Both the position numbers and the translations under genes were made by a program. Under the pieces are notes generated by a model. The model did no database searches. It was not told the origin of the DNA and saw only the letters and a program-made list of their open reading frames with translations. A stretch of DNA of 64,000 nucleotides, from the NCBI RefSeq assembly GCF_001741865.1, contig NZ_CP017147.1:5757001-5821000 (forward strand), read 5' to 3'. The DNA is from Bosea vaviloviae (lineage in GTDB: Bacteria; Pseudomonadota; Alphaproteobacteria; Rhizobiales; Beijerinckiaceae). Positions 1-64,000 of the stretch are shown here, in pieces (within the stretch, counting starts at the first letter, position 1; each line of letters starts with the position of its first letter).

Positions 1-283
1 CGACGACATGGCGCCCAGCCGCGACCGCCGCGAGCACATTGCCCTTCACGCTGTCGGGCTTGGTGTAGTCGATCACCACATCACTGGGCACAAACAGCGC
101 CTCGGTCATGCCGGCGAACACCGGCAGCCCATTGGCGGGGAGCCCCGCCGCCTCGCCGAGATCGCGCCCCGCAGCCTTGCGCGAGACGCCGGCGACCAGT
201 TCGAGATCGGGCGCGGCCATGATCGCCGCGACGAGCGCCTTGCCGACCCAGCCGGTGCAGCCGGCGAGCGTGATGCGGATCAT
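1..283 (-). CDS. dapB: 4-hydroxy-tetrahydrodipicolinate reductase, 5' part only
   Basis: Reduces 4-hydroxy-tetrahydrodipicolinate with NAD(P)H in the diaminopimelate/lysine pathway in the cytoplasm. About 94 N-terminal codons are present and the gene runs off the start of the window. The N-terminus MIRITLAGCTGWVGKALV is the dinucleotide-binding strand-loop-helix of this family, and VIDYTKPDSVKGN matches the conserved VIDFT-like strand. The ATG is preceded by a good GAGGAG ribosome binding site at about 292-297. Only the nucleotide-binding half is visible, so the call rests on these motifs. Confidence 0.85.
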   Translation of the reverse strand, partial: MIRITLAGCTGWVGKALVAAIMAAPDLELVAGVSRKAAGRDLGEAAGLPANGLPVFAGMTEALFVPSDVVIDYTKPDSVKGNVLAAVAAGRHVV

Positions 284-299
284 GGATGGGCTCCTCAGA

Positions 300-343
300 G
301 CATTTTCGAGCGAAGTGGATACCGGTTCGCGTGAAGAAAATGC
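300..343. repeat. palindromic intergenic repeat beside dapB
   Basis: GCATTTTC at 300-307 is the exact inverse of GAAAATGC at 336-343. The stretch between resembles a short repeat often seen between genes in Hyphomicrobiales; that resemblance is from memory and was not searched. Confidence 0.55.
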
Positions 344-359
344 GTTAAAACAAAGATCT

Positions 360-396
360 GGGCAATTGAACGATCCAATCGGATCGGAAATTGCCC
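360..396. repeat. interrupted inverted repeat upstream of the hydrolase gene
   Basis: GGGCAATT (360-367) and AATTGCCC (389-396) enclose CGATCC (371-376) and GGATCG (381-386), giving nested, near-symmetric arms around position 378. It lies between dapB and the hydrolase and could be an operator or part of the adjacent repeat. No regulator gene sits next to it. Confidence 0.5.
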
Positions 397-418
397 CAGT
401 GACGGCGGAACCGCAGAC

Positions 419-446
419 TTGAGCGAATCCGGGGCGTGACTATCGT
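419..446 (+). promoter_or_regulatory. possible sigma-70 promoter for the hydrolase
   Basis: TTGAGC at 419-424 and TATCGT at 441-446 are separated by 16 bases and lie about 50 bases before the start codon of the hydrolase. The match is moderate and this is a prediction only. Confidence 0.35.
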
Positions 447-454
447 CGCTCCAT

Positions 455-489
455 CGCCTGAGGCAAGGGAATGCGCCTGAGGCAAGGGA
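455..489. repeat. 19-bp-period tandem duplication over the ribosome binding site
   Basis: The 16 bases CGCCTGAGGCAAGGGA occur at 455-470 and again at 474-489. The second copy supplies the AGGGAG ribosome binding site of the gene starting at 498. The duplication also creates a spurious upstream ATG at 471. Confidence 0.8.
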
Positions 490-497
490 GCGCGGCC

Positions 498-1358
498 ATG
501 TTCGTCAAGGTCAATGGCATCAGACTCTACGTCGACGTCGAGGGTGCCGGCCTGGTGCCTGACGGCCCGCGCATGCGGCAAAAGCCGACGCTGATCCTGC
601 TGCATGGCGGCCCCGGCGCGGATCACAGCATATACAAACCCGCCTTCTCCGCGCTGAGCGACATCACGCAGATCGTCTATTACGACCATCGCGGCTGCGG
701 GCGCAGCGAGGACGGTCCGCGCGAGAGCTGGACGCTCGCGCAATGGGGCGATGACGTGAAAGGCCTCTGCGATGCGCTCGGCATCGAAAAGCCCATTGTG
801 CTCGGCACCTCGTTTGGCGGCTTCGTGGCCCAGTCCTATGCCACGCGGCATCCGGAGCATGCGGCCAAGCTGATCCTGATCTCGACAGCCGCGAAATTCG
901 ACTTCACGGCGACCTACGCGGCCTTTGAGCGGATCGGAGGACTACCAGCCGGTCAGATCGCCCGGAGCTACTGGTCGGCGCCCTCGCCCGAGACGCGAGC
1001 GCCCTATCTGGAGATTTGCTTTCCGCTCTACAGCGCGCGGCCGCAGTCGGACTCGACGGATTGGATCCGAAGGCTCATCACGCGCAACGAGACGGGCATC
1101 CGGTTCAACGGCCCGAACAACGAACAGGGGCGCTTTGATTTTCGTGCCGCACTGGCCGATCTGACCTGCCCGGTCCTGGTGATGGGAGGCGAGGAGGATC
1201 CGATCACGCCGATCGCCTTCAGCGAGGTAATCGCGGATAGCCTTCCGCCCGAACAGGTCCGTTTCGAGCGTTTTGCGGGCTGCGGCCACGGCATTGTCCC
1301 CGACGATCCCGAACGGGCCCTCGCCGTGCTGCGGAGCTTCATTCTCGCCAGCGCCTGA
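498..1358 (+). CDS. alpha/beta hydrolase, proline iminopeptidase-like
   Basis: A 286-aa soluble alpha/beta-hydrolase fold enzyme. HGGPG at residues 36-40 forms the oxyanion hole, DHRGCGRS follows, and the nucleophile elbow GTSFGG places the catalytic serine at residue 105. The acid is probably in GGEEDPITP and the histidine in CGHGIVPDD near the C-terminus. HGGPG together with DHRGCGRS is the pattern of the proline iminopeptidase (S33) branch, though many members are general esterases or amidases and the substrate cannot be read. The start at 498 was chosen over ATG 471 because the ribosome binding site at 484-489 is correctly spaced only for 498. Confidence 0.8.
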   Translation: MFVKVNGIRLYVDVEGAGLVPDGPRMRQKPTLILLHGGPGADHSIYKPAFSALSDITQIVYYDHRGCGRSEDGPRESWTLAQWGDDVKGLCDALGIEKPIVLGTSFGGFVAQSYATRHPEHAAKLILISTAAKFDFTATYAAFERIGGLPAGQIARSYWSAPSPETRAPYLEICFPLYSARPQSDSTDWIRRLITRNETGIRFNGPNNEQGRFDFRAALADLTCPVLVMGGEEDPITPIAFSEVIADSLPPEQVRFERFAGCGHGIVPDDPERALAVLRSFILASA

Positions 1359-1365
1359 GAAGGCG

Positions 1366-1950
1366 TCACAGGACCAGGCGCATCAGCGGCCGGCCTTCCT
1401 TCTGCCGCGCGATCTCGCTGAAGCCCGCCCGCAGGAAGACACGTTCGGCTCCGACATAGAGCCCTTCGCTGCTGCGCTTGAATTCGTGATCCATCGGCGC
1501 GGCCTCGAGCAGCCGCGCGCCGCTGTCGCGCGCGAAGCTGATCGCTCCATCGAGCAGATCGGCGGTTACGCCCTTGCCGCGAAAGCCCTTGCGCACGAAA
1601 AAGCAGGAGGCCGCCCAGTTGCGCTCATCCTCGGCTGGCGCGTCCGGCAGCGGCGTCGAGGCGCGGCGCGGGTTGTTCCATTCGGGTATATGGGCGCGGG
1701 GACCGACCTGCAGCCAGCCGACAGGCATGTCGCCCTCGAAAGCGACGACGCCGGGCGGCGGCCCCTTTCGCACCCGCTCCTCGAACAGCAGGCGTGCGCC
1801 CTCGCCCAGCAAGGGCATGCGCCGCTTCTGCGGCATGCGGAAATGATTGCACCAGCAGCCATAGCAGGGCCCCTTGGGGCCGAAGAGATCTTCGAGATCG
1901 GGCCAGCGCTCCGGTGTCAACGGAACGACTTTGAAACCGGGTTCACCCAT
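1366..1950 (-). CDS. GNAT family N-acetyltransferase
   Basis: A 194-aa acetyl-CoA-dependent N-acyltransferase. The CoA-binding motif A region is visible as FFVRKGFRGKGVTADLLDGA, with the R/Q-x-x-G-x-G/A pattern as RGKGVT. A cysteine-rich stretch near the N-terminus (CYGCWCNHF) is typical of one uncharacterised GNAT subgroup. The start at 1950 is chosen because AAGGGAGG lies just upstream of this ATG; an ATG 24 bases earlier has no good site. It ends 8 bases from the convergent hydrolase gene. Substrate unknown. Confidence 0.8.
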   Translation of the reverse strand: MGEPGFKVVPLTPERWPDLEDLFGPKGPCYGCWCNHFRMPQKRRMPLLGEGARLLFEERVRKGPPPGVVAFEGDMPVGWLQVGPRAHIPEWNNPRRASTPLPDAPAEDERNWAASCFFVRKGFRGKGVTADLLDGAISFARDSGARLLEAAPMDHEFKRSSEGLYVGAERVFLRAGFSEIARQKEGRPLMRLVL

Positions 1951-2041
1951 TCCAACCTCCCTTCCCTCCTGCACATCGCAAAGCTAGACTCGCATGACGG
2001 GGCGGCAGAGCAAGAGCCGGTCCCATCGGAGGCCGCCCGCC

Positions 2042-2659
2042 ATGTCGCTCGAACTCTACGCCGCCTATCTCGTTGCCTGTCTCGTCATCATCATCGTGCC
2101 CGGCCCGACCGTCACGCTGATCATCGCCAACAGCCTGAAGCACGGTAGCCGCGCCGGGCTCCAGAATGTGGCGGGAACACAAGCTGGCCTCGCGATCATG
2201 ATCGGCATCGTCGGCATCGGCCTGAGTTCGGTCATCGCGGCGATGGGCCATTGGTTCGATTGGTTGCGTCTTGCCGGCGCGGCCTATCTGATCTGGTTGG
2301 GTTGGAAGATGTTCCGCGCGGCCGGCGGCCGTGAGGACAACGCGGCACCAGCCAAGGCCCCGCGCGGCGGCTTTTTCCTGCAGGGCGTGCTGGTTGCGCT
2401 CAGCAACCCGAAGACGCTGCTCTTCTTCGGAGCCTTCTTTCCGCAGTTCCTCGACGCAGGCCGCGACCATCTCACCCAGATCGCGATCATGGGCGCAACC
2501 GCGATGCTCTTCGCTGCGATCAGCGACAGCGCCTACGCCCTGCTTTCCAGCCGGGCCGGACGCCTGCTCTCGCAGAAGCGCGTCCGGCTGCTGTCCAAGG
2601 TCAGCGGCGGTTTCCTGATCGGCGGCGGCCTCTGGCTCGCCTCGGCGCGCGCAAGCTGA
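2042..2659 (+). CDS. LysE/RhtB family amino-acid exporter
   Basis: A 205-aa inner-membrane protein with about six hydrophobic helices. It begins MSLELYAAYLVACLVIIIVP and carries the family motif region PGPTVTLIIANSLKHGSRAG after helix 1. ALSNPKTLLFFGAFFPQF is the conserved SNPKxxLFF block of LysE transporters. These proteins export amino acids or derivatives such as homoserine and threonine; the substrate here cannot be assigned. GGAGG sits about 10 bases before ATG 2042. An upstream ATG at 1994 would add a charged, non-conserved extension and is less likely. The divergent neighbour is an acetyltransferase. Confidence 0.88.
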   Translation: MSLELYAAYLVACLVIIIVPGPTVTLIIANSLKHGSRAGLQNVAGTQAGLAIMIGIVGIGLSSVIAAMGHWFDWLRLAGAAYLIWLGWKMFRAAGGREDNAAPAKAPRGGFFLQGVLVALSNPKTLLFFGAFFPQFLDAGRDHLTQIAIMGATAMLFAAISDSAYALLSSRAGRLLSQKRVRLLSKVSGGFLIGGGLWLASARAS

Positions 2660-2678
2660 GCGGCGGCGAGCGGAGCCC

Positions 2679-3374
2679 TCACCAGGGAATCGCCTCGCCC
2701 GTCCAGTTCCGGAAGCTGTTGGTCTCGGCCATGCCCGACGCATCGATCGTGCGGATCAGGCTGGAGGCGCTCTCAGCCGGCGTGATGTCGGCCGCACCGC
2801 CGCCCATATCGGTCTGGACCCAGCCCGGATGGAACAAAAGCACGCTGACATCGCGCTCGCGGATGGCGTTGCCGAACACGACCATGGCCATGTTCACCGC
2901 CGTCTTTGAGGAGCGATAGATCAGCGAGCCCGACGGATTGCTGCCGAGCGAGCCCATGCGGCTGGAGATGGTCGCGATCTTGCGGCCGGCACCGGCCTCG
3001 ACATTGGGCAGGAAGGCCTGCGCCACCCGCAAGGGCGCATAGACATTGACCTCGAAGACCTCGCGCCAGGCGTCGAAATCGACGCTCAGCCCGGTCTGCT
3101 TGTCACGCGGGCCATAGAGGCCGGCATTGTTCACCAGCACATCGAGCGGCTGGTCGCCGAGCGCGGCCTTCGCCGCTGCGACGCTCTCGTTGGAGGTGAC
3201 GTCGAGTTCGAGCGGGATCAGCGCCGATGTGTGCTCGGCCGCGAGTTCCGCCAGCGCCCCGCCCCAGGGATTGCGCGCCGCCGCCACGACATGGTCGCCA
3301 CGGCGCAGCAATTCCATCGTGATGGCAAGGCCGATGCCGCGATTGGCGCCAGTGATCATCCAGGTCTGCGGCAT
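2679..3374 (-). CDS. short-chain dehydrogenase/reductase
   Basis: A 231-aa classical SDR. It has the TGANRGIG nucleotide-binding motif at the N-terminus, NNAG at about residues 86-89, a catalytic serine in TISSRMGS, and YRSSK as the YxxxK catalytic pair. Overall layout resembles C-factor/csgA-type SDRs that act on small carbonyl substrates with NAD(P)H, but the substrate is not readable. GGAG precedes the ATG by six bases. The gene is convergent with the LysE exporter and has no obvious operon partner. Confidence 0.85.
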   Translation of the reverse strand: MPQTWMITGANRGIGLAITMELLRRGDHVVAAARNPWGGALAELAAEHTSALIPLELDVTSNESVAAAKAALGDQPLDVLVNNAGLYGPRDKQTGLSVDFDAWREVFEVNVYAPLRVAQAFLPNVEAGAGRKIATISSRMGSLGSNPSGSLIYRSSKTAVNMAMVVFGNAIRERDVSVLLFHPGWVQTDMGGGAADITPAESASSLIRTIDASGMAETNSFRNWTGEAIPW

Positions 3375-3488
3375 GGGGTGTCTCCGTGGTGGTCTCTGCA
3401 GTTAGAGGCTGTTAGGGACTGTAGGTCTTGCTGTCGCTTCTTTCCAATCTGATGGTGCGCCGCCCATCGCAGGTGAGAGGATGTCCCG

Positions 3489-4283
3489 ATGACCCAACAG
3501 CAGATTCGCTTCGATGACGGAGCGGCCTACGAGCAGATGATGGGCAAATGGAGCCGGCTCGCTGGCGACGTCTTCCTCGATTGGCTCGCCCCGGCCCAGG
3601 GCCTGCGCTGGGTCGATGTCGGTTGCGGCAACGGCGCTTCGACCCAGCTGATCTTCGATCGATGCGCGCCCGCCATGCTGAAAGGCATCGATCCCTCGCC
3701 CGGGCAGCTGGCTTTCGCGCAGACGCGGCCCGTCGCCGCGCTGGCAGAGTTTACGCTTGGCGACGCCATGGCGCTGCCGTTTCCGGCCGGAGATTTCGAT
3801 GCCGCCATCATGGCACTGGTGATCTTCTTCGTTCCCGACCCTGCCAAAGGCCTCGCGGAAATGGTCCGGGTCCTGCGCCCCGGCGGGCTGGCCGCAGCTT
3901 ATGCCTGGGACATTCTCGGCGGCGGCTTCCCGCTCGAGCCTATCCAGGCAGAGATGAGGGCCTTCGGGATCGAGCCGCTGCGTCCGCCACAGGCCGACAT
4001 CGCGCGGATCGATGCCCTGGCGCAGCTCTGGACGGAAGCCGGACTGATCAATGTCGAGACACGCGAGATCGTGGTGCAACGCGACTTTGCCGATTTCGAC
4101 GAGTTCTGGCGGATTTGCCTGCTCAGCTCGGCGATCAGTGGCGCGGTCGCCGCAATGGTGCCCGACGATGTCGCGCTCCTGAAGGAGAGGGTCAAAGCGC
4201 GCCTGACCGCCGGGCGCGACGGCCAGGTCTCCTATGTCGCGCGGGCCAACGCCGTGAAAGGCACGACGCCGGCGCGAATCTGA
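3489..4283 (+). CDS. class I SAM-dependent methyltransferase
   Basis: A 264-aa Methyltransf_11-type enzyme. Motif I is WVDVGCGNGAST at about residues 40-51, the acidic loop is IDPSPGQLA, and the motif II/III region is DAMALPFPAGDFDAAIMAL followed by RVLRPGGLAA. This is the layout of small-molecule or quinone C-methyltransferases of the UbiE/COQ5-like superfamily, but nothing marks it as UbiE itself. GAGAGG upstream of the ATG supports the start. It converges on the oxoprolinase gene 13 bases away. Confidence 0.8.
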   Translation: MTQQQIRFDDGAAYEQMMGKWSRLAGDVFLDWLAPAQGLRWVDVGCGNGASTQLIFDRCAPAMLKGIDPSPGQLAFAQTRPVAALAEFTLGDAMALPFPAGDFDAAIMALVIFFVPDPAKGLAEMVRVLRPGGLAAAYAWDILGGGFPLEPIQAEMRAFGIEPLRPPQADIARIDALAQLWTEAGLINVETREIVVQRDFADFDEFWRICLLSSAISGAVAAMVPDDVALLKERVKARLTAGRDGQVSYVARANAVKGTTPARI

Positions 4284-4296
4284 CGACGGGAAGACC

Positions 4297-7200
4297 TCAC
4301 CCCTTCGGCTTGCCATATCCCCCGGCCGTCGGCGTGATCACCGTCACCGCCTCACCGGCCTGCAGCAGCGTTTGATCGGAGGGCTTCAGCTCCTCGACCA
4401 CGCCGGACAGCCTGCGCACCGTCGTCTTGCCCAATTGCCCGGCCTCGCCGCCTTTCATGCCGAAGGGGCGGACCTTGCGATGCGAGGCGAGGATGGCGCA
4501 GTCCATGGTCTTGCGGAAACGGATGGTACGGCTGGTGCCGTCGCCGGCGCTCCACTGCCCCTTGCCGCCGGAGCCGGCCCGGATGTGGAAATCCTCCAGC
4601 ACGACCGGGAAACGCGTCTCCAGGATTTCCGGGTCGGTCAGGCGCGAGTTCGTCATATGGACATGCACACCCGAGGTGCCGTTGAAACCTGGGCCCGCAG
4701 GCGAGCCCGAGCAGATCGTCTCGTAATACTGGTACTCGTCATTGCCGAAGGTGAGGTTGTTCATCGTGCCCTGCGAGGCCGACATCGCCTCCAGCGCCCC
4801 GAACAACGTGTTCGTCACCGCCTGGCTGACCTCGACATTGCCCGCCACCACGGCAGCCGGATAACGCGGCGAGAGCATCGACCCCTCCGGGATGATGATC
4901 CTGATCGGCCTGAGGCAGCCGGCATTCATCGGGATCGCATCATCGACCATGACGCGGAAGACATAGAGCACGGCGGCGCGCGTCACCGGCGCCGGCGCGT
5001 TGAAATTGTCGCCGCGCTGCTCCGAAGTGCCGGTGAAGTCGACCGTCGCCTCGCGCTTTTCGCGATCGATCGTGACCTTGACCTTGATCGCGCAGCCCTG
5101 GTCCATCGGATAGGTGAACTCGGCGTCGTGGAGCTTGGTCAAAAGCCGCGCCACGCTCTCGGCCGCATTGTCCTGGACATGGCCCATATAGGCCTGGACC
5201 ACGTCGAGACCGAAGGAGGCGATCATCTTCCTGAGCTCCGCCACGCCCTTCTCATTAGCGGCGATCTGGGCCTTCAGATCGTTGACGTTCTGGACGACGT
5301 TGCGGACCGGATAGCGCGCGCCGGTCAGGAGCTTGACGAGATCATCCTCGCAGAAGCGGCCCTGATCGACGATCTTGAAATTGTCGATATAGACGCCCTC
5401 CTCCTCGATATGCGTCGCCAGCGGCGACATCGAACCAGGCGCCACGCCGCCGACATCGGCATGATGGCCGCGGCTCGCCACCCAGAACAGGATCGCCTTG
5501 TCCGCTTCGTCGAAGACCGGCGTGCAGACGGTGATGTCGGGCAGATGCGTCCCGCCATTATAGGGCGCATTCAGGCAGTAGACATCGCCCGGCATGATCA
5601 CCGGGTTGTTCTTGATGACGGTCTCGACCGACTTGTCCATCGAGCCCAGATGCACCGGCATGTGAGGCGCGTTGGCGACGAGAGAGGCGGTGGTGTCGAA
5701 GACAGCGCAGGAGAAGTCGAGCCGTTCCTTGATGTTCACGGAATAGGCAGTGTTCTGCAGCGTCACGCCCATCTGCTCGGCGATCGACATGAACAGGTTG
5801 TTGAAGATCTCCAGCATCACCGGATCGGCCCTGGTGCCGATCGCGGCGTTCTGAACCAGCGCCTTCGAGCGCACCAGCACGAGATGGTCCTTGGCCGTAA
5901 GCTTGGCCGACCAGCCCTCCTCGACCACCACGGTCTGGTTCGGCTCGATGATGATGGCCGGCCCCGCAATCTGCTGACCGGGCGACATCGCCTCGCGGCG
6001 CACGATCGCCGCGTCATGCCACTGCCCCTTCGAAAAGAGGCGGGTGCGCTCGGCTGCTGCCGGCTCGCCGGCGCTCTCCGCCGACGACGCCTCCTCGAAC
6101 TTCGCCCCGCCGCCGACGGCCTCGACCTCGACCGCCTCGACGACCAGCGCCTTGCTCTCGTCCATGAAGCCGAAGCGCGCCTTATGCGCGAGCTGGAAAG
6201 CTTGCCTCATCCCGGCGCGGGTGCCGGCCGCAACGGCGATCGCCGTATCGGTGCCGGCATAGCGGATATGGGCTCTGATATGGATGGCGATTGCCTCAGT
6301 GGGCACGCCCTGCCCCGTCAATTCGGAGCGGGTCTCGGCCGCGAGCTTGTCTGCAACGCTTGCGATGGCAGCCTTCGCCCCATCGTCGAGCGGCACATCG
6401 AGCGCAGCCGTTCGCGTCGAGCGGATTTCGGCGAGCCCCATGCCATAGGCCGAGAGCAGGCCGGAGAATGGATGCAGCAGCACGGTCTTGATGCCGAGCG
6501 CATCGGCCACGAGGCAGGCATGCTGCCCGCCGGCACCGCCGAAGGAATTCAGCGCATAGCGGGTGATGTCGTAGCCGCGCTGGACGGAGATCTTCTTGAT
6601 CGCCTCGGCCATGTTGGCGACCGCGATCTGGATGAAGCCGTCGGCGACCTCCTCAGGCGAGCGGCCATCGCCGACCTCGGCCGCGAGCGCCGCGAACTTC
6701 GCCTTGACGGTCTCGACATCGAGCGGCTGATCGCGCTTCTCGCCGAAGATCGGCGGGAAATAGGCCGGGATCAGCTTGCCGACCATGACGTTCGCGTCGG
6801 TCACCGCGAGCGGCCCGCCACGGCGATAGGCGGCCGGGCCGGGATTGGCGCCGGCGGAATCGGGCCCGACGCGGAAGCGTGCACCGTCATAATGCAGGAT
6901 CGAGCCGCCGCCGGCCGCAACCGTATGGATCAGCATCATCGGCGCGCGCATCCGCACGCCGGCGACCTCGGTCTCGAAGGCACGCTCATACTCGCCGTCG
7001 AAATGGGCGACATCGGTCGAAGTGCCGCCCATGTCGAAGCCGATGACCTTGTCGAAGCCGGCCGAGCGGCCGGTCTCGGCGAGGCCGACGACGCCGCCGG
7101 CCGGGCCGGACAGGATCGCGTCCTTGCCCTGGAACAGTTCCGCGGCAGTGAGGCCGCCCGAGGACATCATGAACATCAAGCGCGCGCCGGTGCGGGCGAT

Positions 7201-7896
7201 ATCGAGTTCCTCCGAGACCTGCGCGACATAGCGGCCCAGGATCGGCGAGAGATAGGCATCGACCACCGCCGTATCGCCGCGCCCGACCAGCTTGATCAGC
7301 GGCGAGACCTCATGGCTCACCGAAACCTGCGGGAAGCCGATCTCGCGGGCGATGCGGGCCGCAACCTGCTCATGGGCGGGATAGCGATAGGCGTGCATGA
7401 AGACGATCGCGACGGCGCGGAAGCCGGCAGCGAACTGCGCCTGAAGCGCAGCACGGATCGCGGCCTCGTCGGGCGCGCGCTCGACCTCGCCATCGGCCAG
7501 CACGCGCTCGTCGATCTCGGCCACGGCGTCATAGAGCTGTTCGGGCTTGATGATCTCCTTGGCGAAGATGTCGGGCCGCGCCTGGTAGCCGATGCGCAGC
7601 GCATCGCGGAAACCCTTGGTGATGACCAGCAGCGTGCGGTCGCCCTTGCGCTCGAGCAGCGCGTTGGTGGCGACCGTAGTGCCCATCCGCACCTCGTCGA
7701 TCAGCCCGGCGGGGATCGGCTCCCCCGTCTTCAGCCCGAGATGGTCGCGGATGCCCTGCACCGCCGCATCGCGATAGGCACCCGGATTCTCCGAAAGCAG
7801 CTTCCTGGCGTGAAGCTTGCCTGAGGGATCGCGGCCGATCACATCGGTGAAGGTGCCGCCACGGTCGATCCAGAAGTCCCAGCGACCCGTCGTCAT
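4297..7896 (-). CDS. 5-oxoprolinase-type hydantoinase, HyuA-HyuB fusion
   Basis: A 1199-aa cytoplasmic enzyme fusing both halves of the hydantoinase/oxoprolinase family. Residues about 1-690 form the HyuA half: [11 protein letters not shown] near the N-terminus and [12 protein letters not shown] are the actin-like ATP-binding motifs. Residues about 700-1199 form the HyuB half ([17 protein letters not shown] to the C-terminus, with [10 protein letters not shown] and [10 protein letters not shown]). The architecture and length match ATP-dependent 5-oxoprolinase, which opens 5-oxoproline to glutamate; a related N-methylhydantoinase or acetone-carboxylase-like activity is possible. The start at 7896 follows GAGGGAGG. 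Divergent TRAP transporter genes suggest uptake of its substrate. Confidence 0.85.
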
Positions 7897-7940
7897 GTGA
7901 AGCCTCCCTCGGCGCGAACAAGCGGGCGAGAGGCCCGATG

Positions 7941-7971
7941 ACGTTTCATCGATAAATTGTCGATGAAACGT
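7941..7971. promoter_or_regulatory. perfect inverted repeat, likely operator
   Basis: ACGTTTCATCGA (7941-7952) and TCGATGAAACGT (7960-7971) form a perfect 12-bp inverted repeat with a 7-base spacer. It lies between the oxoprolinase gene and the divergent TRAP genes, and its right arm ends on the first base of a TTGACA -35 box. It is therefore well placed to be the operator controlling both units. The winged-helix regulator encoded at 11137-11667 is the natural candidate to bind it; that link is inferred. Confidence 0.75.
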
Positions 7972-7998
7972 TGACAAGCAGGATTCGGCGGCTACGAT
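7971..7998 (+). promoter_or_regulatory. sigma-70 promoter for the TRAP transporter genes
   Basis: TTGACA at 7971-7976 and TACGAT at 7993-7998 are spaced by 16 bases. Transcription would begin near 8005, about 140 bases before the first transporter gene. The -35 box overlaps the inverted repeat by one base. Confidence 0.6.
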
Positions 7999-8082
7999 CC
8001 CAATTGTGACCGGGACATGGCTGAGGGGCCAGACCGATCTGGAGCCCGACGATCTCTGGCTCTCATGAAGCAGGAGGATGCG

Positions 8083-8148
8083 ATGACAGGATCAGCCCTG
8101 GCAATCGGCGACGCATGGCGCGCCTATCAGGGAGCGAGCGCCCGATGA
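8083..8148 (+). CDS. possible 21-codon leader ORF before the TRAP genes
   Basis: ATG 8083 has one of the best ribosome binding sites in the region (CAGGAGGATGCG just before it) yet opens only 21 codons. Its TGA at 8146-8148 overlaps the ATG at 8145 of the small TRAP permease. It could be a translated leader that couples translation into the permease gene, or the site may be a relic. No similarity to a known peptide is recognised. Confidence 0.3.
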
Positions 8149-8693
8149 TGCGCCGCTCGCTCGACGCCCTCTATCTCTGGTCCGGCTATGCCGCCGGCGG
8201 CTTCCTCATCCTGATCTTCGTTCTGATGATGTCCCTCTCGCTCGGCCGCGAGATCGGGTTCAACATTCCCGCTGGCGACGACTTTGCCTCCTGGTGCATG
8301 GCGGCGATGGCGTTCCTCGGGCTCGCCCACACCTTCAAATCCGGCGACATGATCCGGGTCGGCCTGCTGATCGACCGGTTCGAAGGCCGCACGCGCTGGT
8401 GCTTCGAGACCTTCTCGCTCGTGCTCGGCCTCGGCTTCGCCGGCTTCTTCGCCTGGCACGCGGCGGTGATGACCTGGCAGTCCTACGAGTTCACCGACAT
8501 CGCCGGCGGCGTCGTGCCGATGCCGATGTGGATTCCTCAGCTCGGCTATTCCGGCGGCCTCATCATCCTGTTCATCGCCATGCTCGACGAGTTCGTCCAT
8601 GTCGTACTGCGCGGACAAGCGCCCCGCTACGAGAAGCCTCCGGCGCAATCGGACGAGGAAATCGTCGAACGCGCCATGGCAAGCGGAGTGTGA
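8145..8693 (+). CDS. TRAP transporter small permease (DctQ family)
   Basis: A 182-aa inner-membrane protein with four hydrophobic helices, the DctQ layout: AAGGFLILIFVLMMSLSLGR, a second short segment FASWCMAAMAFLGLAHTF, then WCFETFSLVLGLGFAGFFA and LGYSGGLIILFIAML. TRAP systems import organic acids or related solutes using a sodium or proton gradient and a periplasmic receptor. The chosen ATG 8145 follows AGGGAGCG; 8115 would add ten unconserved residues. It is followed four bases later by the large permease gene, and the divergent oxoprolinase suggests a 5-oxoproline or cyclic-amide substrate. Confidence 0.85.
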   Translation: MMRRSLDALYLWSGYAAGGFLILIFVLMMSLSLGREIGFNIPAGDDFASWCMAAMAFLGLAHTFKSGDMIRVGLLIDRFEGRTRWCFETFSLVLGLGFAGFFAWHAAVMTWQSYEFTDIAGGVVPMPMWIPQLGYSGGLIILFIAMLDEFVHVVLRGQAPRYEKPPAQSDEEIVERAMASGV

Positions 8694-8697
8694 CGTC

Positions 8698-10008
8698 ATG
8701 GCGATGATCGAAATCTCCGGCCTGCTCCTGCTCCTGCTGACGATCTTCCTGGCCGGCGGCGTCTGGATCGCCATCTCTCTGATGGCCTGCGGCTGGGTGG
8801 CGATGCAGTTCGTCGCCGGCGGCATCCCGGCCGGCGCGGTGCTCGCGACCACGATCTGGGGCAACAGCGCCTCCTGGACATTGGCCGCCCTGCCGCTCTT
8901 TATCTGGATGGGCGAGATTCTCTACCGCACCAAGCTGTCGGAGGAGATGTTCCGGGGGCTCGCCCCCTGGCTCAACTGGCTTCCGGGCCGATTGATGCAT
9001 GTCAACGTGCTCGCCTGCGGCATCTTCGGCTCGGTCTCCGGCTCATCGGCCGCGACCTGCGCCACCGTTGCCAAGATCGCCCTGCCGGAACTCAAGAAGC
9101 GCGGCTATGACGAAAAGCTCGCGCTCGGCTCGCTCGCCGGCGCCGGCACGCTCGGCATCCTGATCCCACCCTCGATCACCATGGTGGTCTATGCGGTCGC
9201 GGCCAATGTCTCGATCATCCAGATCTTCCTCGCCGGCTTCCTGCCCGGCCTGCTCGTGATGGTACTCTATTCCGGCTACATCATCGTCTGGCACATGCTC
9301 AACCCGGACAAGTCGCCGCCGCCGGAGCCGGCGATGCCGTTCCGCCAGAAGCTGAAAGAATCAGCCCAGCTCATCCCCTGCATGCTGCTGATCGCGCTGG
9401 TCTTCCTCTCGCTGCTGCTGGGCTGGGCGACGGCGACCGAATGCGCCGCCTGGGGCGTGCTCGGCTCCTTCGGCATCGCCTGGTGGTCCGGCACGCTGAC
9501 GAAAGAGGCGTTCTGGCAAAGCGTGATGGGCACGACGCGGATCACCTGCATGATCATGCTGATCCTGGCCGGCGCCTCCTTCATGTCGACCTCGATGGCC
9601 TATACCGGCATCCCGCTGGCGCTCGCCGCCTGGGTCGATTCCTTGCACCTCTCGCCCTATGCGCTGATCGCGGCGTTGACGGTGATGTACATCGTGCTCG
9701 GCACGGCACTCGACGGCATCTCGATGATCGTGCTGACGACCGCGATCGTCATTCCGATGATCAAGAGCGCCGGGTTCGATCTGGTCTGGTTCGGCATCTT
9801 CCTGGTGCTCATCGTCGAGATGGCCGAGGTCTCGCCGCCGGTCGGATTCAACCTGTTCGTGCTTCAGACGATGTCGGGCAAGGACTCCAATACGGTCGCG
9901 CTCGCCGCCCTGCCCTTCTTTTTTCTACTGGTCGCCGCCGTCGCGATCATTACGATCTTCCCCCAGATCGTGATGATCCTGCCGGAAATGGCCTTTCCGC
10001 CGCAATGA
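8698..10008 (+). CDS. TRAP transporter large permease (DctM family)
   Basis: A 436-aa polytopic membrane protein of the DctM/ion-transporter superfamily. Family signatures include ACGIFGSVSGSSAATCATVA after helix 3, LAGAGTLGILIPPSITMVVY, and VEMAEVSPPVGFNLFVLQ near the C-terminus. It forms the transport channel with the small subunit encoded just upstream, in an inner-membrane complex fed by the periplasmic receptor encoded next. The ATG at 8698 follows GGAG; the reading frame is open further upstream but lacks family similarity there. Confidence 0.92.
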   Translation: MAMIEISGLLLLLLTIFLAGGVWIAISLMACGWVAMQFVAGGIPAGAVLATTIWGNSASWTLAALPLFIWMGEILYRTKLSEEMFRGLAPWLNWLPGRLMHVNVLACGIFGSVSGSSAATCATVAKIALPELKKRGYDEKLALGSLAGAGTLGILIPPSITMVVYAVAANVSIIQIFLAGFLPGLLVMVLYSGYIIVWHMLNPDKSPPPEPAMPFRQKLKESAQLIPCMLLIALVFLSLLLGWATATECAAWGVLGSFGIAWWSGTLTKEAFWQSVMGTTRITCMIMLILAGASFMSTSMAYTGIPLALAAWVDSLHLSPYALIAALTVMYIVLGTALDGISMIVLTTAIVIPMIKSAGFDLVWFGIFLVLIVEMAEVSPPVGFNLFVLQTMSGKDSNTVALAALPFFFLLVAAVAIITIFPQIVMILPEMAFPPQ

Positions 10009-10043
10009 CATCGCGTCAACAACAAGGGAACGGAGACACCGCA

Positions 10044-11039
10044 ATGACACGCAACGACCTCATCAAGGGCCTGCTCGCGGCCGGCGTCGCCACTGGTGCG
10101 CTGGCGCTCGCCACGACCGGTGCGCTGGCGCAGGCCAAATGGAACCTGCCGGCGGCCTACCCGGCCGATAATCCCCATAGCGAGAACCTCGCCATCTTCG
10201 CCAAGGACGTCGAGGCCGCCACCTCAGGCAAGCTCTCGATCACCGTCCATGCGGGCGCCTCGCTGTTCAAGGCCCCCGAGATCAAGCGCGCCGTCCAGAC
10301 CGGCCAGGCCCAGATGGGCGAGGTGCTGATGTCGATCCACGAGAACGAGGACCCGATCTACGGCATCGACGTCGTGCCGTTCCTCGCCGCCTCCTTCGCC
10401 GAATCGAAGAAGCTCTATGCCGCCTCGAAACCCGCGGTCGAGAAGAAGCTCGACAGCCAGGGCATCAAGCTGCTGTTCATGGTCCCCTGGGCGCCGCAGG
10501 GCGTCTACACCAAGAAGGACGTCAACACGGTCGAGGACATGAAGGGGCTGAAATGGCGCTCCTATAATGTCGGCACGACGCGGCTGGGCGAACTGCTCGG
10601 CATGCAGTCGGTGACGATCCAGGCGGCGGAACTGCCGCAGGCGCTGGCGACCGGCGTGGTGAACTCGTTCATGTCCTCGGGCGGCACCGGCTACGATTCC
10701 AAGGTCTGGGAATCGCTGACGCATTTCTATGACACCAAGGCCTGGATCCCGAAGAACGCGACCTTCGTCAACAAGGCTGCCTTCGCCGCCTTGGACAAGC
10801 CGACCCAGGATGCGATCCTCAAGGCCTCCGCCGACGCCGAAGCCCGCGGCTGGAAGATGTGGGAAGAGAAGGCCGGCTGGTATCTCGACCAGCTCAAGGC
10901 CAAGGGCATGAAGGTACAGCAGCCCTCGCCGGAACTCGCCGCCGGCTTCAAGAAGGCCGGCGAGACCCTGACCGCCGACTGGCTGAAGAAAGCCGGCACC
11001 GATGGCCAGGCAATCGTCGACGCTTACAAGAAGATGTGA
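10044..11039 (+). CDS. TRAP transporter substrate-binding protein (DctP family)
   Basis: A 331-aa periplasmic receptor. The first ~30 residues are a Sec signal peptide ending TGALAQA. The mature part starts with KWNLPAAYPADNPHSENLAIF and contains the DctP-type helix GLKWRSYNVGTTRLGELLG, where the arginine typically grips a carboxylate of the ligand. The pattern fits an organic-acid receptor and, with the divergent oxoprolinase gene, a pyroglutamate-like ligand is a reasonable inference. GGGAACGGAG lies upstream of the ATG. It is the third TRAP gene of the operon. Confidence 0.9.
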   Translation: MTRNDLIKGLLAAGVATGALALATTGALAQAKWNLPAAYPADNPHSENLAIFAKDVEAATSGKLSITVHAGASLFKAPEIKRAVQTGQAQMGEVLMSIHENEDPIYGIDVVPFLAASFAESKKLYAASKPAVEKKLDSQGIKLLFMVPWAPQGVYTKKDVNTVEDMKGLKWRSYNVGTTRLGELLGMQSVTIQAAELPQALATGVVNSFMSSGGTGYDSKVWESLTHFYDTKAWIPKNATFVNKAAFAALDKPTQDAILKASADAEARGWKMWEEKAGWYLDQLKAKGMKVQQPSPELAAGFKKAGETLTADWLKKAGTDGQAIVDAYKKM

Positions 11040-11047
11040 GGAACACC

Positions 11048-11122
11048 GTCATGGTCGGCCTTGAGCCGACCATCTCTTGCAGGAGATTCTCGGGTCGGCG
11101 CGACCGCGCCGCCCGAGAATGA
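11048..11122. repeat. double-hairpin palindromic repeat after the TRAP receptor gene
   Basis: Two perfect 9-bp stems follow each other: ATGGTCGGC/GCCGACCAT (11051-11059 and 11065-11073) and ATTCTCGGG/CCCGAGAAT (11086-11094 and 11112-11120). The first hairpin is closely related to the one at 34905-34927 beyond the DUF1176 genes, so this is a dispersed repeat. It may also attenuate transcription into the regulator gene. Confidence 0.75.
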
Positions 11123-11136
11123 CGAGCGGTCGCAAA

Positions 11137-11667
11137 ATGCCAGAGTCCAATCCTTCCCCCGACGACCTCGGACCCATCGTCTCCTCCGGCCACCTCGCCT
11201 CGGGCGCAATGCCGGCGCTGTCGGAGTTCGAATTCGCCATGAACATGACGGCGCACGCCTTCCAGCGCTGGATGGTGCGCGCCATGGCGGCGACCGGCCT
11301 GGCTGATCTGTCGCCGCTCGACGTGCTGGTGCTGCACAACGTCAACCATCGCGCCAAGCCCAAGCGCCTCGCCGATATCTGCCTGGTCCTCAATATCGAG
11401 GACACGCATCTGGTGAACTACTCGCTCAAGAAGCTCGAGCGCCTCAAGCTCCTGAAGAGCGGCCGCAAGGGCAAGGAAAAGACCGTCCAGGTCACCCAGG
11501 CCGGCGAGGACGCCTGCAAGCGCTACGCCCAGATCCGCGAGCAGCTCCTGGTCAAATCGGTGCTCGGCACCGGTCTGGACCCGGCGCGCCTCTCCGAGAT
11601 CGCCGCCGCGATGCGCTCGCTCTCCGGTCATTACGACCAGGCGGCGCGGGCAGCGGCAAGCCTGTAG
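11137..11667 (+). CDS. winged-helix (MarR-like) transcriptional regulator
   Basis: A 176-aa protein with a winged helix-turn-helix: LSPLDVLVLHNVNHR, the recognition region KRLADICLVLNIEDTHLVNYSLKKLERLKL, and a wing LKSGRKGKEKTVQVTQAGEDA. This is the HTH_27/MarR-like type that governs catabolic genes. Being the last gene of the TRAP cluster, it is the likely regulator of the oxoprolinase/TRAP region through the inverted repeat at 7941-7971; this is inferred. Start choice is uncertain: ATG 11137 has no strong ribosome binding site and ATG 11119 is in frame. Confidence 0.8.
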   Translation: MPESNPSPDDLGPIVSSGHLASGAMPALSEFEFAMNMTAHAFQRWMVRAMAATGLADLSPLDVLVLHNVNHRAKPKRLADICLVLNIEDTHLVNYSLKKLERLKLLKSGRKGKEKTVQVTQAGEDACKRYAQIREQLLVKSVLGTGLDPARLSEIAAAMRSLSGHYDQAARAAASL

Positions 11668-11687
11668 GGCGGCTCGGCAGCCTCCTT

Positions 11688-11882
11688 CCCTTCTCCCAGA
11701 TGGGAGAAGCCTCCCTTGCCTAGACAAGCGCGCAGGGGTGAGTGCAGGCCAGACAACCAGATCACGCAAACGGTTCCGCATCGTCTCCGGCGCTATCGGG
11801 TAAAACCAGCACTGCGGCACTGTCTCGCCCAACAATCGGCGGCACACCCTCATCCCTGCCCTTCTCACGTCCGGGAGAAGGG
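11688..11882. repeat. inverted pair of palindromic repeats in a 452-base gene-free stretch
   Basis: The gene-free interval 11668-12119 contains two related palindromes in opposite orientation. The left one starts CCCTTCTCCCAGATGGGAG (11688 on) and leads to CAGGGGTGAG; the right one is the approximate inverse, CTCATCCCTGCCCTTCTC to GGGAGAAGGG (ending 11882). A further hairpin with arms CGAAAACCTCG and CGAGGGTTTCG lies near 11916-11949. The arrangement looks like a non-coding REP- or MITE-like element. No gene is supported here. Confidence 0.65.
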
Positions 11883-12065
11883 TTCCCCGCGCCTCTCGAT
11901 AAGGCGCGCGTAACGAAAACCTCGACCGGCTTTCGCCGCGAGGGTTTCGGATCTCCCGACCAGTACGAATCTCTGGGATGGGCCAATCCCAACCGCTGCG
12001 GCTGCTGCAAAGTTGAGTCCGCATCGGCTCGAAACCAGCCCAACCCGCCCCCCGCGTAATGCGAA

Positions 12066-12090
12066 GCGGCCCGGCATGCCACCGGGCCGC
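12066..12090 (-). terminator. hairpin after the ArsR/AHSA1 operon
   Basis: GCGGCCCGG (12066-12074) pairs perfectly with CCGGGCCGC (12082-12090) across a 7-base loop, 30 bases beyond the stop codon of the AHSA1-like gene. There is no long T run, so termination strength is uncertain. Confidence 0.5.
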
Positions 12091-12119
12091 TCCTGAGATG
12101 CCTTAAGCCGGCAACCGCT

Positions 12120-12674
12120 CTACGCCTCCGCCTCCTTCTGCCGCTCCGCATACTCCGTCTCCAGCGCCTGATGCACCGACCAGAATCCGCCTGGCGGCCG
12201 CCCCGTGAGCTGGTCCTCGAGCAGGCCGAGATGCAGGTGCCAGCCGCTGGAGACCATCGCCATCCGGCTCTTGGTGGCGAGTCTGCGGTGGGTCAGGACG
12301 AGGCGGACCTTGTCGCCGGCCTGAGACAGCACGAACTCGACGTCGGAGTCGGGATCGCCCATGCCGACCCAGTTGAAGGCGAAGCGGTGCGGCGGCTCCC
12401 AGGCTGTGATCGTGCCACCCATCAGCGAGCCTTCGTCGTTCATCTTGCGGGCGCCTTCGGGCGGCGTCTCCTTGGTGATCTGCGAATGCTTGAAGAACAG
12501 CGCGACATGGCCGCCATCGCGCGGCTCGGCCTCGCCGCCGCAGAACCAGGTCGCGCGCTTATCGCTCTCGACCAGATAGGCCCAGACCCGCTCGATCGGG
12601 CCCGGCAGCAGCCGCTCGAAGCGCACCGCGCCGCTTTCCAGAACCACGCCATATTCATGTGCCGCTATTTGCAT
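12120..12674 (-). CDS. SRPBCC/AHSA1-like protein
   Basis: A 184-aa protein of the START/SRPBCC superfamily, AHSA1 branch. RFERLLPGPIERVWAYLVES is the first strand-helix unit, followed by RATWFCGGEAEPRDGG and the long C-terminal helix region SSGWHLHLGLLEDQLTG. These cup-shaped proteins bind hydrophobic ligands; bacterial members are usually uncharacterised and paired with an ArsR regulator, as here. The gene overlaps the upstream regulator by 20 bases, so the two are surely co-transcribed. Role unknown beyond the family fold. Confidence 0.85.
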   Translation of the reverse strand: MQIAAHEYGVVLESGAVRFERLLPGPIERVWAYLVESDKRATWFCGGEAEPRDGGHVALFFKHSQITKETPPEGARKMNDEGSLMGGTITAWEPPHRFAFNWVGMGDPDSDVEFVLSQAGDKVRLVLTHRRLATKSRMAMVSSGWHLHLGLLEDQLTGRPPGGFWSVHQALETEYAERQKEAEA

Positions 12675-13011
12675 CGCTCTCTCCCTTGGTTGTCTCGGCT
12701 TTCGCCAGTTCTTGCTCCAGATCGTCGAGCTTTGGTCCCCAGAAGCCGCGGACCTTGCGCACCCAGGCGTCGAATTCGTCGAGCCCCGCGGGATCGAGCC
12801 GGTAGATGCGGCGCTGGCCGCTGACCTCGACCCGGACCAGCCCGGCCTCCTTCAGCACCTTGAGATGCTGCGAGATCGCCGGCGCGCTGACCTTGAACCG
12901 TGCCCCGATCTCGCCGGCAGACAGCGCACCTTGCCCCAGCATCTCGACGATGCTGCGGCGTGTCGGCTCGGAGAGGGCGGCAAAACGATCCATGCCCCAA
13001 TAATTCGTCAT
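12655..13011 (-). CDS. ArsR family transcriptional regulator
   Basis: A 118-aa winged-helix repressor. RFAALSEPTRRSIVEMLGQG, then the recognition helix region VSAPAISQHLKVLKEAGLV and the wing VEVSGQRRIYRLDP match ArsR-type regulators. No metal-binding ELCVC motif is present, so it probably senses something other than arsenic or heavy metal. It overlaps the AHSA1-like gene. The start may be ATG 13011 or ATG 12993; if the promoter noted at 13000-13028 is real, only the shorter form fits and would be nearly leaderless. Confidence 0.85.
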   Translation of the reverse strand: MTNYWGMDRFAALSEPTRRSIVEMLGQGALSAGEIGARFKVSAPAISQHLKVLKEAGLVRVEVSGQRRIYRLDPAGLDEFDAWVRKVRGFWGPKLDDLEQELAKAETTKGESDANSGT

Positions 13012-13028
13012 TCACTTAATTAAGTCAA
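13000..13028 (-). promoter_or_regulatory. promoter with embedded palindrome, likely ArsR autoregulation site
   Basis: ACTTAATTAAGT at 13014-13025 is a perfect 12-bp palindrome, AT-rich in a GC-rich region. On the minus strand TTGACT (13028-13023) and AATTAT (13005-13000) are spaced by 17 bases and flank or overlap it. The placement fits repressor binding by the ArsR protein encoded just downstream. Confidence 0.6.
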
Positions 13029-13139
13029 TAGCAAAATATCGGCCTCGAACGCGCATGCGCCATGCTGCACCGCAGGATTGCACTGAGCCCGTCTCTGCGC
13101 CAAAGCAACGGCCCGCTCCGGAGCTGCCTGTCGTCCGCC

Positions 13140-14027
13140 ATGCCTTCACGAAACGCGACCCTGAACGGCATCGTCATGATGCTCATCGGCATCCTGATGT
13201 TCTCGCTCAACGACGCGATGGGGAAATGGCTGGTCGCCACCTATTCGGTCGGCCAGGTGCTGCTCCTGCGCAGCGCTGCGGGCCTCGCGCTGTTGCTGCC
13301 TTTCGTCTTTAAGCAGGGCGTGATGCGCACGCTCAGGCCTGAACGGCCGGGCCTTCAGGTCCTGCGCGTGATCTTCGGCTCCGGCGAGGTCGCGCTGTTT
13401 TATCTTGCCGTCTCCTATCTGCCGCTGGCGGACACGATGACGATCTGGCTCGCGGCCCCGGTCTGGGTCGTGGTGCTGGCGGCGCTCCTGCTCGGCGAGC
13501 GCGTCGACGCCGCGCGCTGGCTTGCCGCCGCGGTCGGCTTCATCGGCGTTGTGATCGCGCTCAATCCGAGCAGCGCGAGCCTCTCGATGCCGGCGCTGAT
13601 CGCGCTCGCCGGCAGCGTCCTGTTCGCGGCGATGATGATCGCCGGGCGGCAGTTGCGGGGCACGCCAGACGTCACCCTCGTCGCCTGGCAGACGCTGGGC
13701 GCGCTGATGATGGGGCTTGTCCTGCTGCCCTTCGGCTGGGTCACACCGACGCTGACCGATGCCGCACTTCTCGGCCTGCTCGGCATCGTGGCGATGGTGG
13801 CGCATCTTTGCGTCACGCGCTCGCTCAAGCTGGCCGAAGCCTCGGTCGTCGTGCCCTATCAGTACACGCTGATCGTCTGGGCGCTGGTCTTCGGCTGGCT
13901 CATCTTCGGCGACTGGCCGACGCCGGCAATGCTGTTCGGCTCGGCCCTGATCGTCGCGGCCGGGCTTGCCCTGCTCCTGCTCGAACGCCGTACGGCCCCG
14001 GCGGCCGCGGCGGTTGATCTTCCCTGA
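13140..14027 (+). CDS. EamA/DMT superfamily transporter
   Basis: A 295-aa inner-membrane protein with about ten helices in two EamA repeats: the first from GIVMMLIGILMFSLNDAMGKW, the second from MPALIALAGSVLFAAMMIAG. LPLADTMTIWLAAPVWVVVLA and SVVVPYQYTLIVWALVFGW are the conserved helix 4 and helix 9 regions of drug/metabolite transporters. Substrate not predictable. The start at 13140 is preferred because earlier in-frame codons encode a non-hydrophobic, unconserved lead; its ribosome binding site is weak. Confidence 0.85.
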   Translation: MPSRNATLNGIVMMLIGILMFSLNDAMGKWLVATYSVGQVLLLRSAAGLALLLPFVFKQGVMRTLRPERPGLQVLRVIFGSGEVALFYLAVSYLPLADTMTIWLAAPVWVVVLAALLLGERVDAARWLAAAVGFIGVVIALNPSSASLSMPALIALAGSVLFAAMMIAGRQLRGTPDVTLVAWQTLGALMMGLVLLPFGWVTPTLTDAALLGLLGIVAMVAHLCVTRSLKLAEASVVVPYQYTLIVWALVFGWLIFGDWPTPAMLFGSALIVAAGLALLLLERRTAPAAAAVDLP

Positions 14028-14067
14028 CACCCCGCGCGAAGCTCCCACCGCCCGAGGAGGACACGAC

Positions 14068-15198
14068 ATGGCCCTGATCACCTATCTCACCACGATCAAG
14101 TTCGGCTTCGGCGAAATCGCCGGCATCGAGGCCGATCTCGCCGGGCTCGGGGTCAGAAAGCCGCTGATCATCGCCGATAAGGGCGTCGTCGCCGCCGGCC
14201 TGATCGCCGGCGTGCAGGGGCAGTCGGCGACCTTGCAGGCCGCCCCGGTTTTCGATGCGACGCCGACAAACCCGACCGAGGAGGCGGTCGAGGCCGCGCT
14301 TGCGCTCTACCGCCAGCATGGCTGCGACGGGCTCGTCGCCATCGGCGGCGGCTCGCCGATCGATCTCGCCAAGGGCGTCGCCCTGCTCGCGAGCCATGAC
14401 GGGCCGCTCGAAAGCTATGCCGCGATCCTCGGCGGCATCCCGAAAATCACGGCAAGCGTGGTACCCGTCATCGCCGTGCCGACGACCTCGGGCACCGGCA
14501 GCGAAGTCGGCCGCGCCGCGCTGATCACCCTGAAGGACGGCCGCAAGCTCGGCTTCATCTCGCCCCATCTCATCCCCAGACTGGCGATCTGCGACCCGGA
14601 ACTGACGCTGGGCCTGCCGGCCTGGCTCACCGCCGCGACCGGCATGGATGCCGTGACGCACTGCATCGAGACCTATCTCAGCCCGCGCGAGAATCCGCCC
14701 GCCGAGGCAATCGCGCTCGACGGGCTGAAGCGCGCGATCGCCTTCATCGAGCACGCCGTGAAAGACGGCTCCGACCGCGAGGCCCGCAAGGAGATGATGA
14801 TGGCGGCCCTGCAGGGCGGCATGACCTTCCAGAAGGGGTTAGGGGCCGTGCATGCGCTCTCCCACCCGCTCGGCGGGCTGAAGGAGGTCTCGCTGCATCA
14901 CGGCACGCTGAACGCCGTGCTGCTGCCGGCAGTGCTGCGCTTCAACGAGCCCGAGGCCAAGACGAAATACGCCGAGATCCGCCGCACGCTCGGCCTTGCC
15001 CCCGAGACCGACCTCGCTGCCTGGATCGCGGGCCTGGTCAACCGGCTCGGCATGCCCGCCAGCCTGTCGCAGATGGGCCTGCCGCATGCGGTGATCCCCG
15101 CCATCGCCGAGGCCGCGGTGAAGGACCATTCCAGCGCCACCAATCCGCGCGCCGCATCGGCCGGCGACTATGCCGCGATGCTGGAAGCGTCGTTCTGA
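14068..15198 (+). CDS. iron-containing alcohol dehydrogenase
   Basis: A 376-aa group III alcohol dehydrogenase. The Rossmann region includes IGGGSPIDLAKGVALL, which binds NAD(P). Metal-ligand segments include GMDAVTHCIETYLS and HALSHPLGG with the family histidines. Close relatives include 4-hydroxybutyrate dehydrogenase and maleylacetate reductase, so oxidation or reduction of a small hydroxy-acid or aldehyde is plausible. CGAGGAGGACACGAC precedes the ATG. It sits 40 bases after the DMT transporter gene on the same strand and may be co-transcribed. Confidence 0.88.
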   Translation: MALITYLTTIKFGFGEIAGIEADLAGLGVRKPLIIADKGVVAAGLIAGVQGQSATLQAAPVFDATPTNPTEEAVEAALALYRQHGCDGLVAIGGGSPIDLAKGVALLASHDGPLESYAAILGGIPKITASVVPVIAVPTTSGTGSEVGRAALITLKDGRKLGFISPHLIPRLAICDPELTLGLPAWLTAATGMDAVTHCIETYLSPRENPPAEAIALDGLKRAIAFIEHAVKDGSDREARKEMMMAALQGGMTFQKGLGAVHALSHPLGGLKEVSLHHGTLNAVLLPAVLRFNEPEAKTKYAEIRRTLGLAPETDLAAWIAGLVNRLGMPASLSQMGLPHAVIPAIAEAAVKDHSSATNPRAASAGDYAAMLEASF

Positions 15199-15212
15199 CG
15201 GTCCCTGCCCGG

Positions 15213-15848
15213 TCAGTACAACCGGGTCCGATAACCCTCTTCCAGGGTCGCCTCCAGTTCCGCGACGCTGATCACTTTCGTCTGCTCCGCGACGATGCGG
15301 CCAAGCGTTGGGAAGCTGCCGCGCTCGACCTGCGATGCCGGATCCCAGAGCTTCGACCGGATCAGCGCCTTCCCGCAATGGAAGAACGCCTCCTCGACCG
15401 CGACCAGCAGGCCGATCGTCGGCGTCCGCTCCTGAACCGTCGAAGGCTCCAGCAGCGCCGGGTCGCGCGTCACCCGCGCCGGTCCGTTCACGCGCAGGGT
15501 CTCGCTGATGCCCGGAACCATGAAGATCAGGCCGACGCCGGCCGCGGAGAGGATGTTTGCGAAGCTGTCGACCCGGTTGTTGCCGCGCCGGTCCGGGATG
15601 AGCAGGGTCTTGTCGTCCAGCACGCGGACGAAACCAGGCGCATCGCCGCGCGGGCTGGCATCGGCGCGTCCGGCCTCGTCCGCGCTCGCCAGCACGAGAA
15701 AGGGTGAGAGCGCGATGAAGTCGCGGCAGAACTGGTCGAGGTGGTCGAGGACCTTGCGTTCGGCAAGCGGAGCGACCGCCCCCATATGGCTCCGCAATTG
15801 CGCCGGATCCTCGATCCGGGTCGTGGGATCATCGAAGGTCGCGGTCAT
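15213..15848 (-). CDS. pyridoxamine 5'-phosphate oxidase-family protein
   Basis: A 211-aa flavin split-barrel protein. PFLVLASADEAGRADASPRG and the following DDKTLLIPDRRGNNRVDSFA match the FMN-binding strands of the MSMEG_1061-like subgroup; the C-terminal part contains CGKALIRSKLWDP. Members bind FMN, F420 or heme; this one has no readable substrate and is not PdxH. AGGAGGATGGA just before the ATG fixes the start at 15848. A longer reading frame upstream is not supported. Confidence 0.85.
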   Translation of the reverse strand: MTATFDDPTTRIEDPAQLRSHMGAVAPLAERKVLDHLDQFCRDFIALSPFLVLASADEAGRADASPRGDAPGFVRVLDDKTLLIPDRRGNNRVDSFANILSAAGVGLIFMVPGISETLRVNGPARVTRDPALLEPSTVQERTPTIGLLVAVEEAFFHCGKALIRSKLWDPASQVERGSFPTLGRIVAEQTKVISVAELEATLEEGYRTRLY

Positions 15849-16026
15849 TCCATCCTCCTGCGGCACTTGACGACGTTTCCACGAACCGGCCGGCCGCGCC
15901 AGACCGGATCGAAATGCAACAGCGCATGCCCAGCAGCACTCGCGCGCATGCGAGCGCCTTGACCCCGACTCCGCTGCCAGCCATCGTGCGCCATAATCTC
16001 GCCCACCTGCACGAGGCTTTGTTGCC

Positions 16027-16488
16027 ATGCGCCGCACTATGCTGCGAACCGCCCTGCTCTCTCTCGCTTGCCTGACGGCAGTACTGCCTGCCGCGGCATC
16101 GAGCCGCCGCCATGTCGCGCCGCCCGACATCGCCGAGAACCGTGTCATCCCGATGTACGGCAACCTGCCGGCTTGCGAGGACCCTGCCGTGCTGGGCCAG
16201 CTCAGCAGCTGGTTCAACTCGCGCGAGGCCAAGTTCTGGGAGCCGCTCCAGGTCGTGACCTATGACCGCGTCAGGCCTGTCGCCTTCAGGCCCTGGGGCG
16301 ACGACTTCATCCCGCGCCGCTTCTGTACCGGCCGCGTCGCGCTGAACGACGGCAGCCTGCACCGCGTCGACTATTCCGTGCGCGAGAGCCTCGGCCTGTT
16401 CGGCTACACCTGGAACGTCAACTGGTGCGTCAGCGGGCTCGACCGGCACCGCTCCTATGCGCCGGACTGCAAGATGGCGCGGCCCTGA
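16027..16488 (+). CDS. exported cysteine-containing protein of unknown function
   Basis: A 153-aa protein with a signal peptide (MRRTMLRTALLSLACLTAVL, cut near PAAASS). The mature part holds four cysteines, in LPACED, RRFCTGR, NWCVSG and PDCKMA, which could form two disulphides in the periplasm. The C-terminal GYTWNVNWCVSGLDRHRSYA is the most distinctive block; it resembles conserved hypothetical exported proteins of Hyphomicrobiales. It ends 17 bases before the secreted RNase T2 gene, so a shared role is possible. No function is recognised. Confidence 0.75.
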   Translation: MRRTMLRTALLSLACLTAVLPAAASSRRHVAPPDIAENRVIPMYGNLPACEDPAVLGQLSSWFNSREAKFWEPLQVVTYDRVRPVAFRPWGDDFIPRRFCTGRVALNDGSLHRVDYSVRESLGLFGYTWNVNWCVSGLDRHRSYAPDCKMARP

Positions 16489-16505
16489 ACGGCCGACCGC
16501 GGGCC

Positions 16506-17177
16506 ATGACCATGCTGCGCCTCATCGCCATGCTCCTCGCCGGCCTGATTCTCTTAGGCCTGCCGGCACTGGCGCAGGGCCGCAACAATCGCGGTGCCGA
16601 GCCCGGCGATTTCGATTTCTATGTGCTGGCGCTGTCCTGGTCGCCGGGTTTCTGCGAACTCGACGGCGGCAGCGACCGCAATCGCGAGCAATGCGCCAGC
16701 GGCGCCAATCTGCGCTTCGTCGTGCATGGCCTGTGGCCGCAATATGAGCGCGGTTACCCCAGCGATTGCGGCCCATCCGGCCGCACCCCGTCGCGAATCG
16801 CACTCGACCAGGCGCAAGGCCTGTTCCCGAGCGAAAGCCTCGCCCGCTATGAATGGCGCAAGCACGGCACCTGCTCGGGCTCAAGCCCGAACGATTATTT
16901 CGCCGACATCCGCCGCGCCCGCGACAAGGTCGCGATCCCGCCCTCCCTGGCAAAAGCCGACAGCGACCAGAGCTGGACGGCGATCGACATCGAGCGCGCT
17001 TTTGTGGCCGCCAATCCGGGCCTGCGCACCGATATGATGTCGGTCGGCTGCAAGCGCGGCGTGCTGCAGGAGGTGCGCATCTGCTTCAGCAAGGATCTGC
17101 GCAATTTCCAGACCTGCCAGGAGGTCGACCGCTCCGGCTGCCGCACCCGCGACATCACTGTCGTCGCACCACGCTGA
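16506..17177 (+). CDS. secreted ribonuclease T2
   Basis: A 223-aa RNase T2 with a signal peptide ending near LPALAQ (residue 24). Both catalytic segments are intact: CAS I is FVVHGLWPQY with His74, and CAS II is YEWRKHGTCSG with Glu116 and His120. FYVLALSWSPGFC is the usual N-terminal strand. The enzyme cleaves RNA to 3'-phosphates via 2',3'-cyclic intermediates in the periplasm or outside the cell. Cysteines at positions consistent with disulphides are present. It follows the small exported cysteine protein gene on the same strand. Confidence 0.93.
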   Translation: MTMLRLIAMLLAGLILLGLPALAQGRNNRGAEPGDFDFYVLALSWSPGFCELDGGSDRNREQCASGANLRFVVHGLWPQYERGYPSDCGPSGRTPSRIALDQAQGLFPSESLARYEWRKHGTCSGSSPNDYFADIRRARDKVAIPPSLAKADSDQSWTAIDIERAFVAANPGLRTDMMSVGCKRGVLQEVRICFSKDLRNFQTCQEVDRSGCRTRDITVVAPR

Positions 17178-17208
17178 CACGCACGCAAAAGCCGCGTAAG
17201 AGCGCGCG

Positions 17209-18060
17209 ATGAACTATCGTCACGGCTTCCACGCCGGAAATTTCGCCGACGTCCTGAAACATGTGATGCTGACCCGCATCCTGGCGCATCTGAACGCCAA
17301 GGACACGCCCTATCGCGTCGTCGACACCCATGCCGGCGCCGGCCGCTACGATCTCGGCTCGGACGAGGCATTGCGCACCCATGAATGGAAGGACGGCGTC
17401 GCCAGGATCGACCGGTCGCCGCTGTCGCCCGCCGTCGAAGCGCTGCTGAAGCCCTGGCGCGATGCGCTTGCCGGCGCGCGCGCGCTTTATGGCGCGGACG
17501 CCTATCCCGGTTCGCCCTGGCTTTGCCGCCACGCCATGCGCGCCGACGATCGGCTGATCGCAGCCGAGCTGCACGAGCACACGCATAAGAAGCTTGCCGC
17601 CGTGCTCGGGCGCGATTCGCGCTGCAAGGCGCTGGCGATCGACGGCTGGAACGTCCTGCGCGCCAATGTACCGCCGAAGGAAAGGCGCGGCCTCGTGCTG
17701 ATCGACCCACCCTTCGAGGAGAAGGACGAATTCGCGACGCTGGAGGCCGAATTCATCGCCGCTCACCGCAAATGGCCCAATGGGGTCTATGCGCTCTGGT
17801 ATCCGGTCAAGGACCGCGTCGCCGTCGCCAATCTCACCAGCGCCATCCTGGCTGCGGGGATCGGGCGGCTGCTGCGCCTCGAGATCGATGTCGATCGCCC
17901 CGAAGCCGCCGGGGGCCTGAGCGCGACGGGCCTGCTCATCGTCAATCCGCCCTGGAAGCTGGCGGAGGAGGCCGCGATTTTGCTGCCTGCCCTGACCGAA
18001 CGTCTCGCGCAGGGGCCGAGCCCGCGCTACCTTTGCGAGCCGATCCGCCCGGACGGCTGA
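17209..18060 (+). CDS. rlmJ: 23S rRNA (adenine(2030)-N6)-methyltransferase
   Basis: A 283-aa enzyme that methylates A2030 of 23S rRNA. The N-terminus MNYRHGFHAGNFADVLKHVM is the family signature, followed by VVDTHAGAGRYDL as the SAM-binding motif. LIDPPFEEKDE is the DPPF catalytic motif, and GVYALWYPVKDR follows. Length and order match the family. It lies 31 bases after the RNase T2 gene. Confidence 0.95.
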   Translation: MNYRHGFHAGNFADVLKHVMLTRILAHLNAKDTPYRVVDTHAGAGRYDLGSDEALRTHEWKDGVARIDRSPLSPAVEALLKPWRDALAGARALYGADAYPGSPWLCRHAMRADDRLIAAELHEHTHKKLAAVLGRDSRCKALAIDGWNVLRANVPPKERRGLVLIDPPFEEKDEFATLEAEFIAAHRKWPNGVYALWYPVKDRVAVANLTSAILAAGIGRLLRLEIDVDRPEAAGGLSATGLLIVNPPWKLAEEAAILLPALTERLAQGPSPRYLCEPIRPDG

Positions 18061-18104
18061 CCATTGCCTTCGCCTGCCTTTCTCCCACGACCAGGATACG
18101 ACCG

Positions 18105-18710
18105 ATGCTGACCTTGCGCTCCTCGCCCGCCTCACCCTTCGGCCGCAAGGTCAAGATCGCCGCGCTCGAACTCGGCCTGATGGACACAATCGAGATCATC
18201 GCCGCCGACACCAACGACCCGGCCGACCCGCTGCGCCAGCAGAACCCGCTCGGCAAGATTCCGACGCTGGTGCTGGAGGATGGCACCACGCTGTTCGATT
18301 CGCGCGTCATCGTCGACTATCTCGACCATCTCGCCGGCGGCGGCAAAATCATCCCGGCTGGTGAGGCGCGATTCCCGCAACTGCGCCTGCAGGCGCTGGC
18401 CGACGGCATCTGTGACGCTGCGCTGCTGCAGGTCTATGAGACCCGCTTCCGTCCCGAGGAAGGCCGCAATGCGGCCTGGGTCGCCAATCAGGCGGGCAAG
18501 GTCTCGCGGGCGCTCATCGCCTTGGAGGTCGCGCCTCCCGCCTATCCCGACCGGCCGCGCATCGGCGAGATCGCGCTCGCCTGCGCGCTCGGCTATCTCG
18601 ATCTGCGCTTCGCCGGGTCCTGGCGCCCGGACTACCCGACGCTCGTCACCTGGCTCGACGCCTTCGCGGCAAAGGTGCCGGCCTTCGAGGCAACTCGTTT
18701 CAAGGGCTGA
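18105..18710 (+). CDS. glutathione S-transferase family protein
   Basis: A 201-aa GST. The thioredoxin-like N-domain shows SSPASPFGRKVKIAALELGL, NPLGKIPTLVLEDGTTLFDS with the cis-proline, and the all-helical C-domain follows from about residue 85. The catalytic residue is likely Ser in SPASPFGRK. It conjugates glutathione to an unknown substrate or serves stress defence. It is 45 bases downstream of rlmJ and is followed by a strong hairpin at 18755-18788. Confidence 0.88.
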   Translation: MLTLRSSPASPFGRKVKIAALELGLMDTIEIIAADTNDPADPLRQQNPLGKIPTLVLEDGTTLFDSRVIVDYLDHLAGGGKIIPAGEARFPQLRLQALADGICDAALLQVYETRFRPEEGRNAAWVANQAGKVSRALIALEVAPPAYPDRPRIGEIALACALGYLDLRFAGSWRPDYPTLVTWLDAFAAKVPAFEATRFKG

Positions 18711-18754
18711 ACAACCGCAACTCGGGGCCGCGAACGCGGCCTGTCTTCTGCTGG

Positions 18755-18788
18755 AAACGCGCCGTCATCCGGGATGATGGCGCGTTTT
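18755..18788 (+). terminator. rho-independent terminator after the GST gene
   Basis: AAACGCGCC at 18755-18763 pairs with GGCGCGTTT at 18779-18787, with a further complementary core (TCATCC/GGATGA) inside, and the stem runs directly into TTTTCC on the plus strand. Confidence 0.75.
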
Positions 18789-18861
18789 CCGTCTTAAACC
18801 CTCGTATTCCGATGCTGCCTGTCGGAATGACGCAAGCCCGAACATGACAGCGCTCCAGACA

Positions 18862-18893
18862 ACAAAAAACCCGGTGGCCGAAGCCACCGGGTT
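18862..18893 (-). terminator. rho-independent terminator of the porin gene
   Basis: On the minus strand AACCCGGTGGC (18893-18883), a TTCG tetraloop and GCCACCGGGTT (18878-18868) form an 11-bp perfect stem followed by a T run (18867 downward). It lies 27 bases past the stop codon of the porin-like gene. Confidence 0.9.
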
Positions 18894-18919
18894 CATCAAG
18901 CCCCGTGAGGGGATTGAGA

Positions 18920-19594
18920 CTAGAACTTGTAGTTCAGGCCGGCGCGGACGACCGAGAAGTCGTTGCCGATCTTCGTGCCGACGCCAGCGGCGCTGAAGTA
19001 GCGCTTCTCGCCGAGGTCCGTGTAGAGATACTCGAGCTTGGCGGTCAGGTTGTTGGTGAAGGCGTATTCCAGACCAGCACCGACGGTGTAGCCGAAATGC
19101 GTGTTGTCGTCGGAGGTGGAGATGCCGAGACCGCTGACCGTGACCTTGTTCTGGCCATAGGCGAAACCGCCGGTGATGTACGGCAGGAAGCGGTCATAGG
19201 CGACGCCGAAGCGGGCGCGGACCGTGCCGAAGTACTCGAGCTCGCCCTTGTTGGTGCCGCCGATCAGGTTAGCGCGGCTGGACTTCATGTCCGAGTACTG
19301 CAGGTCGGTCTCGAGACCGGCAACGAACTGACCGAACTGGTAGTTGTAGCCGACCTGAGCACCACCGATGAAGCCATCGGGATCGCCGATCGTGTTGGTG
19401 ACGGCGCCCTTGACGTCATAGTTGCCGAAGCCGTAGCCGGCGTTCACACCGACGTAGAAGCCGGTCCAGGTGAAGATCGGGGCATAGACCGGAGCGACGA
19501 CCGGGCCCTTGCGGGACGGCAGGTCAGCGGCGGAGGCGGCGCCGGCGGCGACGAGGCCCAGAGCCGCGACGCTCGAAAGCAGATATTTCTTCAT
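18920..19594 (-). CDS. outer-membrane beta-barrel protein, Omp25/31-like
   Basis: A 224-aa outer-membrane protein with a signal peptide (MKKYLLSSVAALGLVAAGAA, cut after AASA). The mature start DLPSRKG and then FTWTGFYVGVNAGYGFGNYD are typical of abundant Hyphomicrobiales barrel proteins, and the chain ends VRAGLNYKF with the terminal phenylalanine needed for barrel assembly. Eight alternating strands can be traced. A strong AAGGAG ribosome binding site, a clear promoter and a strong terminator all point to a highly expressed single-gene unit. Function is structural or porin-like; the exact role is unknown. Confidence 0.92.
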   Translation of the reverse strand: MKKYLLSSVAALGLVAAGAASAADLPSRKGPVVAPVYAPIFTWTGFYVGVNAGYGFGNYDVKGAVTNTIGDPDGFIGGAQVGYNYQFGQFVAGLETDLQYSDMKSSRANLIGGTNKGELEYFGTVRARFGVAYDRFLPYITGGFAYGQNKVTVSGLGISTSDDNTHFGYTVGAGLEYAFTNNLTAKLEYLYTDLGEKRYFSAAGVGTKIGNDFSVVRAGLNYKF

Positions 19595-19656
19595 GGTATA
19601 CTCCTTAGTCGTCGCTAGTGCCGGCTTGAGGCGCGGCGGGTGAATTCGATGAACCC

Positions 19657-19685
19657 TATATAAGACGATGCCGCGCCTTTGTCTG
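19657..19685 (-). promoter_or_regulatory. promoter of the porin gene, within a 374-base gene-free stretch
   Basis: On the minus strand CAGACA (19685-19680) and TATATA (19662-19657) are spaced by exactly 17 bases and lead into a leader of roughly 55 bases before the porin ATG. The rest of the gene-free interval 19595-19968 is unusually AT-rich for this genome around 19750-19830 (for example TTAATCACTGTTAAGG) and could hold upstream control sites for the porin or the glycosyltransferase. No further feature is recognised there. Confidence 0.65.
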
Positions 19686-19968
19686 TTGCGTTAGAAGCAC
19701 ATCAGGCTTGCAGAGCGCGGCAGAAATGCGGCACGAATGGGGATGACTACGGCAAAAGCATTAATCCAGATTAATCACTGTTAAGGCACGCTGAATAGTA
19801 AATTGAATACTAATACAGTTTTGAAACGCCCCGCCCTCCCAAACGCATAACGCAGGTCTTGTCGTAAGGTTCCACTGCTTCCGGCGCAGGGCTCTCACCT
19901 CCCCGCTTGCCGTATCGGCGACGCGTGCTTAAGCCGGAAACGACCAATCACAGAATGAGATACCGCGG

Positions 19969-20766
19969 GTGCCGCCTCTTTCGATTTTCATCATCACGCG
20001 CGACGAGGCCGATCGCATCGCACGGACAATTGAGGCGGTCTGCGCGCTGAGCGATGACATCCTCGTGGTCGATTCCGGCTCGACGGACGGGACCCAGGCC
20101 ATTGCTGAGAGCCTTGGCGCGCGGGTCGTCTTCAATCCCTGGCCGGGTTACGGCCCGCAGAAGCGCTTCGCCGAGGATCTCTGCCGCCATGATTGGCTGC
20201 TCAATCTCGATGCCGACGAAGTCGTGCCGGCCGATCTCGCGACCGAGATCGCCGAGCTCTTCAGCCAGGGCCGGCCGGCCGCCGACGCCTATAAGCTGCG
20301 CATCGCGGAGATCTTCCCCGGCGAGCCCGCGCCACATCGCTTCGCTTACGCGCTCGCGCCGGTGCGGCTCTACCGCAAGGCGAAAGGCCGCTATTCGCCC
20401 TCCCCGGTCCATGACCGCGTCGATCTTGCGCCGGATGCCCGCGTCGCGCGGCTGAAAGGCACGGTGCATCACTATTCCGTCCGGTCGCTCGGCGAGCAGA
20501 TGGACAAGCTCAATGGCTATAGCGACGCGCAGGCCGACGATCTCGACCGGCGCAACGCGACCTTGTCCGTCTTCCGGCTCGTCGCCGAATTCCCCGCCAA
20601 CTTCATCAAGGCCTATATCGGCCGTCGCCATGCGCTGCGCGGCGTCTACGGCTTCATGACGGCGATGAACTACGCGTTCTATCGCTATCTCCGCGTCGCC
20701 AAGCATTGGGAGCGGCGGCTGCAACGTCGCGCCTCGGCGAAACCTGCGGATGGCCGCGATGGCTGA
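19969..20766 (+). CDS. glycosyltransferase family 2, LPS core type (WaaE/KdtX-like)
   Basis: A 265-aa GT2 enzyme starting at GTG 19969. FIITRDEADRIARTIEAV and ILVVDSGSTDGTQAIAES form the nucleotide-sugar binding fold, and WLLNLDADEVVPADL carries the DxD metal-binding acid pair. KRFAEDLCRHDWLLNLDADE is characteristic of WaaE/KdtX-like transferases that add a sugar to the inner LPS core at the cytoplasmic face of the membrane. The acceptor is inferred only. The start is GTG because no in-frame ATG precedes the conserved strand. The SDR gene overlaps its 3' end. Confidence 0.85.
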   Translation: MPPLSIFIITRDEADRIARTIEAVCALSDDILVVDSGSTDGTQAIAESLGARVVFNPWPGYGPQKRFAEDLCRHDWLLNLDADEVVPADLATEIAELFSQGRPAADAYKLRIAEIFPGEPAPHRFAYALAPVRLYRKAKGRYSPSPVHDRVDLAPDARVARLKGTVHHYSVRSLGEQMDKLNGYSDAQADDLDRRNATLSVFRLVAEFPANFIKAYIGRRHALRGVYGFMTAMNYAFYRYLRVAKHWERRLQRRASAKPADGRDG

Positions 20767-21505
20767 GGTCGCACTGGTCACCGGGGGCGCGAAGCGGATC
20801 GGCCGCGCCATCGTCGAGCGCTTGGCGGAGGCTGGCTATGTCGTCGCGATCCATTGCAGCAGCGCACGCGAGGAGGCGGACGCGCTTGCCGCCAGCTTGG
20901 TGGCGCAAGGTGTCCAGGCCTGCGTGATTCCCGCCGATCTCGCCGATCCCGTCGCCGTCGAAGCGATCCTGCCGGCGGTAGAGGCGGTGCTCGGCCCGGT
21001 CACCCTGCTCGTCAACAACGCGTCGAGCTTCCTGCTCGACGATGTCCGCACGATCGACGTGCCGACTTGGAACCGGCAGTTCTCGATCAATCTGCGCGCG
21101 CCTTCGGTGCTCGCCGGCGCAATGGCCAACCGCCTGCCCGCCGGGACCGATGGCGCGATCATCAACATCATCGACCAGCGTGTCTGGAAACTGACGCCGC
21201 AATATTACTCCTACACCCTGAGCAAAGCCGCCCTGCTGACGGCGACGCAGACCATGGCGCAGGCGCTGGCGCCGCATATCCGCGTCAACGCCGTCGGCCC
21301 CGGTCCGACTCTGCCCAACTCGCATGATGGCGCCGCGCTGATGGAGGCGGAGATCGCCGGAACCCTGCTCAGGCACAAGGTCGACGCGACAGAGATCGCC
21401 GAGGCCGTGCTCTACCTCGCCCGGGCGCGCTCGGTGACCGGACAGATGATCGCGGTCGACGCCGGCCAGCACCTTGGCTGGCGCACGCCCGATATCGTCG
21501 GCTGA
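20750..21505 (+). CDS. short-chain dehydrogenase/reductase, FolM/pteridine-reductase-like
   Basis: A 251-aa SDR overlapping the glycosyltransferase gene by 17 bases. VTGGAKRIGRAIVERLAEAG carries the TGGxKRIG variant, and VAIHCSSAREEADALAASL has the NADPH-type arginine region. LLVNNASSF is the NNAS variant of NNAG, and YSYTLSKAAL contains the YxxxK catalytic pair. NNAS with the RIG motif is typical of pteridine reductases (FolM/PTR1) that make tetrahydromonapterin or tetrahydrofolate, so that role is plausible but unproven. An in-frame ATG at 20759 is an alternative start. Confidence 0.82.
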   Translation: MAAMAEVALVTGGAKRIGRAIVERLAEAGYVVAIHCSSAREEADALAASLVAQGVQACVIPADLADPVAVEAILPAVEAVLGPVTLLVNNASSFLLDDVRTIDVPTWNRQFSINLRAPSVLAGAMANRLPAGTDGAIINIIDQRVWKLTPQYYSYTLSKAALLTATQTMAQALAPHIRVNAVGPGPTLPNSHDGAALMEAEIAGTLLRHKVDATEIAEAVLYLARARSVTGQMIAVDAGQHLGWRTPDIVG

Positions 21506-21543
21506 TCAGGAATCGATGCCAGGCCTCGGTCTGGCGTCAGGCT

Positions 21544-21577
21544 TGCGCGTCCGTCAGATCTGCGCGTCCGTCAGATC
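21544..21577. repeat. 17-bp tandem duplication over a stop codon
   Basis: TGCGCGTCCGTCAGATC occurs at 21544-21560 and, without gap, at 21561-21577. The second copy contains the stop codon of the isomerase-like gene, so the duplication repeats the gene end and leaves a second in-frame-looking stop downstream. Confidence 0.9.
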
Positions 21578-22200
21578 TGCGTGTCGTCGCGATAGGCCGC
21601 GCGCCGGCTGGTCAAGGCATCGTCCAGCAATTCGAGCCGGTCCTGCCCCCAAAACACCTCGCCATCCAGCACATAGCTCGGCGCGCCGAACACGCCGGCC
21701 GTGATGGCGCTGTTGATCGTCGCTGCATAGAGCTGAAGCACGGCCTCGCTGTCGGCGGTCTCAAGCAGGACAGCACCGTTGAAGCCCGCAGCATCGGCGA
21801 TATCGGCGATCAGATCGCGCCGCGACAGATCCTCGTCCCGCGCCCAGACGCCGGCGAGCACCTCTCCCACGAAAGCGGAAGGATCGCCCCCTGCCTCCCG
21901 AATCGCGATCACGACCCGGTCCGCCAGCGAGACGTCGAATGGGAAATGCTGCGGGTAGAGCACCAGCGGCAGGCCGCGCTTCTCGCGCCAGCGCTGGAGC
22001 TCGAGGATGCGATAGCGCTGGCGCACCGGATGACGCTTCGGCAAAGGCAGGCCGCCGGTCTCGTCGAAGACCATGCGCAGCGGCGTCGGCCTGTACACGA
22101 CCGCGCAGCCATGCTGCCGCGCCATCGCGACGAAAGCGGAATGACCGAGATAGGTCCAGGGCGAGAGCAGCGTGAAATAATAGTCGATGGAGCGGGGCAT
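21571..22200 (-). CDS. 2-hydroxychromene-2-carboxylate isomerase-like DsbA-family protein
   Basis: A 209-aa thioredoxin-fold enzyme of the kappa-GST/HCCA isomerase group. IDYYFTLLSPWTYLGHSAFV places the active-site serine (Ser13) where DsbA has CxxC, and FGAPSYVLDGEVFWGQDRLE is the conserved GxPxxxxxxxxFWGQDRL block near the C-terminus. Such enzymes use glutathione to isomerise aromatic catabolites, but no aromatic-degradation genes are nearby, so the substrate is open. The start at 22200 follows the usual MPRxIDYYF layout. Confidence 0.87.
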   Translation of the reverse strand: MPRSIDYYFTLLSPWTYLGHSAFVAMARQHGCAVVYRPTPLRMVFDETGGLPLPKRHPVRQRYRILELQRWREKRGLPLVLYPQHFPFDVSLADRVVIAIREAGGDPSAFVGEVLAGVWARDEDLSRRDLIADIADAAGFNGAVLLETADSEAVLQLYAATINSAITAGVFGAPSYVLDGEVFWGQDRLELLDDALTSRRAAYRDDTQI

Positions 22201-22371
22201 GCTTGTTTCAACTCGTTGGAGGCAACCGAAGCTACGATCCTTCGGCACGACGAAACAAGGGCGCCGCCGTTTTAGAGACGCGCCCTTGTTTCATTGTTGC
22301 CCGATAAAATCAGACCCAGATCTTTCCAGCGACAGCCGATCAGACCGGCCGCCGCAGGCCCAAGCTTAATC

Positions 22372-22656
22372 TCAGGCCGCCTTGTTCTTCACCGCGCCGA
22401 TAATGGCGGTCAGGATGGCGCCACCGGCGCCGCCGGCGATCAGGTTGGTGGCGATGCTGCCCACGCTGAAGCCGCCGCCTTGCGCTGCCGTGGCGAGGGC
22501 TGGCAGGACGAGCGGGATGAGCTGACCGAGAACACCGCCGCCGACAAGGCCGGAGATGGTGTTGCCCAATGTGCCGAGATCGAAGGTCGGAGTGGCCTTG
22601 CCCGCCGCGTTTCCGCCGATGGCGCCGGCGACGAGGTTCATCAAGATCTGTTCCAT
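22372..22656 (-). CDS. small glycine/alanine-rich hydrophobic protein
   Basis: A 94-aa protein of low complexity: MEQILMNLVAGAIGGNAAGK, a central GLVGGGVLGQLIPLVLPALA segment and a C-terminal GGAGGAILTAIIGAVKNKAA. Two or three stretches are hydrophobic enough to enter a membrane. GGGGGG just before the ATG is a plausible ribosome binding site and supports translation. Similar small conserved proteins exist in related bacteria, to my recollection without known function. The gene stands alone on the minus strand. Confidence 0.65.
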   Translation of the reverse strand: MEQILMNLVAGAIGGNAAGKATPTFDLGTLGNTISGLVGGGVLGQLIPLVLPALATAAQGGGFSVGSIATNLIAGGAGGAILTAIIGAVKNKAA

Positions 22657-22758
22657 ATTCCCCCCAAGAGCCACCCCATGTGGCGCGGGAACGATGACTC
22701 CGTCCGCGAGGCTATGCAACTCCCGATCGAAACACGAGAAAACGCTCGCCTTTACCGC

Positions 22759-23523
22759 TCAACCCAGCGTGATCGCCGAAATCAACCGGCCATAATCCGC
22801 CTCCGAGCGGTGAGTCGTGCGGCGATAGCTGAAGAAGCGCTGCTCATCGCCGTAGGTGCAAAGCCCCAGATCAACGAATCGGCCGATGCCGGCCTCCTGC
22901 GCCCGAAGCCCGATGAAGGCGGGCAGATCGAACATGGCATGGGCTGGCCGCTCGGAAGCCGCGAAGAAGCGCGCATAGGTCGGATTCGCGGCCTTGAAGC
23001 GCTCGACGAATTCGGGGCCGACCTCATAGGCCTTGGCGCTGATCGTCGGGCCAAGCACGGCCAGGATGCGTTCGCGCCTTGCCCCGAGCTTTTCCATCGC
23101 CGTCACCGTCGCGGCGACGACGCCGGTGAAGGCGCCCTTCCAGCCGGAATGGGCCGCGCCGATGACACCAGCCTCGCTGTCGGCGAAGAGGATCGGCCCG
23201 CAATCGGCGCTCGACACTCCGAGTGCAACGCCATGGGCCGTGCTCACCATCGCATCCGCCTTGGGCCTTTCGCCCGGCCAGGGACCGGTCACGACCTCCA
23301 CATCGGCCGAATGCACCTGGTAAAGGCTGATCAGATGATCGGGCGCGACCTTGAGATGGGCCGCCATGCGCGCCCGGTTCTCGACGATGGCCGTGGGCTC
23401 GTCGGATGAGCCCATGCCGCCATTGAGCGACGCGAAGATCCCGGTCGAAACGCCGCCCTCGCGGGTGAAGAAGGCGTGGCGGATGCCGGTTTCATTGGCG
23501 AGATCGGGGGAGGTGATGAACAT
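22759..23523 (-). CDS. pgeF: peptidoglycan editing factor / YfiH-family purine nucleoside phosphorylase-like
   Basis: A 254-aa laccase-domain (DUF152) protein. The three metal or active-site residues are present: His71 in LYQVHSADV, Cys108 in SSADCGPIL and His125 in GAAHSGWKG. FFTREGGVSTGIFASLN is the usual N-terminal block. Family members remove wrongly inserted L-serine from peptidoglycan precursors and also show purine nucleoside phosphorylase/adenosine deaminase activity. The gene follows the MidA-like and lgt genes, a common order, but a 125-bp repeat at 23546-23670 separates it from them. Confidence 0.93.
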   Translation of the reverse strand: MFITSPDLANETGIRHAFFTREGGVSTGIFASLNGGMGSSDEPTAIVENRARMAAHLKVAPDHLISLYQVHSADVEVVTGPWPGERPKADAMVSTAHGVALGVSSADCGPILFADSEAGVIGAAHSGWKGAFTGVVAATVTAMEKLGARRERILAVLGPTISAKAYEVGPEFVERFKAANPTYARFFAASERPAHAMFDLPAFIGLRAQEAGIGRFVDLGLCTYGDEQRFFSYRRTTHRSEADYGRLISAITLG

Positions 23524-23545
23524 CGCTTGTCCGGTTTCATCTGGT

Positions 23546-23670
23546 AGAGCCGGATGATGTCAGATGGAATCGCACAGTGATCCCAGCTGAAATCTGAATC
23601 CGTCTCTCATCTAAGAGTGAGAGCAGGATCAATGCGAAAAACCGGTTCCCACCTTTTCGCATCCTGCTCT
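23546..23670. repeat. 125-bp dispersed repeat, copy 1
   Basis: This 125-base unit recurs at 49818-49942 in the same orientation, without gaps and with 10 mismatches (about 92% identity). It holds two hairpins: one near the start (AGATGGAATC... region) and one near the end where GATCAATGCGAAAAACC leads toward TTTTCGCAT. It sits between the MidA-like gene and pgeF, interrupting what is usually a tight operon. Confidence 0.9.
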
Positions 23671-23683
23671 GGTGCAGCGGGCT

Positions 23684-24775
23684 TCAGACCTGCTCTGGCA
23701 GCCGATGAAGGTCAAATCCGGGCAGCGGCGGCAGGTTCCGATGCGATAGCGCCAAAACCTTGAACAATTCGCCCATGCCGCTCGCGCCCTGTTCGGTCAG
23801 GCGGTCGAAGGCGGTAGAGATCGCAGCGCCCTGGTCGCGACTGGCCTTGTGCGACAGCGCCTGCGCACGCGCCGCCAGGCCCAGCGCCAGCAGGAAATCT
23901 CGCTGGGTCGCAGGACCATGCGCCGCCGCACCGGACGACAGGCCGGCCTGCGCCACACGCGCGAAATCGACATGAACGGTGAGATCGGCCTCGCCCGGCT
24001 CGCTGAGCGGCAACGTGAAGGCGTGGCGCTTCATCGCCTGGAGCGTGTCGCCAAAGCCGGACCGGGCTGAGCCATAATCGATCAGCAGCGCCACTCCGCC
24101 GGCCTCGGCAAAGTGACGGGCGAGGGTCACGACGATGTCGAGCGCGATCAGCGGCTGTTCGAGAAGCGCCCCCTGTGGTGCAGCCAGCGACAGCCCGGCA
24201 TCGATTGCGGCCAGGCCAAAGCTCAGCTCACCCGCGGCATCGAGCCCGACCAAGCGCTCGCGCCAGCCCTGCAGCGTCATCACGAACTGGTCGAGCGGCA
24301 GCGCGTCGAGGAATTCATTGGCGAGGACGAGCACAGGACCGTCCAGCGCAGTCGCGATGCCGTCATGCCAGACCGGCGCGGCCAATCCTGCCAGTGTCCG
24401 CGCCTGCACCGCGCGCAGCGCCGGGCTGGTCTCGACGAGATGGACAGAAACAGCCTCGCGGAAGCCGGGAACGATTTTCGTCGCACGCAGGACATCGGCC
24501 ATCAGCGTGCCGCGCCCCGGCCCGAGCTCGATCAATCGCAGCGAGGCCGGCGCACCCATCGCCTGCCAGGCATGCGCGGCCCAGAGCCCGATCAATTCGC
24601 CGAACATCTGGCTGATCTCGGGCGCAGTGGTAAAATCCCCCTGCGCGCCGAAGGGATCGCGCTTCATATAGTAGCCATGACGCGGATGGCCGAGGCAGAG
24701 CGCCATGTAGCGCGAGACGCTGATCGGCCCCTCCTCACGGATCAGGCCGGCAAGCTCGGCCTTGAGCGCACTCAC
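23684..24775 (-). CDS. SAM-dependent methyltransferase, MidA/NDUFAF7 family
   Basis: A 363-aa enzyme starting with GTG at 24775, whose GTGA overlaps the lgt stop codon. EEGPISVSRYMALCLGHPRH and GYYMKRDPFGAQGDFTTAPE are the family N-terminal blocks, and LIELGPGRGTLMADVLRAT is the SAM motif I. LANEFLDALPLDQFV is also diagnostic. The mitochondrial homologue NDUFAF7 dimethylates an arginine of complex I; whether the bacterial protein does the same is not established. Co-translation with lgt is near certain from the four-base overlap. Confidence 0.9.
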   Translation of the reverse strand: MSALKAELAGLIREEGPISVSRYMALCLGHPRHGYYMKRDPFGAQGDFTTAPEISQMFGELIGLWAAHAWQAMGAPASLRLIELGPGRGTLMADVLRATKIVPGFREAVSVHLVETSPALRAVQARTLAGLAAPVWHDGIATALDGPVLVLANEFLDALPLDQFVMTLQGWRERLVGLDAAGELSFGLAAIDAGLSLAAPQGALLEQPLIALDIVVTLARHFAEAGGVALLIDYGSARSGFGDTLQAMKRHAFTLPLSEPGEADLTVHVDFARVAQAGLSSGAAAHGPATQRDFLLALGLAARAQALSHKASRDQGAAISTAFDRLTEQGASGMGELFKVLALSHRNLPPLPGFDLHRLPEQV

Positions 24776-25635
24776 GCGCTGGAGCCGGATTCGGACATCT
24801 GCTGGGGGCGCCTTGCCCGCAGCACCAGCACGAGCCCGGCGAGGAAGAGCGGCAGCGAAAGCAGCATGCCCATGGTGACGCCGCCACTCAGCGCGTCGAC
24901 ATTGCCGCCGAACAGGAAGCCGAGCTGCGGATCGGGCTCGCGGAAGAACTCGCAGACGATGCGCGCAACGGCATAGCCCATGCCGAAGATGCCCGCGACC
25001 AGCCCCGGCCGCTTGAGGCCGCCAAGGCGCACGACGAGCGCGAGCAGGGCAAACAATAGCAGCCCCTCGCCAAAAGCCTCGTAGAGCTGGCTCGGATGAC
25101 GCGGCAACGGCCCGGCATCGGGGAAAACCATGCCCCAGGGCAGCCCGGGCGCCGGCCGACCCCAGAGTTCGGGTTTGATGAAATTGGCGATGCGGCCGAG
25201 GAACAAACCGATCGGCGCGACGGCGGCGGCAAGATCGAACATCGCCAGCACCGGATAGCCGCGCCGTTTCGCGAACAACCACAGGCCGGTCGCCGCCCCG
25301 AGCAGCCCGCCATGGAAGGACATGCCGCCCTGCCAGATCGCGATGATGTCCTGCGGGCGAGCGAGGTAGCGCTGCAGATCGTAGAACAGCACGAAGGCGA
25401 GCCGCCCGCCGAGCACGACGCCCAGCGCCACGAACAATATCATGTCGTCAAGCTCTTCCGGCTTCGGCCGCGACCGCCCGGCCCAGAGTGGATCGGTCGA
25501 GACCAGCCGGCGCGAATACCACCAGCCGCCGAGCAGGCCCGCGACATAGGCAAGCCCGTACCATTTCACCGAAAGCGGGCCGATCGACAGCGCAACCGGG
25601 TCGATCACCGGGAAGGGAATGGCGAATACGGGCAT
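24772..25635 (-). CDS. lgt: phosphatidylglycerol:prolipoprotein diacylglyceryl transferase
   Basis: A 287-aa inner-membrane enzyme that adds diacylglycerol to the lipobox cysteine of lipoprotein precursors. About seven helices are visible; SIGPLSVKWYGLAYVAGLLG, MSFHGGLLGAATGLWLF and the signature region GRIANFIKPELWGRP are family hallmarks, with HPSQLYEAFGEG following. ATG 25635 is chosen over the TTG two codons earlier. The last four bases overlap the next gene. A lipoprotein substrate is encoded in this window at 51503-52063. Confidence 0.95.
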   Translation of the reverse strand: MPVFAIPFPVIDPVALSIGPLSVKWYGLAYVAGLLGGWWYSRRLVSTDPLWAGRSRPKPEELDDMILFVALGVVLGGRLAFVLFYDLQRYLARPQDIIAIWQGGMSFHGGLLGAATGLWLFAKRRGYPVLAMFDLAAAVAPIGLFLGRIANFIKPELWGRPAPGLPWGMVFPDAGPLPRHPSQLYEAFGEGLLLFALLALVVRLGGLKRPGLVAGIFGMGYAVARIVCEFFREPDPQLGFLFGGNVDALSGGVTMGMLLSLPLFLAGLVLVLRARRPQQMSESGSSA

Positions 25636-25716
25636 GGGCAAAGGGTCCGGTGGACGGGCGCAAGGTGATGACCGCCGGAAGCACCCCGGGTCAAGGCCCG
25701 TTTCGCCGTTCTCCGA

Positions 25717-26253
25717 TCAGTCCGCGCCCGGCCCAGCGTCTTCGGGGGGCGCATGCGCCTCGATCGACAGCAGCAGCTCCTTCAGCAACTCGGCCAGAGC
25801 GGCGCGCCTGTCGGGGGCGATGCCCTCCAGAAAGCGCATCTCGTTTGCCATATCGGCCCGGAAGGCATCCTCGACCTGCCGCACGCCCTCCTCCGTCAAC
25901 ATGACGAGCAGGCTGCGGCCGTCCTCCAGCGCTTTCTCGCGCCGGATCAACCCAGCCTTCTCGAGCCGCACAAGCCGATGCGTCAACCCGCCTGAGCTGA
26001 TCATCAGCGAGCGGTAGAGATCGGTCGGCGTCAGCCGATAGGGCGCGCCGCTGCGACGCAAAGTGCACAACACGTCGAACTCGCCGCGATCGAGTCCGAA
26101 CCTGGCAAAGCAGCGCTCGATGCCCGGCCGGATCAGATTCGACAGCCGGTAGGCGCGCCCGAGCACCGCCATCGGGGTCGTGTCGAGATCGGGCAATTCG
26201 CGCGCCCAATGCCCCCGCAACCGCTCGACATGATCCAGATCCGCCATAGCCAT
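25717..26253 (-). CDS. MarR family transcriptional regulator
   Basis: A 178-aa winged-helix regulator. LDRGEFDVLCTLRRSGAPYR leads into the helix-turn-helix TPTDLYRSLMISSGGLTHRL, with wing LIRREKALEDGRSLLVMLTE containing the conserved D-x-R. GGAGGGAATGG precedes the ATG. It is divergent from the cupin gene, and two copies of an 18-bp palindrome occupy the shared intergenic region, so it very probably represses both its own gene and the cupin gene. The effector is unknown. Confidence 0.9.
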   Translation of the reverse strand: MAMADLDHVERLRGHWARELPDLDTTPMAVLGRAYRLSNLIRPGIERCFARFGLDRGEFDVLCTLRRSGAPYRLTPTDLYRSLMISSGGLTHRLVRLEKAGLIRREKALEDGRSLLVMLTEEGVRQVEDAFRADMANEMRFLEGIAPDRRAALAELLKELLLSIEAHAPPEDAGPGAD

Positions 26254-26295
26254 CCATTCCCTCCGCCTGCGCCGCGAGACCTACAGCCGAGAATC

Positions 26296-26313
26296 TATCT
26301 TGACAAGAAGATA
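26296..26313. promoter_or_regulatory. MarR operator site 1
   Basis: TATCTTGACAAGAAGATA is a palindrome with perfect TATCTT/AAGATA arms and a six-base centre. It overlaps the TTGACA -35 box at 26300-26305. The same arms recur 31 bases downstream in site 2. Confidence 0.8.
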
Positions 26314-26329
26314 CCTGGATGCAAAGTAT
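26300..26329 (+). promoter_or_regulatory. promoter of the cupin gene
   Basis: TTGACA at 26300-26305 is a consensus -35 box; AAGTAT at 26324-26329 is a modest -10 at 18 bases spacing. Both boxes are covered by the two operators, which fits repression by the divergent MarR protein. Confidence 0.55.
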
Positions 26330-26344
26330 CTTCATGCAAAGATA
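26327..26344. promoter_or_regulatory. MarR operator site 2
   Basis: TATCTTCATGCAAAGATA has the same TATCTT-N6-AAGATA arms as site 1; centres are 31 bp apart, about three helical turns, so two dimers would sit on one DNA face. It overlaps the predicted -10 region and start of transcription of the cupin gene. Confidence 0.8.
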
Positions 26345-26367
26345 TATTGAGCCCGAGGAGAATTGAG

Positions 26368-26721
26368 ATGCCCGCCATCATCGCCAGCGATACACTTCGT
26401 TCCACGCCGAGCCGCACGGCCCGTTTCGACGGGGTCGCCCATGGCTCCCCAGTGTCGTTCTTCCTGGTCGAAAACGAGCCGGGCCAGGGCTCGGCGCTGC
26501 ATGTCCATCCCTATATCGAGACATGGATCGTCCGCTCGGGTGAGGTCGAGTTCACCGTCGGCCAGGAGAAGCTGAGAGCGAGAGGCGGCGACATCGTCGT
26601 GGGGCCTGCCGGCGTCCCGCACAAATTTGTCAATGTCGGCACGGGGCGGCTGGAACTCGTCGGCATTCACGCCAGCGACCGCATCCTGCAGGATCTGGTC
26701 GATGAAAGCGCGTCAGCGTGA
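26368..26721 (+). CDS. cupin-domain protein
   Basis: A 117-aa single-domain cupin. Motif 1 is ALHVHPYIETWIVRSGEVEF with the HxH and glutamate metal ligands, and motif 2 is GPAGVPHKFVNVGTG with the third histidine. All ligands for a divalent metal are present. Such proteins range from dioxygenases to sugar-binding sensors, so a reaction cannot be assigned. The start follows GAGGAG. Control by the divergent MarR repressor is strongly suggested by the operators upstream. Confidence 0.88.
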   Translation: MPAIIASDTLRSTPSRTARFDGVAHGSPVSFFLVENEPGQGSALHVHPYIETWIVRSGEVEFTVGQEKLRARGGDIVVGPAGVPHKFVNVGTGRLELVGIHASDRILQDLVDESASA

Positions 26722-26811
26722 TGGGCGTTGCAGGTGTCGGGGCCCAGGGATCTCGCGCCCCGACATGATCGATTTGATAGCATCGCTTCAGATCTGATCA
26801 GGAGGCCTGCC

Positions 26812-26883
26812 ATGCCGTCAGTGACCGTTCGACAGCTTTCCGAGGACCTGCCGGTGACTAATTCTTGGCCGGCATCAATCTGA
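26812..26883 (+). pseudogene. truncated FitA/VapB-like antitoxin remnant
   Basis: After a strong AGGAGGCCTGCC ribosome binding site, ATG 26812 opens MPSVTVRQLSED, the N-terminus of ribbon-helix-helix antitoxins of the FitA type (usually followed by a THRALR-like helix). Similarity stops after about 12 residues and the frame ends at a TGA, 23 codons in all. The break falls a few bases before the 3' end of the convergent oxidoreductase gene, which it overlaps by nine bases. No toxin gene follows. The rest of the module was presumably deleted when this neighbour was joined. Confidence 0.6.
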
Positions 26884-27897
26884 AATCTTCACGATCAGCT
26901 TGCCGAAATTCTTGCCCTCGAGCAGGCCGATGAAGGCGTCGGGCGCATTGGCCAGCCCCTCGACGATGTCTTCCTTGTATTTCAGCGCCCCCTCCGCGAT
27001 CCAACGCGGCATCTCCTGCTCGAAGGCCGAGCGCTGTGCGACGAATTCGCGCTGGATGAAGCCGCGGATCGTCAGGCTCTTGGATAGCACCTGGCGCATG
27101 ACGACCGGCAGCCGATCGGGTCCCTCGAAATCGCCCTCGCTGTTGTACTGGGCGACCAGGCCGCAGACCGGGATCCGCGCAAAGGTATTCAATAGCGGGA
27201 AGACAGCGTCCCAGACCTTGCCGCCGACATTCTCGAAATAGACGTCGATGCCATCTGGGCAGGCCGCCGCCAACTGCTTCGCAAGGTCGGGAGCCCGGTG
27301 GTCGATCACGGCATCGAAACCGAAGGTCTCGCGGACGAAAGCGCATTTCCTCTCGCCGCCGGCGATGCCCACGGCGCGCGCGCCCTTGATCCGGGCGATC
27401 TGGCCGACGGCCGAACCGACCGGTCCGCTCGCCGCCGCCACGACGACAGTCTCGCCCGGCTTGGGCTGGCCGATCGTCAACAGGCCGGCATAGGCGGTGA
27501 AACCCGGCATGCCGAGCACGCCCAGCGCCGTCGTGACGGGCGCCACGGTGGGATCGAGCTTGCGCAGTTGCGCCCCGTTCGCCACCGCGTGGGACTGCCA
27601 GCCGGAATGGGAGAGCACGATATCGCCGGGCTTGAAGCCGGGATGGCGGCTCTCCAGCACCTCCGCGACCGTGCCGCCTTCCATCACCTGGCCGATCTCG
27701 ACTGCCGCGGCATAGGATTTCGCGGCGCTCATCCGCCCGCGCATATAGGGGTCGAGCGAGAGATAGAGGATACGCAGCAGCACCTGCCCCTCGGCCGGGC
27801 TCGGGCAAGTGACGGTCTCAAGCCTGAAATTACCGGGCGTCGGCCGGCCGGTTGGGCGGGAGGCGAGAACGATGCGCCGGTTGTCCTCTGCAGTCAT
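26875..27897 (-). CDS. NADP-dependent oxidoreductase, MDR superfamily (CurA/leukotriene-B4-dehydrogenase-like)
   Basis: A 340-aa zinc-free medium-chain reductase. RIVLASRPTGRPTPGNFRLE is the family N-terminus, YLSLDPYMRGRMS follows, and the NADPH-binding loop is VVVAAASGPVGSAVGQIARI with GxxGxxxGQ. GLVAQYNSEG and GFIQREFVAQ are typical of the YncB/CurA/PTGR1 branch that reduces activated double bonds of enones or curcumin-like compounds. GGGAGATCGATC precedes ATG 27897. Substrate not known. Confidence 0.9.
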   Translation of the reverse strand: MTAEDNRRIVLASRPTGRPTPGNFRLETVTCPSPAEGQVLLRILYLSLDPYMRGRMSAAKSYAAAVEIGQVMEGGTVAEVLESRHPGFKPGDIVLSHSGWQSHAVANGAQLRKLDPTVAPVTTALGVLGMPGFTAYAGLLTIGQPKPGETVVVAAASGPVGSAVGQIARIKGARAVGIAGGERKCAFVRETFGFDAVIDHRAPDLAKQLAAACPDGIDVYFENVGGKVWDAVFPLLNTFARIPVCGLVAQYNSEGDFEGPDRLPVVMRQVLSKSLTIRGFIQREFVAQRSAFEQEMPRWIAEGALKYKEDIVEGLANAPDAFIGLLEGKNFGKLIVKISD

Positions 27898-27980
27898 GAT
27901 CGATCTCCCATCCTTCGGCGCGGGCCGTAGCGTTCGGCGTCGCAACGATGCCGGTTTCCTCTAAGCTCGGCACAACAGCG

Positions 27981-28031
27981 CCGGAACGCAAGACATCCCG
28001 GAGCGCAAAACTCCCCGAACGCAAGACTCGG
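27981..28031. repeat. three imperfect 17-bp tandem repeats before ridA-like gene
   Basis: Units CCGGAACGCAAGACATC, CCGGAGCGCAAAACTCC and CCGAACGCAAGACTCGG lie end to end at 27981-28031, ten bases before the RidA-family start codon. They sit in the 5' leader and could affect its structure, or be neutral slippage products. Confidence 0.75.
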
Positions 28032-28040
28032 AGCCGCCCC

Positions 28041-28433
28041 ATGAAACGAGACATCATCCGCGTCGAACCGTTCTCGAGCTGGGGCGAGCGCTTGAAGGTG
28101 CCGGTCTCGACGCTGGTCCGCCATGGCGACACGCTCTATCTCTCGGGCATCCCGCCCTTCGATCCAGCGACCGGCGAGATCGTCCAGGCCTCGATCGAAC
28201 GCCAGACCGAGATCGTGTTGGATCAGATGAAACTCTGTCTCGAAACCGCCGGTTCGTCGCTGGAGAACGTGCTGAAATGCAATGTCTATTGCACCTCCGT
28301 CGAACAGTTCGCGGCCGTGAACGCGGTCTATGCGCGCTACTTCCCCAAGGACCCGCCGGCTCGCATCTTTCTCTGCGTGCCGGCCTGGTTCGGGCCGTTC
28401 GACATCGAGATCGACTGCATCGCCGCTGTGTGA
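28041..28433 (+). CDS. RidA family (YjgF/YER057c) protein
   Basis: A 130-aa small trimer-forming protein. TLYLSGIPPFDPATGEIVQA, a central DQMKLCLETAGSSLENVLKC and the closing DPPARIFLCVPAWFGPFDIE are the family blocks. In true RidA an arginine near the end (PARxxxxV) grips the imine substrate; PARIFLCVPAW retains it. It probably hydrolyses reactive enamine/imine intermediates or is a paralogue of that enzyme. It is divergent from the MDR reductase and preceded by three 17-bp repeats. Confidence 0.88.
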   Translation: MKRDIIRVEPFSSWGERLKVPVSTLVRHGDTLYLSGIPPFDPATGEIVQASIERQTEIVLDQMKLCLETAGSSLENVLKCNVYCTSVEQFAAVNAVYARYFPKDPPARIFLCVPAWFGPFDIEIDCIAAV

Positions 28434-28521
28434 GCGCGTCGTCAGATTTGTTCGCCCGCTGAAGACCGCTACCTGGATTTGGCCGCCCGCTTGGGCGAGC
28501 CGGCAATTCGCCTGTTAACGC

Positions 28522-28851
28522 TCAGCGATAGCCGAGCGCCGCGAACTGCTCCTTGAACCACCAGAAGCCGGCCGCCGTCGCCACCGCGATGATGACGAAC
28601 ATGAACCAGCCGGTCGCCGTCAGGTTCTGACGAGAGGCGTCGGCATATTTGAGCCTCTCTCCGAACAGGACGAAACCCAGTCCGCAAATGACGCAAAGCG
28701 GTACGATCGCGAAGATCTTGAGGAAATACCGCACCTCCGGCGCGCCCTGCCGAGCGTCCTGAAGCGGCCCCAGCACGAAATACCAGGCCAGGCCGAGCCC
28801 GAGCGCGATGAGGAACAGACCACCCAGCCGCGCCTTGAGATCCTGCCACAT
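28522..28851 (-). CDS. small inner-membrane protein, three helices
   Basis: A 109-aa protein with three hydrophobic segments: GLFLIALGLGLAWYFVLGPL, FLKIFAIVPLCVICGLGFVL and GWFMFVIIAVATAAGFWWF. Charged loops lie between them. No enzymatic motif is visible and no function is recognised. The start at 28851 is preferred because residues encoded upstream are hydrophilic and lack conservation clues; ATG 28941 in frame is an alternative. It is divergent from uvrC. Confidence 0.65.
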   Translation of the reverse strand: MWQDLKARLGGLFLIALGLGLAWYFVLGPLQDARQGAPEVRYFLKIFAIVPLCVICGLGFVLFGERLKYADASRQNLTATGWFMFVIIAVATAAGFWWFKEQFAALGYR

Positions 28852-29079
28852 GGATTGAGCTTTCCGTTCTTTCTCGACGCTGAGGAATCGATCGGCCTTA
28901 TATCGGCCAGTGAGGGCGGAAAGGGCCCTACCATGGCTCATTGGCGATCCGAGCCAGGCGAGCAGCCCGGAATCGACTTCTGGGGCAGCCGGTGCCTCAA
29001 TGCAATCTCTCGAAGAGTCGGCTGCCGAAGCTTAAGAATCGCACGCTCCTGACATGACGAAACCCGCATCACGTCCTAC

Positions 29080-31176
29080 ATGCAGGCGATGAATCGCGAA
29101 CGTCCAGACGAGCTGCCGGATGCCGAGATGGAGGATGAGGAGGAAAGCCTCCCGCTTCCCGCGCCCGCGGCTGACCTCACAGAGGCAACTCCCGGCGCGC
29201 TGAAGCACGGCATCGAGGTGATCGCCGGCTTCGCCAGGCATCTGCCGGGCAAACCCGGCGTCTACCGCATGTTCGATCGTGCGGGCGAGGTGCTCTATGT
29301 CGGCAAGGCCAAGAACCTGAAGAACCGGGTCACCGCCTATGCCCGCGGCATGGCCCACACCAACGCCGTCGCGCGCATGATCGCCGAGACGGCGAATATG
29401 GAGTTCGTCACCACCGGCACCGAAGCCGAGGCGCTGCTGCTCGAATCCAACCTGATCAAGCAGTTGCGGCCGCGCTACAACGTGCTGCTGCGCGACGACA
29501 AGTCGTTCCCCTATATCCTGCTCAGTGGCGACCACGAGGCACCGCAGATCGCCAAGCATCGCGGCTCGCGCCAGCGCAAGGGCGATTATTTCGGCCCCTT
29601 CGCCTCGGTCTGGGCGGTGACGCGCACCATCGATGCGTTGCAGAAGGCCTTCCTGCTGCGCTCCTGCACCGACTCATTCTACGAGAACCGCACCCGGCCC
29701 TGCCTGCTTTTCCAGATCAAGCGCTGTTCCGGCCCCTGCACCAGGGAGATCTCGATCCCCGACTATCAGGGCCTCGCCAGCCAGGCCCGCGATTTCCTGT
29801 CAGGGCGCTCATCGACCGTGAAGCAGACCTTGTCCGCCCGCATGCAGGAGGCGGCCGAGGAGCTCGAATTCGAGAAGGCGGCGCGCTATCGCGACAGGCT
29901 CGCGGCGCTCTCGGCCGTGCAGGCCGGGCAGGACATCAACACGCAAGGCGTCGAGGAGGCGGATGTCTTCGCCATCGACGAGCAGGCTGGGCAGTTCTGC
30001 GTCGAGATCTTCTTCTTCCGCAACCACCAGAACTGGGGCAACCGGGCGCTGTTTCCGCGCGCCGACAAGAGCCTGACCCCGGCAGAGGTCCTGGCCTCGG
30101 TGGTCAGCCAGTTCTACGACGACAAGCCGCCGCCGCGCCTCGTGCTGCTCTCCCATCCCGTCGAAGAGATCGAGCTGATCGCGCAGGCGCTCTCGACCCG
30201 CGCCAACCGCAAGGTCGAGGTCACGGCACCCAAGCGCGGCGAGAAATACGATCTCGTCGCCCATGCCCAGAAGAACGCTCGCGAGGCGCTCTCCCGCAAG
30301 CTCGCCGACAATGCCGGCCAGCAATCGCTGCTGGCGGCGCTGGGCGCCGCCTTCGGCATGGAGAAGCCGCCGCGCCGCGTCGAGGTCTACGACAACTCGC
30401 ACATCATGGGCACCAATGCGGTCGGCGGCATGATCGTCGCCGGCAAGGACGGCTTCATGAAGAGCCATTACCGCACCTTCAACATCTCGACGGACACCAT
30501 CGCGGGCGACGATTTCGGCATGATGCGGGAGGTGCTGCAGCGACGGTTCGCGCGGTTGGCGAAGGAAGCGGGTCCAAATCCGACGACCTCAACCGACTCT
30601 CCTCCCCCTGGTGGGGAGGAGTTGGAGGTGGGGGGCGTACCGCTTGGAGAGGGCTTGCCAGGCGGTACGCCCCCCATCCCCCTACAAGCGGCGCGGGAGG
30701 ATGAGGCCGATGACTCAGCCTTTCCGTCCCGCCCGGACCTCGTCATCGTCGACGGCGGCAAGGGGCAGTTCGAGGCCGCGCGGAAGATCATGGCCGAGCT
30801 CGGCGGCAGCGACGTTCCCCTCGTCGCCATCGCCAAGGGCGCCGACCGCAACGCCATGCGCGAGACCTTCTTCATGACCGGCCGCGAGCCCTTCAAGCTG
30901 CCGCCGCGTGATCCAGCGCTCTATTTCATCCAGCGGCTCCGCGACGAGGCGCACCGTTTCGCCATCGGCACCCACAGGGCCAAGCGCAAGCGCGACACGA
31001 TGACGAACCCGCTCGACGAGATTCCCGGCATCGGCCCCTCACGCAAACGCGCGCTGCTGCTGCATTTCGGCACCGTGAAGGCGATCCAACGCGCCAAGCT
31101 CGACGATCTGATGCGCACGCCCGGCGTCAACGCCGCCACCGCCAAGGCCGTGCATGAATTCTTTCATGATGCTTGA
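29080..31176 (+). CDS. uvrC: excinuclease ABC subunit C with an in-frame insertion
   Basis: A 698-aa nucleotide-excision-repair nuclease. Domain order: GIY-YIG nuclease ([20 protein letters not shown] onward, about residues 54-135), cysteine-rich segment ([20 protein letters not shown]), UVR motif binding UvrB ([20 protein letters not shown], about 257-276), RNase H-like nuclease ([20 protein letters not shown] and [20 protein letters not shown]), and a helix-hairpin-helix end ([20 protein letters not shown]). Between the two RNase H blocks, about residues 500-545 are an unconserved proline/glycine-rich insert encoded by a palindromic repeat (30599-30675). It runs on into pgsA 60 bases downstream. 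Confidence 0.95.
30599..30675. repeat. palindromic element inserted inside uvrC
   Basis: Two perfect stems lie inside the coding sequence: CTCCTCCCC/GGGGAGGAG (30599-30607 and 30613-30621) and GGGGGGCGTACCGC/GCGGTACGCCCCCC (30630-30643 and 30662-30675). This looks like an intergenic-type palindrome that landed in frame. It encodes the insert of UvrC with no stop codon. Confidence 0.85.
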
Positions 31177-31236
31177 CCGTATTTGCGACCTCGCGTCCTT
31201 GCGTGTTGACGCTGTCGCAAACGCGCTGCTTTGGTG

Positions 31237-31854
31237 ATGACCGTGACGATTCTTCCAGAAGCCATAAGGCGGCGGGGCCCCTGGTCGCTGCCAAATCTCC
31301 TGACCTACGGCCGGATCCTGGCGATTCCGGCGCTGGTCGGCCTGTTGTTCTGGCCCAAGGACGACTGGGTCCGCTGGATCGCGCTCGCCGTCTATGTGCT
31401 GGCGGCCGTCACCGACTATCTCGACGGCTGGATCGCGCGCGCCTGGAGCCAGCAATCGGCGATCGGCCGCATGCTCGATCCCATCGCCGACAAGCTGCTG
31501 GTCTGCGCGCTGCTCTTGATGCTGGTCCATACCGAGACGATCAAGGGCTGGGCGATCTGGGCCGCGATCGTCATTCTCTGCCGCGAGATCCTGGTCTCAG
31601 GGCTGCGCGAATTCCTGGCCGAGCTGAAGGTCAGCGTCCCCGTCAGCAAGATCGCGAAATGGAAGACCACGGCGCAATTGCTGGCGCTCGGCTTCCTCGT
31701 CGCCGGCCCCGCGGGCGACACGGTGCTGCCTCACAATACGCAGATCGGCATCGTCATGCTCTGGGTCGCGGCGGGGCTGACGATCTATACCGGCTGGGAT
31801 TACTTCAACGCCGGCATCCGCCACCTCGTCGAGGAGGATACGCGCACGCCATGA
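31237..31854 (+). CDS. pgsA: CDP-diacylglycerol-glycerol-3-phosphate 3-phosphatidyltransferase
   Basis: A 205-aa inner-membrane enzyme of phosphatidylglycerol synthesis. The CDP-alcohol phosphotransferase signature DYLDGWIARAWSQQSAIGR with MLDPIADK supplies the conserved D-G-A-R and G-D-D residues. SLPNLLTYGRILAIPALVGL is the usual first helix. ATG 31237 is chosen over adjacent GTG and TTG codons. Its stop overlaps the moaD start as ATGA, so translation of the two is coupled. Confidence 0.93.
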   Translation: MTVTILPEAIRRRGPWSLPNLLTYGRILAIPALVGLLFWPKDDWVRWIALAVYVLAAVTDYLDGWIARAWSQQSAIGRMLDPIADKLLVCALLLMLVHTETIKGWAIWAAIVILCREILVSGLREFLAELKVSVPVSKIAKWKTTAQLLALGFLVAGPAGDTVLPHNTQIGIVMLWVAAGLTIYTGWDYFNAGIRHLVEEDTRTP

Positions 31855-32132
31855 CCGAAGCACTGACCCAGGCTCGCACTGTGAAGCTGGTCTATTTCGC
31901 CTGGGTTCGCGAGCGCATCGGCCTGTCCGAGGAGACCGTCGCGCCTCCCCCCGGCACGGAGACGATCGCCGATCTGGTGCGCTGGCTGAAGACCCGCGAC
32001 GAGGGCTACGAGGCCGCTTTCGAGAACGAGGCGATCGTGCGCGCCGCGATCGACCACCATCACGTCAAACCGGATGCGGCGATCACCGGGGCCCGCGAAA
32101 TCGCCTTCTTCCCCCCGATGACGGGGGGATAG
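31851..32132 (+). CDS. moaD: molybdopterin synthase small subunit
   Basis: A 93-aa beta-grasp sulphur carrier. The C-terminal FFPPMTGG ends in the Gly-Gly that is thiocarboxylated to donate sulphur to precursor Z, and VKLVYFAWVRERIGLSEETV is the family N-terminus. It overlaps pgsA by four bases. Its partner gene moaE lies 119 bases downstream, with a palindromic repeat in between. Confidence 0.93.
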   Translation: MTEALTQARTVKLVYFAWVRERIGLSEETVAPPPGTETIADLVRWLKTRDEGYEAAFENEAIVRAAIDHHHVKPDAAITGAREIAFFPPMTGG

Positions 32133-32150
32133 ATGGCCGCCGCGTTCCCC

Positions 32151-32241
32151 CGTCATTGCGAGCGCAGCGAAGCAATCCAGGGGGGCGTAGCGCACTGCCG
32201 CCCCTGGATTGCTTCGTTGGCTTCGCCTCCTCGCAATGACG
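32151..32241. repeat. palindromic repeat between moaD and moaE
   Basis: CGTCATTGCGAGCGCAGCG and its inverse ending CTCGCAATGACG bracket 91 bases whose inner arms AAGCAATCCAGGGG and CCCCTGGATTGCTT are perfectly inverse. A second copy with the same outer and inner arms lies at 63800-63881. It could hairpin the moaD-moaE transcript. Confidence 0.92.
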
Positions 32242-32251
32242 GTTTGGGTTG

Positions 32252-32707
32252 ATGACACCCATCATCCGCATCCAGCGCGAGGATTTCGATCTCTCGGCCG
32301 AGATCGCGGCGCTCACGGCCGGCCGCAGCGATATCGGCGCCGTCGTCAGCTTTTCCGGGCTCTGCCGCGACGAGGGCGGGCGATTGAAGGCACTCGAGCT
32401 CGAGCATTATCCCGGCATGGCCGAGGCCGAGATCGCCCGCGTCGCTGAGGAGGCAACGCGGCGCTGGCCGCTCTTGGGCCTCGTTGCCATCCATCGCCAT
32501 GGGCTGGTCGCGCCGGGCGAGCAGATCGTGCTGGTGATTGCAGCTTCCGCCCATCGCCGCGCCGCTTTTGAGGCGGCCGAATTCCTGATGGACTATCTCA
32601 AGACCCGCGCGCCGTTCTGGAAACGCGAGCATCTGCTCGACGGCACGATTGGCGGCTGGGTCGAGGCCAAGGATGCCGACGACAGGGCAGCCCAACGCTG
32701 GGAGTGA
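32252..32707 (+). CDS. moaE: molybdopterin synthase catalytic subunit
   Basis: A 151-aa enzyme that with MoaD converts precursor Z to molybdopterin. SDIGAVVSFSGLCRDEGGRL, then LELEHYPGMAEAEIARVAEE, IHRHGLVAPGEQIVLV and FLMDYLKTRAPFWKREHL are the expected family blocks; the active-site lysines KTRAPFWKRE are intact. The start at 32252 is just past the palindromic repeat. The next gene starts four bases after the stop. Confidence 0.95.
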   Translation: MTPIIRIQREDFDLSAEIAALTAGRSDIGAVVSFSGLCRDEGGRLKALELEHYPGMAEAEIARVAEEATRRWPLLGLVAIHRHGLVAPGEQIVLVIAASAHRRAAFEAAEFLMDYLKTRAPFWKREHLLDGTIGGWVEAKDADDRAAQRWE

Positions 32708-32711
32708 AACG

Positions 32712-33782
32712 ATGAGCCGCTGGCCGGGCCTGCTGATCGGAGTGCTGCTTCTGCCGAACACTTCCGCCAGCACGGCCGAGCTTCGCAGCAAGGTGTTTCG
32801 CGACTGGATCGCCGGCTGCGACAACCTCAACCAATGCGTGGCGCTGTCTTTTCCGGGAGAAGATGCCTCACCCGGCATCGCCTATCTCAAGCTGGAGCGA
32901 ATCGGCGGCGCATTGGCTGCGCCGACGCTCACGCTCAACCTGCGCGAAGCGAAGCTGAAGGAGAGCTTCCCCACCGAGCTGACGCTGGACGACGCACCTT
33001 TCCCGACTGCAGGGCACATGTTCAAAGGCTTCTCGATGGACGGAGAGGTCGGCGAGGTCGGACTGCCCGAGGCGGAGATCGCGGCGCTGCTCGCGGCCGC
33101 GCGCAAGGCAACGAAGCTTGCAGTGCGCTTCGAGGGCAAGAGTTTCGCCGTCTCGCTCGCCGGCGCGGTCGCGGCGATGATCTGGATCGATGAGCAGCAG
33201 GGAAGGCTCGGGACGGTCGACGCCCTGATCCGCAAGGGCGACGCGCCGGCCACGCGCGTGCAGCCGGCGCGGACCCTGCCGGTGATCACCGCCCGGGCGA
33301 CGGCAAAGCTGCCGAAGCCCGATGCGAAGACGGTGCAGGCGATCACCGGCGCGGTGCGCGACCAGGTCAAGGCCGGCGGCGCGACTGATTGCGACAATAG
33401 CGGCCCGGTCCGCGAGCCCGACCGCATCTGGCCGCTCGACGCCAATCGCAGGCTCGTCGCGCTGCACTGTGGCACCGGCGCCTATAATTCCGCGACCGGC
33501 TACTGGATCGTGACCGGCAATTCAGGCGCGAATGCGAAACCTGTCACCTTCCCGGGCGAGAAGAGCAACATTCTCGTCAACGCCGAATACGACCCGGACA
33601 AGGGACAGCTCAGCTATTACGGCAAGGGCCGTGGCGTCGGCGACTGCGGCAGCGCCGCCAACTACGCCTGGACCGGATCGGCCTTCGTGCTGACGTCGCT
33701 GACCCGGATGGAGGTCTGCCGGGGCCTGCCGCCCGACGACTGGCTCTCGCTGTTCCACAGCGAGGTGAAGGTGGCGAAATGA
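32712..33782 (+). CDS. DUF1176 exported protein, first of a tandem pair
   Basis: A 356-aa secreted protein of the DUF1176 family. A signal peptide (MSRWPGLLIGVLLLPNTSAS) precedes FRDWIAGCDNLNQCVALSF, the conserved cysteine-containing start. Later family blocks are SLAGAVAAMIWIDEQQGRLG and GVGDCGSAANYAWTGSAFVL followed by a pair of cysteines around MEVCRGLPPDDW. Conserved cysteines suggest disulphides in the periplasm. Its function is unknown. It follows moaE by four bases and overlaps its paralogue by four. Confidence 0.85.
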   Translation: MSRWPGLLIGVLLLPNTSASTAELRSKVFRDWIAGCDNLNQCVALSFPGEDASPGIAYLKLERIGGALAAPTLTLNLREAKLKESFPTELTLDDAPFPTAGHMFKGFSMDGEVGEVGLPEAEIAALLAAARKATKLAVRFEGKSFAVSLAGAVAAMIWIDEQQGRLGTVDALIRKGDAPATRVQPARTLPVITARATAKLPKPDAKTVQAITGAVRDQVKAGGATDCDNSGPVREPDRIWPLDANRRLVALHCGTGAYNSATGYWIVTGNSGANAKPVTFPGEKSNILVNAEYDPDKGQLSYYGKGRGVGDCGSAANYAWTGSAFVLTSLTRMEVCRGLPPDDWLSLFHSEVKVAK

Positions 33783-34873
33783 GCAGACTGGCGTGGGCGA
33801 ACGCCCATCTCGGCTTCGCGCTGCTTTGCGGCCTGCTCGCTTTGCCCGCCGGCGCGGCCGAACCCACCAGCGGAGCCTTCCGCGAATGGCTCGCCGGTTG
33901 CGACAATCTCGGGCGCTGCACGGCCCTGTCGCTTCCGGTCGACGGCGCGAGCTTTCCGGCCATGCTGATGCTCCAGCGCGAGGCCCGACCGGCCGCGCCG
34001 CCGGTCCTGACACTGACGCTGAAGGCCGACACGCTGCCGGAACTGCCGCTGGTCGCCAACCTTGCCGTGGACGGCGCACCCTTTCCCTCGCCGGGCGCAA
34101 AACTGACGGTCGAGCGCGCCGATCTCGAAACCGGTCGCGTGCGCTTCACGCCCGAGCAGATCGAGGCGCTGGTTGCCGCGATGCGCAAGGCAACCGCCAT
34201 GACCGCGACGATGGCGCGTGACAGCTACGAGATTCCGCTCGCCGGTGCTGTCGCCGCAATGCTCTGGCTGGACGAGCGACAGGGGCGGCTCTCGACGCCG
34301 ACGGCCTTGATCCGCAAAGGGGACACTTCGCCCACGCGCATCCCGCAGCCCGCCCCGCTGCCGATCGTAACGCCGGTGCCGACCAAAACCCTACGGGGGC
34401 CAACGAAGGCACAGGCAAAGGCGCTCGCCGCAGCGATGCGTGAACAGCTCCAGCGCACAGACCCCGATGCCTGCGAGGATAACGAGCCGGCCCGCGGGAT
34501 GGACAGCGCCGTCCAGATCGACCGCAGGAGCCGGCTCGTCATGCTCTCCTGCCTCGGCGGCGCCTACAACTACACCACGAGCTACTGGATCGTGCCTGGC
34601 AGCGATGTCGCCAAGGCGCGCAAGCTCGCCTTCCAGCAGCCGGGCAAACCCACCGGAAACCGCCTCATCAACGCCGAGTACGATCCGGCGACCGGCCAGA
34701 TCGCCTTTCTCGAAAAGGGGCGCGGCCCCGGCGATTGCGGCCGCCTGGGCGGCTACGCCTGGACCGGGAAGAACTTCGTGCTTACGACCTACGCCGAGAT
34801 GCCGCGCTGCCAGGGCCTGCTGCCCGACGACTGGCTGGTGCTCTGGCGCAGCGAGGTGAAGGCCGCCAAGTAG
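33779..34873 (+). CDS. DUF1176 exported protein, second of a tandem pair
   Basis: A 364-aa paralogue of the preceding gene. Signal peptide MSRLAWANAHLGFALLCGLL is followed by FREWLAGCDNLGRCTALSL, matching FRDWIAGCDNLNQCVALSF in the partner. SLAGAVAAM/PLAGAVAAM, DDRQGRL-like and GPGDCGRLGGYAWTGKNFVL blocks repeat in the same order. The overlap ATGA with the upstream gene indicates co-translation. The two proteins clearly arose by duplication but are divergent; whether they interact is unknown. Confidence 0.85.
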   Translation: MSRLAWANAHLGFALLCGLLALPAGAAEPTSGAFREWLAGCDNLGRCTALSLPVDGASFPAMLMLQREARPAAPPVLTLTLKADTLPELPLVANLAVDGAPFPSPGAKLTVERADLETGRVRFTPEQIEALVAAMRKATAMTATMARDSYEIPLAGAVAAMLWLDERQGRLSTPTALIRKGDTSPTRIPQPAPLPIVTPVPTKTLRGPTKAQAKALAAAMREQLQRTDPDACEDNEPARGMDSAVQIDRRSRLVMLSCLGGAYNYTTSYWIVPGSDVAKARKLAFQQPGKPTGNRLINAEYDPATGQIAFLEKGRGPGDCGRLGGYAWTGKNFVLTTYAEMPRCQGLLPDDWLVLWRSEVKAAK

Positions 34874-34904
34874 CGCGGCGCCCCCACGGCTGAGCCTCTC
34901 CGTC

Positions 34905-34927
34905 ATGGTCGGGCTTGTCCCGACCAT
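34905..34927. repeat. dispersed hairpin after the DUF1176 genes
   Basis: ATGGTCGGG (34905-34913) pairs perfectly with CCCGACCAT (34919-34927). It differs by one base pair from the hairpin at 11051-11073 and probably belongs to the same repeat family. It may help end transcription of the operon. Confidence 0.75.
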
Positions 34928-34939
34928 CCACGTCTTCGC

Positions 34940-35006
34940 TGGTCGCAGGTCTTGGCTGGTCGCAGGTCTTGGCTGGTCGCAGGTCTTGGCTGGTCGCAGG
35001 TCTTGG
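34940..35006. repeat. four copies of a 17-bp tandem repeat
   Basis: TGGTCGCAGGTCTTGGC is repeated head to tail from 34940; three complete units and a fourth lacking only its last base are identical. There are no spacers, so it is a simple minisatellite and not a CRISPR. It lies between convergent operons. Confidence 0.95.
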
Positions 35007-35010
35007 TCAA

Positions 35011-35045
35011 GTCGTGATGCTCGCCACGAGGGCGAGCATCACGAC
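35011..35045. terminator. 15-bp perfect hairpin between convergent genes
   Basis: GTCGTGATGCTCGCC (35011-35025) is perfectly inverse to GGCGAGCATCACGAC (35031-35045) with a 5-base loop. It lies just past the ilvE stop codon and could end transcription from either side, although no T run follows on either strand. Confidence 0.5.
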
Positions 35046-35065
35046 AGAGGGTCGCGACCGGCCGC

Positions 35066-35953
35066 TCACGCCGCCTTGGACTGCGGCCGTACCGCGGCCG
35101 AGTAATCCTCCATGATCACCTTGCCCATATTGCCGGTGATGAAGGAGTAGGGCCCGATCTCGGAGACCAGCGTCACTTCGGCGGCAGAGCCGGTGATGAA
35201 GCACTCGTTGAAGCTCTCCAACTCCTCGGGGCGGATGCGACGCTCGACCACCTCGAAGCCACGCTTCTTGCACTGCTCGATCACCGACTGGCGGGTCAGG
35301 CCGTTGAGGAAGCGGTCGGCGAGCGGGGTATGGACCACGCCGTCCTTGATGAAGAAGATGTTGGCGCCGGTGCATTCGGCGACATTGCCTTCCCAATCCA
35401 GCATCATCGCGTCGGCATAGCCGGCGCGCTCGGCCTTATGCTTCGACAGCGAGCAGATCATGTAGAGGCCCGCCGCCTTGGCATGGACCGGGGCGCAGGC
35501 CGGATCGGGCCGACGATAGGTCGCGACGTCGAGGCGCACGCCCTTCAGCTTCTGCGCCATGTCGAACATGCTCGGCCACTCCCAGACCGCGATCGCGGTA
35601 TGGATCGTGTTGTTCATGCCGGACACCGCCATCATCTCCGAGCCGCGCCAGGCGACCGGGCGGATATAGGCGTCCTTCAGTCCGTTTTCCTTCAGGCAGA
35701 GATATTTGGCGGCGTCGAGCTCGGCGACCGAGTAGGGGATCGTGAAATCCATGATCTCAGCCGATTTGTGGAAGCGCTGCGAATGCTCGGTGCCCTTGTA
35801 GATGACGCCGTCATAGGAGCGCTCGCCCTCGAACACGCAGGAGCCGTAATGCAACCCATGGGTCAGTACGTGCACCTTGGCGTCCTTCCACGGCACGAGC
35901 TTGCCGTCGAACCAGATGACGCCATCGCGCTGGTCGAAAGGAATGACTGACAT
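35066..35953 (-). CDS. ilvE: branched-chain-amino-acid aminotransferase
   Basis: A 295-aa PLP enzyme of fold IV that transfers amino groups to and from leucine, isoleucine and valine. WFDGKLVPWKDAKVHVLTHG and LHYGSCVFEGERSYDG are the N-terminal blocks, the PLP lysine is in SLSKHKAERAGYADAM, and EGNVAECTGANIFFIKDG plus ITGSAAEVTLVSEIG carry the cofactor-phosphate contacts. AAGAGGAGCACCCC precedes the ATG. It is divergent from a MarR regulator and may share its control region. Confidence 0.93.
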   Translation of the reverse strand: MSVIPFDQRDGVIWFDGKLVPWKDAKVHVLTHGLHYGSCVFEGERSYDGVIYKGTEHSQRFHKSAEIMDFTIPYSVAELDAAKYLCLKENGLKDAYIRPVAWRGSEMMAVSGMNNTIHTAIAVWEWPSMFDMAQKLKGVRLDVATYRRPDPACAPVHAKAAGLYMICSLSKHKAERAGYADAMMLDWEGNVAECTGANIFFIKDGVVHTPLADRFLNGLTRQSVIEQCKKRGFEVVERRIRPEELESFNECFITGSAAEVTLVSEIGPYSFITGNMGKVIMEDYSAAVRPQSKAA

Positions 35954-36103
35954 GGGGTGCTCCTCTTGCACATCCGATTTTGAACATACGGTTCGGCCAA
36001 ACACCGCCACAACGGCGTAAAACGCGCAAGTCCGGACCGAAAAATGCGCGACGGCGGCCTATTGCGACATATTCCGTCGCCATGCACGCTTGACCGGTAA
36101 TCT

Positions 36104-36135
36104 TACGTCTGAGATATGTCAACATCACTGACGTA
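36104..36135. promoter_or_regulatory. inverted repeat and promoter in the ilvE/MarR intergenic region
   Basis: TACGTC (36104-36109) and GACGTA (36130-36135) are perfect inverse arms around a 20-base centre that includes TGTCAA at 36117-36122, which read on the minus strand is a consensus TTGACA -35 box for ilvE. A regulator binding the arms would flank this box. The MarR protein encoded 9 bases downstream is the obvious candidate. Confidence 0.5.
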
Positions 36136-36143
36136 TAGCGGGG

Positions 36144-36662
36144 ATGCTGCTGGTGACGGACACGCACGCTCGACCGATCGACCCGGCCAAAGCCCCGGCA
36201 ATGACCGAAGAGGTGCCCTTCGATTTGATCGAATTGCTGTTCTTCGCCTATCGCGATTTCGTCGGCGATCCCGACCGTATCCTGTCCGAATACGGCTTCG
36301 GGCGGGCCCATCATCGCGTCCTGCATTTCGTTCTGCGCCGGCCGGGCCTCACCATCGCCGAGCTGCTCGACATCCTGCAGATCACCAAGCAGAGCCTGAA
36401 CCGTGTCCTCAAGGAACTGGTCGAGACCGGCTATGTTGAGCAGCGCACCGGCGTCCAGGACAAGCGCCAGCGCCATCTCCACAGCACGCCAGCCGGCGAG
36501 AAACTCGCGCTCAGCCTGGTGCAATTGCAGGCCAAGCGCATCAACGCCGCCCTCGACGGCGTCGGTGCCGAGGCGGCCCCAATCGTCGCACGCTATCTCG
36601 CGGGGTTGATCGACGCATCGGAACGCCACAAAGTGCTGGGATTCCTTGCCAAGCCGCGATGA
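36144..36662 (+). CDS. MarR family transcriptional regulator (PetP-like position)
   Basis: A 172-aa winged-helix protein. DLIELLFFAYRDFVGDPDRI, FGRAHHRVLHFVLRRPGLTI, helix-turn-helix AELLDILQITKQSLNRVLKE and wing GYVEQRTGVQDKRQRHLHST are clear MarR features. The combination of a MarR gene directly before an OmpR-type regulator gene recalls petP-petR of Rhodobacter; that parallel is by arrangement and memory, not by search. Start is uncertain: ATG 36201 would remove 19 unconserved residues. Confidence 0.85.
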   Translation: MLLVTDTHARPIDPAKAPAMTEEVPFDLIELLFFAYRDFVGDPDRILSEYGFGRAHHRVLHFVLRRPGLTIAELLDILQITKQSLNRVLKELVETGYVEQRTGVQDKRQRHLHSTPAGEKLALSLVQLQAKRINAALDGVGAEAAPIVARYLAGLIDASERHKVLGFLAKPR

Positions 36663-36782
36663 GCGAGGCGACTGAATCTATGCGGCCAGCAACACGCCAA
36701 CGTCACCATGGCGTGTCAGAAGGATGACTTGGCCGGCATGCCGGACGCCGCTCCGGCCCGAAAACAAGGATGTGAACAGCCG

Positions 36783-37511
36783 ATGGCCGCCGCCAGCGCG
36801 CGACAACCGCTCCCCGACGAAGCGCCCCATATCCTTGTGGTCGATGACGACCGCCGCCTGCGCGATCTGCTGGGACGCTTCCTCGGCGACAATGGTTACC
36901 GCATCACCACCGCAGCCAGCGCTGCGGAGGCCGATACGCGGCTGACCAGCTTCGTCTTCGACGCCATCGTGCTCGACATCATGATGCCGGGCGAGAACGG
37001 CTTCGATTTCGCCAAGCGCTTCCGCTCCGATTCCGCCATCCCGATCCTGATGCTGACCGCGCGCGCCGACAGCAAGGATCGCATCAACGGGCTCGAACTC
37101 GGCGTCGACGATTATCTCGCCAAGCCCTTCGAGCCGCGCGAATTGCTGCTGCGGCTCGGCAACATCCTCAAGCGCACGATCGTCGTCGATACCGCGCAAT
37201 CCGCGACACGCCCGGATTTCGTCCGCTTCGGCCCCTTCGTCTACGGGTTGGCGCGCGGCGACCTTCACAAGGGCGAGGAGATGATCCGCCTGACCGAGCG
37301 CGAGCGCGAAATCCTGACCGCACTGGCCGAACGCGCCGGCGAGGTCGTGCCGCGCGAACAGCTCGCAGCCCAAGGCAGCGCCGCCAATGACCGCACCGTC
37401 GACGTGCAGATGAACCGTCTGCGCCGCAAGGTCGAGCGCGACCCCGCCGATCCGCTCTATCTGCAGACCGTGCGCGGCGTCGGCTATCGCCTCGTGACGG
37501 ATCGCGCGTGA
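36783..37511 (+). CDS. OmpR family response regulator
   Basis: A 242-aa two-domain regulator. The receiver domain has the acidic pair in ILVVDDDRRL, phospho-acceptor Asp65 in AIVLDIMMPGENG and the conserved lysine 114 in LAKPFEP. The C-terminal winged helix includes IRLTEREREILTALAERAGE and VDVQMNRLRRKVERDPADPL. It overlaps the histidine kinase gene by four bases (GTGA) and surely forms a pair with it. ATG 36783 was chosen; in-frame ATGs at 36708 and 36738 would add residues without homology. Confidence 0.92.
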   Translation: MAAASARQPLPDEAPHILVVDDDRRLRDLLGRFLGDNGYRITTAASAAEADTRLTSFVFDAIVLDIMMPGENGFDFAKRFRSDSAIPILMLTARADSKDRINGLELGVDDYLAKPFEPRELLLRLGNILKRTIVVDTAQSATRPDFVRFGPFVYGLARGDLHKGEEMIRLTEREREILTALAERAGEVVPREQLAAQGSAANDRTVDVQMNRLRRKVERDPADPLYLQTVRGVGYRLVTDRA

Positions 37512-38965
37512 CACCCGTGCAGCCCGCCGATCGCCGGTCGCGCCTGACCCGGGCGGCAGGGCTGGGCGTGAACCGGGCGCTGGCGGCGAGCGCACGCTGG
37601 CGCGCCAGCCTGCACAGCACGCTGAAACCGATGTTGAAGGCCGCCGGCCGGCCGCTGCACGGCATCGCGCGCTACATGCCCAAGGGGCTCTATCCGCGCG
37701 CCCTCGTCATCGTCATCGCGCCGGTCGTATTGCTGCAATCCGTCATCGCCTATGTCTTCATGGAACGGCATTGGCAGACCGTGACGCAGCGCCTGTCCTC
37801 GGCCGTCTCGGCCGACATCGCCATGTTGATCGACGTCTATGAGAGCTATCCGCAGGACGCCGACACCACGATCCTGTCGCGTATCGCAGCCGACAGGCTC
37901 GGCATGGATGTCGATATCCTGCCCGATTCCGACCTGCCGGCACCGGGCCCGCGGCCCTTCTTCTCACTGCTCGACAACGCGCTCTCGACCGAGCTGAGCC
38001 AGCAGGTGGCGCGGCCGTTCTGGCTCGACACGGTCGGTCGCTCCAGCCTGATCGAAATCAGGATCAAGCTCGGCAAGAACGTGATGCGCGTGCTGACGCG
38101 GCGCAACTCGGCCTATGCCTCGAACAGCCATATCTTCCTGCTCTGGATGCTCGGCACCTCGCTGATCCTGCTGACGATTGCGGTCTTGTTCCTGCGCAAC
38201 CAGATCCGGCCGATCCTCAAGCTGGCCGATGCGGCGGAGGCCTTCGGCAAGGGCCGCGACGCCGAGTTCCGCCCGCGCGGCGCGCGCGAGGTCCGTCGTG
38301 CCGGCAACGCCTTCATCGAGATGAAGCGCCGCGTCGAACGCTCCATCGGCGAGCGCACGACGATGCTGAACGGCGTCAGCCACGACCTGCGCACCATCCT
38401 GACCCGCTTCAAGCTCTCGCTGGCACTTCTTGAGCGCTCCACCGAGATCGACGCACTTGAGAAAGACGTCGACGAGATGAGCCGCATGCTTGAGGACTAT
38501 CTCGCCTTCGCACGCGGCGACGCCGGCGAAGCGCCGGTCGAAACCGACATCCGCGCTCTGCTTGAGGAATTGAAATTCGACGCGGAAAGGCAGGGCCACC
38601 AGACCGAACTCGAGGTCGTCGGCGACCCGCTCGTGGTGATCAGGCCCGACGCCTTTCGCCGCTTGCTGACTAACCTCGTCTCCAACGCCGCTCGCTTCGG
38701 CGACCGCATCGCCATCCGTGCGACGCATGACGCGCGTTATCTGATCGTGGTGGTCGAGGATGACGGCCCTGGCATCCCGCCCGAGCAGCGCGAGGAGGTC
38801 TTCCGCCCCTTCTTCCGGCTGGACGAGGCCCGCAATGTCGACAGCGGCGGCACGGGGCTCGGCCTCGCGATCGCCCGCGACATCGCCCGCGCCCATGGCG
38901 GCGACATCATCCTGGCGGATTCGAGCCTGGGCGGATTGCGGGCGACGGTGCGGCTGCCCGTGTAG
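37508..38965 (+). CDS. sensor histidine kinase, EnvZ-like
   Basis: A 485-aa inner-membrane kinase starting at GTG. A basic N-tail leads to helix 1 (ALVIVIAPVVLLQSVIAYVF), a periplasmic loop of about 120 residues, helix 2 (IFLLWMLGTSLILLTIAVLF) and a HAMP segment. The H-box is NGVSHDLRTILTRFKLSLAL with His292 (Ile replaces the usual Pro after the Thr), the N-box RRLLTNLVSNAARFG, and the G boxes VEDDGPGIPPEQ and GGTGLGLAIARD. The final 29 codons are duplicated at 40048-40135. It overlaps its response regulator gene. Confidence 0.92.
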   Translation: MTPVQPADRRSRLTRAAGLGVNRALAASARWRASLHSTLKPMLKAAGRPLHGIARYMPKGLYPRALVIVIAPVVLLQSVIAYVFMERHWQTVTQRLSSAVSADIAMLIDVYESYPQDADTTILSRIAADRLGMDVDILPDSDLPAPGPRPFFSLLDNALSTELSQQVARPFWLDTVGRSSLIEIRIKLGKNVMRVLTRRNSAYASNSHIFLLWMLGTSLILLTIAVLFLRNQIRPILKLADAAEAFGKGRDAEFRPRGAREVRRAGNAFIEMKRRVERSIGERTTMLNGVSHDLRTILTRFKLSLALLERSTEIDALEKDVDEMSRMLEDYLAFARGDAGEAPVETDIRALLEELKFDAERQGHQTELEVVGDPLVVIRPDAFRRLLTNLVSNAARFGDRIAIRATHDARYLIVVVEDDGPGIPPEQREEVFRPFFRLDEARNVDSGGTGLGLAIARDIARAHGGDIILADSSLGGLRATVRLPV

Positions 38966-40135
38966 GGGCGGCTTTGAGTGGAGGCTGTGAAAGTGCGATT
39001 GTGCATCAATTTCGACTGATGCGCGTGGGCCTAAGGTTCTCGCCTTCGATGAAGCGTGCCATGCAAGCCTCGGATCGCTACAAAAAGCCTACCAAATCAC
39101 TTCCGTTCCACACAGCCTCGGTGGGGAAGGGAAATTCGCGCTCGTAAAAAAGATCACCACTTACTGAAGTCGCCATGGACCAAATTGGACATCGGTGCGT
39201 AGTCATACGGATTTGTCACTGGAACAAGACGAGGTTCTGGGTAGTCAGATAGCCAAGGTATTTTTGATCTTAACGTTCTGGTGACAGGCGTACCGGTCAG
39301 TCGATCCAGAGGCCCTATCGGTATTCCCGAAGAGACCATTTCGATACGCACAGCTTTCAAATTTACGCCCTTGCCGAAGGAAGCGGACAGGTTGCTTTTC
39401 TCAACGCGTGCAAGTGATCGCGGATTGCTTAAATCGTAAAGTCTGACGAACATCGGCATCACGGACTCGGGAACGTTCGCTTCGGCTCGCAGCGCGTGGT
39501 AAAAGCTAATTCCCTCCGGTGTTCCCGGCGCAGGACCTGGAAAGGCAGCCGAATAGATATACACTGCGTTATCGGCATTTTGCTCAGACCGCAGAAGCAC
39601 AAAAAAGCTCCCGCGCTTGCCAAGATCAACCATCACGGCCTCTCCAGCAGCGGTTGTTCTCCGCCGCCCTCGATCGACCTTCACTTGGATAACACCTGAG
39701 CCCGAACGCATCCCCTCCGGGGTATCTACATCCACAGTGAGCCGGTAGCGCCATATCGGCTGCGGCATTAGCAGCGCGGCAAAAATCACGAGGATGAAGG
39801 CCGCTGCTACGATTAGTGCGATGTGTCGCCTAGAAAGTGTCGTCACCACAGACAGCCCATCACTGCAAACAATCGTGGCGGTCACATTAGCCCGTGTCTT
39901 ACACTCGACCGTTAATCCGGTGCGGTGCGTCGCGAACGTCCGCATCGGCTCAAAAAAACTCCTGCAATCGAGCCCATCTGCACCTCTACTACAAGCGCTG
40001 CTGGGCCCAGCTCTCACAAGAAATGCGGCAGCTTCGACAACGGCTTCCCCGCGACATCGCGCGCGCCCATGGCGGCGACATCATCCTGGCGGATTCGAGC
40101 CTGGGCGGATTGCGGGCGACGGTGCGGCTGCCCGT
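38874..40135. mobile_element. insertion at a gene 3' end bounded by 88-bp direct repeats
   Basis: The last 88 bases of the kinase gene (38874-38961) recur at 40048-40135 with a single mismatch. Both copies keep the kinase frame and end LPV followed by a stop codon (TAG and TGA). The 1086 bases between are visibly lower in GC than the surroundings and hold one foreign-looking gene. The kinase terminator-like hairpin lies 65 bases past the second copy, so the second copy appears to be the original gene end. This is the signature of integration into a gene 3' end with reconstitution of the gene. No integrase is present. Confidence 0.65.
39154..39945 (-). CDS. membrane-anchored protein of unknown function, cargo of the insertion
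   Basis: About 263 aa with one hydrophobic segment (IALIVAAAFILVIFAALLM) near the N-terminus and a long soluble part, probably periplasmic. No enzymatic motif is recognised; RLTVDVDTPEGMRSGSGVIQ is the first soluble strand region and the chain ends VHGDFSKW. Base composition is clearly lower in GC than neighbouring genes, a sign of transfer. The start is unsure: ATG 39945 is used, but GTG codons at 39849 and 39846 would place the membrane segment directly at the N-terminus. Similar unnamed proteins seem to exist in other Proteobacteria. Confidence 0.6.
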   Translation of the reverse strand: MRTFATHRTGLTVECKTRANVTATIVCSDGLSVVTTLSRRHIALIVAAAFILVIFAALLMPQPIWRYRLTVDVDTPEGMRSGSGVIQVKVDRGRRRTTAAGEAVMVDLGKRGSFFVLLRSEQNADNAVYIYSAAFPGPAPGTPEGISFYHALRAEANVPESVMPMFVRLYDLSNPRSLARVEKSNLSASFGKGVNLKAVRIEMVSSGIPIGPLDRLTGTPVTRTLRSKIPWLSDYPEPRLVPVTNPYDYAPMSNLVHGDFSKW

Positions 40136-40200
40136 CTGACCAGAGGCAAATAGGGACTATGGGCCCCGGCAAATCACCTCCGGAAGCCTGTCGGCAAACG

Positions 40201-40232
40201 CAGATCGTCCCGGCGGCAGCCGGGACGATCTG
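40201..40232. terminator. bidirectional-looking terminator hairpin
   Basis: CAGATCGTCCCGG (40201-40213) pairs perfectly with CCGGGACGATCTG (40220-40232) around a six-base loop. On the plus strand it is followed by CTATTTCT. It can serve the kinase operon from the left and the DUF1127 gene from the right. Confidence 0.7.
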
Positions 40233-40262
40233 CTATTTCTAGCGAATGAAGCTGACCCGCTG

Positions 40263-40487
40263 CTACCGGCGGCGCCAGAACGCCCAACGGGCGGTCTCGT
40301 TCACCCGCTCCACATCGCTGCGCGACAGCGCGATGTCCGAGAGCGCGGAATCGTCCATGCGGTAGAGCGCTCGCGCGCTGGCCCGCGCCGTGAGCCAATC
40401 CTCCAGGCGCAGGAACAGGCCGTGGAGCCCGTGCGCGCTGCGATGTGTGGCGAAGGCAAGATTTTCTGTGGCGATCATGGCCGGCAT
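40263..40487 (-). CDS. DUF1127 small protein
   Basis: A 74-aa basic protein whose second half has the DUF1127 pattern: ALYRMDDSALSDIALSRSDV matches the family core L-x-x-L-x-D-x-x-L-x-D-I-G-L-x-R. ACAGGAGGCCGCC before the ATG is a very good ribosome binding site. Some DUF1127 members in alphaproteobacteria take part in RNA-linked phosphate or stress responses, but a role here cannot be assigned. It is divergent from a LysR regulator. Confidence 0.88.
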   Translation of the reverse strand: MPAMIATENLAFATHRSAHGLHGLFLRLEDWLTARASARALYRMDDSALSDIALSRSDVERVNETARWAFWRRR

Positions 40488-40591
40488 GGCGGCCTCCTGT
40501 GATAGATTTCCTGCCTGTAATTTGGGGGTTGCGGGGCCTCTAAGCAAATGAGAAGTTCTTTGCTTCAGCCCAAGCAGAACTTGGCCATGCG

Positions 40592-41515
40592 ATGACCCGG
40601 CGCCAACTCCCGCCCCTCACCTCCTTGCGCGCCTTCGAGGCTGCGGCGCGGCACCTCAACTATGAGCGGGCGGGTGACGAGCTCGCCGTCACCGCCAGCG
40701 CGGTTGGCCAGCAGGTGAAGACGCTCGAAACCTGGCTCCGGCGGCCTCTCTTCGTCAGGCTGCCAAGCAAGGGCATCGCGCTGACGGGCATCGGACAGCG
40801 CTATGCCGCCTCGATCTCGCAATTGCTCGACCAGCTCGACGAGGCCACGGCGCGGGCGCTGCGGCCCGATGTGTCGAACGTCCTGACTGTCAGCACCATG
40901 CCGAGCTTCGCCCTGAGCTGGCTGATCCCGCGGCTCGGCTCGCTCAAGCAGCGCCACCCCGAGCTCGAGGTTCGCATCTCGGTTTCGCTGCACCTGACCG
41001 ATTTCGCGCGCGAGGACGTCGATGTCGCGGTCCGCTACGGTCCCGGTGGCTATCAGGGCCTGCACTCGGAGCTGCTGATGGCGGAGAGTTTCTTCCCCGT
41101 CTGCAACGCAGCATTGCTCAACGATCCCGCGCGCCCGCTGCGCCAGCCCTCGGATTTGCGCCACCACACCTTGCTGCACGAGCACGTGGAGGGTATCCCG
41201 GACTACGTCACTTGGCCGAAATGGCTCGCCTTCGTCGGCGTCCATGACATCGACGCGATGCACGGCCCGCGCTTCTCGCACACTTTCCTCGCCTTGCAGG
41301 CGGCGGCCTCCGGCCAGGGCATCGCCCTGGCGACGAGCGCCCTGATCGGCGACTATCTCGACGCCGGGCGCCTCGTCCGCCCGTTTCCGCAACAGCTGCA
41401 GAGCTCCTTCCAGTATTATGTGGTCTGCCCCGAGGCCTCCGCAGAGCGGCCCGCAATCGCGGCGTTCCGCAGCTGGATCCGCGAAGAGGCGGCCCAACAC
41501 GCCGATCTGCGCTGA
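40592..41515 (+). CDS. LysR family regulator, GcvA-like
   Basis: A 307-aa LysR-type activator. The N-terminal helix-turn-helix LTSLRAFEAAARHLNYERAG, then ELAVTASAVGQQVKTLETWL and the start of the effector domain LTVSTMPSFALSWLIPRLGS match the GcvA/AmpR group. WLIPRLGxFxxxHPxxEV is typical. The co-inducer and target are unknown; the divergent DUF1127 gene or the downstream exported protein gene could be targets. Confidence 0.9.
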   Translation: MTRRQLPPLTSLRAFEAAARHLNYERAGDELAVTASAVGQQVKTLETWLRRPLFVRLPSKGIALTGIGQRYAASISQLLDQLDEATARALRPDVSNVLTVSTMPSFALSWLIPRLGSLKQRHPELEVRISVSLHLTDFAREDVDVAVRYGPGGYQGLHSELLMAESFFPVCNAALLNDPARPLRQPSDLRHHTLLHEHVEGIPDYVTWPKWLAFVGVHDIDAMHGPRFSHTFLALQAAASGQGIALATSALIGDYLDAGRLVRPFPQQLQSSFQYYVVCPEASAERPAIAAFRSWIREEAAQHADLR

Positions 41516-41642
41516 TCGCCGCGAGCGGCCGGGCGCACCACGGCCGCCGCCCCGAATGGCAGTAGCGTCCGCCCCCACCCCGTCGCATCATGGCGCCCAG
41601 TGAACGGGCCACGGCTTCCCGAGCGGAGACAGGCGGGAACGG

Positions 41643-42335
41643 ATGACGGTGGCGATGAGGATGCTCCTGCTCACGGCGCTGCTGGCGCTGCCCTGCGCCG
41701 CTTCGGCCGAAGAGGTCGTCGAACTCGGCGGCGGCCTGTTCGGCGGTGGCCGGGCCTTGCTCAACAAGCCGGCGGGCAAGGCCAGGGCCGGGCTCGTCCT
41801 GCTGACGGGCGGCGACGGCTATGTCGGCATCGGCAGCGGCGGCGATGTCGCCCGGCAAGGCAACTGGATCGTGCGCATGCGCGGCGCCTATGCCCGCAGC
41901 GGCATCGCCAGCATCCTCGTCGATGGCGACGCTGACCCGACCAAGGCCATCGACCTCATGCGCAGCATCGCACCGCGCGTCATCGTCGTCGCGATGAGCC
42001 GGGGTTCGCTCAAAATTCCAGGCCTGCTCGCGTCGCGGCCCGACGGCGTGGTCTTCGTCTCGTCGATGCTCGACGACGTTCGCGCCACGCTGGGCGATCC
42101 CGCGCGCCTGCCGCCGACATTGGTCGTGCATCATCGCCAGGATAGCTGCCGCGTGACGCTGGCTGACTCGGTCGCGCCCTTCCAGGCTTGGGCCGGCAAT
42201 CGCGCCAGGACGGTCTGGATCGATGGCGGCACCTCGACCGGCAATCCCTGTCAGGCGCGAGCCTATCACGGCTTCATCGGCCGCGAAGGCGCCGTCGTCT
42301 CCGCGATCACCGGCTTTGCCGGATCGCTGCGCTGA
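41643..42335 (+). CDS. exported alpha/beta-hydrolase-like protein
   Basis: A 230-aa protein with a signal peptide (MRMLLLTALLALPCAASAEE). GLVLLTGGDGYVGIGS gives a glycine-rich oxyanion-like loop, IVVAMSRGSLKIPG resembles a nucleophile elbow with the serine in SRGS, VVHHRQDSCRV could supply the acid, and QARAYHGFIGREG a histidine. This order fits a divergent alpha/beta hydrolase, though the GxSxG motif is altered, so activity is uncertain. It stands alone between two LysR genes. Confidence 0.65.
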   Translation: MTVAMRMLLLTALLALPCAASAEEVVELGGGLFGGGRALLNKPAGKARAGLVLLTGGDGYVGIGSGGDVARQGNWIVRMRGAYARSGIASILVDGDADPTKAIDLMRSIAPRVIVVAMSRGSLKIPGLLASRPDGVVFVSSMLDDVRATLGDPARLPPTLVVHHRQDSCRVTLADSVAPFQAWAGNRARTVWIDGGTSTGNPCQARAYHGFIGREGAVVSAITGFAGSLR

Positions 42336-42356
42336 AGCATTCCGGATGTCACTGCG

Positions 42357-43265
42357 TCAGCGGCCGGGCTCGGGCCGGATGACGCTCAGATGCAGCAGGC
42401 GCGAGGCCGCGAAATCGATGAAGGCGCGCACCTTCGGCGCCAGGCGCTGGCCGCTGGGCACCACGAGCTGGACCGGTGACGGTGGCGGCTCGAATTCCGG
42501 CAGCAGGCGAACGAGCACACCGGCAGCCAGATCGTCGGCCGCCTGATAGGACAGCAACCGTGCCAATCCGCGCCCGGCGCGTGCCGCGATCAGCACCGCC
42601 TCGACCTCGTTGATGATGAGGCGCGGCGTGATCGCGATGCGCGAGGACCGCCCCCCTCCCCCGAAACGCCAGATCAGATCGCCGCCGGCGCCGACATTGG
42701 CGATGACATCGTGCCCAGCGATGTCGGCAAGGCGCTTGGGCGCCGGCCGGCGCTGCAGATAGGCCGGAGACGCCACCAGCACGCGCCTGACCTCGCCGAC
42801 CTTGCGCACGACCAGCCGCGAATTGGGCAGTGCCCCGACCCGGAGCGCGACATGCAGATCCTCCTCGATGAGATCGAGATTGCGGTCGGCCAGCACGAGC
42901 TCGACCTGCAGCTCGGGATGCAGATCGAGGAACTCCGCGACCAGCGGCGTCACATGCCTCCTCCCGAAGGCGAGCGGCGCGGTCACGCGCAGCAGGCCGC
43001 GAACCGGCGCCGCCGCCACCCCGCCCAGCGACTCCTCGTAATCCGCCAGCATGCGCCGCGCCGCGACCGCCAGTTCCTGCCCGGCCTCCGTCGGCGTGAG
43101 CTGGCGGGTGGTGCGGGCGATCAGCCTTGCGCCGACGCGCTCCTCGAGCCCGGCGAGCGCGCGTGTCACGGCGGGACGCGAGCGACGCAGGCGCCGCGCC
43201 GCCTCCGCAAGGCTGCCGGCATCGATGATGGCGACGAAGATCGCGAGTTCGTCGAGACGATCCAC
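42357..43265 (-). CDS. LysR family transcriptional regulator
   Basis: A 302-aa LysR protein. MDRLDELAIFVAIIDAGSLA and EAARRLRRSRPAVTRALAGL are the DNA-binding helix-turn-helix, and GLLRVTAPLAFGRRHVTPLV opens the effector-binding domain. This layout belongs to the CrgA/AaeR-like group. It is divergent from a GST/flavoprotein gene pair that it probably controls; LysR proteins usually bind a T-N11-A site in such an intergenic region. Confidence 0.9.
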   Translation of the reverse strand: MDRLDELAIFVAIIDAGSLAEAARRLRRSRPAVTRALAGLEERVGARLIARTTRQLTPTEAGQELAVAARRMLADYEESLGGVAAAPVRGLLRVTAPLAFGRRHVTPLVAEFLDLHPELQVELVLADRNLDLIEEDLHVALRVGALPNSRLVVRKVGEVRRVLVASPAYLQRRPAPKRLADIAGHDVIANVGAGGDLIWRFGGGGRSSRIAITPRLIINEVEAVLIAARAGRGLARLLSYQAADDLAAGVLVRLLPEFEPPPSPVQLVVPSGQRLAPKVRAFIDFAASRLLHLSVIRPEPGR

Positions 43266-43343
43266 GGACTGTTCCGCTTAATGAAATTCTGAAGTCAATG
43301 GATAGCAGATTTCCCGCGATGGCTGGAACGATCATCTTGCGGG

Positions 43344-43381
43344 CGTTCTTCAGCGAGGTTCCCGTTCTTCAGCGAGATTCC
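43344..43381. repeat. 19-bp tandem duplication over the GST ribosome binding site
   Basis: CGTTCTTCAGCGAGGTTCC (43344-43362) is followed without gap by CGTTCTTCAGCGAGATTCC (43363-43381), one mismatch. The second copy ends one base before the GST start codon and supplies its AGCGAGA ribosome binding site. Confidence 0.9.
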
Positions 43382-43382
43382 T

Positions 43383-44006
43383 ATGACACAGCCCCGGATC
43401 GTTCTTCATGGCACGCCGCTCTCCGGCCATGCCCACCGCGTCGAATTGCTGCTGCTGGCGCTCGGCCTGCCCCATGAGCTTGCCTCCGCGCCCGCCGACA
43501 TCCGCCGCAGCGACGCCTTCCGCAAGCTGAACCCGCTGCAGCAGATCCCGGTGCTGCAGGATGGCACGCTCACGCTCTGCGACAGCAACGCGATCATGGT
43601 CTATCTCGCCAAGCGCTATGGCGCGGGCAGCCAATGGCTGCCGGAGGAGCCGATCGCGGCGGCGCAAGTGCAGCGCTGGCTCTCGATCGCCGCGGGCGAG
43701 GTCATGCACGGGCCGGGCAGCGCCCGCTTGATCGCGCAGTTCGGTGTGGCCGATGACCCCGCGCGCGCCGGCCGTATCGCCAGCAAGTTGCTCGGCTTCA
43801 TGGAGGGGCACCTGACCGGGCGCGACTTCCTCGCCGCCGAGCACGCCACCCTCGCCGACCTCGCCTGCTTCTCCTATGTCGCGCATGCGCCGGAAGGCGG
43901 CATATCGCTGGCGCCCTATCCCGCCTTGAGGGGCTGGATTGCCCGGATCGAGGCGCTGCCCTTCTTCAAGGCGATGCCCGCCTCGCCCTTGCCCCAGGCG
44001 AGTTGA
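43383..44006 (+). CDS. glutathione S-transferase family protein
   Basis: A 207-aa GST. IVLHGTPLSGHAHRVELLLL contains the likely catalytic serine, and FRKLNPLQQIPVLQDGTLTL with CDSNAIMVYLAKRYG are the glutathione-binding blocks. FLAAEHATLADLACFSYVAH is the conserved N-capping region of the C-terminal domain. The next gene begins five bases after its stop. The divergent LysR protein probably regulates the pair. Confidence 0.9.
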   Translation: MTQPRIVLHGTPLSGHAHRVELLLLALGLPHELASAPADIRRSDAFRKLNPLQQIPVLQDGTLTLCDSNAIMVYLAKRYGAGSQWLPEEPIAAAQVQRWLSIAAGEVMHGPGSARLIAQFGVADDPARAGRIASKLLGFMEGHLTGRDFLAAEHATLADLACFSYVAHAPEGGISLAPYPALRGWIARIEALPFFKAMPASPLPQAS

Positions 44007-44011
44007 ACGCC

Positions 44012-44923
44012 ATGGACGGCACGCCCTTCCATCCAGGTGAGCTTGAGGCGCAAGCCCTTGCCGGAACCGGCTCGCGCGGCGCCGGCATCCGCGACCTCAT
44101 GCCGGAACAGCACCGCATCTTCTTCGGACAGCTGCCGCTGCTTTTCGCCGCGCTTAGCGACGAGGCGGGGCATCCGATCGCAACCGTGCTGAGCGGCGAA
44201 CCCGGTTTCGTCCGCAGCCCGACGCCGACGACGCTCTCGATCCGCGCCCTCCCCCCTTCGGATGATCCCGCCGCCCTTCATCTCAAGCCGGGCCAGCCGA
44301 TCGGCCTGCTCGGCCTCGAATTCCCGACGCGCCGGCGCAACCGCGCCAATGGCCTGATCACGGCGCGCGACACCGGCGGCTTCTCTGTCGCGGTAGCGCA
44401 GAGCTTCGGCAATTGCGCGAAATACATCCAGGCCCGGACGCCGCAGCCAGTCGCGCCTGTCGGCAGCGGCTCGTTCGAGCCGATCGCGCGGCTCGACGAC
44501 GCGGCGCGCGGCTTGATCGGCCGTTCCGACACCTTCTTCGTCGCCAGCACGAGCGAGGCGCGCAAGCTTGGCGGCCTCGACATCTCGCATCGCGGCGGCA
44601 GACCGGGCTTCGTCGGCATCGATGGCGAGGTGCTGAGCGTGCCGGATTTCGCCGGCAACAACTATTTCAACACGCTCGGCAATCTGCTGCGCGATCCCCG
44701 CGCCTCCCTGCTCTTCATCGATTTCGAGAACGGCGCAGTGCTGCAGCTTCAGGGCCGCGTCGAGATCGTCTGGTCGGGCCCCGAGGTCGCACGGTTGAGC
44801 GGCGCCGAGCGGATCTGGCGCCTGCATGTCGCCAGTGGCTGGCGGCGCCGCGCAGCGCTGCCGCTGCAATGGTCGTCGCCCGAGCCGGCCGCGACCACGC
44901 TTGCGACCGGTGTTTGGGCTTAG
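44012..44923 (+). CDS. pyridoxamine 5'-phosphate oxidase-like flavoprotein
   Basis: A 303-aa protein with a flavin split-barrel C-terminal half. PGFVGIDGEVLSVPDFAGNN and YFNTLGNLLRDPRASLLFID are the FMN-binding blocks of the PNPOx-like family, and the N-terminal half (MPEQHRIFFGQLPLLFAALS, PGFVRSPTPTTLSIR) is a related repeat. Such proteins are often fused or linked to ferredoxin reductases and GSTs. The ATG at 44012 is used; a TTG at 44003 overlaps the GST stop. The partner GST suggests detoxification of an electrophile. Confidence 0.85.
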   Translation: MDGTPFHPGELEAQALAGTGSRGAGIRDLMPEQHRIFFGQLPLLFAALSDEAGHPIATVLSGEPGFVRSPTPTTLSIRALPPSDDPAALHLKPGQPIGLLGLEFPTRRRNRANGLITARDTGGFSVAVAQSFGNCAKYIQARTPQPVAPVGSGSFEPIARLDDAARGLIGRSDTFFVASTSEARKLGGLDISHRGGRPGFVGIDGEVLSVPDFAGNNYFNTLGNLLRDPRASLLFIDFENGAVLQLQGRVEIVWSGPEVARLSGAERIWRLHVASGWRRRAALPLQWSSPEPAATTLATGVWA

Positions 44924-44951
44924 AGCGCGATGGCTGGACCGGAACCGCCGC

Positions 44952-45098
44952 CGTCATTCCGGGGCGACCCGCAGGGTCGAGCCCGGAACCCAGAACCGAC
45001 GGAGCTGGGAATCGAGCAGCGTCATCGGCCGCACTTATATCGTAACCACCTGCGGTTCTGGGTTCCGGGCTCAGGCCTGCAGCCTGCCCCGGAATGAC
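44952..45098. repeat. 147-bp inverted-arm intergenic repeat
   Basis: GTCATTCCGGGGCG at the left and GCCCCGGAATGAC at the right are inverse, and inside them GAGCCCGGAACCCAGAACC faces GGTTCTGGGTTCCGGGCTC. The central 50 bases are unpaired. Non-coding, MITE-like in form. It occupies most of the gap 44924-45136. Confidence 0.85.
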
Positions 45099-45136
45099 TC
45101 AGGCGAGAATCATCGGACTCGGCGCCATCGCCCGCC

Positions 45137-45670
45137 TCAATCCGTCTGCGGATACCGCGCCAATTGCTGCGTCGATGCACCGTCGAGCATGATCTCGCGC
45201 TCGAAGACGAAGCCGGATTTCTCGAGCACGCGGCGCGAGGCCGGATTGGCTGGGCGCACCAGCCCGATGACGCGGCTTGCCCGCAGCGGACCGAACGCGA
45301 CCGCCAGAGCCTCCGCCACGAACTCGGACGCAAAACCTCGCCCCCAGGAGGTGGGGTCGAGATGATAGGACAGGTTGAGGCCCTCGACGCCCGGCTTCAC
45401 CGTCAGCCCACCGAAACCGATCAGCGCTCCCGATTGCTCGATCGCCCAACGCCCGAAGCCATGCTGCCGCCAATGCGCGATGTCGCGGGCCAGACGCTCG
45501 GCGCTCGCCTCGGGCGTATCTGGACGTGGGTGCGGGCGATGTGCAACGAGCTCCGGCCGCTGGAACAGCGCGACCAAGAAATCGAGATCGTCTGGCCGCG
45601 GGATACGCAGCACGAGGCGGCTGGACCGGCGGGAGGCCACCGCCTCATGCTGCTGCGAGTGCTCCGACAT
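45137..45670 (-). CDS. GNAT family N-acetyltransferase, RimJ-like
   Basis: A 177-aa acetyltransferase. RLVLRIPRPDDLDFLVALFQ opens the fold, HLDPTSWGRGFASEFVAEAL carries the CoA-binding R/Q-x-x-G-x-G/A-like WGRGFAS, and LVRPANPASRRVLEKSGFVF is the conserved N-x-x-S-x-x-x-x-x-K-x-G-F end block. This is the RimJ/RimL subgroup that acetylates protein N-termini or small molecules. Substrate not predictable. Confidence 0.88.
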   Translation of the reverse strand: MSEHSQQHEAVASRRSSRLVLRIPRPDDLDFLVALFQRPELVAHRPHPRPDTPEASAERLARDIAHWRQHGFGRWAIEQSGALIGFGGLTVKPGVEGLNLSYHLDPTSWGRGFASEFVAEALAVAFGPLRASRVIGLVRPANPASRRVLEKSGFVFEREIMLDGASTQQLARYPQTD

Positions 45671-45700
45671 GGGCCGTTCAGGCAGAACCGCGCGGCAGGC

Positions 45701-46060
45701 TCAAAATAGCCGCCCGCCATCCGGCACGGCCAGGGTCGGCGCGAGCAGCACGACCTCGCCATCGGCGTCCGGCACGCCCAGCGTCAGGACCTCCGACATG
45801 AACTTGCCGATCTGACGCGGCGGGAAGTTCACCACCGCAAGGACCTGCCGGCCGGTCAGCTCCTCCGGCCGATAATGCTTGGTGATCTGGGCCGAAGACT
45901 TCTTCAGCCCGATCGTGCCGCCGAAATCGATCACGAGCTTGAGCGCGGGCTTGCGCGCCTCGGGATAGGGCGCGGCCTCAACGATCGTGCCGACACGGAT
46001 GTCGACCTTGAGGAAATCGTCGAAGCCGATCGTGGCGGCGGGTTCCGAAGAGATGCTCAA
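45701..46060 (-). CDS. CsaA-like tRNA-binding protein
   Basis: A 119-aa OB-fold protein of the CsaA/YgjH/EMAP-II type. [20 protein letters not shown], then [20 protein letters not shown] and [20 protein letters not shown] plus [20 protein letters not shown] are the family blocks. It starts with TTG, and GGGAGG sits four bases ahead. The TTGA overlaps the stop of the chemoreceptor gene, so its translation depends on that gene. Members bind tRNA or assist protein export; the role here is unknown. Confidence 0.85.
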
Positions 46061-48021
46061 AATTCCTCCCAAGCCTTGTCATGGTCGCGTTTCGACCCGC
46101 TCGCCGCGGCAGCGGCGCTCGCGATCCGCGCAGGTCTGGGCGCGGCCGCGCGCGGTGGGGCAGCCACCGCCGCCTGCATCGTCTTGGCCATGGCCTTGAG
46201 CCCGCCGATATCGCCGCCGAGCTGGAAGCGCGCCACGAGTCCGCCGAGCCTGTCGGCTTCCTGCGAGAGCGAATGCGCGGCAGCGGTCGATTGCTCGGCC
46301 ATGGCGGCGTTCTGCTGCGTGCCCTGGTCCATCTCGTTGACGGCGCTGTTGACCTCCTGGAGGCCGGCCGCCTGTTCCTGCGCCGCGCTGGCGATCTCGG
46401 CAACCAGCGAGCTCACGCGCGTGATCTCCTCGGCCATGCGCTGCAGGGCGCCACCGGTCTGCCCGACCAGCGTGACGCCCTTCTCGACTTCGATATTCGA
46501 GGCCGAGATCAGGCCCTTGATCTCCTTGGCCGCCTCGGCCGAGCGCTGCGCGAGCGCACGCACCTCGGAGGCGACGACGGCGAAGCCCTTGCCGGCATCG
46601 CCGGCGCGAGCCGCCTCGACGCTGGCGTTCAGCGCGAGCAGATTGGTCTGGAAGGCGATCTCGTCGATGACGCCGACGATCTGCGAGATCTCATCGGCCG
46701 ATTTCTCGATGCCGCCCATGGCCGCCACCGCGTCGCGCACGATCGAGGTCGACTGCTCGGCCTCCGTCTTGACCTGGCTCGTCGCCTGGCTGGCGAGGCG
46801 AGCGCTCTCGGCGGTCTGGCGCACGGTCGCGGTCAGTTCGTCCAGCGCCGTCGCGGTTTCTTCGACGGAGGAGGCCTGCTGCTCGGTGCGCCCGGCGAGA
46901 TCGTCGGCCGCCTGGCTGATCTCGACCGAGCCCGCCTTCATGCTTTCGGTATTGGTCGCGATCTGCCGCATCGTCTCCTGCAGCTTGGCGATGGCGGCGT
47001 TGAAATCATCCTTCAGCTTGGCGTAGTCGGCGCCGAAGGCCTCGTTGATCCGGTAGGTCAGGTCACCCTCGGCGAGCCGCTCGAGGCCGGCGCCGAGCGC
47101 CTGGACGACGCCCTCCTGCGTCCTGGATGCCTCGGCGCGCTCGGCTTCATTGTGCCGCCGCTCGCTGTCGGCCGTGTCGCGCTCGGCATTCGCCTGCGCC
47201 TCGACGCGGATCTTGTCGGCCTCCATCTCGGCTTTGGCGAGGCCGGCGTCACGGAACACGACGAGCGCGCGCGCCATCGAACCAACTTCGTCGGACCGCT
47301 CCTGATGCGCGATCGTGGTCTGCAGATCGCCGGCAGCAAGACCGTTCATCGTGTTGGCGATCGAGGCAAGCATGCCGGAGGCGCGGCGGCTGAGAAAGAT
47401 CACGACACCGAGCATGACGAGGCCGAGCGGCACCAGCACCTTGGCGACATCGCCGATCACGCTATAAAACGCGGCATCGACATCGTGCACATGCAGGCCG
47501 GAGCCAATCGCCCACTGCCATTTCGGCACGGCGATGACATAGGAGATCTTGAGCGAAGGCTCCTTGTCGCCCGGCTTCGTCCAGCCATAGTCGATGAAGC
47601 CGGCCCCCTTCGTCTTGGCCATCTCGACCATGTCCTTGACGAAGAACCTTCCGCTCGAATCCTTGAGCGGCGACATATCCGTCGTCTCGATCTTCTTGTT
47701 GGCATGCGAGACGCTGATATTGTCGAAGTTGATCACGAAATAGTAGTTGCCGTTGTCGAAGCGGGCGTTGGAGATCGCGTCGATCGCCATCTTCTTGGCA
47801 TCGGCCTCCTTCAGCTCGCCTTTCTCGGCACGCGCGAGATAGCTGTTGACCGTAGAGGCCGCGGCTTCGACCGCATTCTTCATTTCCGCGCGCTTGAGCT
47901 CGATCATCTCCTTGCGCGCCTCGAATAGCGTGAAGCTCACGCCGCCGATGGCGATGATGGATGCGAGGATCGCGACCAGCCCGAAAGAGCGGCCGATCGA
48001 CAACATGGCAAGTTTCTTCAT
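46057..48021 (-). CDS. methyl-accepting chemotaxis protein with Cache sensor
   Basis: A 654-aa chemoreceptor. Helix 1 is [20 protein letters not shown]; a single-Cache-type periplasmic sensor follows, with [20 protein letters not shown] and [20 protein letters not shown]; helix 2 is [16 protein letters not shown]. Then come a HAMP domain and the signalling hairpin, with the highly conserved tip [20 protein letters not shown] and [20 protein letters not shown]. The ligand is likely a small organic acid as in other sCache_2 receptors, an inference. The tRNA-binding gene is coupled to its 3' end. Confidence 0.93.
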
Positions 48022-48125
48022 CGGCGACACCGCGCCCCCCGCGCAAAGTGAGATTCGCCACATTTGCGTGAAATGGCTAAGGGTCGCTTAACGATGCCTC
48101 GTTTTCGCCATGTTTCTGGCAGGCC

Positions 48126-48869
48126 TCAGATCGCCGGCACGTAATCCTCGGCATCGCCGCCGCGCGGGCGCTCGTCACTGCGTTCCCGGCGGCGGATATG
48201 CGGCCGCTTGCCCGAACACAGCGCCCGCGCCAGCCCGCGCAGCGGCGCGGTGAGCCTGTGAACGTCCTCGATGCGCGCCATGATCGCGCCCGCCGTCTTC
48301 AACTCGCGATCCAGCCGCGCCATCGTGCGCGAGAGTTCTGGCTCGTCGTCGCCGAGCCAGGTCTCGCCGACGCGCGCCATCAGCAGTACCGCGCCCTGCA
48401 CGCGCAGGCCGCCAAGCGCATCTTCGGTCGGGATGCCGGCCGAGGCGAGCATGTAGCGCCAGGAATTCACCGCGCCGCGATTGAGGGCGGCAAGCGTCAG
48501 CGGATCGCGCCGGATGACAGGCATGATCCGGCGCAGAGCCGCCTTGTAGGGTGCGAGCGCGTCGAGCCGGCGCATCACGAGATCGAAGAGCCGCTCGCGG
48601 ATGGGCTCGCCCGCGAGATCGTCGGAAGAGCTCGCCAGCACGGCGTCATCGACGAGGCGCGTCAGCCCGCCGAGCATGGCGAGCTTCGAGGGGAAGAGGC
48701 TGCGCAGGCCGGAGAGCGGCAGGCCCGCCTCCGTGGCGATGTCGCCGAGCTCGATCTCGCTCCAGGCGCGATCGGCGGAAAGACGCATCAGCGCCTCGAT
48801 CGCCCGCTTGCGCGGATCGCTCGGCGGCGCGGCGGTTTCGGATGTCGGGGAAACGGGTTTGCGGGCCAT
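48126..48869 (-). CDS. TetR family transcriptional regulator
   Basis: A 247-aa regulator with an N-terminal TetR helix-turn-helix: RAIEALMRLSADRAWSEIEL then GDIATEAGLPLSGLRSLFPS. The remaining helices form an unconserved ligand domain; RIMPVIRRDPLTLAALNRGA is notable and recalls COQ9-like helices in some alphaproteobacterial members. The C-terminus is basic (RRRERSDERPRGG). Targets are unknown; proC lies 66 bases upstream on the same strand. Confidence 0.85.
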   Translation of the reverse strand: MARKPVSPTSETAAPPSDPRKRAIEALMRLSADRAWSEIELGDIATEAGLPLSGLRSLFPSKLAMLGGLTRLVDDAVLASSSDDLAGEPIRERLFDLVMRRLDALAPYKAALRRIMPVIRRDPLTLAALNRGAVNSWRYMLASAGIPTEDALGGLRVQGAVLLMARVGETWLGDDEPELSRTMARLDRELKTAGAIMARIEDVHRLTAPLRGLARALCSGKRPHIRRRERSDERPRGGDAEDYVPAI

Positions 48870-48935
48870 AGGAGATCTCCTCTCGCGACGCGATTGGATA
48901 AAACTAGGCCCCGATCGCGACCGTTGAAAGGCCGA

Positions 48936-49757
48936 TCAGCCCGAAAGCTCCTCGGCGCGACGTTTAGCGGCAGCCACCGCCCGGCCCATCAGGGGCTTGA
49001 GCCCGTCATCGGCCATCAGGACCTCGAGGGCCGCCGCCGTGGTCCCGCCCGGCGAAGTCACGTTCTGGCGCAGGGTCGCAGGCGAAAGCGACGACTGGAA
49101 CAGCATCTCGCCCGCCCCCTCGATCGTGGCGCGCGCCAGCCTCTCGGCGATCTCGTGCGGCAAGCCCGCCGCCGCGCCCGCCGCCGCCAAACATTCGACG
49201 AGATGGAAGACATAGGCCGGCCCGGAACCGGAGACGGCTGTCACCGCATCGATCAGGTTCTCGTTGTCGAGCCACTCGACCTTGCCGATGCTGCCGAGCA
49301 GCGCGTCGGCCGTGGCCCGCTGCGCCGCGCTGACGCCGGGTCCGGGAGCCGCCGCCGTGACGCCGCGCTGCACCGAGGCCGGCAGGTTCGGCATGGCGCG
49401 GATCAGCGCGGTCGCGTTCGGCAGGCGCGCGGCGAGATCGCCCAGCGTCTTGCCGGCGAGGATCGAGATCAGCAGCGTCTTGGGATGGATGAAAGCCTGG
49501 ACGGCGGGTGCCGCCGTGTCGAGCATCTGCGGTTTGGTCGCGAGCACCACGACCTCGGCCGGGGCGATGGCGCCGGGCGTGGGGTTGAGCACCATGCCCT
49601 TCTCGGTCGCGAGCGCCACCATCTCGTCGGAGGGTTTGGGATCGATCAGGCTGATGCCGGCCGGATTCATGCCGATGCGCAGCCAGCCCTCCAGCATCGC
49701 GCCCCCCATCTTGCCCGCACCGATGAGGACGAGGGTTTGCGGCAAGGGGTTGGACAT
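48936..49757 (-). CDS. proC: pyrroline-5-carboxylate reductase
   Basis: A 273-aa enzyme making proline from pyrroline-5-carboxylate with NAD(P)H. TLVLIGAGKMGGAMLEGWLR is the dinucleotide fold, RAMPNLPASVQRGVTAAAPG and DAVTAVSGSGPAYVFHLVEC are diagnostic, and NVTSPGGTTAAALEVL is the family C-terminal signature. GAGAGACC precedes the ATG. In related genomes, to my recollection, it is followed by ybjN and ubiK, as here, and then by lgt, which here is elsewhere. Confidence 0.95.
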   Translation of the reverse strand: MSNPLPQTLVLIGAGKMGGAMLEGWLRIGMNPAGISLIDPKPSDEMVALATEKGMVLNPTPGAIAPAEVVVLATKPQMLDTAAPAVQAFIHPKTLLISILAGKTLGDLAARLPNATALIRAMPNLPASVQRGVTAAAPGPGVSAAQRATADALLGSIGKVEWLDNENLIDAVTAVSGSGPAYVFHLVECLAAAGAAAGLPHEIAERLARATIEGAGEMLFQSSLSPATLRQNVTSPGGTTAAALEVLMADDGLKPLMGRAVAAAKRRAEELSG

Positions 49758-49817
49758 GGCGGTCTCTCGCAAGGCGGCAACGGGCGTCATGCTCGGGCGT
49801 GACCCAAGCATCTCTCT

Positions 49818-49942
49818 AGAGCCGGATGATATCAGATGGAATCACCAAGTGATCCCATCTGATATCTGAATCCGTCTCTCAACTAAGAGTGAGAGCAGGA
49901 TCAATGCGAAAAACCGGTGCCCACTTTTTCGCATACTGCTCT
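49818..49942. repeat. 125-bp dispersed repeat, copy 2
   Basis: Same-length, same-orientation copy of the element at 23546-23670 (10 mismatches). Here the first hairpin is nearly perfect: ATATCAGATGGAATCA (49829-49844) faces TGATCCCATCTGATAT (49850-49865). It lies upstream of proC, before the ybjN gene. Confidence 0.9.
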
Positions 49943-50001
49943 TGAAGCCTTCTCGTCATGAGATGCCCGGGTCAAGCCCGGGCATGACGAAAACCGAAAG
50001 C

Positions 50002-50508
50002 TCAGGCCTCGCCGACCGTCTCCAGCATCGCGCCTTCGAGGCCTTCCTTGGCCGTCTTTCCGGCCCAGACCACGAACTGGAAGGCCTGGAAGTAGCGCTC
50101 GCAGGCGTCTATCGCCGCCTTGATCAGCGCAGCGGCCTGCTCGTCGGTCGGCTCCGCCCCGCCCGAGAGCAGGAGGGCGTGGCGATACATCACCACGTTT
50201 TCCGAGCTCCAGAGGTCGAAATGACCGAGCCAGAGCTGCTCATTGACGAGGCTGACGAGCTGCAGCACCTCGGCCCGGCGGCGATCGGGCACCTTCAGGT
50301 CGAAGGCGCAGGCGATATGGATCGCCTCGACCTCGGCGAGCCAGGTGATGGCGACATGATAATCGGACCAGCCGCCTGTGACCGCGACGGAGAGTTCGTC
50401 GTCGCTGTCTCGGTCGAAGGTCCAGTTGTTGAGAGCGGCTAAGCGTTCGATCAGGTCGAGGGGGTTGGAAGGCCGGTCGATTTCAGCGTCCAGGTCAAGA
50501 TCCATCAT
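50002..50508 (-). CDS. YbjN domain protein
   Basis: A 168-aa protein of the YbjN/CesT-like fold group. NPLDLIERLAALNNWTFDRD, LWLGHFDLWSSENVVMYRHA and RYFQAFQFVVWAGKTAKEGL are the recurring blocks in Hyphomicrobiales members. YbjN proteins are thought to be sensory or chaperone-like; no reaction is known. It starts at ATG 50508 (a second ATG follows directly). It lies between proC and ubiK, a conserved arrangement as far as I recall. Confidence 0.85.
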   Translation of the reverse strand: MMDLDLDAEIDRPSNPLDLIERLAALNNWTFDRDSDDELSVAVTGGWSDYHVAITWLAEVEAIHIACAFDLKVPDRRRAEVLQLVSLVNEQLWLGHFDLWSSENVVMYRHALLLSGGAEPTDEQAAALIKAAIDACERYFQAFQFVVWAGKTAKEGLEGAMLETVGEA

Positions 50509-50852
50509 GCCCTAAGGTCCAACTGTCGACATCCGCACAAGCGGTCCGACACGTTCGAGAACGGGAACACGGCGACTGGAAAGCGCAACGGACACAACCC
50601 GACTGCCAGAGCGCGCTGGTCTGCGCCCCGTTTCCGGCGGCAGGTCCCGAAGCGGGACCGACCGTCGAATCAACTCTCTTCCTCGACGATAGCGCAGGCG
50701 CTGTGACGCTCCCAACACGGCGTGACGCTCCCCGGATTCGGGGGCGCGGCTCAAGACCCGGCAGCCCCTGTCCACAGCACATGGTTGTGGATGGCTAGAC
50801 CTGACGGCACGCAGGGCGCGAAACCTTCAAGGCGAGACCTCGGGGCCTGACT
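50509..50852. other. gene-free stretch with no recognised feature
   Basis: Between ybjN and ubiK, 344 bases show no convincing reading frame with a ribosome binding site and similarity. It probably carries the ybjN promoter. The stretch ends in the tandem repeat at the ubiK stop codon. Confidence 0.5.
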
Positions 50853-50921
50853 TCAGAACTTGGCTTCAGTCAGGACTTCGCTTCAGGACTTCGCTTCAGG
50901 ACTTGGCTTCAGGACTTTTGG
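50853..50921. repeat. 13-bp tandem repeat running through the ubiK stop codon
   Basis: Units like TCAGGACTTCGCT repeat at 50853, 50870, 50883, 50896 and 50909, with small changes. The gene ends inside the unit at 50896-50908 (stop at 50896-50898); further units, each with its own possible stop, lie downstream. The encoded end SPEAKS of the protein is itself the translated repeat. Confidence 0.85.
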
Positions 50922-51165
50922 CCTTCTTGCCCTCCAGCGCGGCGAGGCGCTGCGCCAGCTTGTCGTTTTCCTCGCGCGCCAGCAGCGCCATCTCGCGCAC
51001 CGCCTCGAACTCCTCGCGGGTGACGACATCCATGTCGCGCAGCAGGCGCTCAATCTGCGTCTTCACGACGGTCTCGACCTCGCGGCGCACGCCCTGGGCC
51101 GCGCCGGCGGCATCCGTGGCGAGACGGGCGATGTCGTCGAGGAAGCGGTTGCTGGTGGTGACCAT
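50896..51165 (-). CDS. ubiK: UbiK family accessory factor
   Basis: An 89-aa helical, coiled-coil protein of the BMFP (YqiC/UbiK) family. DDIARLATDAAGAAQGVRRE and VVKTQIERLLRDMDVVTREE, then FEAVREMALLAREENDKLAQ and a KxE-rich tail match the family. In enterobacteria UbiK binds UbiJ and helps assemble ubiquinone-synthesis enzymes; a similar role here is inferred. The C-terminus has been shaped by a 13-bp tandem repeat. Confidence 0.88.
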   Translation of the reverse strand: MVTTSNRFLDDIARLATDAAGAAQGVRREVETVVKTQIERLLRDMDVVTREEFEAVREMALLAREENDKLAQRLAALEGKKAKSPEAKS

Positions 51166-51502
51166 GGGGCTCTCCGAAAAGGGGCCTCGTCAGCCCGCGC
51201 TGGCCCACATATGGGCGACAAGGGCAAAACCCGCAATCTTTCGCGCACCGCCCCATGCCGACCGCCGTGCCGCATCCGCCCGAGCGCTCAACGACGAGAT
51301 CTGCCCGCCCCGGGACCGCCTCGTGGGTCTCTGATCGATTCGACCACCGGGCCGGCGATACGCCTGGGACGGGTCTGTTTCACCGGCGAAAACCGCACTG
51401 ACGCCCTGAATCTCCGCGAACTGGACCTCGCCATCCGTTGAGCTTACAACCTGCGGCGCAGGGTACAGCAATCCAAGCTCGAACCAACCGAGCGGAGGCG
51501 TC
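51166..51502. other. gene-free stretch between ubiK and the lipoprotein gene
   Basis: This 337-base divergent intergenic region should contain promoters for both flanking genes. An open frame from ATG 51209 to 51441 on the plus strand has no ribosome binding site or recognisable similarity and is not called. No operator-like repeat was noticed. Confidence 0.45.
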
Positions 51503-52063
51503 ATGATCCAACGTTTGAGCGGCCTCGTCCTGGGGCCGGTGGCAGCGCTTGCACTCGCGGGCTGCCAGGAAACCACGACGGCGGCACGGCAGCGGGTCGA
51601 TGCGCCCGGCGTGCCCGTCTCGGTCCAGAGCATTACCGGCGCGCCCGATTCGGTGACGACGCGCTTTGCCGGCCTGCTCGGCGAAGCGGCGGCCGAGCGC
51701 AGCATGGAGATCGTGCCCGGCGACAAGCCCGCCCGCTTCCGGGTGCGCGGCTACCTCACGGCGCAGCCGACAGAGGACGGCCAGACCTCGCTCGCCTTCG
51801 TCTGGGACGTTTATGATGCGGGCAAGAAGCGCGCCCAGCGCGTCCAGGGCGAGAGCCTCGGCAGGCGCGGCAGCGGCACCGATCCCTGGGCCGGCCTCGA
51901 CCAGACCATCGTCGCCAAGGCGGCCTCCGAATCGATGGATGCGATCGCGAGCTTCCTGGTGACGGCGCCCGCCGTCGAAGCGCTGAATCCCAGCGACAAG
52001 ACCAAGGGCAAGACCGCGGCGGGAGCCAAGACCGCTTCGGCAACCGGCAATAAAAAGCTCTAG
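51503..52063 (+). CDS. lipoprotein of unknown function
   Basis: A 186-aa protein with a lipoprotein signal: LVLGPVAALALAGC ends in the lipobox LAGC with Cys21 as the lipidated residue. The mature part includes FRVRGYLTAQPTEDGQTSLA and FVWDVYDAGKKRAQRVQGES, a pattern of conserved alphaproteobacterial lipoproteins often found beside pgeF and prs. Tail is rich in Lys/Ala/Thr. GCGGAGGCGTC precedes the ATG. Function unknown. Confidence 0.8.
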   Translation: MIQRLSGLVLGPVAALALAGCQETTTAARQRVDAPGVPVSVQSITGAPDSVTTRFAGLLGEAAAERSMEIVPGDKPARFRVRGYLTAQPTEDGQTSLAFVWDVYDAGKKRAQRVQGESLGRRGSGTDPWAGLDQTIVAKAASESMDAIASFLVTAPAVEALNPSDKTKGKTAAGAKTASATGNKKL

Positions 52064-52330
52064 GCTTCGGGCGGGCTCGACGCCTTCCGCCTCAGCCAGC
52101 AGGATCCTGACATTGCGCTGGCGGCCGAGCTGCGACCGTGCCTCGGCCAGAGGCGCGAGCGACCCTGGAACGGCGCAATCGCGATGAAGCGCCCCAGGGA
52201 TAGGCGGTTTTACACGCTTCTGTTGCAGTGCAGCGGTCGACTCGCTGTCATCTCGCTGTTATGAGCCCTGCGAAATGAGCCAGCTTCGTGCTGGTCCAGC
52301 CCAGCCAAGTCTCAAACGGTGCGCCCCGGC

Positions 52331-53275
52331 ATGCCCTCTTCGATCAAAGTCGTCGCCGGCAATTCCAACCGGCCGCTCGCGGAGGCGATCTGCGCGCATC
52401 TCGGCATTCCGCTCGCCAAGGCCTCCGTCAGGCGCTTCGCCGACATGGAGGTCTTCGTCGAGATCCAGGAGAATGTGCGCGGCCAGGATGTTTTCATCAT
52501 CCAGTCGACCTCGTTCCCGACCAACGACCATCTGATGGAGTTGCTGATCATCACCGACGCGCTGCGCCGCTCCTCGGCCAGGCGCATCACGGCGGTGATC
52601 CCCTATTTCGGCTATGCGCGGCAGGACCGCCGCGCGTCCGGCCGCACGCCGATCTCGGCCAAGCTCGTCTCCAACCTGATCACCCATGCCGGTGTCGACC
52701 GCGTCCTGACGCTCGATCTCCACGCCGGTCAGATCCAGGGCTTCTTCGACATCCCGACCGACAACCTGTTCGGCGCCCCCTTGATGTCGCGCGACATCAA
52801 GGAGCGGCTCGACTGGAAGAACGCCATGGTGGTCTCGCCCGATGTCGGCGGCGTGGTCCGGGCGCGTGCGCTCGCCAAGCGCATCGACGCGTCGCTCGCC
52901 ATCGTCGACAAGCGCCGCGACCGCCCCGGTGAATCCGAGGTGATGAACATCATTGGCTCGGTCGAGGGGCGCTCCTGCATCCTGCTCGACGATATCGTCG
53001 ATTCCGGCGGCACGCTCTGCAACGCCGCCGAAGCGCTGCTCGACCAGGGCGCGAAGGAAGTCTACGCCTACATCACCCATGGCGTGCTCTCGGGCGGCGC
53101 AGTGGCGCGCATCGCCAACTCCAAGCTCAAGGAACTGGTGATCACCGATTCCATCCTGCCGACCGAGGCCGTGAAGGTGGCGCGCAATATCCGCGTCATC
53201 TCGATCGCCTCGCTGATGGGCGAGGCGATCGAGCGCACGGCGAGTGAATCGAGCGTCTCCAGCCTGTTCGACTGA
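52331..53275 (+). CDS. prs: ribose-phosphate pyrophosphokinase
   Basis: A 314-aa enzyme making PRPP from ribose 5-phosphate and ATP for purine, pyrimidine, His, Trp and NAD synthesis. [20 protein letters not shown], the ATP loop with [38 protein letters not shown] and the PRPP signature [20 protein letters not shown] are all present. Start is ATG 52331. queC follows 16 bases after its stop. Confidence 0.96.
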
Positions 53276-53291
53276 GGCAAGGAGTGGTCTG

Positions 53292-54038
53292 ATGGCGGCA
53301 GCAGCCTCAGCCAGTGAAAGCCGGGCGCTCGTGCTGTTCTCCGGCGGCCAGGATTCGACCGTCGCTCTCGCCTGGGCGCTGGAGCGCTTCGCCAGCGTCG
53401 AGACCGTCGGCTTCGACTATGGCCAGCGCCATCGCATCGAGCTGGAATGCCGGCAGATCATTCGCGACAAGCTGCCCGCCCTGTCCACGCTCCATTCGGA
53501 TCGGCTCGGTCCCGATCATCTCATCGACCTCAAGGCGCTGGGCGCGATCTCCGACACGGCGCTGACCCGAGAGACCGAGATCGCCTTCGCAGAGACCGGG
53601 CTTCCCACCACCTTCGTGCCGGGCCGCAATCTGATCTTCCTCTCCTTCGCCGCGGCGCTGGCCTATCGCCGCGATTGCAGGCACATCGTGCTCGGCGTCT
53701 GCGAGACCGACTATTCCGGTTATCCCGACTGCCGCGACGACACGATCAAGGCGATGCAGGTCGCCCTCGGCCTGGGGCTCGACCGCAGGCTCGTGCTGCA
53801 CACGCCATTGATGTGGCGCGACAAGGCGCAGACCTTCGCGCTGGCCAAGGCGCTCGGCGGACAGCCCTTGCTCGATCTGGTGGTCGAGGACAGCCATAGC
53901 TGCTATCTCGGCGACCGGGCGACGCGCCACGCCTGGGGCCATGGCTGCGGCCACTGCCCGGCCTGCGAATTGCGCGCCAACGGCTACGCCGCCTATCTGA
54001 TTTCTCCAGACGACACCGGACCAAGCCATGATACTTAA
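53292..54038 (+). CDS. queC: 7-cyano-7-deazaguanine synthase
   Basis: A 248-aa ATP-dependent enzyme that turns 7-carboxy-7-deazaguanine into preQ0 in the queuosine pathway. The P-loop SGGQDST (17-23) and [18 protein letters not shown] are diagnostic, and the zinc site is SCYLGDR with [16 protein letters not shown], four cysteines in order. AAGGAG lies before the ATG. It overlaps the following transporter gene, and the gene end is duplicated in an 18-bp tandem repeat. Confidence 0.95.
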
Positions 54039-54056
54039 CCGAGCCATGACACTTGA
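54021..54056. repeat. 18-bp tandem duplication at the queC end / transporter start
   Basis: CCAAGCCATGATACTTAA and CCGAGCCATGACACTTGA lie end to end (15 of 18 identical). Each copy contains a potential ATG start and a stop in the queC frame, so the duplication gives the transporter two possible starts, 54028 and 54046. Confidence 0.75.
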
Positions 54057-54609
54057 CCAGCAGCGCCGCACCGAGGGTCTCGTTGCCCTCGCCCTCTTCG
54101 CCCTCACCATTCCCGCCGCGAATTGGCTGATCGGCAATGCCGGCACGGTCTGCGTACCCAATGGCCCCTGCCTCGTGCCGGTCGCGCCCGGCATCGCCGC
54201 GCCGAGCGGGGTGCTGATGATCGGCCTCGCGCTCGTGCTGCGCGACATCGTCCAGCGCCGGCTCGGCCCCGTGGCCGGCCTTGGTGCGATCGCCGTTGGC
54301 GCCGCGATCTCGGCCTTCCTCGCCCCGTCCGCCATCGTCCTCGCCTCGGTCGCCGCCTTCCTCCTCTCCGAGCTGGCGGATTTCGCGGTCTATACGCCGC
54401 TTCAGCGCCGCCGCTTCGTCACGGCCGTCGTCGCATCGAGCATTGTCGGCCTTATCGTCGACAGCATCGTCTTCCTCTGGCTCGCCTTCGGCAGCCTCGA
54501 TTTCGTCGCCGGCCAGATCATCGGCAAAGCCTGGATGGTGCTGTTCGCACTACCGTTGATGCATCTGTTGCGTCGCCGCGATGAGCGGCTGGGGCTGATG
54601 CCGGCCTGA
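54028..54609 (+). CDS. queuosine precursor transporter, VUT/YhhQ family
   Basis: A 193-aa inner-membrane protein with about six helices. [40 protein letters not shown] and [20 protein letters not shown] are the YhhQ/VUT blocks; the RDIVQRRLG loop is the family signature. Members import queuine precursors such as preQ0 or preQ1. Coupling to queC suggests both synthesis and salvage. Start is 54028 or 54046, owing to the tandem duplication. Confidence 0.88.
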
Positions 54610-54694
54610 AGCCGTTCGCTCGAAGCAGACAATTCGACACAACGCCGCAACCCGGGTTTCACGCCCCGGTCTCATAGTCGCTTGCTCATGGGAA

Positions 54695-56572
54695 ATGAGT
54701 ACCGCGATGCGGGTGATGGATTCGGTCGAACACCTTCAGTCCTTGCAGAACGAGACCCTCGAGGCGATTGCACGCGGCGAACCGCTCGCCGCGATCATGG
54801 ATAGCCTCTGCCGGCAGGTCGAAGTGATCGCACCCGGCGTGATCTGCACCGTGATCGCGGCGGACGCCGAATACAGGCTCAAAACGCTGGCCGCCCCGAG
54901 CCTGCCGCAGGACTACTCGACCGCGATCACCGGAACACCGATCGGTCCGACAGTCGGCTCGTGTGGCACGGCGATCCATCGCGGTGAAGCGGTCGAAGTC
55001 ACGGACATCGAGAACGACCCGCTCTGGGCCGACTACAAGACACTGGCCTTGCCGCTCGGGCTGCGCGCCTGCTGGTCGAGCCCGATCACGGCGCGGGACG
55101 GCCGCGTGATCGGCAGCTTCGCCTTCTATTACAGGCAGCGACGCGGCCCTGACGATCTCGAGCGCCAGATCGTAACGACCTGCCTTCATCTCTGCGCGAT
55201 CGCGATCGAGCATGAGGAGGTCAGCTCCCGCAATCACAGGCTCGCCTATTACGACACACTGACCGGCCTGCCGAACCGCGTCCATTTCAATGACGCCATC
55301 GCCCGCATGACCGCCGCGTCGCCGCTGGCTTTCGGCCTGATGCTGATCGACATCGATCACCTCAAGACGATCAACGACACAATGGGCCATGCAGTCGGCG
55401 ACGCGCTGATCGAGACGGTGGGCGCGCGGCTCGCGCGGGTCGCCGTCAACGGCATGGCCTGCCGGATCGGAGGCGACGAGTTCGCCGTGCTACTGCCCGG
55501 TTGCTCCCAGACGACACAGCTTCGCTCGGTGGCCTGTGGCATTCTCGCCGCCATGCTCACACCATTCGAGCATGACGGGCACAGCATCATCCCGAGCGTC
55601 ACCATCGGTGGAGTCCTCGCCGGTGAGGACGGCACGGACAGCACGACCCTTCGGCAAAATGCAGATTTCGCGCTCTACCATGCCAAGGAGACGCGGCGTG
55701 GCGGTTATGTCCACTTCAGGGACGGCCTGCGTACCTCGATGACGCGGCGCATCCAGACGATCCGCAGCGTTGCGGACGCCCTGACCGAAGGACGCATCGT
55801 CCCCTACTACCAGCCGATCATCCGTCTCGACACCAGCGAGATCGTCGGCGTCGAGGCGCTGGCCCGGATGCGCCTCGACGATGGCAGGATCGTCGCGGCC
55901 AGCGAATTCCACGAGGCCATGCTCGATCCCAAGATCGCCTACCGAATCTCCGGGCAGATGCTGGCCGCCGTCGCGGCCGACATGGCCGCCTGGAAGCGGG
56001 CCGGCATCCACGTCCAGCATGTCGGCCTGAACGTCACCTCCGCAGACTTCCAGAAGGGCGATCTCGTCCAGCGCATCAGCAAGACCTTCGAGCGCATCCA
56101 TCTCCCGCTGGAACATCTCGTCGTCGAGATCACGGAGCAGGTGTTCATGGGAGATCGCAAGGACAGCGTCGCTCGCACCATGGCAGCGCTGCGCGAACGG
56201 GGCGTTCTCGTGGCGCTGGACGATTTCGGCACCGGCTTCGCGTCGCTGACGCATCTGCTGGATTTCCCGGTCGACATCATCAAGATCGACCGCTCCTTCG
56301 TCGGCGGCATCGAAAGCGGCGCCAGGAGCAGCGTGATCGTCGAGGCGCTGGTCGGGATCGCCAACCGCCTCGGCATGAAGGTCATCGCCGAGGGAATCGA
56401 AACGCAAGGGCAGTCCGAGCGATTGCAGATGATCGGCTGCCACCTTGGCCAAGGCTATCTCTACTCGCGCGCGGTTCCCGCTAGCATCGTCACCGAATTG
56501 CTGCAGCGTCTCGGCGAGAGACACCGGGCGCAGGCACAGCAGCCCGCCGCCGTCACGGCCTCCGCCGCCTGA
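54695..56572 (+). CDS. GAF-GGDEF-EAL cyclic-di-GMP enzyme
   Basis: A 625-aa soluble signalling protein. Residues about 20-170 form a GAF sensor (with the CWSSPITARDGRVIGSFAFY block); about 185-345 a GGDEF domain with intact ACRIGGDEFAVLLPGC; about 365-610 an EAL domain with VPYYQPIIRLDTSEIVGVEA, ALDDFGTGFASLTHLLDFPV and IKIDRSFVGGIESG. Both catalytic motifs are complete, so it could make and break c-di-GMP. No RxxD inhibition site is seen five residues before GGDEF. It ends at a hairpin before rplY. Confidence 0.93.
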   Translation: MSTAMRVMDSVEHLQSLQNETLEAIARGEPLAAIMDSLCRQVEVIAPGVICTVIAADAEYRLKTLAAPSLPQDYSTAITGTPIGPTVGSCGTAIHRGEAVEVTDIENDPLWADYKTLALPLGLRACWSSPITARDGRVIGSFAFYYRQRRGPDDLERQIVTTCLHLCAIAIEHEEVSSRNHRLAYYDTLTGLPNRVHFNDAIARMTAASPLAFGLMLIDIDHLKTINDTMGHAVGDALIETVGARLARVAVNGMACRIGGDEFAVLLPGCSQTTQLRSVACGILAAMLTPFEHDGHSIIPSVTIGGVLAGEDGTDSTTLRQNADFALYHAKETRRGGYVHFRDGLRTSMTRRIQTIRSVADALTEGRIVPYYQPIIRLDTSEIVGVEALARMRLDDGRIVAASEFHEAMLDPKIAYRISGQMLAAVAADMAAWKRAGIHVQHVGLNVTSADFQKGDLVQRISKTFERIHLPLEHLVVEITEQVFMGDRKDSVARTMAALRERGVLVALDDFGTGFASLTHLLDFPVDIIKIDRSFVGGIESGARSSVIVEALVGIANRLGMKVIAEGIETQGQSERLQMIGCHLGQGYLYSRAVPASIVTELLQRLGERHRAQAQQPAAVTASAA

Positions 56573-56675
56573 GTGCGCGGATCTCCCGCCAACGGACTTG
56601 AGATTACCGGCCAATTCGCTTATGAGCCTGCCAGCGCCCGACTGACACCCTTGGAGGCACGGGCGCGAACCGAAA

Positions 56676-56697
56676 AAGGCCGCCAACTGGCGGCCTT
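56676..56697 (+). terminator. hairpin between the c-di-GMP gene and rplY
   Basis: AAGGCCGCC (56676-56684) pairs perfectly with GGCGGCCTT (56689-56697) around AACT, followed by GTCATTTG. It terminates the upstream gene or acts as a leader hairpin for rplY, whose ATG is only 25 bases on. Confidence 0.65.
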
Positions 56698-56722
56698 GTC
56701 ATTTGAAGCAAGGACTAAAACC

Positions 56723-57355
56723 ATGACCGCCGTGAAGCAAATCGAGGCTTCGGCGCGCGCACAGGTCGGCAAGGGGGCCGCCCGTGCAGTTCGTCGTCAA
56801 GGCCTTACACCTGCCGTGATCTATGGCGGGGGCGCTGCTCCCGAAGCCATTGCTCTCGACGCCAACAAGACCCGCCTCCTGATCTATGGCGGACATTTCC
56901 TGACCACGCTGTTCGACGTCAGCGTCGGCGGCAAGAAGACGCGCGTCATCCCGCGCGACTATCAGCTCGACCCGGTCAAGGATTTTCCGATCCATGTCGA
57001 CTTCCTGCGCGTTGCAGCCGGCCAGACCGTGACCGTCGATATCGCGATCCATGTCGTCGGCCAGGATGCCTGCCCCGGCGTCAAGAATGGCGGCGCCGTG
57101 CAACTCGTCGAGCACGCGCTCGAGATCGTCGTCGAGCCTGAGCACATCCCCGAATTCTTCGAGGTCTCTGTCGCAGGACTGGAGATCGGCGACACGCTCG
57201 AAGCCAGCGCGATCAAACTGCCCAAGGGCGCCAAGCTGACCATCGGCACCGACGCCACGATCGTCACCATCGTTCCGCCGATGGCTGAGGAAGTCGAGCC
57301 GGCCGCTGAGGTCGCCGCAGCCGCTCCCGCTCCGGAAGCCAAGCCGAAGGCCTGA
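56723..57355 (+). CDS. rplY: 50S ribosomal protein L25/general stress protein Ctc
   Basis: A 210-aa Ctc-type L25, with the N-terminal 5S-rRNA-binding domain (SARAQVGKGAARAVRRQGLT PAVIYGG) and the C-terminal TL5 domain (EHIPEFFEVSVAGLEIGDTL). The tail is an alanine/proline/glutamate-rich extension. AAGGA precedes the ATG, which lies just behind a hairpin. A terminator follows before pth; the rplY-pth-ychF order is common in alphaproteobacteria. Confidence 0.94.
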   Translation: MTAVKQIEASARAQVGKGAARAVRRQGLTPAVIYGGGAAPEAIALDANKTRLLIYGGHFLTTLFDVSVGGKKTRVIPRDYQLDPVKDFPIHVDFLRVAAGQTVTVDIAIHVVGQDACPGVKNGGAVQLVEHALEIVVEPEHIPEFFEVSVAGLEIGDTLEASAIKLPKGAKLTIGTDATIVTIVPPMAEEVEPAAEVAAAAPAPEAKPKA

Positions 57356-57384
57356 TCCTCTTTCGTCATCGATGATACGACATG

Positions 57385-57407
57385 GACGGCCGGGTTTCCC
57401 GGCCGTC
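57385..57407 (+). terminator. terminator after rplY
   Basis: GACGGCCGGG (57385-57394) and CCCGGCCGTC (57398-57407) form a perfect 10-bp stem with a TTT loop, followed by TTGCT. It lies 30 bases past the rplY stop. Confidence 0.75.
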
Positions 57408-57435
57408 TTGCTATGGGCCGGGAGTGTGACCTGCC

Positions 57436-58050
57436 ATGCTGATCTTCGCCGGCCTCGGCAATCCAGGCGCGCGCTATGCCCGCAACCGCCACAATATCGG
57501 CTTCATGGCGGTCGAGACGATCGCGCGCGCGCATCGCGCATCGCCCTGGCGCGCGCGCTTCCAGGCCGAGGCCTGCGAGGCGACTATCGGCTCCGAAAAG
57601 GTCATCCTGCTCAAGCCGCAGACCTATATGAACGAATCCGGCCGCGCGATCGGCGAGGCGGCGCGCTTCTTCAAGGTCGCGCCTGAGGACGTCATCGTCT
57701 TCCATGACGAGCTCGACCTCGCCCCCGCCAAGCTGCGCATGAAACTCGGCGGCGGCAATGCCGGCCATAACGGCCTGCGCTCGACCACGGCTGCGATCGG
57801 CAACGAGTATCGCCGCGTGCGGATGGGTATCGGCCATCCCGGCCTCAAGGAACTCGTCCACGCCTATGTGCTGAACGATTTCGGCAAGGCCGAGCAGCCC
57901 TGGGTCGAGGATCTCTGCATCGCCTGCGCCGACAACGCGACCTTGCTCGCCGCCCATGACGATGCCGGCTTCCAGAACAAGGTACATCTCTTCATGGATG
58001 CGCGCGGCCATGGCGCGGTGAAGCGGCTAGGCGAGAAGATCCCCGAATAG
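57436..58050 (+). CDS. pth: peptidyl-tRNA hydrolase
   Basis: A 204-aa enzyme that frees tRNA from stalled peptidyl-t[23 protein letters not shown] contains the catalytic histidine region, [20 protein letters not shown] and [29 protein letters not shown] (broken here for length) are the substrate-binding blocks. The C-terminus is basic. Downstream of rplY. Confidence 0.96.
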
Positions 58051-58075
58051 ATCGCGGGGCCGAGGCGTCAGCCCC

Positions 58076-58672
58076 TCACAGCGGCAATTGCGCGCCTGCC
58101 TTGGCGATCGTGATCCGGCTGGTGACCAGGCTCCCATCCGGCTGCCGGTTTGCCGTCAGCGCCACCTGAGCCCCCGCCGCCAGATCCGAGACCTGTGCCG
58201 GCGCCGCCATGATGATGTTGGCATCGGCGGTGATCGTGACCTTCTGCTCGCCGCCGGGATAGCTCAGCACGATATTGGCACCGTCGACGCGAGTAACAGT
58301 CTCCGCCACCGTCGCATTGGTCATGGTCGATTCGGGCAGAACGCTCCAGGGTCTGTGGCCCTCGCCGGTGCCGCGCATCGCCTCGGGAAAGATGAAGACC
58401 TGCACGGCGAGCAGCGAGCCGTCCGCCTGCGGCCGCGCGCCGACGCCGATGAAGCCGCCTTTCTTGATGTCGGCGACGGAGGCCTTGACCACGCCGCCGA
58501 CCGCATAGCCCGGTGCCAGCGCGACCTTCGCCGAAGCGCTGTCCACGGTCTTGATCGTCAACGTATCGGCTTCCACCTTCTCGACCTCGCCACGAATGCG
58601 TGTCGTCGGCGATTGGGCTTGAGCAGCGACGGTCAGGCCGAGAACAACGCAGGCAGCAGCGAGAGAACGCAT
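58076..58672 (-). CDS. exported conserved protein, DUF5666-like
   Basis: A 198-aa secreted protein. Signal peptide MRSLAAACVVLGLTVAAQAQ is followed by TTRIRGEVEKVEADTLTIKT and later VTRVDGANIVLSYPGGEQKV and QVALTANRQPDGSLVTSRIT, a repeating small beta-barrel (OB-like) pattern seen in DUF5666 proteins. Relatives are sometimes labelled metal ABC transporter permease without basis. Start is ATG 58672 (58684 is in frame). It converges on pth. Confidence 0.75.
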   Translation of the reverse strand: MRSLAAACVVLGLTVAAQAQSPTTRIRGEVEKVEADTLTIKTVDSASAKVALAPGYAVGGVVKASVADIKKGGFIGVGARPQADGSLLAVQVFIFPEAMRGTGEGHRPWSVLPESTMTNATVAETVTRVDGANIVLSYPGGEQKVTITADANIIMAAPAQVSDLAAGAQVALTANRQPDGSLVTSRITIAKAGAQLPL

Positions 58673-58772
58673 GGGATTATCCATCGGATCGAAAACGTCG
58701 CCGAGCATTCCTGCACCGACAGAAACCATGCAGCCATGCACGTTCGCGTGACCAACACCAAAGCGCAACATT

Positions 58773-58806
58773 GACACGGAAACACGGAAACACGATATCC
58801 GTGTCG
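58773..58806 (+). promoter_or_regulatory. promoter and operator of the toxin-antitoxin genes
   Basis: TTGACA (58773-58778) and GATATC (58796-58801) are 17 bases apart. Overlapping them, ACACGGA recurs at 58776, 58784 and (as ACACGAT) 58792 with an 8-base period, and TCCGTGT at 58800 is the inverse. This fits binding sites for the ribbon-helix-helix antitoxin. Confidence 0.6.
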
Positions 58807-58818
58807 CGGAGCCTTGAA

Positions 58819-59055
58819 ATGAAGAACCTGACCGTGACCCTGCCCGAAGAGACATTCGCGCGCCTACGTATGGCGGCGGCGCGAGAGGGCAAAAGCATGT
58901 CGAAATTCGTCGGCGCGCTGCTCGACCGTCAGATCGGACCCCACGAGGCGCGCGCCGATGCAGCGGCGCTGGAACGTTTCCTGGCTGGCCCGCTCTGGAA
59001 TCTCACCGACGAGAACGGCAACGCTCCGACGCGTGACCAGATTTATGATCGCTGA
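58819..59055 (+). CDS. ribbon-helix-helix antitoxin, VapB-like
   Basis: A 78-aa antitoxin. MKNLTVTLPEETFARLRMAA is a ribbon-helix-helix strand and first helix, REGKSMSKFVGALLDRQIG the second helix, and a C-terminal tail (FLAGPLWNLTDENG) that would enter the toxin groove. It overlaps the toxin gene by 11 bases, so the pair is co-translated. It probably represses its own promoter at 58773-58806. Confidence 0.85.
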   Translation: MKNLTVTLPEETFARLRMAAAREGKSMSKFVGALLDRQIGPHEARADAAALERFLAGPLWNLTDENGNAPTRDQIYDR

Positions 59056-59494
59056 AGGCCGGGTTTTCGTCGACACCAATGTGCTGATCTATGCGCGCGA
59101 CGAGAACGCGGCAGAGAAGCGCACAATCGCCGTGCGGTGGCTTCGAGAACTGGCCGTTGGTGGTCGACTCATCGTTAATCTGCAAGTTCTGAACGAATTG
59201 ACCCGTTGGGTCCTTCGTAACGAATCCGTGCCGTTGGCCACCGCCAGAAGTCGGGTCGACGAACTGCGGCGCTTCGGCGAATCCGGTCTCCAAGCTTCGC
59301 ATGTCGCGCTCGCCTGGTCCGTTCGCCAGCGCCTTGGCTACCAATGGTTTGATTGCCTGCTGCTCGCCTGGGCCACAGCCGAGGGCTGCCGCTACTTCCT
59401 GTCGGAAGACATGGGCCACGAGACCCGCTATGGCGATCTGACGATCATCAACCCCTTCCGCGTCGATCCCGACGCCTTCTTTAAAGCGAACTGA
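59045..59494 (+). CDS. PIN-domain toxin, VapC-like
   Basis: A 149-aa ribonuclease toxin. All four PIN acidic positions are present: Asp10 in FVDTNVLIYA, Glu51 in VLNELTRW, Asp103 in YQWFDCLLLAWA and Asp122 in LSEDMGH. The family cleaves tRNA or rRNA when freed from antitoxin. Start ATG 59045 lies within the antitoxin gene. ychF begins six bases after its stop. Confidence 0.88.
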   Translation: MIAEGRVFVDTNVLIYARDENAAEKRTIAVRWLRELAVGGRLIVNLQVLNELTRWVLRNESVPLATARSRVDELRRFGESGLQASHVALAWSVRQRLGYQWFDCLLLAWATAEGCRYFLSEDMGHETRYGDLTIINPFRVDPDAFFKAN

Positions 59495-59499
59495 CCATC

Positions 59500-60597
59500 A
59501 TGGGTTTCAAATGCGGTATCGTCGGCCTGCCGAATGTCGGCAAGTCGACCTTGTTCAACGCGCTGACGCAGACGGCGGCGGCGCAAGCCGCGAACTATCC
59601 CTTCTGCACGATCGAGCCCAATGTCGGCGACGTCGCCGTGCCCGACGACCGGCTTGAGCGGCTCGCGGCCATCGCCGGCTCGAAGGAGATCATCCCGACA
59701 CGGCTGACCTTCGTCGACATCGCCGGCCTCGTGCGCGGCGCCTCGAAGGGCGAAGGGCTCGGCAACCAGTTCCTCGCCAATATCCGCGAATGCGACGCCG
59801 TCGCCCATGTCGTGCGCTGCTTCGAGGATAGCGACATCACCCATGTCGAGGGCAAGGTCGCACCGATCAACGACATCGAGATCATCGAGACCGAATTGAT
59901 GCTCGCCGATCTCGAAAGCCTCGAGAAGCGTGTGCTGCCGCTGGAAAAGAAGGCCAAGACCGGCGACAAGGAGGCCAAGGAACTGGCCGATCTGATGAAT
60001 CGCTGCCTCGTGCTGCTGCGCGAGGGCAAGCCTGCACGATTGGTGCAGGTCGCCGCCGACGAGCGCAAGACGTTCGAGACGCTCGGCCTGCTCTCCTCCA
60101 AGCCCGTGCTCTATGTCTGCAATGTCGAGGAAGCCAGCGCCGATAAGGGCAACGCCTTCTCTGAAGCGGTGAAGCTGCGCGCGGCCGAGGAAGGCGCGGT
60201 CGCCGTTGTCGTCTCCGCCAAGATCGAGAGTGAGATCGCCGTCCTGCCGGCAGCCGACCAGAAGGACTACCTGGAGGCGGTGGGCCTGGAGGAACCTGGC
60301 CTCAACCGCGTCATCCGCGCCGGCTACACCCTGCTCCACCTCGTGACCTATTTCACCGTAGGCCCCAAGGAAGCCCGCGCCTGGACGATCGAAAAGGGCA
60401 CCAAGGGGCCTGCCGCCGCCGGCGTGATCCATAGCGATTTCGAGAAGGGCTACATTCGCGCCGAGACGATCGCCTATCCCGACTACATCGCCAACAAGGG
60501 CGAGGCCGGGGCGCGCGAGGCCGGCAAGTTCCGGCTCGAAGGCAAGGAATATGTCGTCGCCGACGGCGATGTGCTGCATTTCCGCTTCGCCAACTGA
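59500..60597 (+). CDS. ychF: redox-regulated ATPase YchF
   Basis: A 365-aa Obg-family P-loop protein. CGIVGLPNVGKSTLFNALTQ is the Walker A region, FVDIAGLVRGASKGEGLGNQ the G3/G4 area, and YTLLHLVTYFTVGPKEARAW TI begins the C-terminal TGS-like domain. YchF prefers ATP over GTP and links to ribosomes and oxidative stress. The TA pair just upstream interrupts what is often pth-ychF adjacency. Confidence 0.95.
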   Translation: MGFKCGIVGLPNVGKSTLFNALTQTAAAQAANYPFCTIEPNVGDVAVPDDRLERLAAIAGSKEIIPTRLTFVDIAGLVRGASKGEGLGNQFLANIRECDAVAHVVRCFEDSDITHVEGKVAPINDIEIIETELMLADLESLEKRVLPLEKKAKTGDKEAKELADLMNRCLVLLREGKPARLVQVAADERKTFETLGLLSSKPVLYVCNVEEASADKGNAFSEAVKLRAAEEGAVAVVVSAKIESEIAVLPAADQKDYLEAVGLEEPGLNRVIRAGYTLLHLVTYFTVGPKEARAWTIEKGTKGPAAAGVIHSDFEKGYIRAETIAYPDYIANKGEAGAREAGKFRLEGKEYVVADGDVLHFRFAN

Positions 60598-60720
60598 GCT
60601 GGCTTTCCGGACCGTCGGGCGGGGCAGCTATGCGCTCTGCTCATGGAAGATGACGAAACTGTAAGTTGAATTGCCTCTTCGTCAGGCCGATATGTTGTGA
60701 ACGCAGCAAGGGAGGTTCCA

Positions 60721-60894
60721 ATGGACACTCTCGAGACCGTGTTCGAAACCGCGAGCGGCTTTGCCGGCATCTTGGCAATGGCCTCTAACGAGCTGGTTCT
60801 TGGCCTGGGCGTGGCATTCGGCCTGATCGTCTGGCTCGTCACCGGGCGCAGGGACGACGAAACCGATACGAAGCATCAGCCGCGGCATCTGTGA
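60721..60894 (+). CDS. 57-aa single-helix membrane protein
   Basis: A short gene with a strong AAGGGAGGTTCCA ribosome binding site before ATG 60721. It encodes one hydrophobic helix (ELVLGLGVAFGLIVWLVTG) flanked by an acidic N-part and a polar C-tail RRDDETDTKHQ. It stands alone 123 bases after ychF. Function unknown; the clear translation signal argues it is real. Confidence 0.6.
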   Translation: MDTLETVFETASGFAGILAMASNELVLGLGVAFGLIVWLVTGRRDDETDTKHQPRHL

Positions 60895-61012
60895 CCGGCA
60901 GGATCTGTAACGGACAGGCGCAGCCTGCACGCGGCTTTTGCACGGAGAGGCCTTCCACCGCCGTTTCGGCGTGATACACCCTCGGCACATTGCAAGCCGA
61001 GGGTCGCGCTTC

Positions 61013-62026
61013 ATGATCTGCTTCGAGGATTTCATCGCGGGCGAGACGGCGCAGGCCGGCAGCATCGGCATCTCGCAATCCGACATCATCGCCTATGCCT
61101 CACGCTATGACGCGCAGGACTTCCACACCGACCCGAGCGCCGCTAAGCAGAGTTTCGTCGGAACCCTGATCGCCTCGGGCTGGCACAGCTGCTCGCTCCT
61201 GATGCGGCTGATCGCGGAAAATTTCCTGCTCGACTCCGCTGCGATGGGCGCGCCCGGGATCGAAGAGGTCAAATGGCTGCGGCCGGTCAAGCCGGGCGAT
61301 AGATTGAGCGCGCGCCGCACCGTGCTCGAAAGCAAGGCTTCGCGCTCACGGCCGGAGATGGGGCTGGTGCGCTTCCGCTTCGAACTCCTGAACCAGCGCG
61401 ACGAGCCCGTGCTCGAACAAACCAACTGGATCATGTTCGGTCGCCGCGGCTCCGCCATCACCTTCTATCCCGGCGACTGGCTGGCGCATCCCCCGCTTTA
61501 TGTCCGCCCGGCCGTCGAGAGCCCGCTCGAAGAGCCACGTGGGGAGATCGAGCCAGCGCGCTTCTTCGAGGAGCTGGAGATCGGCAGCAGCCACGAACTC
61601 GGCAGCTTCCTGTTCACCGCCGAGGAGATCGTCGGCTTCGCCCGCTCCTTCGATCCGCAGCCCTTTCACATGGACGCGGAGGCAGCCGCCAAGAGCTCCT
61701 TCGGGCGCCTTGCCGCGTCGGGCTGGCACACCGGCTCGGTCTGGATGGCGGCAATGGTCGCCCATCGCAAGCGCCAGGTCGCGGCCAGCCTCCCCGAGAC
61801 AGCGCCGCGCCTGGGCCCCTCGCCCGGCTTCAACAATCTGCGCTGGTCGAAGCCGGTCTTCGTCGGCGACCGCATCACCTATCACTCGGCGGTGACCGAT
61901 AAGCGCGCCAGCGCCTCGCGCCCGCAATGGGGCCTGTTCTTCCACCACAACACCGGGGTCAACCAGCATGGCGAAGAGGTCTTCAGCTTCGACGGCTGCG
62001 CCTTCGTGGAGCGCAGGTCGAACTGA
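61013..62026 (+). CDS. double-hotdog MaoC-like dehydratase
   Basis: A 337-aa protein of two tandem MaoC hotdog domains. Each repeats the active-site pattern: YASRYDAQDFHTDPSAAKQS then GTLIASGWHSCSLLMRL in the first half, and FARSFDPQPFHMDAEAAAKS then GRLAASGWHTGSVWMAAM in the second, with the D-x4-H acid/base pair in both. The family hydrates or dehydrates enoyl-CoA; many relatives encode the two domains as separate genes. CoA substrate unknown. Start ATG 61013. Confidence 0.87.
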   Translation: MICFEDFIAGETAQAGSIGISQSDIIAYASRYDAQDFHTDPSAAKQSFVGTLIASGWHSCSLLMRLIAENFLLDSAAMGAPGIEEVKWLRPVKPGDRLSARRTVLESKASRSRPEMGLVRFRFELLNQRDEPVLEQTNWIMFGRRGSAITFYPGDWLAHPPLYVRPAVESPLEEPRGEIEPARFFEELEIGSSHELGSFLFTAEEIVGFARSFDPQPFHMDAEAAAKSSFGRLAASGWHTGSVWMAAMVAHRKRQVAASLPETAPRLGPSPGFNNLRWSKPVFVGDRITYHSAVTDKRASASRPQWGLFFHHNTGVNQHGEEVFSFDGCAFVERRSN

Positions 62027-62032
62027 GTGGGC

Positions 62033-62677
62033 TCAACCCACCTTGCCATAGCCCGCGAACTTCGCGCTCACCCGCGCCATCTCCGCTTCGTCGAGGATCA
62101 CCGGCTCCAGTCCCGCCGCCAGGATGTCGAGATACTGCCCGGCGAGGTTCTCGACCTCCGCCACGATCTGATGCGCGCCCGCAAGCGACCCGCCCAGCGC
62201 GATGACGCCGTGATTGGCGAGAAGGACCGCCTTACGACCCTCCAGAGCCCTGACCGCGTTCTCCGCCAGTTCCGGTGTACCGAAGGTGGCGTAAGGCGCG
62301 CAGCGGACATCGACGCCGCCGCAGAGCGCGATCATGTAGTGAAAGGCCGGGATGCCGCGCCGCGTGCAGGAGAGCGCGGTGGCGCGCGGCGAATGCGTGT
62401 GCACGATCGCCTGAGCATCGCGCCGCGCCTTGTAGATCTCGACATGGAATGGCCACTCCGAGGAGGGCTTGCGCGCACCGCCGAGCACCGCCCCCTCGAG
62501 CGAAAGATGGATCAGGTCTTCGGGCGTCGTCTGGGCATAGGGCAGGCCCGATGGCGTGATCAGCAGGCCATCGCCGAAGCGCGCCGAGACATTGCCGGAT
62601 TTCGACGGGCAGAAGCCGGCCTTGTCGATCGCCTGAGCGACCGCGACGATCTCCGCGCGCAAACCTGCCTCATTCAT
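62033..62677 (-). CDS. class II aldolase, likely methylthioribulose-1-phosphate aldolase
   Basis: A 214-aa zinc aldolase. The metal histidines are His93 and His95 in [10 protein letters not shown] and His156 in [10 protein letters not shown], and the catalytic Glu74 is in [10 protein letters not shown]. Its ATGA overlap with mtnA, whose product is methylthioribulose-1-phosphate, points to aldolases (Ald2 type) that cut this to dihydroxyacetone phosphate and methylthioacetaldehyde. MtnB dehydratase and fuculose-phosphate aldolase are close relatives, so the reaction is inferred from context. Confidence 0.82.
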
Positions 62678-63780
62678 GCTGCGGCTCCGCGCGCGAGATC
62701 CGGAAAGAGAGCGGCCAGCCCTTCGGCTGTAGCCGGCGCGACGCCGCGCTCGGTGATCAGCGCCGTCACGAGCCGGGCCGGCGTGACGTCGAAGGTGGGA
62801 TTCACCGCCGGACTGCCGGGCGCAACGACGCGGAACGACGCGACATCGCCATCTTCATTCAGGCCCGAAAGATGCGTGACCTCGCGCGCTGCGCGCTCCT
62901 CGATCGGAATGCTGAAGCCATCGCTCAGGCTCCAGTCGATCGTCGGCGAGGGCAGCGCGACATAGAAGGGCACGCTATTGTCATGCGCGGCGAGCGCCTT
63001 GAGATAGGTGCCGATCTTGTTGGCGACATCGCCGGTCGCGGTGGTGCGGTCGGTGCCGACGATGACCATGTCGACCTGTCCGCGCTGCATCAGATGCCCG
63101 CCGGCATTGTCGACGATCACGCTGTGAGGCACACCATGGGCGCCGAGTTCATAGGCCGTCAACGCCGCGCCCTGGTTGCGCGGACGCGTCTCGTCGACCC
63201 AGACATGGACGGGCAGGCCGGCATCATGAGCGCGGTAGATCGGCGCCAGCGCCGTGCCCCAATCGACGGTGGCGAGCCAGCCGGCATTGCAATGGGTCAG
63301 GATGTTGATCCGTTCGCCGACAGGCTTGCGCGACGCGATCTCGCGGATCAGCGGCAGACCATGGTCGCCGATCGCCCGGCAGAGCGCGACATCCTCGTCG
63401 CAGAGCAGGGCAGCCTCGGTGTACGCTGCCTGGGCACGCACCCTGGGCTTCAGGCCGACGAGCCGGACGCGCATGCGGTTCAAGGCCCAGTGCAGGTTGA
63501 CGGCGGTCGGTCGCGTCGCGCCCAGCAGCGCCAGCACAGCGTCCAATGCGGCATCGGACGGATCGCTCCGCATCGCCAGCGCCACGCCATAGGCTGCCGT
63601 CGCACCGATCAGTGGCGCGCCGCGCACGATCATCGTCGCGATCGCGTCGGCCGCCTGCTCGACGGAGCCCAGCGTCACGGTCTCGAAGCGGAAGGGCAGC
63701 CTGGTCTGGTCGATGACGCAGACACGCCAGCCGTCCTGCGCGAGCCAGATCGTGCGGTAGGGCTGACCGTGGATCTTCAT
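62674..63780 (-). CDS. mtnA: S-methyl-5-thioribose-1-phosphate isomerase
   Basis: A 368-aa enzyme that isomerises methylthioribose-1-phosphate to methylthioribulose-1-phosphate. [20 protein letters not shown] is the RGAP block, Cys164 in ILTHCNAG and Asp244 in [13 protein letters not shown] are the catalytic pair, and [20 protein letters not shown] is diagnostic for the family. Its last bases overlap the aldolase start. A partial apt gene lies upstream on the same strand, separated by a palindromic repeat. Confidence 0.94.
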
Positions 63781-63799
63781 GACGCAACCTGCCCTATCC

Positions 63800-63881
63800 C
63801 GTCATTGCGAGCGTAGCGAAGCAATCCAGAGCGGCAGAGCGCCACGTCCCCCTGGATTGCTTCGCTACGCTCGCAATGACG
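63800..63881. repeat. palindromic repeat between apt and mtnA
   Basis: CGTCATTGCGAGCGTAGCG faces CGCTACGCTCGCAATGACG across 82 bases, with inner arms GAAGCAATCCAG and CTGGATTGCTTC also perfectly inverse. Same family as the element at 32151-32241. Confidence 0.92.
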
Positions 63882-63898
63882 AATGATGGTTATCACCG

Positions 63899-64000
63899 TC
63901 AATGTCCGGAGAAGGAGACCAGCGTGCGCACCGGCACGCCGAGCCGCCTGACCTTGTCGGCGCCACCCAGATCCGGGAGATCGACGATGAAGCAGGCGGC
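63899..64000 (-). CDS. apt: adenine phosphoribosyltransferase, 3' end only
   Basis: Only the last 33 codons are in the window: [20 protein letters not shown] followed by [10 protein letters not shown] and a TGA. This matches the C-terminus of Apt, where FVIDLPDLGG and LVSF-like endings are conserved. Apt recycles adenine to AMP, the adenine being a by-product of methylthioadenosine breakdown, which fits the adjacent mtnA and aldolase genes. Confidence 0.8.

Follow-up and report, generated by a model that had tools for sequence, protein, structure and literature searches.

A possible single-gene addition through the 3' end of a sensor kinase gene in Bosea vaviloviae

Gene gain outside mobile elements mostly leaves no trace of how it came about. 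In the 64,000-nt stretch of the Bosea vaviloviae chromosome analyzed here (the window; contig NZ_CP017147.1, positions 5,757,001 to 5,821,000), the end of an intact sensor histidine kinase gene recurs behind a short segment holding one likely gene. This raises the question of how that gene came to lie between the two copies while the kinase stayed whole. A first-pass annotation had read the arrangement as integration into a gene 3' end with the gene restored, mediated by an integrase in trans or left behind by a collapsed island.

The kinase gene end, its second copy and the DNA between them

The direct repeat (38874-38961 and 40048-40135) is 88 nt long and 87/88 identical, with a spacing of 1174; the single mismatch falls at repeat position 14, where the left copy has C and the right copy G. 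Within the whole genome (6,713,548 bases, 2 contigs) the 88-mer is present in two places, both at the kinase locus. Each copy runs in frame into a stop, the left one as ...CCC GTG TAG and the right one as ...CCC GTC TGA, in agreement with the first-pass annotation on coordinates, length, mismatch, spacing and reading frame. GTC TGA is also how the kinase gene ends in the three closest relatives (G032, G001, and G008). At the native position of the kinase stop, 61 records (the left copy of the window being counted and G079 entered twice) show TGA 34 times, TAG 21 times and TAA 6 times, and simple arithmetic puts the chance of a stop exactly there at about 3 in 64. The right copy thus runs on into native downstream DNA, and the left copy has an end of its own (Table 1).

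Table 1. Features of the kinase locus, with window coordinates, and gene-end remnants found elsewhere in the same genome
Feature	Coordinates	Strand	Remnant length and identity	Remarks
Response regulator gene	36708..37511	+		Upstream of the kinase gene; Pfam PF00072 (Response_reg) and PF00486 (Trans_reg_C)
Sensor histidine kinase gene	37508..38965	+		Intact, insertion target; Pfam HisKA, HATPase_c
Left 88-nt copy	38874..38961	+		Within the intact kinase gene; next codons GTG TAG
Inserted DNA without the repeat	38962..40047			1086 nt, 54.3% GC; missing at this site in the three closest relatives
Orphan membrane-anchored protein gene, family X	39154..39885	-		243 aa; sole likely gene of the insert
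Right 88-nt copy (remnant)	40048..40135	+		Followed by native GTC TGA and native downstream DNA
Native kinase-downstream DNA	40136..41630	+		In G032, G001 and G008, joined directly to their single kinase end
pcrA/uvrD end remnant			247 bp, 85%	
MacB-like permease end remnant			187 bp, 88%	
GMP reductase end remnant			219 bp, 84%	L300
murD end remnant			99 bp, 86%	L277
truB end remnant			71 bp, 90%	
CAAX protease end remnant			110 bp, 82%	L274; sixth, decayed and weaker

The best NCBIfam matches of the kinase and of the response regulator are EnvZ and OmpR, respectively, both below cut-off. Direct repeats of at least 80% identity at a spacing of 0.2 to 4 kb number three in total across 938,531 bases, comprising the window and 58 loci downstream of the kinase in relatives, and the kinase-end repeat is the sole one of its kind among them. 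A looser filter applied to the 58 relative loci adds two more (L075 and L089), neither of which was tagged as a gene end with a downstream copy.

The kinase proteins of the three closest relatives are 97 to 98% identical to that of the window. Their DNA aligns with it from approximately 36000 to 38961, resumes at 40048 and continues to approximately 41600, and contains one repeat copy. Because these relatives carry the empty allele, which the first-pass annotation had named as the test of insertion, the comparison shows that 1174 bp were inserted behind the kinase gene and that the gene stayed whole. In none of the 29 relative loci examined does any sequence at this position match the insert, and a single full kinase end is present in each at E <= 1e-6; two of the loci extend less than 1 kb past the kinase. 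Among 60 downstream sequences (59 other genomes of the genus plus the window, three of them shorter than 2 kb), the only second kinase end besides that of the window is found in G010, one of those 29 loci, where another gene is immediately followed by a decayed copy (55 nt, E = 7e-6). The search proposed by the annotation for further elements ending in the same 88 bases thus yielded none more in this genome and, across the 59 others, this decayed end only.

The lower GC content that had been noted for the intervening DNA is borne out, at 54.3% compared to 65.7% for the window. None of 1259 window stretches of 1086 nt, taken every 50 nt, is as low, and the lowest of these overlap the insert itself. 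The family X gene faces the kinase gene and encodes a protein of 243 aa, as predicted in the protein database, with a predicted N-terminal helix at residues 19-38. It has no Pfam family above cut-off and nothing in NCBIfam, PHROGs or PADLOC at E <= 0.1, consistent with its description as an unrecognised membrane-anchored protein. Its predicted fold (mean pLDDT, 73.9) has no PDB match at E <= 0.001, and a sequence search of the PDB gave one weak match (E 0.22). An Rfam scan of 36000-43000 returned one match only, far under its gathering score.

Relatives of X are patchily distributed, occurring in 16/121 relatives, 50/397 genomes of the order and 4/385 genomes of the class, each count including the genome under study. 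Those found in the genus are distant, sharing no more than 39% identity, and sit at other places. No close copy was found on plasmids, where all 7 matching records are below 60% identity, and none matched in phages; IMG/VR holds distant relatives on two contigs.

Gene-end scars behind other genes

Outside the window, a scan of 797 kb from the same chromosome yielded 15 direct repeats that passed the filter, five of which proved on inspection to be 3'-end remnants behind an intact gene. Each repeat is specific to its own gene, their lengths vary from 71 to 247 bp, and in several of these older cases both copies have their own stop. The cargo between ends and remnants comprises RsgA, a GGDEF protein, ABC transporter genes, HxlR and GST. 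A strict rule leaves only L275, L278 and L294 outside the window; the murD case was counted by inspection because its repeat stops 40 nt before the stop codon, and the GMP reductase case because the gene caller took the wrong strand. Dropped from the own-genome count were L310 (a partial tRNA-like repeat by eye), L312, L299 and L302 (intergenic or internal), L281 and L285 (within genes), L288 and the window pair 32673/33779 (tandem paralogues), L301 and L313 (an end short of the stop), and L279 (44 bp at 80%, seen in one scan only).

Comparison with relatives adds a time axis for murD. In G036 and G083, which are cargo-free, murD adjoins the ftsW region; in G008 and G001 the GGDEF stretch lies directly behind murD; and G032 has a further stretch in common with the genome under study. 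These successive states amount to serial addition behind murD. G089, of the same genus, has a second copy of a BKACE gene end (105 bp, 87%) following an FAD oxidoreductase gene that it has in common with G009, G031 and G088, and in the cargo-free G011 and G083 the BKACE gene adjoins an ABC1-kinase gene.

Among the several gene-end scars seen in this genome, the window repeat is most likely the most recent. If the rate were constant, the five cases in 797 kb would extrapolate from the two blocks to about 40 scars in 6.7 Mb. Gene-end remnants were found behind none of the 751 to 753 genes of the 58 relative loci downstream of the kinase, which represent one homologous region many times over; this speaks against a uniformly high rate, and the rate of scars may be uneven.

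Remnants of gene ends outnumber those of gene starts. Among 694 called genes in 861 kb, a gene end recurs downstream 10 times, a start upstream 3 times, an end upstream 3 times and a start downstream 3 times; once paralogues, internal matches and wrong-strand calls are removed, inspection leaves six end cases, counting the window and GMP reductase, and not a single start case. Under the strict rule, the printed rows comprise 4 end and 1 start cases in the genome under study and 6 and 2, respectively, in the loci of family X. The three start rows were rejected on inspection as an antisense ORF over paralogues, a dispersed repeat and a spurious ORF. The printed 10 versus 3 corresponds to p = 0.09 (two-sided sign test) and the post-inspection 11 versus 0 to p = 0.001 (arithmetic), both to be read with the window having been picked for its repeat and with rows of one array being non-independent.

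The differences between end and remnant fall disproportionately at third codon positions. In nine older cases tallied together, among them L216 (a glnA end, named by eye, from another family), third positions account for 81/142 differences (p = 6e-9 against one third); the window copies have one difference only. The bias is seen for BKACE (11/14) and the acyltransferase gene described below (8/9), is absent in pcrA/uvrD (13/34) and truB (2/7), and for murD (7/13) is not significant alone. Taken over the summed cases, this excess supports two alleles rather than local copies, and falls short of proof because substitutions arising in the intact copy after the event likewise fall at third positions.

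Family X as a passenger in other Alphaproteobacteria

Besides the window, four of 98 loci have X between a gene end and its remnant. In Qipengyuania vesicularis (L131) an acyltransferase gene end (123 bp, 93%) is repeated directly behind X, and a third, decayed copy of this end follows behind a further ORF. The other three have X between the end and remnant of a 193-aa gene that is GcrA-like by eye (L194; 33 bp, 97%), of a 247-aa ORF (L234; 73 bp, 74%), and of a 585-aa ORF (L238; 89 bp, 74%, with the repeat extending 62 nt beyond the stop), the last being counted by inspection as the strict rule tagged a spurious ORF there. A further locus, L195, is a possible case, with a 48-bp repeat (81%) in the last part of an acetolactate synthase small-subunit gene, short of the stop. 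The scan for flanking direct repeats covered 54 X loci (own included) and then 60, and 21 of the 54 (own included) were first scanned with 1.5-kb flanks. Repeats at L187, L128, L137, L222, L225 and L231 were set aside for their resemblance to dispersed elements, and those at L119, L123, L127, L132 and L202 as parts of tandemly arranged X and lipase-like genes.

The 98 loci also include scars that flank other genes than X, at L147, L241 and, by eye, L216. At L147 the end of a 611-aa ORF has two further copies downstream, and at L241, which is the BKACE locus of G089, X lies just outside the scar. X may be a favoured passenger, but its host genes and repeats differ each time; X as a mobile cassette in its own right was among the readings rejected.

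X adjoins an intact or truncated lipase-like gene in 29/114 rows, or approximately 25 of at most 101 distinct loci. The motif GHSLGG is present in 9/9 lipase-like proteins used for a profile, and among the nine neighbours scanned (two of them fragments), five have RTX repeats and one a lipase domain above the Pfam cut-off. This neighbourhood suggests that X may be a partner or immunity protein of secreted RTX lipase-like proteins. No lipase-like gene was found beside X at the window locus, where X stands alone.

Proposed recombination at a gene end and its rivals

The reading that we favor, with a probability of roughly 0.6, is a recent additive insertion of one foreign gene via recombination through the kinase gene end. 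A DNA fragment from a related cell, carrying a kinase end (at least 88 nt, with its own stop codon) and then the orphan gene X, would recombine with the resident kinase gene at its single region of homology. In the simplest form the fragment would have circularised and entered through one crossover within the gene end, and in a second form illegitimate recombination would join the far end. Either would leave the kinase whole, X added behind it, and the resident 3' end past the cargo as a scar. The donor fragment, its circularisation or illegitimate joining, and the route by which the DNA entered are what we infer here; the genome has no match to GTA_TIM (PF13547).

Recombination at gene ends is suggested by repeats that are gene-specific and of variable length, by cargo that is mostly ordinary genes, by the failure to find a recombinase, and by several copies with stops of their own. 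Anchoring at one region of homology is further suggested by the empty alleles, the different stops, the five further remnants, the cargo-free relatives, the G010 end and the third-position excess, and it would be expected to give what is found, namely DNA added beside homology, a gene left whole and a gene-specific end duplication of varied length. Several points speak against it. No donor with the kinase followed by X was found, and in the eight other genomes of the genus that have an X relative, this relative is on a different contig from the kinase or at least approximately 41 kb off. The window's kinase gives no mosaic signal against the three closest relatives, and therefore the donor would have been of the same species or the copies would have been homogenised. 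In addition, the DNA just behind the left copy is unlike that behind other kinases of the genus, its best score being reached in 156/300 shuffles, and in the two older cases tested native and donor copies could not be told apart.

For the window locus taken alone, the main rival is that the 88 bp were duplicated on the spot, either by filling in of a staggered break or by replication jumping to foreign DNA as template and returning 88 nt upstream. Copies that differ at one site and a kinase without mosaic signal would fit such an event, yet the left copy ends at the last codon and has its own in-frame stop unlike the native one, several older cases have own stops on both copies, and the differences in the nine older cases are mainly third-position, as between alleles and unlike those of fresh local copies. 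We regard local duplication as rather unlikely. Deletion of an ancestral X by recombination between the repeats would give exactly the observed empty allele, but loss would be required in all 29 relative loci examined, the GC content of the insert is far from that of the window, and the X relatives of the genus are distant and elsewhere, so that ancestral presence is very improbable.

Tyrosine recombinases integrate genomic islands into gene 3' ends, where the end is restored and a direct repeat is left on both sides. The window insert resembles such islands in its restored gene end and flanking direct repeat, and could be a site-specific integrative element of this type, or an X unit moved in trans, with the kinase 3' end as attachment site and a 1.1-kb body that is non-autonomous or collapsed. 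Low GC content and the empty allele in relatives agree with this, as do the renewed use of the kinase end in G010 with another gene and the recurrence of X between gene ends and remnants in L131, L194, L234 and L238. In contrast to such islands, the insert is only about 1.1 kb, no recombinase domain was found in its ORFs or in the flanking genes scanned (35066-44006), and the 88-mer occurs at no other place in the genome. The same layout recurs behind five or more unrelated genes, with repeats that are specific to each gene and vary in length, and with other cargo (the GGDEF protein, ABC transporter, RsgA, HxlR and GST genes), and the X cases too have different host genes, which one enzyme would not all recognise. 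An integrative element is therefore improbable. Integration at a gene 3' end with restoration, as the first-pass annotation had it, is upheld by the empty alleles; an integrase in cis or in trans is not, given that no recombinase was found in the insert or the flanking genes scanned, the absence of tRNA genes from the window and the gene-specific repeats of 71 to 247 bp elsewhere, which an integrase does not predict. A collapsed island is conceivable for this one locus, though nothing points to it.

Recombination through gene ends thus looks like a simple route of gene gain with no mobile-element machinery in sight. We tentatively extend it, against somewhat adverse odds, to a lineage in which single genes are acquired mostly behind the 3' ends of resident, even essential, genes in a strongly 3'-polar, recombinase-free and scar-leaving manner, perhaps also in other Alphaproteobacteria, with the immunity-like X as a recurrent passenger. 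If this were true and the sampled rate held, some forty readable scars would form a dated record of gene gain, including serial additions behind the same gene (murD here and the acyltransferase gene in L131). Gene-end scars reveal the anchor gene, the cargo, both junctions and, through decay of the remnant, relative age. They would allow events to be counted per genome, and mechanism to be weighed against selection as the source of the 3'-end preference.

A limited literature search found no prior account of genome-wide gene-end scars behind unrelated genes. The closest parallels are homology-facilitated illegitimate recombination and single crossovers in Escherichia coli, where one homologous end suffices and foreign DNA is added (PMC3240628). 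In the experiments considered from that study, DNA with one homologous end gave a gene-end duplication PCR product in 56/60 clones; the 14 that were sequenced had duplications of 109 to 950 bp, which were attributed to a single crossover with a circular molecule (PMC3240628). These were obtained with a laboratory plasmid (PMC3240628), whereas the products described here are natural, involve several host genes and are known from sequence alone. Classical homology-facilitated illegitimate recombination predicts deletion of recipient DNA, and none is seen at the window locus.

Homology-facilitated illegitimate recombination has also been proposed for effector-immunity arrays of the Vibrio type VI secretion system, in an account describing serial one-sided additions in which the older effector 3' end is displaced and shifted back (PMC5361080). 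There, according to the part considered, an effector-immunity pair is the cargo and the effector region acts as anchor (PMC5361080). In the present genome the anchoring role falls to a sensor kinase or to other, unrelated genes, murD and truB among them, with cargo that has no connection to the anchor. Small variable segments of E. coli, Staphylococcus aureus and Streptococcus pyogenes are flanked by direct repeats in 10 to 18% of cases, and illegitimate recombination is discussed for them (PMC2884548). As presented in the part of that work considered, those repeats are mostly shorter than 30 bp and interpreted as places where deletion or slippage occurred (PMC2884548), in contrast to the repeats of 71 to 247 bp at gene 3' ends in the present genome.

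Gene-end arrays at other loci

Serial repetition of gene ends is seen at two loci where the orphan membrane-anchored family X occurs. In Qipengyuania vesicularis (L131), where the end of an acyltransferase gene is repeated behind X, a 202-aa ORF is placed between the second and third copies of that end and is thus a second cargo of the same array. A further serial array is found at L147, where the end of a 611-aa ORF recurs twice further on, in copies approximately 0.7 kb apart with ORFs in between, and the array adjoins X and a lipase-like gene. L216, from a different family within this order, carries a further gene-end duplication, a repeat recognisable as the glnA 3' end (gene named by eye).

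Coordinates of the ORFs, repeats and paralogues
Feature	Locus	Position	Details
202-aa ORF	L131	4831-5439	
Serial gene-end array	L147	5318-6965	end of the 611-aa ORF, minus strand
Repeat	L216	7069-8325	234 bp, 91%
Direct repeat	window	23545-23670, 49817-49942	126 bp, 92% identity
Repeat pair	window	32151-32242, 63799-63881	inverted 84%, direct 80%
Tandem paralogues	window	32673-33782, 33779-34873	DNA likeness ~67% across 637 columns

Family X and variable sites in the genus

X genes, for which no family was found in Pfam, NCBIfam, PHROGs or PADLOC, have lipase-like neighbours at L118, L120-L124, L127, L132, L139, L141 and L202; the X genes are often in tandem, and some of the neighbours are truncated to approximately 100 aa. 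Within the genus, the interval between murD and ftsW (L277 of the own genome and L314-L343) is variable: the two genes are almost adjacent in G036 and G083, and elsewhere genes have been added, amounting to approximately 1 kb and more. In the genus member G079, a contig boundary falls at the 3' end of the kinase gene, and the two contigs meeting there (L058 and L059) show an apparent overlap of approximately 127 bp, judged from listed coordinates, in which a repeat could be hidden.

Other repeats in the window

The copies of the direct repeat lie 26 kb apart. The second repeat pair can be aligned in either orientation, and from this sequence pattern it is probably a palindromic dispersed element. 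Two paralogous genes also stand side by side as tandem copies.
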